From positions 1 through 32,908 of the forward strand of contig CABMII010000096.1 in NCBI GenBank assembly GCA_902386255.1: a stretch of 32,908 bases of DNA, written 5' to 3'. This document shows positions 1 to 32,908 of the stretch, one piece after another. The stretch is from an uncultured archaeon (GTDB taxonomy: Archaea > Halobacteriota > Methanosarcinia > Methanosarcinales > Methanoperedenaceae). Both the position numbers and the translations under genes were made by a program. The stretch's first letter is position 1. Every line of letters begins with the position of its first letter. The notes under the pieces were generated by a model that worked only from the letters and a program-made list of their open reading frames with translations, did no database searches and was not told the origin of the DNA.

Positions 1-86
1 TTAACGGGATCGTGTCCCAAAATACGAACAGCCTTCACTGCCCATATCAGGAATAAGAGAAACTACAACAGTAATGAGGTTTTTCA

Positions 87-117
87 TGCTTCATGCATGA
101 GCATTCGATCATGAACG
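87..117. repeat. Short palindromic cluster upstream of truncated ORF
   Basis: A perfect 10-bp palindrome, TCATGCATGA, lies inside a slightly larger imperfect inverted repeat with TGC/GCA flanks, and TTCATG and CATGAA motifs recur around it. It falls where the 5' end of the following gene should be, so it may be an insertion or deletion scar or an operator. Only the symmetry is seen; the role is unknown. Confidence 0.25.
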
Positions 118-118
118 T

Positions 119-682
119 TTGTTTAATCCACAAAATGAATCGCCTGTTTACGATATAAGAATGTATATTGAGTATAAAGAACCGTTAGCATGTGGAGATA
201 GTCTTAAAGTACACAAAATTGATATGTTGATTAAACCTAGTGTTGTAAAGGATGTTAATTTAGATGTTTCTTTACATGGACTTGACTCTCCGAATCATGT
301 CTTCAATTTAGACCCAAAGCGTGGTGTTTATACTGGAACTTCTATCACCAATACCTATTATAATGGCACTCTAATTAGTGAATTCAGAACCTTAGCTTTT
401 GATAAATATAATGGTGATGTAATTGTCTCTGGTCAACAATCGTATGAGAATTTTCAATTTTTCTATTCATTAAATTATAGTTTATTTGGTGATTTTGAAA
501 ATAAATATTATCTAATTAGTGGAAATGCCACTCCAGAGCCTATTCGATGTATGGATTATGTTACTGAGACAAATGTTTCTATTAATAAGTCTCTCTTGCG
601 TTTAACAGGTATTTTGATTATACTTGGTTCGTTTCCATTCGTTACATCATTAAAACACCTTATTGAGAAAGAAAAGAGATAG
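119..682 (+). CDS. Hypothetical membrane-anchored protein, probably 5'-truncated
   Basis: I do not recognise the family. The 187-residue product is largely polar and beta-like, with several N-x-S/T sites, followed by one hydrophobic segment at about residues 158-178 and a basic tail ending LIEKEKR. That is the layout of an extracellular domain held by a C-terminal membrane anchor, yet no signal peptide is present. The only available start is a TTG at 119, after an in-frame TGA at 98-100, and no ribosome binding site is evident. I infer that the N-terminus was lost or altered. The gene is clearly more A+T rich than mutS next door, consistent with transferred DNA. It ends about 20 bases before the relic of a second mutS 3' end. 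Confidence 0.45.
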   Translation: MFNPQNESPVYDIRMYIEYKEPLACGDSLKVHKIDMLIKPSVVKDVNLDVSLHGLDSPNHVFNLDPKRGVYTGTSITNTYYNGTLISEFRTLAFDKYNGDVIVSGQQSYENFQFFYSLNYSLFGDFENKYYLISGNATPEPIRCMDYVTETNVSINKSLLRLTGILIILGSFPFVTSLKHLIEKEKR

Positions 683-700
683 GGATTTTTATTCATTTTT

Positions 701-786
701 TTAAATTTCTGAGCCTTCCCCTCCGCCTGCCTTCTTCTTCACTCCGCCAGCGCATTCAGCGCCTCAAGCAGCGTCATCGCGTCCAT
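701..786 (-). pseudogene. Relic of a second mutS 3' end
   Basis: Positions 731-786 align with 1602-1658 inside the intact mutS with 52 identical columns of 57 and one single-base gap. Read on the minus strand it encodes MDAMTLLEALNALAE. After restoring the missing base it continues as a KKKAGGGEG-like tail to a TAA at 701-703. The intact gene has DAMTPLEALNALAELKKKVG and a longer, different tail. Two of the four substitutions (GAT/GAC, GCA/GCG) are synonymous. The relic is therefore the terminal piece of a diverged mutS allele and not a recent copy of the present gene. It is now frameshifted and has no upstream body. Confidence 0.8.
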
Positions 787-873
787 TTAAATGCGTTTAA
801 ATTCATTTTTCTCATACACATTGCTAAATCTTTTGAATATGTTTTTATACAGCTAAGCCAATCAGCAACCCCG

Positions 874-1461
874 ATGCTTATCGGAATAGACACAAGTGGA
901 AAAATCGGTCAATTACCTATAGGTTTTGGCGCTGTCAAATTAGTTAATAGCGGCATACTTGATGAAATCAAAACGAAAGCTGGCAAACGAAAGAAAATAC
1001 TGACAAGAAGAAGACGAATAAAAGCAGCAGACCTAGTAGAAGAGGAAATCGAATATTCAGTTTCGCGCATCAATATGCCAAAATCGTCCACCCTTTTAAA
1101 ATCCGAAGAATACCGTATTTTAAAGGACGAACATTACTACATCAAAGACTGGAAATTTAAACTCCTTGCTTCATGCATACATTATATTGCAAGCGATATT
1201 ACAAACGAGCACGATGTGGTTTTAATAGACAAGGATTATGGATTGGAGCAGATGAAAAATCTTTGTCATCATGTAGAGAGGCTGTTTGTCGCCCTGGATA
1301 AAAAACATATAACAGTAGATATAGGTACTTCTTACAACGAAGTTATTGGGCTCGCCGACCTGATTGCAGGCGCATGTAAGAGGAACCATTGTCATTGCTC
1401 CAAAGAACTGAGATTAGAAGAAATAGACAAAAGAATGGATGTTTTCCGTCATCCCCACTAG
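874..1461 (+). CDS. RNase H-fold protein, DUF3800-like
   Basis: This 195-residue protein opens with MLIGIDTSG, the first strand with an aspartate (D6) typical of RNase H-fold nucleases and the DUF3800 group. It has a central strand VVLIDKDYG and a C-terminal GLADLIAGACKR, in which an aspartate follows the last strands as in DUF3800 proteins. A basic patch, KRKKILTRRRRIK, near residue 40 could bind nucleic acid. DUF3800 proteins are common in mobile and defence-related DNA, but their reactions are mostly undetermined, so a nuclease role is only inferred. The gene is the only cargo between the two mutS 3' ends, has no clear Shine-Dalgarno sequence and is oriented towards mutS. Confidence 0.45.
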   Translation: MLIGIDTSGKIGQLPIGFGAVKLVNSGILDEIKTKAGKRKKILTRRRRIKAADLVEEEIEYSVSRINMPKSSTLLKSEEYRILKDEHYYIKDWKFKLLASCIHYIASDITNEHDVVLIDKDYGLEQMKNLCHHVERLFVALDKKHITVDIGTSYNEVIGLADLIAGACKRNHCHCSKELRLEEIDKRMDVFRHPH

Positions 1462-1556
1462 GATACCTGTCCTGGACAGGGAGAAATCCTAGCAGGTCGG
1501 CAAAATATAAATTATAATTCTTCCGATATAAGGCTTTTGGGCTTGATTTGAATAAT

Positions 1557-4187
1557 TTATTGTAAATTTTTATGACTTTCTGTCGTACTTTCCCTACCCA
1601 CCTTCTTCTTCAACTCCGCCAGCGCATTCAGCGCCTCAAGCGGCGTCATTGCATCCACATTGAGCTTTTTCAGTTCCTCAACTACAGGCGATTCTTTTTT
1701 CTCATCCGAACCAAAAAGCATGAGCTGTGTATATTTCGCGCTTCCTCCTCCCCTGATGCCGCTCCCGTTCTCCACTTCCTTCAATATCTCCTTAGCCCTC
1801 TGCGTCACCTTCAGGGGCACGCCAGCGAGCCTCGCTACATGGATGCCGTAGCTCTTATCAGTCGCGCCGGGGATTATCTTGCGGAGGAACACGAGGTCGT
1901 TGCCTTCTTCTTTTACGGCGACGTGATAATTCTTCACGCGCCGCAGGGTTATGGCTGTAAGCTGGTGGTAATGCGTGGCAAACAGCGACCGCACGCCAAC
2001 GCGGTCTTTGTTATGGATGAATTCGACAACGGCTTTTGCGATGCTGTAGCCATCGTAGGTGCTTGTGCCCCTTCCGATTTCATCAAGGAGAACGAGGCTT
2101 TTCTGGGTCGCATTATTCAGGATGTTTGCAAGTTCCACCATTTCTATCATGAACGTGCTTTGCCCACTTGCAAGGTCGTCAAATGCCCCGACGCGCGTGA
2201 ATATCCTGTCCACAAGCCCGACTGATGCGTAGGATGCGGGCACGAAACTCCCAATCTGCGCCATTATCACTATCAGCGCGGTCTGCCTCATGTATGTTGA
2301 TTTCCCTGCCATATTCGGACCGGTGAGGAGCAGGAACTGGTTCTCCTGGCAGTCCATGTGGGTATCGTTCGGTACAAACCCGCCTGGAATCGCATACTCA
2401 ACAACAGGATGCCTCCCGTCGCGGATAAGGATACTGCAGCTATCGTTTACCTCCGGCCTCACATACTTGTTATTAACAGCCATCTCTGCAAGGTTTACTA
2501 TCACGTCAAGCTCAGCTATCGCCTGCGCCGTAGCCTGCAATTCCTTTGACCGCCCCGCGATTTGCGAGTTTATCCCGGTGAACAATTGAAACTCAAGCGC
2601 AACCCGTTTCTCATCTGCAGTAAGTATCATCACTTCCTTTTCCTTAAGTTCAGGCGTATAGAAACGTTCACCGTTTGCGGTTGTCTGCTTTCTTATATAA
2701 TCAGATGGCACCTGTGAAAGATTGGTTTTTGTGACCTCGATATAATACCCGAACACTGAATTGTACCCGATTTTCAGGGATTTTATACCCGTGCGGTCAC
2801 GCTCCTTCTGCTGCATCTCGGCTATCCAATCTTTCCCGTACAGCGACATTTTCTTAAGCTCGTCCAGCTTTTCATTGTAACCTTCTTTAATCATCCCGCC
2901 TTCGCGAACGCTTACAGGAGGAGCGTCCACCAGCGCCCGCCCAAGGAGTGCGACAATATCGGTATAATCGCCAAGTTTCGCAATCATCTCCGACAAAAGA
3001 CCTGATTTGATATCGCTCTCTTTAAGAGACTTTATTATGCCAGGAAACTTTTCGAGAGAGACCTTGAGCGCTATAAGGTCCCTCGCATTTGAATTGCCAT
3101 ACACGATACGCCCGATAAGACGCTCGATATCCCTGATACCCAGAAGTGCCGAGCGCAAATCATACCGCATCAATGTCTTTTTAATAATCTCATCCACAGC
3201 ATCAAGCCGCTCGTTTATTTTATTTACAGAAATCAAAGGCTGCAAAAGCCATTTCCGAAGCATCCGGCCACCCATTGGGGTTTTTGTGCGGTCTATGACT
3301 GATAAAAGCGAGCCTGCTCCCTCGCCACGAATACCCTGTATTATCTCAAGGTTCCGAAGCGTTACTGAATCCAGCACCATGAACTCGTTCTCGGAATATG
3401 TCCTCATCGCCTGTATGTGATTCAAGTCCCTCATCTGGGTTTTTTGGGCATATTCAAGAGCTGCCCCTGATGCTGAAACTGCAGCTTCGAGTTTCCCACA
3501 TCCCATGCCTTCAAGCGTCACGGCGCCGAAATGTTTGAGAAGGCGTTCCCGTGCATTCTTTAGTAAAAAAGCGTCAGCGTCGAATTTATTGATTATGATG
3601 CCCAGGTCTTTTAACCGCTGCGTGAGTTTTTTATTTTCAAAAAGCAATGGCGGGAGTATGCATTCGGCTGGTTTCATCCGCGCGGCTTCACTTATTACCT
3701 TGTCATAGTTCTGGTTGTCGGTAAACTGGGTCGTCAGGAATTCTCCCGTGCTTACATCCAGAAACGATAAACCGGCTTCCAGGCCTTCCCCGGAAACAGA
3801 CATCAGGTAATTATTTGACTGGTCTGAAATAAGTGATGAATCTATAACAGTCCCGGGCGTGATGACCCTGACCACACCTCTTTTAACGATGCCTTTTGCG
3901 TTTTTCGGGTCTTCAAGCTGCTCGCATATCGCTACTTTATACCCTTTTTTTATAAGCCGCGGCAGGTAGGAATCCACAGCATGATACGGAATACCGGCAA
4001 GAGGCATATCCTCGCCCTCTTTATCCCTGCCTCTTGATGTGAGCGTTATTTCAAGTTCTTTTGCGATTATTTTCGCATCGTCCCCGAAGGACTCGTAGAA
4101 GTCACCCATCCTGAAGAAAATCAGCGCATCCTTATGTTTTTCCTTGGCCTCATAATACTGCCGCATCGCAGGTGTCATCTTGTCCAT
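1557..4187 (-). CDS. mutS: DNA mismatch repair protein MutS
   Basis: MutS recognises base mismatches and small loops and uses ATP to recruit downstream repair factors. The 876-residue length is normal for the family. The N-terminal mismatch-reading motif is GDFYE, with Phe30 and Glu32. The connector, lever and clamp regions follow. The ATPase has its P-loop GPNMAGKST near residue 622, Walker B LVLLDEIGRGTSTYDG near 697 and the ATHYH switch near 730. The C-terminal dimer/tetramer helix is DAMTPLEALNALAELKKK. A CGGAG ribosome binding site precedes the ATG at 4187. No mutL is in the window. Archaeal MutS of this type is usually viewed as acquired from bacteria. The last 20 or so codons have a diverged duplicate at 701-786. 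Confidence 0.97.
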   Translation of the reverse strand: MDKMTPAMRQYYEAKEKHKDALIFFRMGDFYESFGDDAKIIAKELEITLTSRGRDKEGEDMPLAGIPYHAVDSYLPRLIKKGYKVAICEQLEDPKNAKGIVKRGVVRVITPGTVIDSSLISDQSNNYLMSVSGEGLEAGLSFLDVSTGEFLTTQFTDNQNYDKVISEAARMKPAECILPPLLFENKKLTQRLKDLGIIINKFDADAFLLKNARERLLKHFGAVTLEGMGCGKLEAAVSASGAALEYAQKTQMRDLNHIQAMRTYSENEFMVLDSVTLRNLEIIQGIRGEGAGSLLSVIDRTKTPMGGRMLRKWLLQPLISVNKINERLDAVDEIIKKTLMRYDLRSALLGIRDIERLIGRIVYGNSNARDLIALKVSLEKFPGIIKSLKESDIKSGLLSEMIAKLGDYTDIVALLGRALVDAPPVSVREGGMIKEGYNEKLDELKKMSLYGKDWIAEMQQKERDRTGIKSLKIGYNSVFGYYIEVTKTNLSQVPSDYIRKQTTANGERFYTPELKEKEVMILTADEKRVALEFQLFTGINSQIAGRSKELQATAQAIAELDVIVNLAEMAVNNKYVRPEVNDSCSILIRDGRHPVVEYAIPGGFVPNDTHMDCQENQFLLLTGPNMAGKSTYMRQTALIVIMAQIGSFVPASYASVGLVDRIFTRVGAFDDLASGQSTFMIEMVELANILNNATQKSLVLLDEIGRGTSTYDGYSIAKAVVEFIHNKDRVGVRSLFATHYHQLTAITLRRVKNYHVAVKEEGNDLVFLRKIIPGATDKSYGIHVARLAGVPLKVTQRAKEILKEVENGSGIRGGGSAKYTQLMLFGSDEKKESPVVEELKKLNVDAMTPLEALNALAELKKKVGRESTTESHKNLQ

Positions 4188-4267
4188 TCAGTTTGTCTCC
4201 GGTCGAGATATTCATTTATTCCTATTTTTGTTTTTGCATGCCTTTGTTGGTGCTGACACACACCGCA

Positions 4268-4320
4268 GAGACGCAAAGTTCGCAAAGATGTTATTCTTTA
4301 GCTTTGCGTTCTTGCGCCTC
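4268..4320. repeat. Imperfect palindromic intergenic repeat 1
   Basis: The left arm GAGACGCAAAGTTCGCAAAG (4268-4287) pairs with CTTTGCGTTCTTGCGCCTC (4302-4320) across a 14-base loop. GACGCAAAG...CGCAAAG motifs are familiar as dispersed intergenic repeats in many prokaryotic genomes. Open frames across it on both strands have repeat-like composition, and I do not count them as genes. Confidence 0.65.
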
Positions 4321-4332
4321 GATATAAACAAA

Positions 4333-4418
4333 GCGAACACGGATGACACGGATTCGACGGATGCCCACGGATTTGTATCTGTGAAAATCAGTGTTATCCG
4401 CGCAATCCGTGTTCTACG
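4333..4418. repeat. Imperfect palindromic intergenic repeat 2
   Basis: GCGAACACGGATGACACGGAT (4333-4353) is mirrored by ATCCGCGCAATCCGTGTTC (4396-4414), and the intervening CACGGATTTGTATCTGTGAAAATCAGTG adds further short ACGGAT/ATCCGTG units. This matches the widespread ACACGGAT/ATCCGTGT class of dispersed intergenic repeats. Together with repeat 1 it fills most of the 319-base gap between mutS and the permease gene. It may form a hairpin that ends transcription from either side, but no function is demonstrated. Confidence 0.65.
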
Positions 4419-4507
4419 CCAACTGTTCACATTGGTATAGGTTTCTTCATTGTTATCTATAAACTTAGTTCAGCCGATTTTGCGGCGATTTATTTAATCA
4501 TCTGCGG

Positions 4508-5785
4508 TTATTTTTTATTCATATCCACAAAAGATAGAACCAGACCAAGAACCACAAGCACCGAGCCCACGAGAAGAACCTTCCACTCAAGCTGAAAAAG
4601 CATAAAAACACAGAACACAATACCGAATAAAGGTAGTACCGGGAACTTGCCTATAGCAAATGGGACCCGAAACGCTCTTTTCATTTGCGGTTCCTTATAC
4701 CTCAACAATATGAGGGCAGAATTGATTACAAAAAATGTCACAAAAAGGGTGAAGTTATCAACATTTGCCACAAATGCGATATCGCCTGCAAAAACGAAGA
4801 GCAAAGACAAAAGCATCACAAAGATTATAGCAATCCATGGCGTCCTTCTTGTAAAATGCACTCTTCCTAGGATTACCGGAAGAGTGGATGAACCTGCCAT
4901 TCCATAAATTATCCTCGAACCCCCGAGCATCATCATAAGAACGGTATTGGCTGTTGCAAAAAGAGCAATCATGGATAATATGATGAACGCATTGTTCCCG
5001 AAAGCGGCAAACGCGAGGTCTGCAAAGGGCGCATCCGATGCTGCAAGTTTTTCCCATCCTATTACACTGACTGCAGATATCGCTACAAATATGTAAAGGA
5101 AAATGCTGATTGATATCGAAAGCATCAATCCTCTGGGAATTGTTTTTTCAGGGTTCTTGGTCTCTTCCGAGAGCTTTACTATGCTTTCAAATCCCGTATA
5201 TGCAAAAAATACAAGCGCAGAAGCCTGGAAAACTCCAGTTAAACCCTGCGGCATCTCAAAATAATCCACTCTCCCAAGATAAGGAAGCCCTATGAAAATT
5301 ATCAAAATAAGACCTGCGCTTTCTATGAGGGTGGATATTATCGTAAACCATGCAGTTTCTTTTATGCCCCAGAAAAGCAGGAGGGAGAGGGCTATTATGA
5401 GGAGAAGGGCGGAAGTTATGACAGGCACTCCGGAAAGCACTTTGAAATAACCCCCGAAACCAAGGGCTACCGTTGATGCACCGATTACGGCGCTCAGGAT
5501 AATCAACCAGCCGATAATGAACGCCAGCCTCTTTCCAAAAGCATTTGAGGTATATTCATACTCGGCGCTCGCCCTTGGGAACATGGATGAGAGTTCCGCA
5601 TAACTCAATCCTGTAAAAACTGCAATAAACGATGCAAGTGCAAACGAAAGCCAGACAGAGTTGCCCGCAAGAGCCGCACCTTTTCCGATGAGCGCATATA
5701 TGCCTGCCCCGAGGATTATTCCTACACCTGACAGGGTTACCTCAATGATGCCCAATTCACGTTTTAACTCCACCTTCTCGCTCAT
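4508..5785 (-). CDS. APC-superfamily amino acid permease
   Basis: This is a 425-residue integral membrane transporter with about 12 hydrophobic segments, normal for the amino acid-polyamine-organocation superfamily. The first segment has the unwound substrate-binding signature GVGIILGAGIYALIGKG. The loop FPRASAEYEY resembles the conserved P-R-x-GG-x-Y loop after helix 2, and GFESIVKLSEETKNPEKTIPRG is the typical region after helix 6. Substrate cannot be assigned from sequence; cationic or branched amino acids are possible. It appears monocistronic, with its own TATA-like element about 30 bases upstream. Confidence 0.88.
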   Translation of the reverse strand: MSEKVELKRELGIIEVTLSGVGIILGAGIYALIGKGAALAGNSVWLSFALASFIAVFTGLSYAELSSMFPRASAEYEYTSNAFGKRLAFIIGWLIILSAVIGASTVALGFGGYFKVLSGVPVITSALLLIIALSLLLFWGIKETAWFTIISTLIESAGLILIIFIGLPYLGRVDYFEMPQGLTGVFQASALVFFAYTGFESIVKLSEETKNPEKTIPRGLMLSISISIFLYIFVAISAVSVIGWEKLAASDAPFADLAFAAFGNNAFIILSMIALFATANTVLMMMLGGSRIIYGMAGSSTLPVILGRVHFTRRTPWIAIIFVMLLSLLFVFAGDIAFVANVDNFTLFVTFFVINSALILLRYKEPQMKRAFRVPFAIGKFPVLPLFGIVFCVFMLFQLEWKVLLVGSVLVVLGLVLSFVDMNKK

Positions 5786-5811
5786 TGTGTACTTGATAAT
5801 GCATCAAATAG

Positions 5812-5821
5812 GTATAAATTT
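5812..5821 (-). promoter_or_regulatory. TATA box of the permease gene
   Basis: On the minus strand this reads AATTTATACC, about 27-36 bases upstream of the permease ATG. The spacing fits a very short 5' leader. It is a consensus match only. Confidence 0.4.
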
Positions 5822-5870
5822 GGGTATAATTACGGAAAATAGATTTAAGCCCGAGTTTGTATGTAGAATG

Positions 5871-5936
5871 TGAGGAACCTGATTTCCTATCCTATCCAAA
5901 AAAATCTTAAAAAAAATCTTATTTTTTGGTTCCTCA
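5871..5936. repeat. 9-bp inverted repeat bracketing an A+T-rich spacer
   Basis: TGAGGAACC at 5871-5879 is exactly complementary to GGTTCCTCA at 5928-5936. The interior contains two near-identical AAAAATCTTA/AAAAATCTTATTTT runs. It lies in the 227-base gap between the permease promoter and the end of the CcmE gene. It could be a large hairpin or a short terminal-repeat relic. Nothing else is seen in this gap. Confidence 0.4.
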
Positions 5937-6012
5937 AACTATTCAATTAAAAGATATTGCAGTTAATAAATCCTTCGATTTTGTTTGGCCTTAAAAATAA
6001 TATAAAAGGAAT

Positions 6013-6429
6013 CTACGTGGCATTGGCCGGCGGGGTGTATATGGGGCTCTGGGATTCATATTTGGAGGGACATTTTGTTAACATCCTGAAGGCTTCAAAT
6101 ACATTATTGTTGAATTGCCCGGTCACTACTGCCTGAATATCTGTGGCTTCTGGCGGGAGATCTGGTTTCTCGCCTTTATAAACAACATCCAGCGTGGCGA
6201 TGCCGTCTGTCATTTTAAAAGTGAGTGTCCGGTTAAGCGAGTCCCACTTGTCCGAACCCGGAACCATGCTTCCATTTACAACTATGACCTTCCCTGCCAG
6301 GTTTTCCTTCGCAGCAACTGCCTGGCTCACCTCATACTTGTTCGATGCCTGAACTGTTGTCAAAGCAATATATCCTAATAAGACAACAATAATGGACACT
6401 CCAAGTATTAACCGATTTTTCTTATTCAT
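6013..6429 (-). CDS. ccmE: CcmE-type haem chaperone, CxxxY form
   Basis: CcmE carries haem covalently outside the membrane before it is attached to c-type cytochromes. The product has 138 residues: an N-terminal membrane anchor at about residues 7-28, then a small OB-fold barrel with VVNGSMVPGS, LTFKMTDG and LDVVYKGEKPDLP. The haem-binding site is KCPSKYE, with Cys120 and Tyr124. Classical CcmE has HxxxY; archaeal and Desulfovibrio-type proteins use cysteine (CxxxY), as here. No other ccm gene is in the window. Its presence implies that the host makes c-type cytochromes. It is divergent from the TSUP gene, so the two may share a promoter region. Confidence 0.85.
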   Translation of the reverse strand: MNKKNRLILGVSIIVVLLGYIALTTVQASNKYEVSQAVAAKENLAGKVIVVNGSMVPGSDKWDSLNRTLTFKMTDGIATLDVVYKGEKPDLPPEATDIQAVVTGQFNNNVFEAFRMLTKCPSKYESQSPIYTPPANAT

Positions 6430-6468
6430 TTGTATCCTTACGAACCAAATTGGTCTTATTGAACTTAA

Positions 6469-7257
6469 ATGTTTCCCGTAGCATTATTAATCCTCTATGT
6501 ATTAAAGAGTAGCATGGAATTATTAGCGATTATATTTATCGCATTCATCATTGCAGTCCTGTTCTCCATGCTCGGTCTTGGCGGGGCCATTATATACACC
6601 CCTTTTTTTTTCTGGCTCGGAGTTCCTATCCTCACCGCAATCCCCATTGCACTTTTATTGAATGTAATTACAACCGCTTCTGCTTCGATGACTTATTTAA
6701 AAGAGCGGCTTGTGAACAAAAGCCTTGCCATGCCCATGATATTCACTTCAATTTTTGGCGCGCTTGCAGGTTCCTTCCTTGCCCATAAAATAGATACGAA
6801 ACTGATAATCGTATTGCTTTCGATTATTCTTTTTATCGCGGGCATGAGGATACTTTTTTTCAGCAGTATAGGCATTTCGGTCAGCGCAAGCAGGAAGAAA
6901 AAGATTTTGATAGGTGCGATAACCGCCTTTTTTATCGGGGCTGTTTCTTCACTGGTGGGTATAGGAGGGGGAACTTTCATGGTACCGCTTCTCCTGGTTT
7001 TGGGTCTTGAAACCAGGAACGCCATTGCAACCTCGGCATTCATTATTACATTCATGTCCTTATCGGGTTTTATTGGATACCTCGGTTTTAGCTCCGAACT
7101 TGATATCCGCTTGTTGGTCTACGCAGGCGCAGCCGCGTTTGTGGGCGCACAGGTAGGCTCAAAAACATTCAAACACGTAAATTCAACAACAATTAACCGT
7201 ATATTTGCGATTATTTTACTGTTCGTGGTTGGAAAACTTATTTATGGTCTATTGTGA
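6469..7257 (+). CDS. TSUP family (TauE/SafE-like) membrane exporter
   Basis: This is a 262-residue polytopic protein of the 4-toluene sulfonate uptake permease family, members of which move sulfite, sulfonates or other small anions. The two-fold internal repeat is visible: FSMLGLGGAIIYTPFFFWLG near residues 28-47 and SSLVGIGGGTFMVPLLLVLG near 160-180, each followed by a helix rich in small residues. The first ATG (6469) gives 15 extra residues and has no ribosome binding site. The ATG at 6514 follows AAAGAG and is at least as likely. Its stop overlaps the end of the convergent exonuclease gene by 9 bases. Substrate is unknown. Confidence 0.85.
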   Translation: MFPVALLILYVLKSSMELLAIIFIAFIIAVLFSMLGLGGAIIYTPFFFWLGVPILTAIPIALLLNVITTASASMTYLKERLVNKSLAMPMIFTSIFGALAGSFLAHKIDTKLIIVLLSIILFIAGMRILFFSSIGISVSASRKKKILIGAITAFFIGAVSSLVGIGGGTFMVPLLLVLGLETRNAIATSAFIITFMSLSGFIGYLGFSSELDIRLLVYAGAAAFVGAQVGSKTFKHVNSTTINRIFAIILLFVVGKLIYGLL

Positions 7258-8040
7258 AATTTTCAATAAGCTCGTTTGACCTGGCTGGCATTGCCTTGGC
7301 GTCATCTCTTTCTCTATCATCTTCGGGTAGGTCATCTCGATTATTGTCTTGAGATTCTCAATATCTTCCCTGTTATACCTTATTAGCAGTTCAAGCGCCT
7401 CATCATCCCCCCGTTCATACATGTTCCATAATCTTACAGCGTCAAAACCCGATATCCCCTCGGTTTCCTCGCTCCTCTTTATTCCAAGTGAACATTCAAT
7501 CTTTTTAAGACCGCCGCTCAAACCCAATTTCTTCAAAGGGTAAAGCAGGTCTATATGAAGGTGATTGAAAAACCCCGGGAATTCATGATTAATAAAAGGA
7601 AGGTCAAACCTTGCCCCGTTGAAAGTAATAAGCTGTTTATATTTTGCTAGTTCCAGAGGTGCGTCCTGAAGATTGATGCCCCGTATATATGTTTTCGTTT
7701 CATTTCCGTTATAGATACCGATTATTGTTATGCAGTCACCCTGTGATGAAAGACCTGTGGTCTCAATATCCACGAATGCCGTTTTTTCACTAAAGAACCT
7801 GTATGCCCTCCACTGGTGACAGGGCAAAAGCCGGTGAGCGAAAAAAACATGATTCCCGGAAGATAACTGCTCGATTGATTCCTCAACCCCCGAAAATAAA
7901 ATTCTCTGTTTGCTTTTCGCTGTTTTTATCGTACAATGGTTTTTCAGGAAGTCCTCCCAATTTTTTACCCCGCATTCCCATATCTTCCGCTCTGTTGAAG
8001 CACCAATGCCGGGTATATGGATATAGGTGTTTTTCAGCAT
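7249..8040 (-). CDS. Predicted 3'-5' exonuclease, RNase H-like (COG3359/YprB type)
   Basis: The 263-residue protein has a DEDD exonuclease core: FVDIETTGL (D91, E93), FNGARFDLPFI (D146) and YNREDIENL (D226). Ahead of it is a short helix-hairpin-helix-like stretch, IPGIGASTERKIWECGV, near residues 9-25, suited to binding DNA or RNA. These features match the COG3359 group of predicted exonucleases, whose substrates are not established. The gene starts 5 bases after the stop of the PolD small subunit on the same strand, so the two are probably cotranscribed, which suggests a role in DNA replication or repair. Confidence 0.82.
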   Translation of the reverse strand: MLKNTYIHIPGIGASTERKIWECGVKNWEDFLKNHCTIKTAKSKQRILFSGVEESIEQLSSGNHVFFAHRLLPCHQWRAYRFFSEKTAFVDIETTGLSSQGDCITIIGIYNGNETKTYIRGINLQDAPLELAKYKQLITFNGARFDLPFINHEFPGFFNHLHIDLLYPLKKLGLSGGLKKIECSLGIKRSEETEGISGFDAVRLWNMYERGDDEALELLIRYNREDIENLKTIIEMTYPKMIEKEMTPRQCQPGQTSLLKISQ

Positions 8041-8045
8041 AATAT

Positions 8046-9515
8046 CTAATTAAAATCCTCGATTGAGTATTCCATGCTCGCAAGGTTAACAACCGTAGCT
8101 TTAGCAGGCATGGGCTGGAGGTTCATCTTTTTCTGGAATTCGGTCTGGCTCTGCCAGGTGCCGCTGTTAATGGTCAGCACTTCTTTGTAATGTGAAACTC
8201 CTACAGTGTGGACATGCCCGCAATGTAATATATCCGGTATCGTATCTATCACGAAATGGTCCTTCAGTTCGGGCGCAATTGATACCCTGCCCCCGTATAT
8301 AGGTGAAAGATGCCGCAGTTTTAACATCTCACTCATGGGTTTTGAAGGGTCGCCATAAGAAAATCCTGGGACGCTCGCAATTATATCATCCATCGACCTG
8401 CCGTGATATATCAGGACCTTGACCCCGATATCCACCATTGCAGGATTTCCCACGAATGTAATGTCATTGCGGAACAACTTGGTGATTCTCTCCGGGAAGC
8501 GCGGCTGCGGTTCTGCCTGCCTTACTGCATCGTGGTTTCCAGGCGACACTATGATTTTAATATGTTCCGGCACTGCATTCAGGTATTCTGCCGCTTTTTC
8601 ATATTGTTCATAAATATCGGAAATCGCAAGCTCCTTATCCTGGTTCGGGAACACCCCTATGCCGTCAACAACATCCCCGGCTATCACAAGATAATTAATA
8701 TCGTCTCCAAGCCATTTCACAAACCTGAGCCATGAATCTTCAAGAAATGTCTTGCTTCCCACATGTATATCTGAAATAAATACCGCTTTTCCTTCGGGTT
8801 TTTTCCGGTTCAGCGTGTTTCCCTGTGTATTGGGAATATCGGGGAATATTATTTTATTTGCAAACATCAGGCTGCCATCTGAAGAAAGCGTACCTGTAAC
8901 CCCGATTACTTCATCCAGGATTATTCTCTTTGAAAGTTCAAACAGCTCTTTATCCTTTTCTTTATGGACCAAAACAGGTATGGTTCCTGTGATATCCTCA
9001 ACCTCGATTAATTTATGCCCATTGGCGCTTGTCCTGATATCCAGTACCATCCCGATAATAGAGAGCGGCTCTCTTGTATCCATATTCCTTTTCTTGATAC
9101 TTTCAATGGGTCTTGCGCTTATTCTTTTTCTGAGCATGTCGCCGAGTGAACTGAAGCGGTCCCTGAAATAATGCACGAACTCCGTATATTCCCCGATGCA
9201 GGTGGACTGATTTGTGATGTCTTTTAATATTGTAACAGGGTTTCCATTGGGTTTGTTTCCATTAGGTTTTGAGTGGTTTACATCCGGCTTTTGCGTTATT
9301 GTTTTAATCTTTTCCGGTGGGACTTCGATTTCGGGACTGGTTTTTCGAACCCGGTGTATTATATGTTCAACCCCTACGACCATTACGGAACTATCTATCG
9401 ATTTTAAAACATCCTGTATTAACTGCGGAGAACTGGTTTTCATTAAATCAAGAGCCATAGGGTCAATCTGGAATCCCGATTCGGCAAATATTTCGACAAT
9501 CTCGCCAGTCTCCAT
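8046..9515 (-). CDS. polB: DNA polymerase D small subunit (DP1)
   Basis: DP1 is the 3'-5' proofreading subunit of the archaeal family D replicative polymerase and partners the large subunit DP2, which is not in this window. The 489 residues show an N-terminal helical domain, a linker, an OB-fold near residues 155-225 and a calcineurin-like phosphoesterase domain. Its metal motifs are FISDIHVGS (about 243), VIAGDVVDG (about 279), VSPGNHDAVR (about 326), YHGRS (about 371) and HCGHVHTVG (about 430). All metal ligands expected for an active exonuclease appear present. It is divergent from the PAC2 gene and followed closely by a DEDD exonuclease gene. Confidence 0.95.
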   Translation of the reverse strand: METGEIVEIFAESGFQIDPMALDLMKTSSPQLIQDVLKSIDSSVMVVGVEHIIHRVRKTSPEIEVPPEKIKTITQKPDVNHSKPNGNKPNGNPVTILKDITNQSTCIGEYTEFVHYFRDRFSSLGDMLRKRISARPIESIKKRNMDTREPLSIIGMVLDIRTSANGHKLIEVEDITGTIPVLVHKEKDKELFELSKRIILDEVIGVTGTLSSDGSLMFANKIIFPDIPNTQGNTLNRKKPEGKAVFISDIHVGSKTFLEDSWLRFVKWLGDDINYLVIAGDVVDGIGVFPNQDKELAISDIYEQYEKAAEYLNAVPEHIKIIVSPGNHDAVRQAEPQPRFPERITKLFRNDITFVGNPAMVDIGVKVLIYHGRSMDDIIASVPGFSYGDPSKPMSEMLKLRHLSPIYGGRVSIAPELKDHFVIDTIPDILHCGHVHTVGVSHYKEVLTINSGTWQSQTEFQKKMNLQPMPAKATVVNLASMEYSIEDFN

Positions 9516-9602
9516 GTCCTGAACTTATGTCTCTGATTAAGATAAGATTTTTCCTTCGATGCTTTTATTTACCTTCACCCCTAATTATTGATTGGTGGAA
9601 GC

Positions 9603-10346
9603 ATGGCACTGGAACAAGCAGAACAATTTGTTAAAGTCATCAACGAACCGTTGAAATCGAAGAACCCGCTGGTTATTGTCGGATTCCCGGGCATAGGGCT
9701 TGTAGGGAACATATCCTGCCAGCATATTATCGAAGAACTCAAAATGAAATACATGGGCTCAATCGATTCAAGGTATTTCCCGCCTCTTGCAGTCCTTTTT
9801 AACGGCCTTGTCTATATGCCTGTGCGCATCTATGAGGCCAAGGAAAAGGAGGTTGTTGTGGTAATCTCCGATATACCGATACATCCGACTGCATCATACG
9901 ATATAAGCAAAATACTGACGGACTGGATGCAGTCGATTCATAGCAAGAATATTGTTTCGATTGCAGGCATAGCGACAACCACAGGAGAGCGGCGTGTTTT
10001 CGGGGGCGCGACAAATCCCGAGTGGCTGGAAAAAATAAAAAATAAAACAGAAGTATTCCAGGTAGGGACTATTTCCGGCATTTCAGGCAGTATAATGACC
10101 GAGTGCTATTTGCGCGGTCTGCCAGGCGTGAGCCTGCTGGGTGAGACACCGGGGCCAAATCCCGATCCGAGAGCCGCTGTAGAAGTAATTAAGGTTATCA
10201 ACAATATCTTTAACCTGAATATAGATACTGATAAATTATTAAACCAGGCAGAGCAAATAGAGCTTGAACTTTCTAAACTTGCGGAACAGGTAAAAACCAC
10301 AGAAACACCAGCAATTCCCAAGAAAGAGTTCCCTATGTACGGGTGA
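9603..10346 (+). CDS. PAC2 family protein (proteasome assembly chaperone-like)
   Basis: This protein of 247 residues belongs to the PAC2 family of archaeal proteins related to eukaryotic proteasome assembly chaperones. Family traits visible are the N-terminal PLVIVGFPGIGLVGNISCQH, the central VVVVISDIPIHPTASYDI, SIAGIATTTGERRVFGGAT and the glycine- and proline-rich LLGETPGPNPDPRAAVEV. A longer reading from TTG at 9588 exists, but the ATG at 9603 is preceded by GGTGG at a suitable distance, so I use it. A coiled-coil-like tail follows residue 215. Its precise role in archaea is not settled. DUF473 follows after 4 bases, indicating cotranscription. Confidence 0.85.
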   Translation: MALEQAEQFVKVINEPLKSKNPLVIVGFPGIGLVGNISCQHIIEELKMKYMGSIDSRYFPPLAVLFNGLVYMPVRIYEAKEKEVVVVISDIPIHPTASYDISKILTDWMQSIHSKNIVSIAGIATTTGERRVFGGATNPEWLEKIKNKTEVFQVGTISGISGSIMTECYLRGLPGVSLLGETPGPNPDPRAAVEVIKVINNIFNLNIDTDKLLNQAEQIELELSKLAEQVKTTETPAIPKKEFPMYG

Positions 10347-10350
10347 TTTT

Positions 10351-10740
10351 ATGCGCCATATCGTATTGAGCGGAATTTCGCAGCAGATCTTAAGGGAACT
10401 TGAGCATGATAAGGTCAAAACTATCGAGATAAGAAGCCCGCATAATTTTCTCTCAATACTTGAAGCCGATGTCGGGGATGTGATATTCCTTACGCAGACG
10501 AGCCTTCAAGATGTGAGACCCGGAACTACCGGAATTATTGCTAAAATCCGCGAGAAACAGATCTCAATGCAAAGGGTAATCCAGAGGACAGAGGTATCTT
10601 ATGAAGAAGCCGAAGTCCAGCTTGCCCGGCTCCAGCTTGAATTAAAGGGGCATGGAAGGGTGAGGCGAGCGGAGTGCTGTGCACTTGGGGAAGCTACGGT
10701 TGTTGATGCTGATGAAGTGCTGTTTTTTGAAGGGCGATAA
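10351..10740 (+). CDS. DUF473 family archaeal protein
   Basis: A 129-residue protein matching the archaea-restricted DUF473 family in length and in characteristic segments: HIVLSGISQQILREL, TIEIRSPHNF, GDVIFLTQTSLQDVRPGTTGIIAKI and VQLARLQLEL. Its fold suggests a small beta barrel, and no biochemical function is known to me. It is translationally close to the PAC2 gene (4-base gap), so the two are likely expressed together. It ends before a convergent gene. Confidence 0.85.
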   Translation: MRHIVLSGISQQILRELEHDKVKTIEIRSPHNFLSILEADVGDVIFLTQTSLQDVRPGTTGIIAKIREKQISMQRVIQRTEVSYEEAEVQLARLQLELKGHGRVRRAECCALGEATVVDADEVLFFEGR

Positions 10741-10784
10741 GATTTATACTAAAAATGCGAAATTAATTTCCCTGATTTTCTATC

Positions 10785-11138
10785 TTAATATATTTGCGTG
10801 GCATCCCCTTCTGCTATGAGTTCTGTCACTTCGTCTATGAACTCCAGCATGTACCTGTCAAGCTGCTGCTTCCGACTTTCCAAGGTATCACCATCCGCAG
10901 GAAATTTCTCAATGAGTTCCGAGAATTCCTCGTATATTTCATTTGTCTTATTTATCATCGCTTCTTTTGTTTCACCCATTTCAGCCATGTGAACTATATA
11001 GCGGCGCAAACGGATGCATCCCCTGTTTTTCCCGAAACTTTTATCGAAAAATAGCGGAATCCTCCATAATCCGCACTCGACTGCGCCGCTCTTTACTGAC
11101 GGGAAAAGCCTGACGATTTCAGGGTCGATTGATAGCAT
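10785..11138 (-). CDS. Hypothetical protein, acidic helical C-terminal half
   Basis: I do not recognise the family. The first 50 residues are mixed and basic (GLWRIPLFFDKSFGKNRGCI). From about residue 51 the protein is helical and acidic (EIYEEFSELIEKF, LDRYMLEFIDEVTELIAEGD), as in a small coiled-coil partner protein. The upstream minus-strand gene ends 25 bases before its ATG, so both probably form one transcript. A shorter start at Met51 would encode only the helical half. Confidence 0.5.
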   Translation of the reverse strand: MLSIDPEIVRLFPSVKSGAVECGLWRIPLFFDKSFGKNRGCIRLRRYIVHMAEMGETKEAMINKTNEIYEEFSELIEKFPADGDTLESRKQQLDRYMLEFIDEVTELIAEGDATQIY

Positions 11139-11163
11139 TATAATAATTCAAGCCTTAGTGTTT

Positions 11164-11400
11164 TTAAAACTCTTCCGCAACATCCAGGTCATGTTCGAAG
11201 CGCCACGGGATACACTTGGGTCTATTCCTGTCCCTTTCCCTTATCTTATCCTGAAGAGCCTTGTAAGCCACATGATACTCTTTATCCCGCGCAGGGTCGC
11301 GCTTTGCTTCTTCTTTCAGTTCAGATGTAATAGCTTCCAGTTGCCTTATGGACATGTATTTGTAGCGGTCGGCGCTTGATTCAATAAAAATACCTCCCAT
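11164..11400 (-). CDS. Small charged hypothetical protein
   Basis: The 78-residue product is rich in Arg, Lys, Glu and Asp, with a predicted helical middle (SIRQLEAITSELKEEAKR, VAYKALQDKIRERDRNR) and an ending of ECxx-free acidic residues. I recognise no family. A TATA-like element at 11444-11453 on the minus strand gives it a credible promoter. It is the first gene of a probable two-gene unit with 10785-11138. Confidence 0.5.
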   Translation of the reverse strand: MGGIFIESSADRYKYMSIRQLEAITSELKEEAKRDPARDKEYHVAYKALQDKIRERDRNRPKCIPWRFEHDLDVAEEF

Positions 11401-11443
11401 ATTGCTTTTGCCCGAGGTTTGTAATTAATACTCTTTTAATAGG

Positions 11444-11453
11444 GTTATATAAG
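11444..11453 (-). promoter_or_regulatory. TATA box for the two-gene minus-strand unit
   Basis: The minus strand reads CTTATATAAC, about 44-53 bases upstream of the ATG at 11400, preceded by purines. Good archaeal TATA consensus; inferred only from sequence and position. Confidence 0.45.
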
Positions 11454-11512
11454 GTTATGGTGGATGATTTACGAATTGTGGAAATTCTTAGAGTTGAACG
11501 CTAAGACGACTT

Positions 11513-11704
11513 TTATATCCCAAGTTCTTTAGCTAAATCTTCAAAGTCTCTAATTTTAGTACCTTCTTTTTTACCTTCTTCGAGCTGTTTCATAATATCA
11601 ACATCCGATAGAACTTCTATAGTTTCTTTCATCGACTCGTATTCGTCTATCGATATTGTAATCCAGCCTGCTTGATGTTTTCCGGTTATTGTTGCATTAG
11701 CCAT
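11513..11704 (-). CDS. Orphan Phd/YefM-like antitoxin
   Basis: The 63-residue protein resembles type II antitoxins of the Phd/YefM group: a short N-terminal DNA-binding part followed by the common linker motif SIDEYESMKETIEVLSDVDI and a toxin-binding tail of the form MKQLEEGKKE. The usual RelE/Txe or Doc partner would begin immediately downstream, at positions below 11513. That stretch has only about 110 non-coding bases before the next gene, which is not a toxin. It is therefore an orphan. It is divergent from the TIR/NB-ARC gene, and whether it regulates that gene is unknown. Confidence 0.6.
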   Translation of the reverse strand: MANATITGKHQAGWITISIDEYESMKETIEVLSDVDIMKQLEEGKKEGTKIRDFEDLAKELGI

Positions 11705-11777
11705 TTGATCAATCTTTACAGCATTTTTTATCTATAAAAATTAGGATGGTCAAACTAATTCTACCCAGGCATATCTT

Positions 11778-11790
11778 ATTATATATAAAA
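11778..11790 (+). promoter_or_regulatory. TATA box for the TIR/NB-ARC gene
   Basis: TTATATATAAAA lies about 100 bases upstream of the start codon and is a strong archaeal TATA match. The expected transcript would carry a leader of roughly 75-85 bases, with the ribosome binding site GGAG at 11875-11878, eight bases before the ATG. Confidence 0.45.
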
Positions 11791-11886
11791 AGCAATCCAA
11801 ATGAAAAGGAAACTAATAATATTCCTAGGTAAGCACATGCATTATTACCACGTGAATCAAAAGGTCATCACTCTGGAGAATGAACT

Positions 11887-14661
11887 ATGAGCAAGCCTAA
11901 TGTCTTCATAAGCTACAACCATAAAGATGAAAACTGGAAAGACAAACTAGTTAGCCATTTGGGAGTACTGCAACATGAGAATCTTCTAAATACATGGGAC
12001 GACCGCTGCATTGGTGCCGGTGAGGACTGGTTCCAGAAAATACAAGAAGCTATTGACGCCGCCAGTGTAGCCATTCTGCTAATCTCAGCCGATTTTCTTA
12101 CATCAAAATTCATCCTTAATGAAGAGGTTCCTCGCCTTCTGGAACTTAGGGAAAAGAAAGGGCTGCGCATTTTTCCAGTTATCACCCGACCTTGCGCGTG
12201 GGATGAAGTGAAATGGCTTGCTAAAATGCAAGCCCGCCCAAAGGATGGAAAACCGCTTACTTCTGGCAGTGAGAATCAGGCTGAAATCGAACTGACAGCC
12301 ATTACAAAAGAAATCAAGTCTATAATCAAAGGAAGTTCTCAGGAAGACAAAGATTTTGTCAATATAGGCCCAGAAAAAATAAAAATATTCCTCGCCAAAC
12401 TCCCCTCCACCAATCCCGAACTCTTTGGCCGCGAAAAAGAATTGAAAATGCTGGATGAAGCCTGGGCAAATCGTAAAATCAATATCGTAAGCCTTGTGGC
12501 GTGGGGTGGTATGGGCAAGACAGCGCTGGTCAACACATGGCTGCGCCAGATGGAACAAGAAAACTTTCGCGGTGCCGAGCGCGTGTTCGGCTGGTCATTC
12601 TACAGTCAGGGGGCTTCAGAAAAGAAACAGGTATCTACTGACCTTTTTATCGCTTCCGCACTGGAATGGTTTGGTGATCCAGACCCAAATAAAGGGACAC
12701 CGTGGGAAAAAGGTGAAAGATTAGCTGACCTTATCAAGAAAAAGCGCACTCTACTCATACTTGATGGGCTTGAGCCTTTGCAGAATCCTCCTGGCGAAAA
12801 GCAGGGCCAAATCAAAGACCCGGCTCTTAAATATTTGCTCAGAGAATTAGCCAACAACAACTCCGGTTTATGCATCATAACCACAAGGTTTGCTGTCAAA
12901 GATATCAAGGATTTTGTCGGTAAAACGGTTAATAACAAACCTCTTGACAACCTGTCATCTGAGGCAGGTGCGCAATTTCTTCAGCATCTTGGTGTAGTAA
13001 AAGGAACTTTCGATGAGCTCAAACAGGCAGTCGTTGAATTTGATGGTCATGCTCTCGCTCTTTCATTACTGGGTAGATACCTTGCCATTGTTTATCAAGG
13101 TGATATACGACAACGTGATAAAATCGCCAGATTGACAGATGAGCAGAAACAGGGAGGTCATGCCAGACGAGTTATTGAATCATATGAAAAATGGTTCGAA
13201 GGCAAACCAGAGTTGAATATCCTTCGGATAATGGGACTTTTTGACCGTTCCGCTGATGGCGGTGCGATAAAAGCATTGAAAGCAAATCCGCCAATCAAAG
13301 GACTGACATCTGAATTGAATGAATTATCGGAAGAAAAGTGGCTATACGCTTTAGATAACCTCAGAGAAGCAAAGCTCCTCATTAAGGAAAGCCAAAATAG
13401 ACCGGATACACTGGATTGTCACCCCCTGATAAGAGAATATTTTGGTGAGAAATTAAAGGCAAGTAATCCTGACGCTTGGAGGGAAGCTAATAGCAGACTC
13501 TATGAGTTTTATAAATCTCAAGCTAAAGAATACCCGCAAACCATCGAGGAGATGACACCTCTCTTAATTGCAGTAGCACACGGTTGTGATGCCGGTCGCC
13601 ATCAGGAAGTTATGGACACTGTATATAACCGACGGATACAACGAAAAGAAGAATATTTCATTACGAAAAAACTTGGAGCGTATGGGGCAGCTCTATCCGC
13701 TCTATCCGGTTTTTTTTATATACCTTGGAGACAACCAGTAGATAGTCTTGATGAAACTTCTAAATCCTTTGTTCTGAGTGAAGCAGGCTTTTATCTTCGT
13801 GCAATAGGTCGATTAGAGGAGGCTGTTCAGCCAATGCTGGCCGGGTTAGATGCTGATATTGCACTGAAAAGCTGGAAAGACGGTTCTGTCAGCGCTACCA
13901 ATCTTAGCGAACTTTATTTAATAATAGGGGACTTGGCACATGCTTTAGGTCTTGCCGAAAGGGGTGTAGAACTAGCTGACCGCAATAGTGATATATACAA
14001 TAGAAAAGCCAGACGAACCACTTTGGCAAATGCTCTTTATTATTCGAACCGTATTAGTGATTCCGTGGCTACCTTCCGGAAAGCTGAAGAAATTCAAAAG
14101 AAATTAAAAGGAGAGAAAAAATTTCTTTACTCTAAGTCTGGTTTTGATTACTGTAACTTGCTTCTAAACCAAGGGAAATATCAGGTCGTGCATACGCGGG
14201 CTAGTCAGACAATCAAAATAGCAAAAAGAAACCATTGGCTTCTTGACATTGCCCTAGATAATATTTCAATTGGAAGGGCTTATTTGCTTCAGGCACAACA
14301 CGATAAAAGCACCGATTTTATCAGGGCAGCAGAACACCTGAACCTGGGTGTTGATGGCTTGAGACAGGCAGGGACTCAGCATCACTTGCCTCGTGGTCTT
14401 CTTGGACGTGCGGAGCTTTACAGAGTGAGCGGCGAGTTCATTAAGGCGCAGCATGACTTGGAGGAAGCAATGATCATTGCTGAACGTGGGAGCATGGGCT
14501 TGCATCAGGCGGATTGCCATCTTGAATATGCTCGCCTCCATCTTGCTATGGCGGAAAAAAGTAAGGCGCGTGAAAGCCTATTAAAGGCTAAAAACATGAT
14601 TGACAAATTGGGTTATCATTTGCGGGATAAAGATGTGAAGGAAATTGAAGGGCTACTCTAA
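11887..14661 (+). CDS. TIR / NB-ARC NTPase / helical-repeat protein (prokaryotic NLR-like)
   Basis: Three parts are visible in this 924-residue protein. Residues 4-130 form a TIR domain (VFISYNHKDENW, AILLISADFLTSKFILNEE with candidate catalytic Glu79 or Glu80, and a PxDGKP-type end, RPKDGKP). Residues 178-450 form a STAND NTPase close to NB-ARC: P-loop GGMGKT at 207-212, Walker B LLILDGLE at 289-296, sensor ITTR at 331-334 and a GxP-like GHALALSLLGRYL. A winged-helix segment with an MHD-like CHPLIREYF follows. The remaining roughly 400 residues are helical repeats of TPR character, suited to sensing. By analogy with bacterial TIR-STAND defence proteins and plant NLRs, sensor binding would oligomerise the protein and activate NAD-consuming TIR activity. 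This role is inferred. No partner gene accompanies it. Confidence 0.85.
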   Translation: MSKPNVFISYNHKDENWKDKLVSHLGVLQHENLLNTWDDRCIGAGEDWFQKIQEAIDAASVAILLISADFLTSKFILNEEVPRLLELREKKGLRIFPVITRPCAWDEVKWLAKMQARPKDGKPLTSGSENQAEIELTAITKEIKSIIKGSSQEDKDFVNIGPEKIKIFLAKLPSTNPELFGREKELKMLDEAWANRKINIVSLVAWGGMGKTALVNTWLRQMEQENFRGAERVFGWSFYSQGASEKKQVSTDLFIASALEWFGDPDPNKGTPWEKGERLADLIKKKRTLLILDGLEPLQNPPGEKQGQIKDPALKYLLRELANNNSGLCIITTRFAVKDIKDFVGKTVNNKPLDNLSSEAGAQFLQHLGVVKGTFDELKQAVVEFDGHALALSLLGRYLAIVYQGDIRQRDKIARLTDEQKQGGHARRVIESYEKWFEGKPELNILRIMGLFDRSADGGAIKALKANPPIKGLTSELNELSEEKWLYALDNLREAKLLIKESQNRPDTLDCHPLIREYFGEKLKASNPDAWREANSRLYEFYKSQAKEYPQTIEEMTPLLIAVAHGCDAGRHQEVMDTVYNRRIQRKEEYFITKKLGAYGAALSALSGFFYIPWRQPVDSLDETSKSFVLSEAGFYLRAIGRLEEAVQPMLAGLDADIALKSWKDGSVSATNLSELYLIIGDLAHALGLAERGVELADRNSDIYNRKARRTTLANALYYSNRISDSVATFRKAEEIQKKLKGEKKFLYSKSGFDYCNLLLNQGKYQVVHTRASQTIKIAKRNHWLLDIALDNISIGRAYLLQAQHDKSTDFIRAAEHLNLGVDGLRQAGTQHHLPRGLLGRAELYRVSGEFIKAQHDLEEAMIIAERGSMGLHQADCHLEYARLHLAMAEKSKARESLLKAKNMIDKLGYHLRDKDVKEIEGLL

Positions 14662-14682
14662 ACTACAATCAACATAAGTAAG

Positions 14683-14757
14683 TTACCCACTCCCTCCCAC
14701 CATCGCCTTCCTCACCAGCACATGAGGCGCGCCGTCGCTCACGGGCACAAGCTACCT
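14683..14757 (-). pseudogene. Relic of a second tldD 3' end
   Basis: Positions 14696-14756 match 15098-15158 inside tldD at 54 of 61 bases. On the minus strand the relic encodes LVPVSDGAPHVLVRKAMV plus GGSG and ends in TAA at 14683-14685, the same 22 C-terminal residues as intact TldD, which ends in TGA. All in-frame differences within these 22 codons are synonymous. The codon just upstream, CAG in tldD, is TAG here. Such a pattern arises when two alleles diverge as working genes, so this tail comes from a different tldD lineage than the present gene. Nothing recognisable of tldD remains upstream of the TAG. Confidence 0.85.
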
Positions 14758-14818
14758 GCTCACAGGAAAATTATAAGTTGTTTGAATGCTATAATTTTTG
14801 GTAATTAAAAGGTCGTAT

Positions 14819-14971
14819 ATGGAAAAATCAAGGCATCCTAACGAGGAAGAAATTGACGAGAAGGAATGGTTGCGTATAGCAAATGCCAATCCTGTTTTTG
14901 ATTTCCTGAAAGAACCTGAAGAGGATATATACACAGCCGATGATGGAAGACCATTGCATGACGATGGGTAA
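14819..14971 (+). CDS. Antitoxin-like 50-residue protein without toxin
   Basis: This small ORF encodes 50 residues with an acidic helical start (HPNEEEIDEKEWLRIA) and the segment NPVFDFLKEPEEDIYTADDG. I associate this F-D-F-L-K-x-P-x-E-D-I-Y-T pattern with small proteins that precede MazF/PemK-type toxins, but I recall this only loosely and cannot check it. No toxin gene follows, only about 110 non-coding bases before tldD. It is the sole cargo between the two tldD 3' ends. The spacing GGT-N-ATG suggests weak initiation. Confidence 0.5.
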   Translation: MEKSRHPNEEEIDEKEWLRIANANPVFDFLKEPEEDIYTADDGRPLHDDG

Positions 14972-15084
14972 AGCAGTCCTTTTTCGCTTTTCCATTTTGG
15001 GATTTTGCGTAAGCGCCGCAAATTAATAAATATTATTTATAAAATTACTCTTTGCGAACTTTCCGGTGGCTAAAAGCATGAATC

Positions 15085-16413
15085 TCACCCGCTTCCCCCC
15101 ACCATCGCCTTCCTCACAAGCACATGCGGCGCCCCATCGCTCACAGGCACGAGCTGCCCCGCCTTCCCGCACCTGCCTGAATTCATCTCACGGTCGTTCC
15201 CCACAGCAGCCACGTTATTCAGAATCTCAAGCGTGTGCCCCGACAGCGAGACATCCCGAAGCGGCGTCGTGAGTTCCCCGTTCTCGACCATGAAACCGCG
15301 CTCGGCATTGAACTGGAACACTCCCTCTCCCGGGTTCACCTGGCCGCCGCGCGAGCCTTTCAAATAGATGCCATCCTTTAATTCACCAAGCATCTCCTCG
15401 AACTTCATCCCGTCAGGAGCTATGAACGTATTGCTCATCCTGATTACAGGGCGGGCATATCCCTGGGCGCGGGAATTCCTGCTCGACCCGCCCAACTGCC
15501 CCGCGCTCTCCCTTGAATGGAGGAAGGATTTCAGCACGCCGTTTTCTATCAGCGTCGTTCTCTTTGATTCCGCCCCTTCGTCATCGAACGGATAGTAGCC
15601 GTATTCATGCAGTGATGGGTCATCATACACTGTAATAAGAGGAGAAGCTATTTGCTCACCAATTTTTCCCGCAAGTATGGAATTTCCCTCAAGAACATGG
15701 TCAGCCTCGACGGCATGTCCCACGGCCTCATGGATGAACACGCCTGCCAGTTCCTGATCAAGAATCACAGGGTATGTCCCGGCCTTTGGCGTTTTTGCAG
15801 ACAATAATTCAACCGCGGTATCAGCCGCTTTCCGCGCCAACTCAAAAGCATTATGTTTTTTGAAAAACTCAAAACCTATGACGCCAAACCTGCTTTCCCT
15901 TCCTATCTGGTATATCCCTTCTGACTGGGCTATGGCGCTTACTGCAAAACCCACGCGGTTTAACGAATATTCGCAATCAAGACCTTCCGAACTTGAATAC
16001 CTGACCGTGATTATAGACTCTGAATAAATGGCATTCGTGCTTTTTATGCCTTCAATCTTGGCGCTTTTTTCAATTTCCAAAAGCAATTTTACTTTATCCT
16101 CGATCGGGATATCCTCCGGGTTCTCTTTGACCTCAGGAAGATTCTGTAAATTCGGTTTTTCTATCGGGGCAAGCCTGACCGGGCTCCTTGGACTTTTGGT
16201 TTTAGCAGCCCTGGCAAGCCTTCTAGCAGAACCCAGCGCAGCATCCAGGTTTCCTGATGCGCCGTCCTGCGATACGAATCCCCACGAGCCAGAATCAAGA
16301 ACTCTTACTGCAGCGCCGCTTGAAAAATTATTCGAAATCTCCCGTATCTCGCCGTTATCCAACACAATAGCTGTGCTTGCGCTCTTTATCACGCGTGAGT
16401 CATAAAAATCCAT
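15085..16413 (-). CDS. tldD: TldD metalloprotease
   Basis: TldD and TldE together form a zinc peptidase that degrades unfolded small peptides and matures some modified peptides. TldD carries the active site. The 442-residue product has the zinc motif HEAVGHAVEAD near residue 228, GSSRNSRAQGYARPVIRMSN near 310, PGEGVFQFNAERGFMVENGE near 362-381 and the C-terminal SGRCGKAGQ. TldE (PmbA) often lies next to tldD, but here the downstream side is occupied by a duplicate tldD tail and accessory DNA. The start codon is 6 bases downstream of lonB, so the two are one transcription unit, both concerned with proteolysis. Confidence 0.93.
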   Translation of the reverse strand: MDFYDSRVIKSASTAIVLDNGEIREISNNFSSGAAVRVLDSGSWGFVSQDGASGNLDAALGSARRLARAAKTKSPRSPVRLAPIEKPNLQNLPEVKENPEDIPIEDKVKLLLEIEKSAKIEGIKSTNAIYSESIITVRYSSSEGLDCEYSLNRVGFAVSAIAQSEGIYQIGRESRFGVIGFEFFKKHNAFELARKAADTAVELLSAKTPKAGTYPVILDQELAGVFIHEAVGHAVEADHVLEGNSILAGKIGEQIASPLITVYDDPSLHEYGYYPFDDEGAESKRTTLIENGVLKSFLHSRESAGQLGGSSRNSRAQGYARPVIRMSNTFIAPDGMKFEEMLGELKDGIYLKGSRGGQVNPGEGVFQFNAERGFMVENGELTTPLRDVSLSGHTLEILNNVAAVGNDREMNSGRCGKAGQLVPVSDGAPHVLVRKAMVGGSG

Positions 16414-16419
16414 GTAATC

Positions 16420-18348
16420 TCACACTGCAGTAACAGGTTTGGGTTCAGGTAGAGGTATGGTGAATTTAGTCCTTGAGGCAAGTTTTTTAAGCATGGTAAT
16501 GAGTCCTTCTTTCTCTCTTCCTACGAGGCTGTATTCAAGCACCTCTTCGATATTTGTCACCGGGATTATCTTTATGACGTCCTTGTATTCATCCTCAATG
16601 AGAACGTCTCCAAGATTTGATTTTGGAATTATTACGGTTTTTATCCCTGCAAGCGCCGCGGCTTCTATTTTGTACGTTACGCCGCCAACGGGCAGCACAT
16701 CGCCCCGCACGGAGAGCGAACCTGTCATCGCAACGCTCTGGTCAACCGGAATTCCCTGGATTGCAGAAAGAACCGCTGTGGCTATGGATATGCTGGCTGA
16801 ATCGCCTTCCACGCCTTCATATGTACCTACGAACTGGATATGGACATCCATCTTCGAGATATCCTTTCCGGTTGTCTTTTTAATCAGCGCTGATACGTTC
16901 TGGACTGCTTCTTTTGCAATGTTCTTAAGCATGCCTGTAGCAATAATATGGCCTTCTGACGTGGATTGCGTGGGTGTGACCTCGGCTATTATCGGAAGAA
17001 CAATACCTGAATCATCGCCCATCACTGCAAGACCATTGACCCTGCCTATCTCTGCGCCCTCTTTCACGAACAGCTTGTAATCCTTCCTGCGCTCAAGATA
17101 CTGGTGGGCAAGCTGCTGTTCGACAGAGCGCGCGATGCTCTTTGCTTTCAATACATGCTGGGCGGTCGTGAGCGCTGCTTTTTCACCATGCGCTATATCG
17201 CCTGCGACCCTGACAAGACCTCCAAGATCACGAAGTTTAAGCGTCAAATGCCCCTTTCTTCCTGCCCTGCGTCTTGCTTCGCGGATGATTTCTTCAACTG
17301 CGCTGCGGTCAAAATGCGGGATTTTGCCATCCCTTATAACTTCCTGTGCTACGAACCTGACAAGTTTCTGCCTGTTTTCTGCCGTATCTTCGATGGTGTC
17401 GCTCATATAAACTTCATATCCGTATCCTTTGATACGTGAGCGCAGCGCCGGGTGCATGCCTTTTATCGCATCAAGGTTCCCTGCGGCTACCATTATGAAA
17501 TCGCATGGGACAGGGTCGGTTTTTACCATTGCCCCGCTTGAACGTTCTGACTGGCCGGTGATTGCGAATTCCTTTTCCTGGAGGGCGGTAAGAAGATTCT
17601 GCTGTGACTCGATCCTTAACGTATTTATTTCATCGACGAACAACACTCCCTTATGGGCTTTATGTATCGCCCCGCTCTCAACCCTGTCATGGGCAGGAGT
17701 CTCAAGTCCTCCAGACTGGAAAGGGTCATGGCGGACATCGCCAAGAAGGGCTCCGGCATGTGCCCCGGTGGCATCTATGTAAGGCGCGACTTCCTTGCCT
17801 GTATTTGAAACAAGAAGTTTTGGTATCAATAATGTTTCCTTTGGCATGAACTGGCGCATCATCATGGCAATTAAAACTGCTGCTATGATTCCCAGGAGAT
17901 ACTCTCTTATGAAAAATGAATAACCGACAATACCAAGCACAAGAAGCATTATGAACATGTTCCTAGCAGTGGTTCTCTTCTGGGCCTCAAGCTTGTGGGC
18001 ATCGGTAATCTCCTTGCCTTTTCCAGCCGGAACAATACGAATCTTCGGGTTATTCGGGTCGTCCGGGTTGTTGTACACCAGAACATCCTGCAATTCTTCT
18101 TTCGGAAGTAATTCAGCCATTGCTTTTGCAAGCATTGATTTGCCAGTCCCCGGCGTCCCCAACATCATCACATGCCTTCGCTGGTTCGCTGCCTTCCTGA
18201 CCACTTCGACTGCATGTTCCTGGCCAATAACCTGTTCGATTAACTTTTTGGGAACCTCGATATCTTTAGTGGATGTTATTTCCAGACCGCCAAGAATATC
18301 CTGGTTCTTTAATTCGTTTTCAGTATTTTCTTTTTCAGTATTTTCCAT
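16420..18348 (-). CDS. lonB: Archaeal membrane-anchored Lon protease (LonB)
   Basis: LonB is the membrane-bound ATP-dependent protease of archaea. Its 642 residues contain the AAA+ P-loop GTPGTGKS at 64-71, an inserted pair of membrane helices at about 130-147 and 150-166 that is diagnostic for LonB, and Walker B GVLFVDEIN near 240. Next come the AAA+ lid and the Lon peptidase domain with the Ser-Lys dyad: Ser in EGDSAS near 516 and Lys in GGVTYKIEAA near 559. The N-terminal 15 residues are repetitive ENTEKENTEN. It heads a lonB-tldD pair and is divergent from the CBS site-2 protease gene, separated by 173 bases that must hold both promoters. Confidence 0.95.
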   Translation of the reverse strand: MENTEKENTENELKNQDILGGLEITSTKDIEVPKKLIEQVIGQEHAVEVVRKAANQRRHVMMLGTPGTGKSMLAKAMAELLPKEELQDVLVYNNPDDPNNPKIRIVPAGKGKEITDAHKLEAQKRTTARNMFIMLLVLGIVGYSFFIREYLLGIIAAVLIAMMMRQFMPKETLLIPKLLVSNTGKEVAPYIDATGAHAGALLGDVRHDPFQSGGLETPAHDRVESGAIHKAHKGVLFVDEINTLRIESQQNLLTALQEKEFAITGQSERSSGAMVKTDPVPCDFIMVAAGNLDAIKGMHPALRSRIKGYGYEVYMSDTIEDTAENRQKLVRFVAQEVIRDGKIPHFDRSAVEEIIREARRRAGRKGHLTLKLRDLGGLVRVAGDIAHGEKAALTTAQHVLKAKSIARSVEQQLAHQYLERRKDYKLFVKEGAEIGRVNGLAVMGDDSGIVLPIIAEVTPTQSTSEGHIIATGMLKNIAKEAVQNVSALIKKTTGKDISKMDVHIQFVGTYEGVEGDSASISIATAVLSAIQGIPVDQSVAMTGSLSVRGDVLPVGGVTYKIEAAALAGIKTVIIPKSNLGDVLIEDEYKDVIKIIPVTNIEEVLEYSLVGREKEGLITMLKKLASRTKFTIPLPEPKPVTAV

Positions 18349-18521
18349 ATGTTACCAACTGATATTAATGAATAATATGTTATTCAGGGCTTAATATTAT
18401 CGTACATTCAGGGGACTGATAATAATAAAAATAGCCACTTATATCTCTTTCGCTGCTGTATCCGCAAAGTCTATACGATTTAACTCATATTTAGATATCA
18501 ATAATAATTGGGAGAGAATTC

Positions 18522-19634
18522 ATGAATACATCAATCCAGATAGGAAAAATAATGGGAATACCGATTAAATTGCACATAACATTCCTATTGATACTACCGG
18601 TCTTTGCTTTCTATTTTTCAGTGAGTCCTGCGCCATTCGGCTTTAATGACGTGCCCTTATCAATAATCCGTTATGCTCTTTCATTATCTGCTGCGATTTC
18701 ACTTTTTGTTTGCGTGTTATTGCATGAGCTGGGGCATTCAGCCGTAGCCAAAAAGCACGGCTCCAATATCCAGAGCATAACCCTGTTCCTTTTCGGAGGC
18801 GTTTCAGCCATGGAAGAAATCCCGAGAAACCCCAAAGTTGAGTTTAAAATGGCTCTTGCAGGCCCTACGGTCAGCTTCTTGATAGGCGTATTACTTGGAA
18901 TAACCTATTTACTTACCAAACCTGCCGATATATCTTACACTGCTTATTTATTTCTGGATATAGGCAAAAATCCTTACCTGCGCCTTGTCTGGCTGATCGG
19001 GTATATTAACATAATTCTCGGTATCTTCAATCTTCTCCCCGCATTCCCGATGGATGGCGGCAGGGTTCTGAGAGCCTGGCTTGCAGGCAGGATGTCTTAT
19101 ATCAAAGCCACGCGGACAGCCGCCGGTATCGGCAAGATGTTCGCAATCATTATGGGTATTTTTGGGTTATTTGCCAGTTTATGGTTCATCCTCATCGCAT
19201 TCTTTATATATATCGGAGCATCAGAAGAAGAAAAATCGACCGAAGTCACGGTTATACTGGAAGGCGTCAAAATTAAGGATATAATGTCAAAAAATGTCAC
19301 TCCCGTGAGTCCTGGAATGTCTGTGGAAGAGCTTGTAGATATTATGTTCAGGTACAAACATATGGGATATCCTGTTGTGGAGGACAGCGAATTGAAAGGG
19401 ATAGTAACTTTTACAGATGTGCAGAGAGTCCCAAAAGAGGAAAGGAAAAAGGTCAGGATTTCAGAGATAATGACAAAAAAGCTTATCACCCTCGAAGAAG
19501 ATGATGATGCAGTGAATGCAATAAAACTCATGACCGTGAACAATATCGGACGTATAGTTATCACAAAAGAAAAGCAAATAGTTGGCATTGTGTCAAGAAC
19601 AGACATTTTAAGGTCTGTGCAATTACTGGAATAA
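18522..19634 (+). CDS. Site-2 protease (M50) with C-terminal CBS pair
   Basis: This intramembrane zinc protease (370 residues) has HELGH at residues 68-72 within the second hydrophobic segment and the third ligand region LLPAFPMDGGRVLRA near 170-184. Six hydrophobic segments precede two CBS domains at about 250-306 and 312-368 (IMSKNVTPVSPGMSVEELV, IMTKKLITLEEDDDAVNAI). CBS pairs in this group bind adenine nucleotides and may tune protease activity to energy state. The substrate is unknown; membrane-bound regulators are typical. GGGAGAG gives a strong ribosome binding site. A single base separates its stop from the TraB-family start, indicating tight coupling. Confidence 0.92.
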   Translation: MNTSIQIGKIMGIPIKLHITFLLILPVFAFYFSVSPAPFGFNDVPLSIIRYALSLSAAISLFVCVLLHELGHSAVAKKHGSNIQSITLFLFGGVSAMEEIPRNPKVEFKMALAGPTVSFLIGVLLGITYLLTKPADISYTAYLFLDIGKNPYLRLVWLIGYINIILGIFNLLPAFPMDGGRVLRAWLAGRMSYIKATRTAAGIGKMFAIIMGIFGLFASLWFILIAFFIYIGASEEEKSTEVTVILEGVKIKDIMSKNVTPVSPGMSVEELVDIMFRYKHMGYPVVEDSELKGIVTFTDVQRVPKEERKKVRISEIMTKKLITLEEDDDAVNAIKLMTVNNIGRIVITKEKQIVGIVSRTDILRSVQLLE

Positions 19635-19635
19635 C

Positions 19636-20904
19636 ATGGAAAACGGTTCTTACGCGGTCAATCTCAAGTTCAATTATTTAAACCCGGCTGCATCAACCGG
19701 CAGGGTTACCATTGTCGGGACAGCTCATGTTTCTGAAAAGAGCATCGCTGAGGTCAACCAAATAATCGAGCGGGAAAAACCCGACATTGTGGCAGTTGAG
19801 CTTGACAGGGGGAGATACCAAGCATTAAAAGGGGAGGAAGAAGTCCGTGAAATCAATGTCAAAGACATTTTAAGCAGCGGAAAGTTCAATTACTTTTTGC
19901 TGCAATGGCTGCTTGCTTATGTCCAGAAAAAAATAGGCGCGGATATGGGTGTCAAGCCCGGTGCAGAAATGCTTGCAGCTATTGAAACCGCTGAAAAATC
20001 AGGCGCGCGCGTGGCTCTTATTGACCGGGATATCCAGATTACGCTCGGGCGCTTCTGGAGCAAAATGTCCTTTTTTGAGAAATTGAAGCTTTTCGGTTCC
20101 CTTATCGGCGCAACGTTCGGTATCGGAACTGAAGAAATCGACATTGAAACGGTTACTAACGAGGATGTCGTGACCCAACTCGTCTCTGAATTGCGAAAAG
20201 TGGCGCCGAGCGCAGCATCGATTCTCATAGACGAAAGGGATGCTTTCATGGCAAAAAACCTTCTTGATTTATCAAAAGAGGGCAATGTCGTTGCTGTGGT
20301 GGGCGCAGGGCACAGGGAAGGGATCAAGAAATATCTTGACGCTCCTGAATCATTGCCACCAGTCAAAGAATTATCATCTCTCCCGAAAAAGCGTTTTAGC
20401 TGGTTTAAGGCTGCCACAATCGCCGTTATAGCAATGATAGTTGGAATGCTTGCCCTTCTTGTATATTCGGGCGGTGTTTCTCTTACAACTCTTTTGACTG
20501 CGATGTTATACCTTTTCATTACGCAGGGAATACTTTCTGCAGTGGGGGTCATTATTGCACGAGGGCATCCCCTGTCTGCGCTGACAGCATTTAGTCTTGC
20601 CTGGTTCGGATTCCTCCATCCTTTCATAGCCATCGGGTGGATTGCAGGTTTTGTGGAAGCTCATTTTCGCCCTCCGACTACAGAGGATTTCAGGACGATA
20701 ATGAAAGTTGACACCATGAAAGAATTAATGCAGAACAGGTTGTTCCGCATAATACTTGTTGCGGGTCTGGCGAATCTTGGCAGCATGGTCGGCACTTTCG
20801 TTGCGATTCCAATCATGGTTCATTATCTTCATATTACCAACCCTCTTGATATTCTTAAGACCGCGCTGGAAACCGGATTCACCACTCTTAGAGGATTGAT
20901 TTAA
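19636..20904 (+). CDS. TraB/PrgY-family membrane protein
   Basis: The 422-residue protein begins with the TraB/GumN-type domain: VTIVGTAHVSEKS near residues 24-36, IVAVELDRGRYQAL near 55, a second conserved patch IDERDAFMAKNL near 198 and VVAVVGAGHREGI near 218. About five or six hydrophobic segments follow from residue 255 on, with HPLSALTAFSLAWFGFLHPF between them. Family members are related to the enterococcal pheromone inhibitor PrgY and are proposed to be metal-dependent peptidases; activity in archaea is unproved. Coupling to the upstream site-2 protease suggests they act together in membrane peptide turnover. Confidence 0.87.
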   Translation: MENGSYAVNLKFNYLNPAASTGRVTIVGTAHVSEKSIAEVNQIIEREKPDIVAVELDRGRYQALKGEEEVREINVKDILSSGKFNYFLLQWLLAYVQKKIGADMGVKPGAEMLAAIETAEKSGARVALIDRDIQITLGRFWSKMSFFEKLKLFGSLIGATFGIGTEEIDIETVTNEDVVTQLVSELRKVAPSAASILIDERDAFMAKNLLDLSKEGNVVAVVGAGHREGIKKYLDAPESLPPVKELSSLPKKRFSWFKAATIAVIAMIVGMLALLVYSGGVSLTTLLTAMLYLFITQGILSAVGVIIARGHPLSALTAFSLAWFGFLHPFIAIGWIAGFVEAHFRPPTTEDFRTIMKVDTMKELMQNRLFRIILVAGLANLGSMVGTFVAIPIMVHYLHITNPLDILKTALETGFTTLRGLI

Positions 20905-20942
20905 AAACTTCTGTTACCTATACGCAATGAAATTTGTGGGAC

Positions 20943-21191
20943 TTAATCCTCCTTTTTAATAAGGAAAAAGTAAATCAGTGCTTCATATAGTACTTCATTA
21001 TTAATACAAATAAGGTGCATTCCAATGTGCCGTTTTAATAATCTTGTTGTTATTTTCGGGGTTCCCAAATCAATTCTACGCTCTAGGCAATATACGAGGT
21101 TGCACAGCAACCAGATGTTATACAAAATCACTGAAACCCATAAAGTGGATATGATGGAGAATCTGAAACTTGTTGATCCCATTCTTAACAA
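20943..21191 (-). pseudogene. Probable C-terminal relic of a DDE transposase
   Basis: The minus-strand frame contains SVILYNIWLLCNLVYCLE followed by ITTRLLKRHIGMHLI. The motif F-x-x-x-LYN-x-W-L-L-x-N resembles the C-terminal helix of archaeal IS4/ISH3-type transposases. Nothing of the catalytic part remains, and the acs gene begins 20 bases further upstream on the same strand. The 306-base gap between the convergent ends of the TraB gene and acs holds only this. Without a homology search the call is tentative; the frame could be meaningless. Confidence 0.35.
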
Positions 21192-21210
21192 CGAATCTGC
21201 GGTTGATATC

Positions 21211-23163
21211 TCATTCTCTCTCCTTCACAAGCGTATCAACCACAGAAGGGTCTGCCAGGGTGGTAATATCCCCGAGATCATGAATAGCTCCTGACGCAAT
21301 TTTCCTGAGGATCCGCCTCATGATTTTCCCGGAGCGTGTCTTGGGAAGGGCATCAGCGAATTGAAGTTTATCGGGTTTTGCAATCGGGCCTATGGAATTC
21401 CTGACTTGAGCTATGAGTTCTGCTTTTAATTCGCTGCTTTTTACCTCGCCTTCCTTAAGCGTGACAAATGCATAGATTGCTTCACCTTTTATCTCATGCG
21501 GATAGCCGACAACCGCCGCCTCTGCAACTGCATTGTGGGACACAAGAGAACTTTCTATTTCCATAGTTCCGAGCCTGTGCCCTGAAACCTTGATTACATC
21601 GTCTATTCTTCCCATTAGCCAGTAATAACCATCCTCATCTTTCCTTGCCCCATCCTCTGTCTGGTATAATCCCGGAAAAGTAGTGAAATATTTGTCCTTG
21701 AAACGCTTGTGGTCGCCGTAGACCGTTCGCATCATCCCTGGCCAGGGTTTCTTGATGACAAGCTGTCCGCCTTCATTGACATCCGCTTCTTTGCCATCCG
21801 CTCTCAAAACTACAGGTTCGATACCGGGGAAAGGAAACGTCGCAGAACCAGGCTTAAGCGGCGTTGCGCCAGGAAGAGGAGTAATAAGTATGCCTCCTGT
21901 CTCGGTCTGCCACCACGTATCAACTACAGGGCATCGCCCGTTCCCGATAATGTGATAATACCAGAGCCATGCTTCCGGGTTTATGGGTTCTCCTACCGTT
22001 CCAAGAAGCCTGAGGCTTGAAAGGTCTCTTCCTTTTGGCCATTTATCTCCGCTTTTTTCCATTGCCCTGATAGCTGTAGGAGCGGTGTAAAATATCGTAA
22101 TCTTATATCTTTCAACGAGTTCCCAGAACCTGTCAGGTTTCGGATAATCCGGCACACCTTCGAACATAAGCTCGGTCGCCCCCGCCGCCAGAGGCGCATA
22201 TACCGTGTAGCTGTGGCCTGTTACCCATCCGCAGTCCGCGGTGCACCAGAATATATCCTCATCGCGGTAATCGAATATCCACTTGAAGGTGAGCAATACG
22301 TATAGCAGGTATCCGCCTGTGGTATGCAGCACACCTTTTGGCTTGCCCGTACTTCCGCTTGTGTACAGGATGAACAGCGGGTCCTCTGCATCCATTATTT
22401 CAGGTTCGCAATCCTGTGAGACTGAAGACATTTCTTCATGCCACCAGATATCGCGCCCTTTTTGCATATTTACGCTGGCAGCCGCGCGATTATAAACGAT
22501 TACGGTTTCTACGCTATTATTAATAAGTGCTTTGTCAACATTCTCTTTAAGGGGCACAATCTTGCCTCCCCGCAAACCTACGTTTGCAGTGATTACCATC
22601 TTACATGAGCTGTCATGAATGCGGTCGCGGAGGGAATCAGAGCTGAAACCCGCGAATACCACGTTGTGAATGGCGCCGATTCTTGCACATGCAAGCATCG
22701 AGATAACAAGTTGCGGTATCATCGGCAAATAAATTGCTATTCTATCGCCCCTTTTGATTCCTTTTTTCCTGAGGATGTTAGCGAATTTACATACTTCGCT
22801 GTGCAATTGAGCATAGGTATAATTCTCGGTGTCCCCGTTATCGCCTTCCCAGAATATGGCAATTCTATTCCCGCGCGAAGAAAGATGCCTGTCAAGGCAG
22901 TTGTACGATGCATTCAGTTTTCCCCCTTCAAACCACCTGCATATTACGTTTTCAGGCTCCCAGGAATAAACACTATCCCATTTTTTAAACCACACGAGGT
23001 CTTCTGCCTTCTGCTCCCAGAATGAAGCAGGGTCTTTAATGGAATCGTCATATATTTTCTTATATTCTTCAAAACTTTTTATATATGCTTTTTTGCTGAA
23101 TTCCGGTGCGGGGTTAAATATGCGTTTTTCCCTGAGCAGGGATTCAATAGTGTTTTCGACCAT
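21211..23163 (-). CDS. acs: Acetyl-CoA synthetase (AMP-forming)
   Basis: Acs makes acetyl-CoA from acetate, ATP and CoA through acetyl-AMP. The 650-residue length is standard. Visible signatures are the N-terminal acetyl-CoA synthetase region with [17 protein letters not shown], the adenylate-forming loop [18 protein letters not shown] near residue 268, [11 protein letters not shown] near 415, the hinge [20 protein letters not shown] and the C-terminal catalytic-lysine motif [13 protein letters not shown] near 612-624. In acetate-using methanogens and Methanoperedens relatives the enzyme supports acetate activation; whether here it serves assimilation or energy conservation cannot be told. 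A GGAAGG ribosome binding site and a TATA-like CTTATTTAA (23201-23209) lie upstream. Confidence 0.96.
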
Positions 23164-23510
23164 GCTGCTTTACCTTCCTTAGCTTAATTCATTGCTGCAA
23201 TTAAATAAGTTATCAGGTTCCTGAAGGAATATAACCCAAAGTATCGGTAAATTCTATGTTAATTAAAGTACTATAAATCATTATTTTATTAAATAAACTG
23301 TGAATAGCTGTTTTTAACTAAAAATATACTTACCCCTTTGTTTCTACTGGAAACATGGATTAGATATTTAGATGCATTATTATCAGTGTGTGAGCACTCA
23401 AAAGGATTTATTGTTGTATCCAGGTTATTATACGATTGATTTTTAAAATATATGTATTCAATACTTATTTTTTGATTTAAACATCAAATAACCTTTATTT
23501 CTATTGAAAG
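23164..23510. other. A+T-rich intergenic region with divergent promoters
   Basis: About 350 bases without an open frame of note lie between acs and the small-ORF/winged-helix unit. The acs TATA-like element (23201-23209, minus) is near the left end and that of the right-hand unit is at 23511-23520. The middle is strongly A+T rich, and I see no repeat or structured RNA in it. Confidence 0.5.
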
Positions 23511-23520
23511 CTTAAATATT
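23511..23520 (+). promoter_or_regulatory. TATA box of the small-ORF / winged-helix unit
   Basis: CTTAAATATT is preceded by GAAAG, a reasonable BRE. It lies 20-29 bases upstream of the ATG at 23540, so transcription would begin at or near that ATG and give a nearly leaderless message. Confidence 0.45.
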
Positions 23521-23539
23521 AGGAGTTACATCTATTCAC

Positions 23540-23644
23540 ATGTCGTTCACAAAAAATATTTCACCTAAGAAGGAGACATCGGAGGGGAAATCCGCATGTC
23601 AGGCTGTCCGCTACGAACGGGCGGGCAGCCCAACAATTTTTTGA
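23540..23644 (+). CDS. Small ORF (34 aa) in the leader of the winged-helix gene
   Basis: The frame begins at the expected transcription start and encodes 34 residues (MSFTKNISPKKETSEGKSAC then QAVRYERAGSPTIF), ending 6 bases before the downstream ATG. A competing frame from ATG 23596 has a better ribosome binding site (GGAGGGG, 8 bases away), encodes MSGCPLRTGGQPNNF and overlaps the downstream gene start. Only one of them may be used, and I cannot decide. A leader peptide or an independent small protein are both possible. Confidence 0.35.
   Translation: MSFTKNISPKKETSEGKSACQAVRYERAGSPTIF
23602..23642 (+). terminator. G+C-rich hairpin followed by T-tract inside leader
   Basis: GGCTGTCCGC (23602-23611) pairs with GCGGGCAGCC (23621-23630) along ten positions with one G-U pair, enclosing a nine-base loop. 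Six bases later comes TTTTTT (23637-23642), just before the downstream ATG at 23651. It resembles an intrinsic terminator or attenuator, or a stem controlling translation. The spacer before the T-run is longer than usual. Confidence 0.4.
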
Positions 23645-23650
23645 GGCATT

Positions 23651-24178
23651 ATGAAAATACGGCTCGAAATCGAAGGAAAAAATGCAGGCAGCATAAATTA
23701 TAAAGGATCTGACTGCGCCGAACTTGCTGTAACTTATCTCAATTCAATCGAAGCCAATGAGGTGTTTATCCACCTGGAAAAAGATGACGGGACAAAAGCA
23801 AATGCACAGTTCGAAGGCGAATTCCTTGCCATGTCCGCCACTAAATTCATTATGACGGCTGCCAAAAGTAAAACCGATGTTCCGCAAGAAACATCCTTTT
23901 CAACCGGTCTCGATGAGTCCGAACCTCTTACTTTGAAAGAGCGTTTAGAGATGTTCCTGCGATTTGAATATCCCAGGATATGGTTCTCATCCCTCGATGT
24001 AAAGCGACAATACGAGAGCGTGTACGGGAAAATCAGCCTGAGCACCGTCTCAACGTACCTGGCAAGAATGTACAGGGATAATATACTCTTGCGGCGGGGC
24101 AACCGCAACCAGAGGGAGTATCGGTTTAAAGAGGAAACTGCACTTCTTTCGAATACGGAATATGTATTGGCAAAATAA
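23651..24178 (+). CDS. Winged-helix domain protein, unknown regulator
   Basis: This 175-residue protein has an N-terminal alpha/beta half (MKIRLEIEGKNAGSINYKGS, VFIHLEKDDGT). After a linker at about residues 72-90 comes a C-terminal winged helix at about 93-157 with LTLKERLEMFLRFEYPRIWF, DVKRQYESVYGKISLSTVST as the recognition region and LLRRGNRNQREYRF as the wing. I recognise no named family. A DNA-binding regulator is inferred. The unusual leader (small ORF plus hairpin) suggests its own expression is controlled. A GAGG element lies 4 bases before the ATG. Confidence 0.65.
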   Translation: MKIRLEIEGKNAGSINYKGSDCAELAVTYLNSIEANEVFIHLEKDDGTKANAQFEGEFLAMSATKFIMTAAKSKTDVPQETSFSTGLDESEPLTLKERLEMFLRFEYPRIWFSSLDVKRQYESVYGKISLSTVSTYLARMYRDNILLRRGNRNQREYRFKEETALLSNTEYVLAK

Positions 24179-24189
24179 AGTGAAAAAAC

Positions 24190-24480
24190 AGTGATGGGTT
24201 GATGAGCCGACCCTTCGAGACTAACTTTCAGGGCTTACAGCACCCTCGCAACACCAAATTACGCGTTGACTTCGCTGTAAATTGCGCTCCGTGCGCTTTC
24301 TATTAGCACCCCGGACACGGGAGAAATCCCAGTCAAACCACTTCCTTTTAGACCTTGAACGGTCACAGGGCATTCACGCCCGGGAAACTTGGAATTTACT
24401 ATATTCCAATATGGTCATTCTGCCGATTTCTTGCTAGCTCATCGTAGCGTGCACCTTATTACACACATTTGTAATAAGGT
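24190..24480. ncRNA. Candidate structured RNA or IS200/IS605-type relic
   Basis: This stretch has no convincing ORF, is more G+C rich than its surroundings and holds many hairpins. They include GGGT/ACCC (24196-24213), AGGG/CCCT (24230-24246), GCGC/GCGC with a five-base loop (24284-24296), CCCG-type stems around 24309-24330 including GGGA-GAAA-TCCC, GGGC/GCCC (24368-24381), TTGGAAT/ATTCCAA (24389-24409) and a perfect ten-base stem ACCTTATTAC/GTAATAAGGT (24453-24480). Hairpins at both ends and a structured interior recall a non-autonomous IS200/IS605 derivative or an orphan omega-RNA, but no TnpB codons are recognisable. A free-standing ncRNA is equally possible; the strand is undetermined. 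Confidence 0.35.
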
Positions 24481-24552
24481 AATTGATTATTTTGTTTTGT
24501 GAAGACTAATATTTTTCGCTAACAAAACAGGTAAAAAATATGGTCACACTAT

Positions 24553-24777
24553 CTAATTAATAGTTTCAAGCTTGAACATCACATTCAAACCCAGCAATGT
24601 CATCTGGACTTTATCACCAAATCGCAGGATTTCATCTACGTTCACATTTTGTCCCCATTCATAGACATAATCGTGAGTTCCCTGCATGGGCTTGAATCCT
24701 AAGGACATGAGCCGTTGATTAATCTCTGACGGCTTTCCGCCTTCACTGTTAAACCATACTATTAGATAGCTTTTCAT
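24553..24777 (-). CDS. Small hypothetical protein, ferredoxin-like pattern
   Basis: The 74-residue product starts MKSYLIVWFNSEGGKPSEIN and continues LMSLGFKPMQGTHDYVYEWG and VDEILRFGDKVQMTLLGLNV. The alternation suggests a small beta-alpha-beta-beta-alpha-beta domain that might bind a partner or nucleic acid. I recognise no named family. A minus-strand TATA-like run (AATATTAATAATAAC) sits just upstream. It forms a tandem pair with the gene at 24819-25073 but is 41 bases apart and may be separate. Confidence 0.55.
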   Translation of the reverse strand: MKSYLIVWFNSEGGKPSEINQRLMSLGFKPMQGTHDYVYEWGQNVNVDEILRFGDKVQMTLLGLNVMFKLETIN

Positions 24778-24818
24778 AGTTATATTAAGTTATTATTAAT
24801 ATTATATCATGTTTTTGG

Positions 24819-25073
24819 TCAATTCTCTTTATACCCCATCTCAGCTAATAGATTTCTTGCTATATCAAGCGAATCTTCCTTAGTCCCGGCTTTGATAAGC
24901 ATTCTTCCGCTCGGGTACATCGAGATTTCCACTCCATTATAATTCAAAAGCAGTATATGCTTTGTGGCTACTTTTGTTTTGAAAATCCTGCTCGCGCTGA
25001 CAAGATCGATTTTAATATTGGTGCTCACTTCAAAAGCTGTTCTTCCAGAACATAATCTTACCGAAATCGCCAT
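24819..25073 (-). CDS. Small hypothetical protein, possible single TBP-like repeat
   Basis: The 84-residue protein has the segment HILLLNYNGVEISMYPSGRM followed by LIKAGTKEDSLDIARNLLAEMGY. The pattern of strand-turn-strand with PSGRM and a helix of DxxxIAxxLL type resembles one half of a TATA-binding-protein fold. This is only pattern similarity, and a function in DNA binding is not shown. The promoter would lie in the 64 bases shared with the divergent S-layer-like gene. Confidence 0.55.
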   Translation of the reverse strand: MAISVRLCSGRTAFEVSTNIKIDLVSASRIFKTKVATKHILLLNYNGVEISMYPSGRMLIKAGTKEDSLDIARNLLAEMGYKEN

Positions 25074-25137
25074 ATTTTAATTCCTGTGAGATGCAACGGA
25101 AATATATAAGCATGCGTACTGACTCAATAAAAACAAT

Positions 25138-25665
25138 ATGATGGGACGAAACGCACCGATTTTATTTTTATTCTTTTTGTTTTTCTTTCTGGCATTTACG
25201 GGTTCAGGGACGGGCGATATACTGTTGAACGGAACAAACATATTAATTGCTTCCGGCGATTCCTATGGACTTTACCAGGGATATGTGCTCACTGTTAAAA
25301 GCGTAAGCAGCGATGGTTCTGTCTGGCTCCAATTAACGGAAAACGATAAGATAGTAAAAAGTGAAATAGTGGCAAGGGATTATTTCATTTACAATAAAAG
25401 CAACAGGACGATAGTATCCATCAAAGTTGACAACATATATTATGGTTCATCCGAACAAACCTTAGTCTCGCTATACCCTGTTTACCAGTACGTTGACCCT
25501 GATTTACCTGTTCCTGATATAACTGAAATGATACCCAAAGATGTTAATAATCCCGTTGATAAAAATCCCCTTCCTAGAATATACACGCCGGGAGAACCTG
25601 TAATCTGGGCAGCCGGGATTGTTTTTATTCTTGTTCTTTATTATATCCTGCGCAAATTATGGTGA
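25138..25665 (+). CDS. Membrane-anchored S-layer-domain-like protein
   Basis: The 175-residue protein has a signal-peptide-like hydrophobic start (residues 7-21), an extracellular domain and a C-terminal membrane helix at about 153-171 followed by RKLW. The domain text LYQGYVLTVKSVSSDGSVWLQL, NDKIVKSEIV and SIKVDNIYYGSSEQTLVSLY follows the pattern of the Methanosarcinales S-layer repeat (DUF1608/PF07752), present here only once, whereas true S-layer proteins have two. N-x-S/T sites suit glycosylation. A proline-rich stalk (residues 120-152) precedes the anchor. It ends 4 bases before pelA, whose ribosome binding site lies in its last codons. Confidence 0.6.
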   Translation: MMGRNAPILFLFFLFFFLAFTGSGTGDILLNGTNILIASGDSYGLYQGYVLTVKSVSSDGSVWLQLTENDKIVKSEIVARDYFIYNKSNRTIVSIKVDNIYYGSSEQTLVSLYPVYQYVDPDLPVPDITEMIPKDVNNPVDKNPLPRIYTPGEPVIWAAGIVFILVLYYILRKLW

Positions 25666-25669
25666 AGTA

Positions 25670-26716
25670 ATGAAGATATTAAGAAAAGAACTCAGGTTTA
25701 ATGAAGGAGAGATTTCACTTATCACTGAATCGCTGGATGACCTGTGGCATCTAAAATACATTCTTGAGCCTCGGGACATCGTATTTGCATTCACCAAACG
25801 GCGAATTGAAGGCGCAACCGACAAACTCAGGCCTGAAAAAGCCGATAAAAAAACGGTGCGCCTCGGGATACAGGTTGAAAAAGTCGAATTCCATAAATTC
25901 TCAAACCGCCTCCGCGTGCACGGGATTATTGTGGAGGGAATAGATTCAGGAGCCTATCATACGCTCAACATCGAAGACGGGACAAATATTTCAATAATCA
26001 AAAAGTGGAAGAACGACCAGTTAGAAAGGATAAGAGAAGCTGAAATTGCATCCCGCCGCCCAAGAGTGATAATAGCGACTATAGAAGAGGGAGAGGCATG
26101 TATCGGAATGGTTAGACAGTTCGGGGTAGAAGAATCATCGTCGCTTCGCCAGTCGCTTGGAAAAGGCGAAGGCAACCAGCGGAACGAGTTCTTCGGCGAA
26201 CTCGCCTCGCAATTGAAATGGGCAGCGGATAAAGTCGATGCCGTAATACTCGCGGGTCCCGGGTTCACAAAGGAAGATTTTCTTGATTTTGTAAAAACAA
26301 GGGAGCCGGAACTGGCAAAAAAAATAGTCCTTGAGGACACTTCATCCATAGGGGTTTCAGGTTTCCAGGAAGTACTGCGAAGAGGTGCAGTTGACAGGAT
26401 AATGGAAGAATCCAGAATTGGCAGGGAAGCCAATCTCATAGAAGACTTGATGAAAGAAATCTCAATAAACGGAAAAGTCGCATACGGCATGGATGATGTC
26501 AGGAATGCAGAGAGCCTTGGTGCAATAGAGACTTTGTTGATAACTGATGAACTTCTTCGTACTGAGCGGGAAGGCAACAATATTGATGGTTTTCTAAAGG
26601 CGGTGGAACATTCGCAGGGAAGGATTGTGGTCTTCAGCACTGAATTTGAGCCGGGGAAAAAACTTGAATCTCTTGGCGGTATCGCGGCGCTTTTGCGTTT
26701 CAAGGTGAGCCCGTGA
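25670..26716 (+). CDS. pelA: Pelota (archaeal mRNA surveillance / ribosome rescue factor)
   Basis: Pelota resembles eRF1, enters stalled ribosomes and with aEF1A-like GTPase and ABCE1 splits them. I chose ATG 25670, giving 348 residues; an upstream in-frame hydrophobic extension overlaps the preceding gene and is not Pelota-like. MKILRKELRFNEGEISLITE opens the Sm-like N-terminal domain with the DLWHLKYIL motif. The central domain is around RVIIATIEEGEACIGMV, and the C-terminal eL30-like domain has GKVAYGMDDVRNAESLGAIETLLITD. GGTGA just upstream of the ATG serves as ribosome binding site. The stop overlaps the GTG start of the DUF434 gene by four bases. Confidence 0.95.
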   Translation: MKILRKELRFNEGEISLITESLDDLWHLKYILEPRDIVFAFTKRRIEGATDKLRPEKADKKTVRLGIQVEKVEFHKFSNRLRVHGIIVEGIDSGAYHTLNIEDGTNISIIKKWKNDQLERIREAEIASRRPRVIIATIEEGEACIGMVRQFGVEESSSLRQSLGKGEGNQRNEFFGELASQLKWAADKVDAVILAGPGFTKEDFLDFVKTREPELAKKIVLEDTSSIGVSGFQEVLRRGAVDRIMEESRIGREANLIEDLMKEISINGKVAYGMDDVRNAESLGAIETLLITDELLRTEREGNNIDGFLKAVEHSQGRIVVFSTEFEPGKKLESLGGIAALLRFKVSP

Positions 26717-27387
26717 TTATTGGTAATAATAATGCGGCCTCCGATATCAGATACCTGCTTGACAGGGGTTATCCGCAAAAGGGCGCGGTATCCTTTGTGT
26801 GCAATCATTACAGGCTGGATGAAGAATCAAGATATCTCCTTTCAAGGGGTGTTCTTTCTAGGGCAGTTTCAGGGAAAAGGAGAGAAAAATTCCTGCCGTG
26901 CGATAAAATAAAAGGAAATAATATCGTAATCGATGGGTACAATATCATTATCGGTATGGAAAGTATCCTGGAGAAAAAAGCTTTTCTCTGCGATGACGGG
27001 GTTGTCCGTGATATAAAAGGAGTTTTCAGGAATTTTAAGACCTCGGAAAATACGGGAAGAGCCATCGGGCTGATATTACAATTCCTGAAAGGAAAAAACC
27101 CCTCTCAGGTATGTTTTCTACTGGATTCGCAGATAAGCAAAAGCGGGCTTCTCGCAAGGACGCTCAGGGAAGAAATAACTAATCACGGGTTAAAAGGTGA
27201 TGCAATGACCTCAAAACACGTAGATTACGATTTAAAACGTTCGGATGATATTGTTGCATCCAGTGATGGCGTGATAATAGATGCGGCAGGAAAAGTTGTA
27301 AATTTCCTCTTCTGTATAATATCCGGATTCCCGCATCTTGAGGCAGGAGTTGGAAATATAAACGAATTTCAAGGACAGGTTGAATGA
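26713..27387 (+). CDS. DUF434 / DUF5616 family protein (COG2454-like)
   Basis: This archaeal conserved protein of 224 residues starts at a GTG within the end of pelA (GTGA overlap). The N-terminal segment AASDIRYLLDRGYPQKGAVS and FVCNHYRLDEESRYLLSRGV matches DUF434. After about residue 70 there is a PIN-like or Toprim-like alpha/beta half: NNIVIDGYNIIIGMESIL, VCFLLDSQISKSG and DGVIIDAAGKVVNF, with aspartates at strand ends. An RNA- or DNA-related role is suggested by the pelA linkage, but no function is established. A 4-base overlap with the RimK-type gene continues the operon. Confidence 0.8.
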   Translation: MIIGNNNAASDIRYLLDRGYPQKGAVSFVCNHYRLDEESRYLLSRGVLSRAVSGKRREKFLPCDKIKGNNIVIDGYNIIIGMESILEKKAFLCDDGVVRDIKGVFRNFKTSENTGRAIGLILQFLKGKNPSQVCFLLDSQISKSGLLARTLREEITNHGLKGDAMTSKHVDYDLKRSDDIVASSDGVIIDAAGKVVNFLFCIISGFPHLEAGVGNINEFQGQVE

Positions 27388-28247
27388 AAAAGATAGGCAT
27401 AGCTGTAACTGATCCTGATGATTGGACAGGCGTTAGCCTCTGCAATTCAGTCGAATATTATGGAATGACGGCTGTAAAATTCAGTTTCAACGAAGCGACG
27501 TCGGATATCTCATCAGGTAAAATTTATTCTGGGAATATCGATTTAACGGCTCTTGATGCTGTTATTGTAAGAGACCTGGGGCCTGCGACGCATAACGACG
27601 TCTCTTTCAGGTTTGATATCCTATGCCAGTTAAAAGAACTTGGCGTTGCGGTCATAAATTCACCTGAATCGATAGCGAAAGCGGCAAACAAGTATGTTTC
27701 AAGTTTCTTGTTCCGGAAAAACGGCATACCAACACCCAAAACCATTGTGACAAACAACCTGGATGAAGCCATCGCAGCCTTATCTTCTTTCGGGCGCGCG
27801 GTTGTGAAACCAGTGTTCGGGTATAAAGGAATAGGTGTGGAGTGCGTCAGGGATAGCGAAAGCGGAGTGGTGAAACTTAAAGAGCTTTTTAAAGATAACA
27901 GATTGATATACATGCAGGAATTCATACCAAATCCGGGCAGGGACATACGGGTATTTGTGGTGAACGGGAAAGTTGCGGGCTCGATATACCGGATTGCGCC
28001 GGAAGGCGGCTGGATAAATAACCTGAGCCAGGGCGGCAGCGCAAAACCCTGCGTATTGACCGGCGAACAGGAAAGACTGGCTCTTAAAGCCGCCGCAGTC
28101 ATAGGCACAGTATATGCAGGCGTGGATATTATCGAAGGAGATTATGTTATAGAAATAAATGGAACACCTTCGGGCAAGGGAATATTTGAGGCATGCGGGG
28201 TGGATGTTACGAGGATGATTGCTGAATATTTAGAAAGGTTGATTTAA
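27384..28247 (+). CDS. RimK-type ATP-grasp glutamate ligase (MptN/CofF-like)
   Basis: ATP-grasp ligases of the RimK group add glutamate to substrates. In methanogens MptN modifies tetrahydromethanopterin to tetrahydrosarcinapterin and CofF caps coenzyme F420. The 287-residue protein has the N-terminal pre-ATP-grasp domain, AVINSPESIAKAANKYVSSF (nucleotide-site entry), VVKPVFGYKGIGVECV (ATP-binding lysine and glycine loop), YMQEFIPNPGRDIRVFVVNG and the metal-binding end VDIIEGDYVIEINGTPSGKG. Which acceptor it uses cannot be told from sequence. It begins with a 4-base overlap (ATGA) and closes the S-layer-like/pelA/DUF434 run. Confidence 0.85.
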   Translation: MKKIGIAVTDPDDWTGVSLCNSVEYYGMTAVKFSFNEATSDISSGKIYSGNIDLTALDAVIVRDLGPATHNDVSFRFDILCQLKELGVAVINSPESIAKAANKYVSSFLFRKNGIPTPKTIVTNNLDEAIAALSSFGRAVVKPVFGYKGIGVECVRDSESGVVKLKELFKDNRLIYMQEFIPNPGRDIRVFVVNGKVAGSIYRIAPEGGWINNLSQGGSAKPCVLTGEQERLALKAAAVIGTVYAGVDIIEGDYVIEINGTPSGKGIFEACGVDVTRMIAEYLERLI

Positions 28248-28283
28248 GAATCTTTATCACTATCTTTCATCAATCGGTGGTCG

Positions 28284-28484
28284 CTATGACTCCTCCTCGA
28301 AAATAAAGACCTCCTCTATATTAGATTTTAAAACTTTAGCTATATCGTATGCAAGTTTTAATGAGGGGTTATATTTTCCTTTTTCCAAAAAAACAATGGT
28401 TTCTCTTCTTACACCTACCTTTTTAGCAAGCTCTTCCTGGGTTAAATCGTATCTTGCCCGCAGTTCTTTAATTCTCGTTCTCAT
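28284..28484 (-). CDS. XRE-family HTH regulator of the DUF2178 operon
   Basis: The 66-residue protein is essentially one Cro/CI-type helix-turn-helix: [20 protein letters not shown], then [20 protein letters not shown] and [16 protein letters not shown]. It starts within the stop of the fifth DUF2178 gene (TAATG) and is the last gene of the operon. Small XRE proteins next to DUF2178 membrane proteins are a recurring archaeal pairing. A DNA-binding role is firm for the family. That it represses its own operon through the repeat at 30624-30664 is my inference. Confidence 0.88.
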
Positions 28485-28882
28485 TAACCGGCCTTCTCAT
28501 ACCTGTAAAAGGACAGGAAGAATAATACAGAGGCGACTGCAAAAACCGGGCCCATCAATGCCGTGAATATTATTTCGTTTATCAGCCTTAGACCGAATAA
28601 TGCGAACAAAAGAGATATCGATAAGTAAAGGAATAAGAAACCCGCTCTTGATGCCCTGAGCAGGTTTAGCTCCGAACGCTCGTCGGTGGGAGCCTCTAAT
28701 TCCTCCCCTCTCTTCCACTTTCGGTAGCTATTAATCGAGATAAAAATCCCAAAAATTATGAAAAACCCGCTGAGCAGTTTGCCTAAAAGGTTCTCATAAT
28801 ACAATGAAAGCCAAAGCATACCCCCCAAGATAAAAAATATGCCTATAAACAAATTGCGATATAAAATGTCTTTGGTTTTCAT
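28484..28882 (-). CDS. DUF2178-like membrane protein, paralogue 5
   Basis: The 132-residue protein has four hydrophobic segments (about 9-28, 33-51, 76-97 and 104-125), with the loop motif PTDERS (D67-E68-R69) between segments two and three followed by a small-residue helix RASRAGFLF. The DER motif in this position is the hallmark of the DUF2178 group. Unlike its neighbours it lacks the terminal KKGD motif and ends RYEKAG. Function is unknown, perhaps a membrane sensor. Its ATG overlaps the stop of paralogue 4 by one base. Confidence 0.75.
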
Positions 28883-29316
28883 TACACGTCACCCTTTTTA
28901 TCAATATAAAGCCCAATAATTAACAACGAAAACGCGCCGGCAACCGAAATCACATAAACCGTGCTCGTATATTCCAGCCTTAAATTAAAGATGCTATTGG
29001 CCAGGCCGGAAACCATCAAGCATGCAATAAGCAGTAAAAATGCAACAAATCCGGCCTTCTCGCCGACCCACAAAGACCGTTCGTCAGCTATTGTTTTTCC
29101 TTCTGATTCTGCTTTAAACCTTTTGATATTCATATACGCGCTTATCAATAGAGTCAAGCCGAGGAGAAAGCTGCCAAGCGCACCTTTCTCGTAATACAAC
29201 CTCCCTTCATGAATGTTTTGAAGCATCACAAAAGAACCGAATAAGAGTAAAAATACGCTTAGCGTTATGGTAATCTTACTCATCAATAGCATTTTTTTAT
29301 TATTCTTATTATTCAT
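28882..29316 (-). CDS. DUF2178-like membrane protein, paralogue 4
   Basis: With 144 residues it has the common layout: a basic N-terminus, a pair of hydrophobic segments at about 14-33 and 46-63, the loop TIADERS (D78-E79-R80) followed by KAGFVAFLLL, two further segments, and the end YIDKKGDV. It overlaps the stop of paralogue 3 by four bases (ATGA), so translation is probably coupled. Function is unknown. Confidence 0.75.
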   Translation of the reverse strand: MNNKNNKKMLLMSKITITLSVFLLLFGSFVMLQNIHEGRLYYEKGALGSFLLGLTLLISAYMNIKRFKAESEGKTIADERSLWVGEKAGFVAFLLLIACLMVSGLANSIFNLRLEYTSTVYVISVAGAFSLLIIGLYIDKKGDV

Positions 29317-29726
29317 ATCATATCACCTTTTTTATTGCAGTACCACCTTAGCACAATGAAAATCCAGAGCCCGATAATCCAAATATCCTGAACACCTTCA
29401 GCTAATTCTCTTGAAGGAGTTAATATTGGGGATAACTTCAGCAATCTGAGAAGCGGGATTATTGCTGCAATCAGCAGCGTTGCAATAAACGCTGAATACC
29501 CGGCTTTATCGCGGATTCTCACGGACCTTTCATCTTCTATTAAATCTTCTTTAGATTTGGTTGCTGCAATAATACCGGCAGTTAATCCTATCATTCCACC
29601 CAAAAATAAAAGTAATCCGATAGCCCTAACAGGTTCAATAAACAAAAAAATAATTATTCCTGCCAGAATGGCGCCCAGGCTGATTCCAATAAATTTTATG
29701 ATATCCCTGTCTTTCCTGAATTTCAT
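29313..29726 (-). CDS. DUF2178-like membrane protein, paralogue 3
   Basis: A 137-residue member with hydrophobic segments at about 11-30, 36-56, 75-95 and 110-126. The inter-segment loop is DLIEDERS (D65-E66-R67) followed by VRIRDKAGYSAF, and the C-terminus is CNKKGDMI. Start and stop overlap those of its neighbours by one and four bases. Function is unknown. Sequence identity to the other four is low outside the DER and KKGD motifs, so the duplication is old or fast-evolving. Confidence 0.75.
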   Translation of the reverse strand: MKFRKDRDIIKFIGISLGAILAGIIIFLFIEPVRAIGLLLFLGGMIGLTAGIIAATKSKEDLIEDERSVRIRDKAGYSAFIATLLIAAIIPLLRLLKLSPILTPSRELAEGVQDIWIIGLWIFIVLRWYCNKKGDMI

Positions 29727-30148
29727 TACACGTCACCCTTTTTAACAAAATAGTAGACCAATATAGCCCACGAATATATTCCGATATGTGCGACAATTAT
29801 CGGCGTCCAGGGGGAATCCTTGATTGCCAGCAAGAAACTGTTTATCCCACCCAAAATGTATGCTCCACTCAATAGAATCAAACATCCCACAAGAATCAGA
29901 AATGCGTATAAGCTCGCTTTTTCGAGTGCTCTTTTGGTTCGTTCATCGCCCACAACTCCTGTTCTTGGCATTGACAAAAAAAGCCATGCAGTTATGATAC
30001 CATCCAACCAGAAAATAGTCTCGACAATTACGTTATCACCAAAAAATACCGGAGCTCCTCCTGAAATTTTTTGGATTATTGCAATTGCTATTGACACAAA
30101 CGTGAGAACGAGAACCAAATACCACCCTTTTCTGAGGAAGTTGTTCAT
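29726..30148 (-). CDS. DUF2178-like membrane protein, paralogue 2
   Basis: This 140-residue member has segments at about 8-26, 43-60, 80-102 and 115-134. The loop is GVVGDERTKRALEKASLYAF (D68-E69-R70), and the protein ends YYFVKKGDV. It starts after a 6-base gap from paralogue 1. Its upstream GGTGAT ribosome binding site lies inside a 22-base sequence duplicated within the end of paralogue 1. Function is unknown. Confidence 0.75.
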   Translation of the reverse strand: MNNFLRKGWYLVLVLTFVSIAIAIIQKISGGAPVFFGDNVIVETIFWLDGIITAWLFLSMPRTGVVGDERTKRALEKASLYAFLILVGCLILLSGAYILGGINSFLLAIKDSPWTPIIVAHIGIYSWAILVYYFVKKGDV

Positions 30149-30154
30149 TCGATA

Positions 30155-30607
30155 TCACCTTTTATTGCGAAGTAAGATGTCCTGTCCCAGTGTGGAAACC
30201 AATTGATTGGGGGATTCGACATCACCTTTTCTTGCAAAATAAACATAGAACACTATCATTGTTCCAATCATCACGAGAATTACAGTACTGAGCACCTTCT
30301 TTACGGTCATTTCAAGCGGACTGAAGTAATCTAAAAAACCTAAAACACCGACAAATGTGAGTGTTATAAACCATGAATATTTTACAGCAGCTGCACTTAT
30401 TTTTCGCGTTCTTTCATCAAATTCCGCTTGAACACCATATTTGCTATGTGAATAAATGCCAGTTATTGTGGTTGCTAAGCCAACTGACATAAGCACAGTT
30501 ATGATGATATCGGGCGGGTTCTTCCAAAATATTAAAAGAACAACTGCTACAAGCAATAGTATTGGCCCGAAAATCAATCGTTGTTTATTTACTTTTGTCA
30601 TTTCCAT
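30155..30607 (-). CDS. DUF2178-like membrane protein, paralogue 1, extended tail
   Basis: First gene of the operon, 150 residues, with segments at about 11-27, 34-52, 75-92 and 100-120. The loop is AEFDERTRKISAAAVKYSWF (D64-E65-R66). After the usual terminal YFARKGDV the frame continues for about 20 more residues (ESPNQLVSTLGQDILLRNKR), unlike the others. The cause is visible: a 22-base block at 30214-30235 recurs with two differences at 30147-30168, 67 bases away, so the tail is a duplication or insertion product. GAGGT eight bases upstream is the ribosome binding site. Confidence 0.75.
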   Translation of the reverse strand: MEMTKVNKQRLIFGPILLLVAVVLLIFWKNPPDIIITVLMSVGLATTITGIYSHSKYGVQAEFDERTRKISAAAVKYSWFITLTFVGVLGFLDYFSPLEMTVKKVLSTVILVMIGTMIVFYVYFARKGDVESPNQLVSTLGQDILLRNKR

Positions 30608-30623
30608 TCTATCAAACCTCTAA

Positions 30624-30664
30624 ATGTTAGTTATATATAACATTATGTTAGATATATACAACTA
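30624..30664 (-). promoter_or_regulatory. Tandem 18-bp repeat at the DUF2178 operon promoter
   Basis: ATGTTAGTTATATATAAC (30624-30641) is followed by ATGTTAGATATATACAAC (30645-30662), 15 of 18 identical with a period of 21 bp, two turns of the helix. The first contains a perfect palindrome GTTATATATAAC. On the minus strand the distal copy would supply a TATA box about 45 bases before the ATG, and the proximal copy would cover the transcription start. This is a good layout for a repressor such as the XRE protein encoded at the operon end; binding is inferred. Confidence 0.5.
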
Positions 30665-30819
30665 TTTAAAACTTTCTAATATGCAACTGATATACTGTTA
30701 TGATTGAAAATATGGCGTTTCCAGCGCATGGGTTTAACGAATATGATGAAAAAAATTATGTAAAAGCAGCAAATTTTATTGGATAACTTAAATTAACTCG
30801 TGCACCATATAACCCCTCC

Positions 30820-32805
30820 ATGAAACAGGAAATGTCAAGCGTGGACGTTGCAGCGATTATCAAGGAACTGCGCCCCCGCCTCCTGGATGCCAAAATTGCA
30901 AAAATATACCAGCATTCAGCAGATGAAATCAGGATAGGGCTTCATATTTTCAAGGAAGGAAGGACAAATCTTATAATCGAAGCCGGAAGGCGCCTTCACC
31001 TTACGAAAAATCCTGAAATCGCCCCGAAGTTCCCGCAGTCTTTCCCGATGCTGCTTCGCAAACACCTGACCGGAGGCAGGATTACCGATATTTCTCAATA
31101 TGATTTTGATAGGATAATCGAGATGCATATCCAGCGCGGAGAGGATAAGACGATTCTTCTTATCGAGCTTTTCTCAAGAGGTAATATTGTGCTTCTTGAT
31201 GCTGAAAAAAAGATTATCCTGCCGCTTAAATCCATCAGTTTCAGGGACAGGAAAGTCAGGGGCGGTGAACCTTATGAGCTTCCGGCGCCGCAGCTTTCCC
31301 CTGTTTCCGCCACGGAGGGTGAGCTAAAGGAAATGTTCTCACATTCGGATTCTGATATTGTCAGGACGCTTGCGACAAGGATGAACATGGGAGGGCAGTA
31401 TGCAGAGGAACTCTGCCTGCGCGCCGGTATTGACAAGAACACGCCTGCGAAGCAATTTAGTGATGTTGCGGCAGTGCAAAAAGCGCTCGCTGAGGTATTC
31501 ATACCTCTTCTCGCCGACCTGAAACCCCATATTGTATTAAAAGACGGAAAACCGATTGACGTGCTGCCTTTTGAGTTATCGCAATATGAAAAGAACGACA
31601 AGAAATATTCTGGCACTTTTAATGATGCGCTTGATGAATATTTCAGCCCGGAACCCGGGAAAAAAGGTGAATTAAAAGAGGAAAAAAAGGAAGAGGGAAA
31701 AGCCGAAAAACCGGGGCTGTATGAGTACCGCATGCAGAAACAGATGATGGCGCTTGAAAAATTCAGGAACGAGGAAGGAAAACTGGTACGAAAGGGTGAA
31801 TTGGTATATGCGCACTACCAGATGTGCGACGGGATTCTTAAAACGATAAGGGATGCCAGGGATAAGGGATATTCATGGGACGAGATAAAGAGCAAATTAA
31901 AAACTTCGGATAAGCCTGAAGCAAAGGCGATAAAATCTATCGATACAGGCAGGGGGATAATCACCGTAACACTAGATAATGAAGATGTGGACCTGGATAT
32001 CAGGCTTTCAGTGCCCCAGAATTCACAGGTCTATTACGATAAATCAAAAAAACTGGCCTCTAAGATAAAAGGCGCACTTACTGCTATAGAGGGTACAAAG
32101 AAATTATCAGAAAAGGAAGAGGCGCCCCGGGAAAGGAAAAAACCTGAAAAAACAAAGGAAAAATGGTATGCACGTTTCCGATGGTTCATCTCGTCTGATG
32201 GTTTCCTCGTTATAGGTGGGCGCGATGCAGAAAGCAACGAGGATATAGTGAAGAAATATCTTGAGAAACGGGATATTTTCTTCCACGCCCACGTATCAGG
32301 TTCTCCATCTGTCGTTATAAAGACGGAAGGAAAAGAGGTCCCCGAAACTACGCTTCTGGAGGCGGCGCAGTTCACGGTATCTTATTCAGGAATATGGAAA
32401 TCCAGACAGGCGAGCGGGGACAGCTATTGGGTTCTGCCCGAGCAGGTTTCAAAGACGCCTGAATCCGGGGAGTATGTTGCAAAAGGAGCGTTTGTCATCC
32501 GGGGAAAACGTAATTATTACAAAGATGTTATGCTAGGGACGGCGCTGGGTCTTGTTCTCAATGAGGAAAAAAGGCTGATCGGAGGACCTTTGAGCGCAGT
32601 AAAAAACAGGGCGCAGTTCGTCATGGAAATAGAACCGGGAGAGTTTGAGCAGAATGACCTGTCAAAGAAGATTTACAGGATGCTGAATGAAAAATTCAAG
32701 GACATGAAACTTATCAAGACGATCGCTTCACCCGATAAGATTGCGATGTTCCTGCCTGCGGGCGGATCGAGGGTGAAGGAGTGGGAGTGTAACCGATTTT
32801 GTTGA
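30820..32805 (+). CDS. rqcH: NFACT protein RqcH (ribosome-associated quality control)
   Basis: RqcH/Rqc2/NEMF proteins bind peptidyl-tRNA on split large ribosomal subunits and, in bacteria, add alanine tails. The 661 residues show the NFACT-N start MKQEMSSVDVAAIIKELRPR, the DR motif in QYDFDRIIEM near residue 96 and a helix-hairpin-helix region near 185-210 (MNMGGQYAEELCLRAGI). A charged middle rich in KKEEGKAEK, a coiled coil near 305-340 and the NFACT-R domain RWFISSDGFLVIGGRDAESN near 453 and HAHVSGSPSVVI near 490 follow. The last few residues (KEWECNRFC) look unlike a normal end and may be encoded by an inserted element. A leaderless start is likely. Confidence 0.93.
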   Translation: MKQEMSSVDVAAIIKELRPRLLDAKIAKIYQHSADEIRIGLHIFKEGRTNLIIEAGRRLHLTKNPEIAPKFPQSFPMLLRKHLTGGRITDISQYDFDRIIEMHIQRGEDKTILLIELFSRGNIVLLDAEKKIILPLKSISFRDRKVRGGEPYELPAPQLSPVSATEGELKEMFSHSDSDIVRTLATRMNMGGQYAEELCLRAGIDKNTPAKQFSDVAAVQKALAEVFIPLLADLKPHIVLKDGKPIDVLPFELSQYEKNDKKYSGTFNDALDEYFSPEPGKKGELKEEKKEEGKAEKPGLYEYRMQKQMMALEKFRNEEGKLVRKGELVYAHYQMCDGILKTIRDARDKGYSWDEIKSKLKTSDKPEAKAIKSIDTGRGIITVTLDNEDVDLDIRLSVPQNSQVYYDKSKKLASKIKGALTAIEGTKKLSEKEEAPRERKKPEKTKEKWYARFRWFISSDGFLVIGGRDAESNEDIVKKYLEKRDIFFHAHVSGSPSVVIKTEGKEVPETTLLEAAQFTVSYSGIWKSRQASGDSYWVLPEQVSKTPESGEYVAKGAFVIRGKRNYYKDVMLGTALGLVLNEEKRLIGGPLSAVKNRAQFVMEIEPGEFEQNDLSKKIYRMLNEKFKDMKLIKTIASPDKIAMFLPAGGSRVKEWECNRFC

Positions 32806-32848
32806 AACTTCTATAATGTAGAGCAAATATTATAGGAGTTGAGACAAC

Positions 32849-32908
32849 ATGGCAAAATTATTCACAAGGGAACAGGCAAGAACCTGGTTAAGGGAAAACA
32901 ATCTGAAA
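32849..32908 (+). mobile_element. Start of probable IS256 (Mutator-type) transposase, cut by window end
   Basis: An ATG with AGGAG ten bases upstream opens a frame, MAKLFTREQARTWLRENNLK, that runs off the window. The sequence resembles the N-terminus of IS256-family Mutator-type transposases, which start with a short E-x-A-R-x-x-L-x-x-N-x-x-K segment. The element's left end would lie between the last rqcH codons and about 32820, probably around GTGTAACCGATTTTGTTGA. With only 20 residues the family call is provisional. Confidence 0.4.

Follow-up and report, generated by a model that had tools for sequence, protein, structure and literature searches.

The window, the whole 32,908-nt stretch analysed here, lies on contig C96 of a Candidatus Methanoperedens genome that we label G000; the related genomes are referred to as Methanoperedens. 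It contains an intact tldD gene on the reverse strand and, beyond the 3' end of this gene, a second copy of that end (Table 1). As a sequence-only reading of this DNA had proposed, the 22 C-terminal codons of tldD occur twice, 402 bp apart: positions 14685-14756 and 15087-15158 form a direct repeat of 72 nt with 86% ungapped identity, by a wide margin the strongest repeat of the region. Translation of the reverse strand confirms that the outer copy is in frame and encodes LVPVSDGAPHVLVRKAMVGGSG, 22 codons followed by a stop, which is TAA rather than the TGA of tldD. The codon that precedes the 22 is TAG in the outer copy and CAG in tldD.

Table 1. Features of the tldD locus in the window (positions of the whole stretch).
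Feature	Position	Strand	Supporting evidence
tldD, intact, 442 aa, stop TGA	15085..16413	-	full-length orthologues 97% identical in close relatives
Inner repeat copy, the working tldD 3' end	15085..15158	-	direct repeat
Second tldD 3' end (outer copy), stranded but in frame, TAA at 14685-14683	14683..14756	-	direct repeat; nhmmer E 2.3e-15
Insert between the copies, PemK/MazF TA cassette remnant (type C), toxin lost	14757..15084	.	homology with the right half of the intact PemK cassettes that G006, G009 and G010 carry at tldD; 93% to G026
Orphan antitoxin-like ORF, 50 aa (MEKSRHPNEEEIDEKEWLRIANANPVFDFLKEPEEDIYTADDGRPLHDDG)	14819..14971	+	homologue of 83-84 aa ORFs beside PemK in G006 and G009
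TIR-NACHT/NB-ARC-TPR defence-type gene, 924 aa, directly outside the outer tail	11887..14661	+	TIR_2 1.2e-14, NACHT 2e-06, ThsB-like TIR 5.9e-30
RelE/ParE-type TA cassette remnant (type B), toxin lost	11497..11750	-	80-85% DNA identity to B cassettes at tldD in G025, G010, G001 and G011
Orphan antitoxin-type ORF within the B remnant	11513-11704
Approximate resumption of the native tldD downstream flank	11455..11470 (near 11463)	.	alignment blocks common to G010, G025, G001 and G022, in G000 from position 3623 downstream of tldD

The two copies differ at 11 of 72 nt, and the earlier observation that in-frame differences are synonymous apart from a nonsense codon at the outer edge holds for 10 of the 11, the exception being that codon. 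Under random change the expected synonymous fraction is 0.27, and the excess has P = 1.6e-5 if all changes are random, or 0.02 if a constrained branch took half of the changes. Ten of 11 outer-copy codons, moreover, are found as the working codon at the same position of tldD in one or more other Methanoperedens. Since 72 bp offer too few sites for a tree, the tails were compared by pairwise differences: the outer tail is 5/72 from the working tail of G001 and 7/72 from that of G006, but 11/72 from its own inner partner; the two copies do not look like sister sequences. Because nearly all of the differences are synonymous and nearly all of the outer codons work elsewhere in the genus, the two tldD ends of G000 look like two alleles rather than one decaying copy, as had been argued from the letters alone. 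The further proposal that a foreign tail was imported and the old one left stranded agrees with these allele-like copies, although 72 bp cannot tell which of them is foreign, the inner tail itself being 1/72 from that of the close relative G010.

The insert between the copies had been described as encoding only a 50-residue antitoxin-like protein. One plausible ORF is indeed all that it contains (14819-14971), and this ORF has no Pfam family match; it matches the C-terminal part of an 83-84 aa protein that is paired with PemK/MazF in relatives, and the insert is not incidental but a decayed toxin-antitoxin (TA) cassette. Beyond the outer tail, the stop codon of the TIR-NACHT-TPR gene is 21 bp away, and a second TA cassette remnant follows; both cassettes in the window have kept an antitoxin-type ORF and lost the toxin. 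The native flank resumes near 11463, and 11.46-15.08 kb is therefore accessory DNA.

Several further observations concern this DNA. Antitoxins outlast toxins repeatedly, with orphans of two types in the window (11513-11704 and 14819-14971) and others at tldD in G001 and G026. The position of the TIR-NACHT-TPR gene (11887-14661) between two TA remnants marks a defence hotspot downstream of tldD. An intergenic motif of the type 'tttgcgaac / cgcaaagttcgcaaag' recurs in the genome (window about 15013-15070 and 4180-4440, G000:C157:3521 and G000:C165:17267), accompanied by a spurious ORF with a translation of the HRRDAKFAK type. Two weak matches on other G000 contigs were considered as extra tail copies and rejected, as what they match is not tldD but the intergenic 'tttgcgaac' part of the insert. 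Elsewhere in the window (28484-30607), five consecutive, near-overlapping reverse-strand ORFs of 132-150 aa appear by eye to be small membrane proteins and tandem paralogues.

Stray tldD tails and TA cassettes across Methanoperedens

A search with TldD found the gene in nearly all of the related genomes and extra C-terminal fragments in seven, G000 included. Stray tails or remnants lie downstream of tldD in nine Methanoperedens genomes other than G000. Relative to the +402 of G000, tail copies are at +850 and +1893 in G010, +768 in G006, +720 in G025, +409 in G026, +884 in G022 and +914 in G009, and weak, decayed remnants are present in G008, G011 and G023. The stray tails are thus 0.4-1.9 kb from tldD, and at E < 0.001 no tail copy was found in these genomes elsewhere than downstream of tldD. 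Genomes without the 402-bp insert had been expected, and the downstream copy is absent from many (for example G003, G004, G019 and G020), while others have different inserts; the same duplicate is not shared by all relatives. Two parts of the sequence-only reading fail in this comparison. The single import event that it envisaged gives way to a process that recurred at tldD and at several other genes, and its argument from synonymous changes is not a general rule, the outer tails of G006, G025 and G009 having many nonsynonymous changes.

A lone 72-bp repeat could by itself result from an ordinary duplication of a local segment with the tldD end, or from an assembly error, in neither case with any link to TA genes. 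The genomes compared are mostly metagenome-assembled. G026 carries an insert and duplicate matching those of G000 (93% over 381 bp) and independent assemblies carry other versions, so the G000 duplicate is not an assembly quirk. Recurrence with different inserts and at other genes, the allele-like copies and the comparison of relatives all speak against such an origin, which we regard as extremely improbable.

The DNA between the tails varies between genomes but is nearly always a compact TA module with a short promoter and toxin and antitoxin genes, present singly or in tandem arrays. The relatives' cassettes include type II TA gene pairs with family matches to MazE-type/PIN_3, ParE, PemK and NTase/HEPN, and four types recur at tldD: A, a MazE-type antitoxin with a PIN toxin (PIN_3; G010 and G022); B, a small antitoxin with a RelE/ParE toxin (G025, G011, G010 and G022, with remnants in G001 and the window); C, a PemK/MazF toxin with the 83-84 aa antitoxin (G006, G009, G010 and G007, with remnants in the window and G026); and E, HEPN with a nucleotidyltransferase (MNT; G007, G009 and G023, with remnants in G008 and G022). 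Their order differs between genomes, being A-C-B in G010, A-B-...-E in G022, C-E in G009, E-C in G007 and C'-TIR-B' in the window. Conservation of the PIN cassette runs from a promoter region of about 40 bp to the stop codon, with flanks that are unrelated between loci.

The junctions have a regular and a variable side. In every case the cassettes start 3-25 bp past the tldD stop codon, and each is followed by another tldD tail, some 70-106 bp long. On its outer side the repeat ends where the gene ends; on its inner side it meets unrelated cassette sequence, at a point within the gene that varies (about -67 to -106 at tldD). Beyond the outer tail, G006 and G026 have a protein that by eye is HNH-like. 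In an alignment of five genomes at the junction of the C cassette and the tail, a 14-bp gap at the left edge of the tail is present in G000 and G026 and absent in G006 and G010, whereas the HNH neighbour on the right is present in G026 and G006 and absent in G000 and G010. All four combinations therefore occur at one tail, which requires either recombination inside a span of about 75 bp or events that happened more than once. No recombinase was seen among the ORFs between tldD and its tails, and no integron integrase (IntI) among the ORFs of the tldD-tail inserts.

Duplicated ends of other genes

The same or similar cassettes are found at the 3' ends of queD, lhr and hsdS and at the 5' ends of cbiA and a TPR gene, flanked by copies of those gene ends; the names of these target genes come from reading translations, not from family searches. 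Several of these cassettes lie between long, diverged direct repeats of 60-250 bp that are ends of the adjoining gene, and the TA families at queD, lhr and the other loci are PemK, ParE, TumE and HEPN. The queD/PTPS-type 3' end, with repeats of 75-250 bp, is present in four copies in G001, three in G006 and two in G010, with multiple queD tails in G000 and others as well; the 3' end of the Lhr-like helicase gene has three copies in each of G022 and G001, and multiple lhr tails also occur in G005, G006 and G017, among others. The hsdS 3' end is duplicated in G008, with an hsdS-like end in G001, the 5' end of the cobyrinate synthase-type gene (cbiA) in G022, and that of the TPR-type gene in G003, G020 and G021. 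Tandem repeats of about 102 bp were also noted within TPR genes that have duplicated 5' ends (L178, G003:C4, 2293-2745; L184, G021:C1, 2050-2594).

A scan for direct-repeat pairs of 45-300 bp, with gene-internal and paralogue repeats filtered out, returned 26 pairs (4, 13 and 9) in 800 kb of three Methanoperedens contigs, several of them in one array, and crude automatic scoring placed nine at gene ends. The control, 600 kb from two other chromosomes of the same order but another family, gave six pairs and no gene-end pair.

The repeated piece comes from the target gene and not from the cassette, since the repeats around a given cassette change from one gene to another. This is also what would be expected if a cassette entered a staggered break at a gene end without homology and duplicated 60-250 bp of its target, the copies diverging later and the working copy being occasionally replaced by recombination. 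Such long target duplication is the main rival to the explanation that we prefer, and may have been the founding event of each cassette. The modules are flanked by variable, target-derived direct repeats of about 100 bp, as restriction-modification units are (PMC3874152, PMC3031569), the same cassette occurs at unrelated genes with different repeats, and several outer tails have decayed. It would have both repeats derive from the same allele, however, and the outer tail of G000 differs almost solely by synonymous codons that work elsewhere and is nearer to the tails of other species, an allele-like state that gene conversion after insertion could cause; copies in other genomes show decay. The outer boundary of the repeat also falls at the gene edge in most loci. 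On balance, long target duplication seems to us an unlikely explanation.

A site-specific recombinase acting in trans, with gene ends as attachment sites, would make this a system akin to integrons or integrative elements, in which each cassette brings a replacement end with it. The consistent start of the cassettes just past the stop codon accords with this, as do the tandem arrays, shuffled order and replacement ends, which recall integrons and 3'-end att sites. Neither a fixed crossover core nor an element-borne tyrosine integrase was found, the inner boundary of the tail varying at both tldD and queD and the tldD-tail inserts having no integrase, and repeats at different loci, 5' ends included, have no obvious sequence in common. 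Given the variable inner boundary, the lack of any enzyme seen and the involvement of 5' ends too, we rank a site-specific integrase low and consider it improbable.

Duplicated ends tend to have a strongly G-rich coding strand or to be rich in GC (window 14683-15158; G022:C15; G001:C1). Third positions of the tldD tail are 63% G in the array genomes; of the 171 gene tails on G022:C15, that of tldD has the highest G content; on this contig the cbiA-type head is among the most GC-rich and the lhr tail is at the 94th percentile for G, and the queD tail of G001 is at the 90th. Candidate causes are a recombination hotspot, biased conversion or selection. Third-position identity over the last 25 tldD codons is 0.734 vs 0.575 in the array genomes and does not rise in the others. 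An exchange of tails between species that this might indicate was withdrawn, as identity exceeds what composition predicts by the same amount (0.07) as in the adjacent stretch; the test is not used as evidence because the rise is mostly explained by G-rich third positions and is found for lhr in all genomes and for queD in none. A bolder and rather doubtful idea is an integron-like system free of integrase, in which G-rich gene ends would be addresses and TA or defence cassettes with a gene-end copy would enter nowhere else, restoring the gene and giving rise to genome-wide arrays that can be reshuffled.

Discussion

Small TA and defence modules have, on our best reading, repeatedly inserted at the ends of housekeeping genes in Methanoperedens, and the duplicate in the window is one of many resulting scars. 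Insertion of TA cassettes is the driver of tail duplication. Every step by which the cassettes enter we infer from its products. The window duplicate is probably the scar of serial insertion of TA or defence cassettes at the tldD 3' end, anchored by homology in the gene end, with the resident end stranded. Incoming DNA from another Methanoperedens lineage, consisting of a gene end and a cassette, would recombine by homology in the resident gene end. Its other end would be joined to a site within that gene by an illegitimate junction, in homology-facilitated illegitimate recombination (HFIR) one with 3-10 bp of microhomology; alternatively, a circle of cassette and tail could enter via one crossover. 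The resident gene end would be displaced outward and left stranded, and the target gene would stay intact because it is given a working end. The tails would then act as homology handles by which cassettes are gained, lost and reshuffled, and in the window the toxins of two cassettes would have been lost later and their antitoxins retained.

Homology-anchored addition is favoured by the gene-edge outer boundary, the variable inner boundary, the lack of any recombinase seen and the junction at which all four combinations occur. Further support comes from the recurrence of tldD tails around different inserts, the confinement of tail copies to the DNA downstream of tldD, the cassette blocks that genomes share in differing order, the cassettes flanked by other gene ends and the allele-like outer codons in the window. 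A reaction of this kind is documented in HFIR, with homology at one end and an illegitimate junction at the other, but its measured frequencies are low and resident DNA is usually lost in the process, which counts against the explanation (PMC3240628). The geometry of the repeats fits HFIR products, from which we infer the reaction; the donor molecule was not seen, with no tail in IMG/VR (exact pattern) or PLSDB (blastn), no PIN toxin in IMG/VR and no intact donor. Also against it are the exchange test at tldD, which is not positive once corrected for composition, and the invariable start of the cassettes near the stop codon, a neater arrangement than illegitimate joining at random would be expected to give.

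A long-standing question is how small TA modules that lack transposases are able to move. These genus-wide natural scars show the points of entry, which are the ends of housekeeping genes, and how the targets survive, by always having a working end; they also show that antitoxins can outlive toxins. As comparable products, they would allow direct tests of homology-anchored insertion, long target duplication and a trans-acting recombinase.

A search of the open-access literature found no description of gene-end TA arrays in Methanoperedens. Integron cassette arrays likewise string together small, TA-rich cassettes in tandem, with a repeat after each one and an order that is shuffled between strains. 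They differ in that no integrase or attC-type shared site was found on the cassettes here, the repeat being a locus-specific piece of the neighbouring gene. Integrative elements attach in the 3' ends of protein genes, such as the icd site of E. coli, and supply a replacement end. There too the host gene stays intact through a substitute 3' end and the old end is displaced outward, but the Methanoperedens inserts are only 0.3-1.9 kb, have no integrase and lack fixed boundaries. Two published models come closest. Restriction-modification units, as described by the Kobayashi group, insert with long target duplication and variable repeats of about 100 bp (PMC3874152, PMC3031569), and are likewise TA-like selfish modules without a transposase; in contrast, the Methanoperedens repeats are at gene edges, often in multi-copy tandem arrays, and can be allele-like, and the modules are classical TA pairs. 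In the T6SS effector-immunity displacement arrays of Vibrio cholerae, orphan immunity genes are retained, and HFIR has been put forward as the explanation (PMC5361080). Both there and here, toxin-type modules are added beside a conserved anchor, with displaced 3' ends, orphan immunity (here antitoxin) genes and no known integrase. Unlike the Vibrio arrays, whose anchor is within the toxin locus, those of Methanoperedens are anchored in the 3' or 5' ends of unrelated housekeeping genes, and in an archaeon.

Follow-up and report, generated by a model that had tools for sequence, protein, structure and literature searches.

Comparison among genomes shows the minus strand of a hairpin-rich segment from an uncultured Methanoperedenaceae archaeon to be a predicted gene in its own right, whose product, an RNA of about 290 nt, is not translated. 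The window, that is, the whole stretch of DNA analysed (32,908 nt), holds at positions 24193-24482 of its minus strand the core of the structured RNA taken for alignment, with the 5' end at the high coordinate. A preliminary description of the segment had offered three guesses, namely a non-autonomous IS200/IS605-like element, an orphan omega-RNA left after loss of tnpB, and a new archaeal non-coding RNA (ncRNA). The last proved to be the right one, on the grounds of homologues, covariation, a promoter of its own and the lack of any Rfam match. We file the RNA as a new family within the known kind of structured ncRNA genes of unknown function. As a whole, we think it likely that the segment is a stand-alone RNA gene with its own promoter, the product of which would act in trans as a ribonucleoprotein (RNP) scaffold or a riboregulator.

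Sequence features and strand of the segment

Both stems that had been singled out at the outset were recovered, the perfect 10-bp stem (ACCTTATTAC/GTAATAAGGT; P1 in Table 1) and an inner 7-bp stem (TTGGAAT/ATTCCAA, 24389-24409). The segment had also been said to lack a usable reading frame, and indeed no ORF of at least 60 aa was found over 24190-24480, all six frames being interrupted. Its supposedly raised G+C content holds against the right flank and not, as a clear contrast, against the left one, because the value is 0.515 at 24200-24399, 0.325 in the right flank and about 0.455 in the gene on the left. The folding energy is -92 kcal/mol for the plus strand (shuffles, -70.1 ± 4.9; z = -4.47; 0/100) and -100.2 kcal/mol for the minus strand (shuffles, -82.9 ± 5.2; z = -3.35; 0/100). 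The preliminary description assigned no strand to the hairpins. We place the RNA on the minus strand because the RNAalifold consensus of 30 homologues favours it (-54.5 kcal/mol, versus -26.8 kcal/mol for the plus strand) and because the conserved promoter is situated upstream of the 5' end on that strand.

Covariation and secondary structure

Thirty complete copies were aligned over the full length of the minus strand, and 92.8% of the 2188 cells of this alignment are paired. Changes on both sides were found in 44 of the 76 base pairs, versus 21.2 ± 2.6 in shuffled alignments (reached by 0 of 500); such shuffles are inflated by the kinship of the sequences, and a control that retains relatedness, in which the partners were slid by 1-3 columns, gave 10-18 doubly changed pairs. 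In a second family, f3, 33 of 70 pairs are doubly changed versus 18.6 ± 2.2 in shuffles, with the alignment fitted to f3's own structure; of the five measures there, one ('further pair types') fails to exceed the shuffles, its value being reached by 103 of 500. Covariation among homologues is present in both families; as is expected of a structured ncRNA gene, it goes beyond the shuffles in each of them and beyond the slid controls in the first.

The two families share one plan, which runs from 5' to 3' through P1, P2a (the loop of which pairs with the 3' end), P3 with the three-way junction P5/P5a/P5b, a variable P6, P7, P8 and a 3' tail (Table 1). P2a also occurs in changed yet paired forms (GCUU/GAGC, GUCA/UGGU). 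The pseudoknot between its loop and the tail is compensated across both families, as in GAUGAAC/GUUCAUC, GUGGGC/GCCCAC and AUGGGC/GCCCAU. The pairing counts took 43 of the 44 copies; one truncated f3 copy, which has no scorable left arm, was left out. Such an RNA would fold into a compact body, closed by the pairing of a 5' hairpin loop with the sequence at the 3' end.

Table 1. Features of the RNA gene and its surroundings (positions in the window)
Feature	Position	Strand	Basis or remark
C0, convergent gene, 175 aa, winged-helix-like by eye	23651..24178	+	No Pfam or NCBIfam family
U-run directly 3' of the RNA, probable terminator	24183..24188	-	Sequence; T-rich tract recurs after CAACCC in homologues
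3' strand of the pseudoknot (GCUCAUC), close to the 3' terminus of the RNA	24201..24207	-	Complete pairing in 42/43 copies, taken as best match within the 45-base tail, which somewhat favours pairing
P8 hairpin (GCCC...GGGU)	24210..24234	-	Every cell paired, 1 pair doubly changed; longer in f3
P7a/P7b hairpin	24235..24280	-	Both-side changes in 6/7 and 4/6 pairs
5' domain: P3 stem around P4 hairpin and P5/P5a/P5b three-way junction	24323..24430	-	Same fold in f3
P2a hairpin GCUA-cGAUGAGC-UAGC, loop is pseudoknot 5' partner	24433..24448	-	Stem paired in 42/43 copies
Pseudoknot 5' strand GAUGAGC	24437..24443	-	Covariation and per-copy pairing count
P1, 5' hairpin, 10-bp stem	24453..24480	-	9/10 pairs changed on both sides across homologues
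BRE/TATA-like element, GAAAAATATTAGTC in the window, RAAAANTATTAAT in most relatives	24504..24517	-	Upstream-region alignment
Three TTAYC-like direct repeats, 12-bp period (GACC / TTACC / TTAGC)	24518..24545	-	Upstream alignment and pattern counts

Distribution and inheritance

Among the outcomes that would count against its proposal, the preliminary description had named absent covariation among homologues and the lack of a second copy in any genome, and on both points the result was the opposite. By BLASTN, homologues with 70-97% identity are present in 28 of the 34 genomes of the window's own family (20 of the 21 good-quality ones), mostly in 1-2 copies, and covariance models extended the search to f3, which we infer to be another ANME-2 family. 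Model R1 matched 33 of the 185 genomes of the order, comprising 29 of the 34 own-family genomes, among which G008 carries merely a decayed copy, and four of the 17 f3 genomes (E 1e-9 to 1e-15). Model R2 was built from these four f3 genomes only, with no own-family sequence. It matched 13 of the 17 f3 genomes and, in the reverse direction, recovered the window copy (E 1.9e-7) and those of G011 (1.6e-9) and G031 (4.8e-9) at R1's coordinates; the E-values of both models are rough, as their calibration was short. One f3 locus also holds a CxxCH-rich cytochrome-like ORF.

Neither model matched in families f2 and f4. In f5, probably Methanosarcinaceae, R1 and R2 gave no confident match, and three weak R2 matches (G077, E 0.0128; G124, E 0.0139; G143, E 0.41) are not claimed. 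Plasmids, phages and viral contigs gave no match either, the viral contigs having been scanned with exact patterns only. A lone Verrucomicrobia contig matching a 20-base pattern received 8.5 bits from R1, and this match is therefore put down to chance or to too little sequence to judge.

In 26 genomes, the distances between the RNAs follow those between the proteins encoded by the adjacent gene C0 (Mantel r 0.69, reached in 0 of 2000 permutations). Comparison shows inheritance to be mostly vertical, at one fixed locus per family, in two archaeal families. Some lineages can do without the RNA, e.g. those of G001 and G003 (99% complete), from which it is absent and which both have C0 with a clean 3' flank; R1 found nothing over the C0 loci of G001, G003, G006, G015 and G033.

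Promoter and 3' end

Upstream of nearly all copies in both families, three TTAYC repeats with a 12-bp period are directly followed by RAAAA and by a TATA-like TATTAAT or TATATT, at a distance of about 25 bases from P1. We take these flanking elements, as predicted from sequence, to be a BRE and a TATA box, and the U-run presumably to be a terminator. The TTAYC repeats are degenerate in the window genome and sharp in most relatives. A strict pattern (TTATC-N6-8-TTAYC-RAAAANTATTA) occurs at 14 sites in the 34 genomes versus none in the reversed control, and 11 of the 14 lie at the RNA. Strict patterns miss the window copy, the boxes of which are degenerate, and the strict three-repeat pattern has no site in the window genome. 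Since a looser pattern stays near the control rate, the RNA and a few ORFs aside, the strict counts alone were used as evidence. R1 found no RNA at nine further loci with the promoter pattern, and the four upstream regions compared by eye revealed no promoter in common with the RNase P or SRP genes. The RNA retains its own promoter at every location to which it has moved. In the proposed mechanism, the RNA would be transcribed from this conserved promoter, with the U-run at its end, and a transcription factor bound to the three TTAYC repeats, just upstream of the BRE/TATA element, may turn it on.

A small-protein family that shares the promoter repeats in some cases

The remaining three strict promoter sites precede an ORF of 63-71 aa (G007, G016, G029). 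Such ORFs form a family of 60-70-aa proteins, HTH-like by eye, which is present in 37 of the 185 genomes. It is conceivable, if rather unlikely, that the RNA belongs to a small regulon with these proteins and works jointly with them, for instance by acting as an RNA partner or as an antagonist. The 3:11 division of the strict sites between such ORFs and the RNA, with none in the reversed control, would fit a regulon, as would the occurrence of the protein family in 31 of the 34 own-family genomes and the position of a small ORF in G025, which follows the secondary RNA copy on the same strand after about 110 nt. However, the TTAYC repeats were found at only four of the 30 small-ORF loci examined (the small-ORF profile gave 33 matches, three of them by chance), the ORF has 1-11 copies per genome, several of them broken, and only four of the 17 f3 genomes have it. 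In addition, the cases of G004, G006 and G025 represent one insertion shared by descent. We regard the tie between the RNA and the small HTH-like proteins, suggested by a shared promoter in 3-4 cases, as a lead only.

The small proteins tested against Pfam, PHROGs and NCBIfam gave no match above the cut-off. Members at L187, L189, L193, L052, L213 and L214 have the sequence MLETPEERVKLLKAGFTGKTIEKLYI.YNNFKI..., and a conserved leader motif, AAAAACGGGTT, often precedes the small-protein genes. Another hairpin leader (TTTTCAGCAGGGTGGTG...CACTGCCCTGC) recurs before the small ORF in L216, L223 and L228. Elsewhere in the window, at 28284-30607 on the minus strand, a gene for a 66-aa HTH regulator is accompanied by five tandem small membrane-protein-like ORFs, several of them with a 'DER' motif.

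Neighbouring genes

The gene order that prevails in the first family is pelota, an S-layer-domain protein, two small ORFs (C6 next to the RNA), the RNA and C0, pelota being assigned by TIGR00111 and the S-layer domain by Pfam. All 13 f3 loci have trmI before the RNA and, where the contig is long enough, tmk or rfcL after it in convergent orientation; these three identities were read from translations. At 27 of the 39 loci C0 adjoins the RNA as a convergent neighbour, without being a defining part of the RNA gene. It does not depend on the RNA, since it occurs in 127 of the order's 185 genomes and most of these lack the RNA.

Its frequent position next to the RNA could also be explained, in the first family, by a role in cis, with the segment serving as a leader or riboswitch, as a terminator-type 3' structure or as antisense to the convergent C0 mRNA. 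The short distance between the C0 stop codon and the RNA in the window (about 15 bases or less) and the same-strand small ORF after the G025 secondary copy agree with such a role. Nevertheless, we consider it improbable: the f3 neighbours are trmI and tmk rather than C0, which is located elsewhere in these genomes; most C0 genes have no RNA beside them; and the promoter stays with the RNA wherever it has moved. Also, a conserved same-strand gene right downstream, as a riboswitch or mRNA leader would have, was not found, the following gene being convergent in both families. From the absence of a same-strand gene at a constant distance downstream, and from neighbours that are not the same in the two families, we infer action in trans, and a trans-acting regulatory or RNP RNA appears to be the most likely identity of the product.

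A pairing between the RNA and the C0 leader that was seen by eye (GGAUUUCUCC with GGGGAAAUCC) is lost in relatives with a different leader, and this link was dropped for that reason. The leader, at 23572-23650 on the plus strand, is itself structured and is conserved in all 27 loci of the family. It consists of ACATCGGAGGGGAAATCCGGATGT, a variable hairpin and then CCTCC, which is able to pair with GGAGG. With a loose pattern, stem-loops containing GGAGGGG or CTGAGGGGAT(G/A)AATGG, single or double, were found before C0 in 18 of 19 loci of f3, f4 and f5. Rfam gave nothing for the leader up to E 5, and it is a candidate riboswitch-like or protein-bound leader across the order.

Moved copies and mobile elements

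Moved or extra copies, set among ordinary genes, were found in G006, G009, G013, G017, G024, G025 and G008. On the RNA tree, three extra copies cluster with G018 and G014 and not with the main copies of their own genomes, a pattern that points to some transfer or to an ancient duplication. The secondary copies of G004, G006, G008 and G024 are decaying. Decayed, partly repeated copies with the promoter kept lie at L064:1015-1401 and L102:4718-4962, namely one in G024:C79 with tandem fragments and one in G008:C151 without the 3' half.

In favour of a remnant or non-autonomous form of an IS200/IS605-like element, or of an orphan omega-RNA of TnpB or IscB, one may cite the structured RNA with its length of about 300 nt and its lack of an ORF, the extra copies at new sites in G009, G013, G017, G024 and G025, and the secondary copies that form a partly separate clade. 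This origin is nonetheless very improbable. The window genome (2.6 Mb) has a single copy, its sole other match being the P1 palindrome against itself; the relatives mostly have 1-2 BLASTN matches and at most four, so that several near-identical copies per genome, as in non-autonomous IS200/IS605 elements, were not observed; and the locus is constant within each family. No transposase, TnpB or IscB was detected among the six window neighbours compared with Pfam or NCBIfam, or among ten proteins beside six of the moved copies (G006's left out) compared with Pfam and/or NCBIfam. The latter are a cytochrome, CysS, FttA, a methyltransferase, a ferredoxin, a short-chain dehydrogenase, UPF0014 and S-layer/BACON proteins, and one is without a match. 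The HEARO model (RF02033) gave no match over the window genome at E up to 10. Because of the empty HEARO search in the RNA's own genome and the absence of these proteins among the neighbours tested, both mobile-element proposals of the preliminary description fail, and the lack of plasmid, phage or viral-contig matches agrees with this.

A retron-like RNA partner of a reverse transcriptase is equally remote: the resemblance is one of topology only, P2 closing the RNA and the conserved AGC after it being reminiscent of retron a1/a2 and the branching G, whereas the AGC is accounted for by the covarying P2a hairpin and the neighbour proteins tested included no reverse transcriptase.

Relation to known RNAs

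The preliminary description proposed an Rfam covariance-model search, and in Rfam 15 (4227 families) neither the window copy nor any of the tested relatives matched a known family. For the window, with gathering cut-offs and at permissive E, nothing was found on the minus strand and only chance matches on the plus strand (IMES-4, E 0.097; Teg49, E 0.75). For f3 and relatives there was none, save one CRISPR-DR57 match (E 0.55) off the RNA. It had also been stated correctly that RNase P, SRP, 5S and tRNA do not fit, as neither ARAGORN nor Rfam gave a tRNA, tmRNA or rRNA match in the segment. The archaeal RNase P RNA and the SRP RNA resemble the new RNA in being about 300 nt long with mostly one gene per genome, but they have separate loci here, since the sole RF00373 match in the window genome is at G000:C132 and the sole RF01857 match at G000:C148.

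OLE, GOLLD, ROOL and similar RNAs, which comparative genomics has brought to light, are large, independently encoded structured ncRNAs whose function is unknown. The present RNA is like them in its length of hundreds of bases, extensive covariation, absence of an ORF, apparent transcription unit of its own and narrow taxonomic spread, and unlike them in being archaeal, in having another fold and in lacking an Rfam match. With the HEARO or IscB omega-RNA it has in common the size class, the closing stem and a pseudoknot, and the short stretch CUGGGAUUUC is reminiscent of one IscB omega-RNA; in contrast, RF02033 is empty here, there is no adjacent IscB and inheritance is vertical. Methanosarcina sRNA154 is an archaeal trans-acting small RNA with a regulated promoter, from the same order. 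RNAs of this type were compared in sequence through Rfam only, and R1 and R2 have no confident match in f5. The open-access literature surveyed on Methanoperedens, archaeal and methanotroph ncRNAs gave no description of the RNA.

Biological significance

Not many structured RNA genes apart from the universal ones have been described in archaea, and here an RNA of about 290 nt with dozens of covarying pairs has been retained by the majority of genomes in two families. We tentatively suggest, as a possibility still somewhat doubtful, that it represents a new class of trans-acting RNA confined to ANME-2-type methane oxidisers and characterised by the loop-to-tail pseudoknot, with a dedicated TTAYC-reading factor that would also control the small HTH-like proteins, the whole being part of an RNP or regulon linked to the lifestyle of these archaea. 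The promoter motif may mark a regulon, and the RNA is a defined candidate regulator, open to experiment, in organisms that are important to methane turnover and for which no genetics is available.
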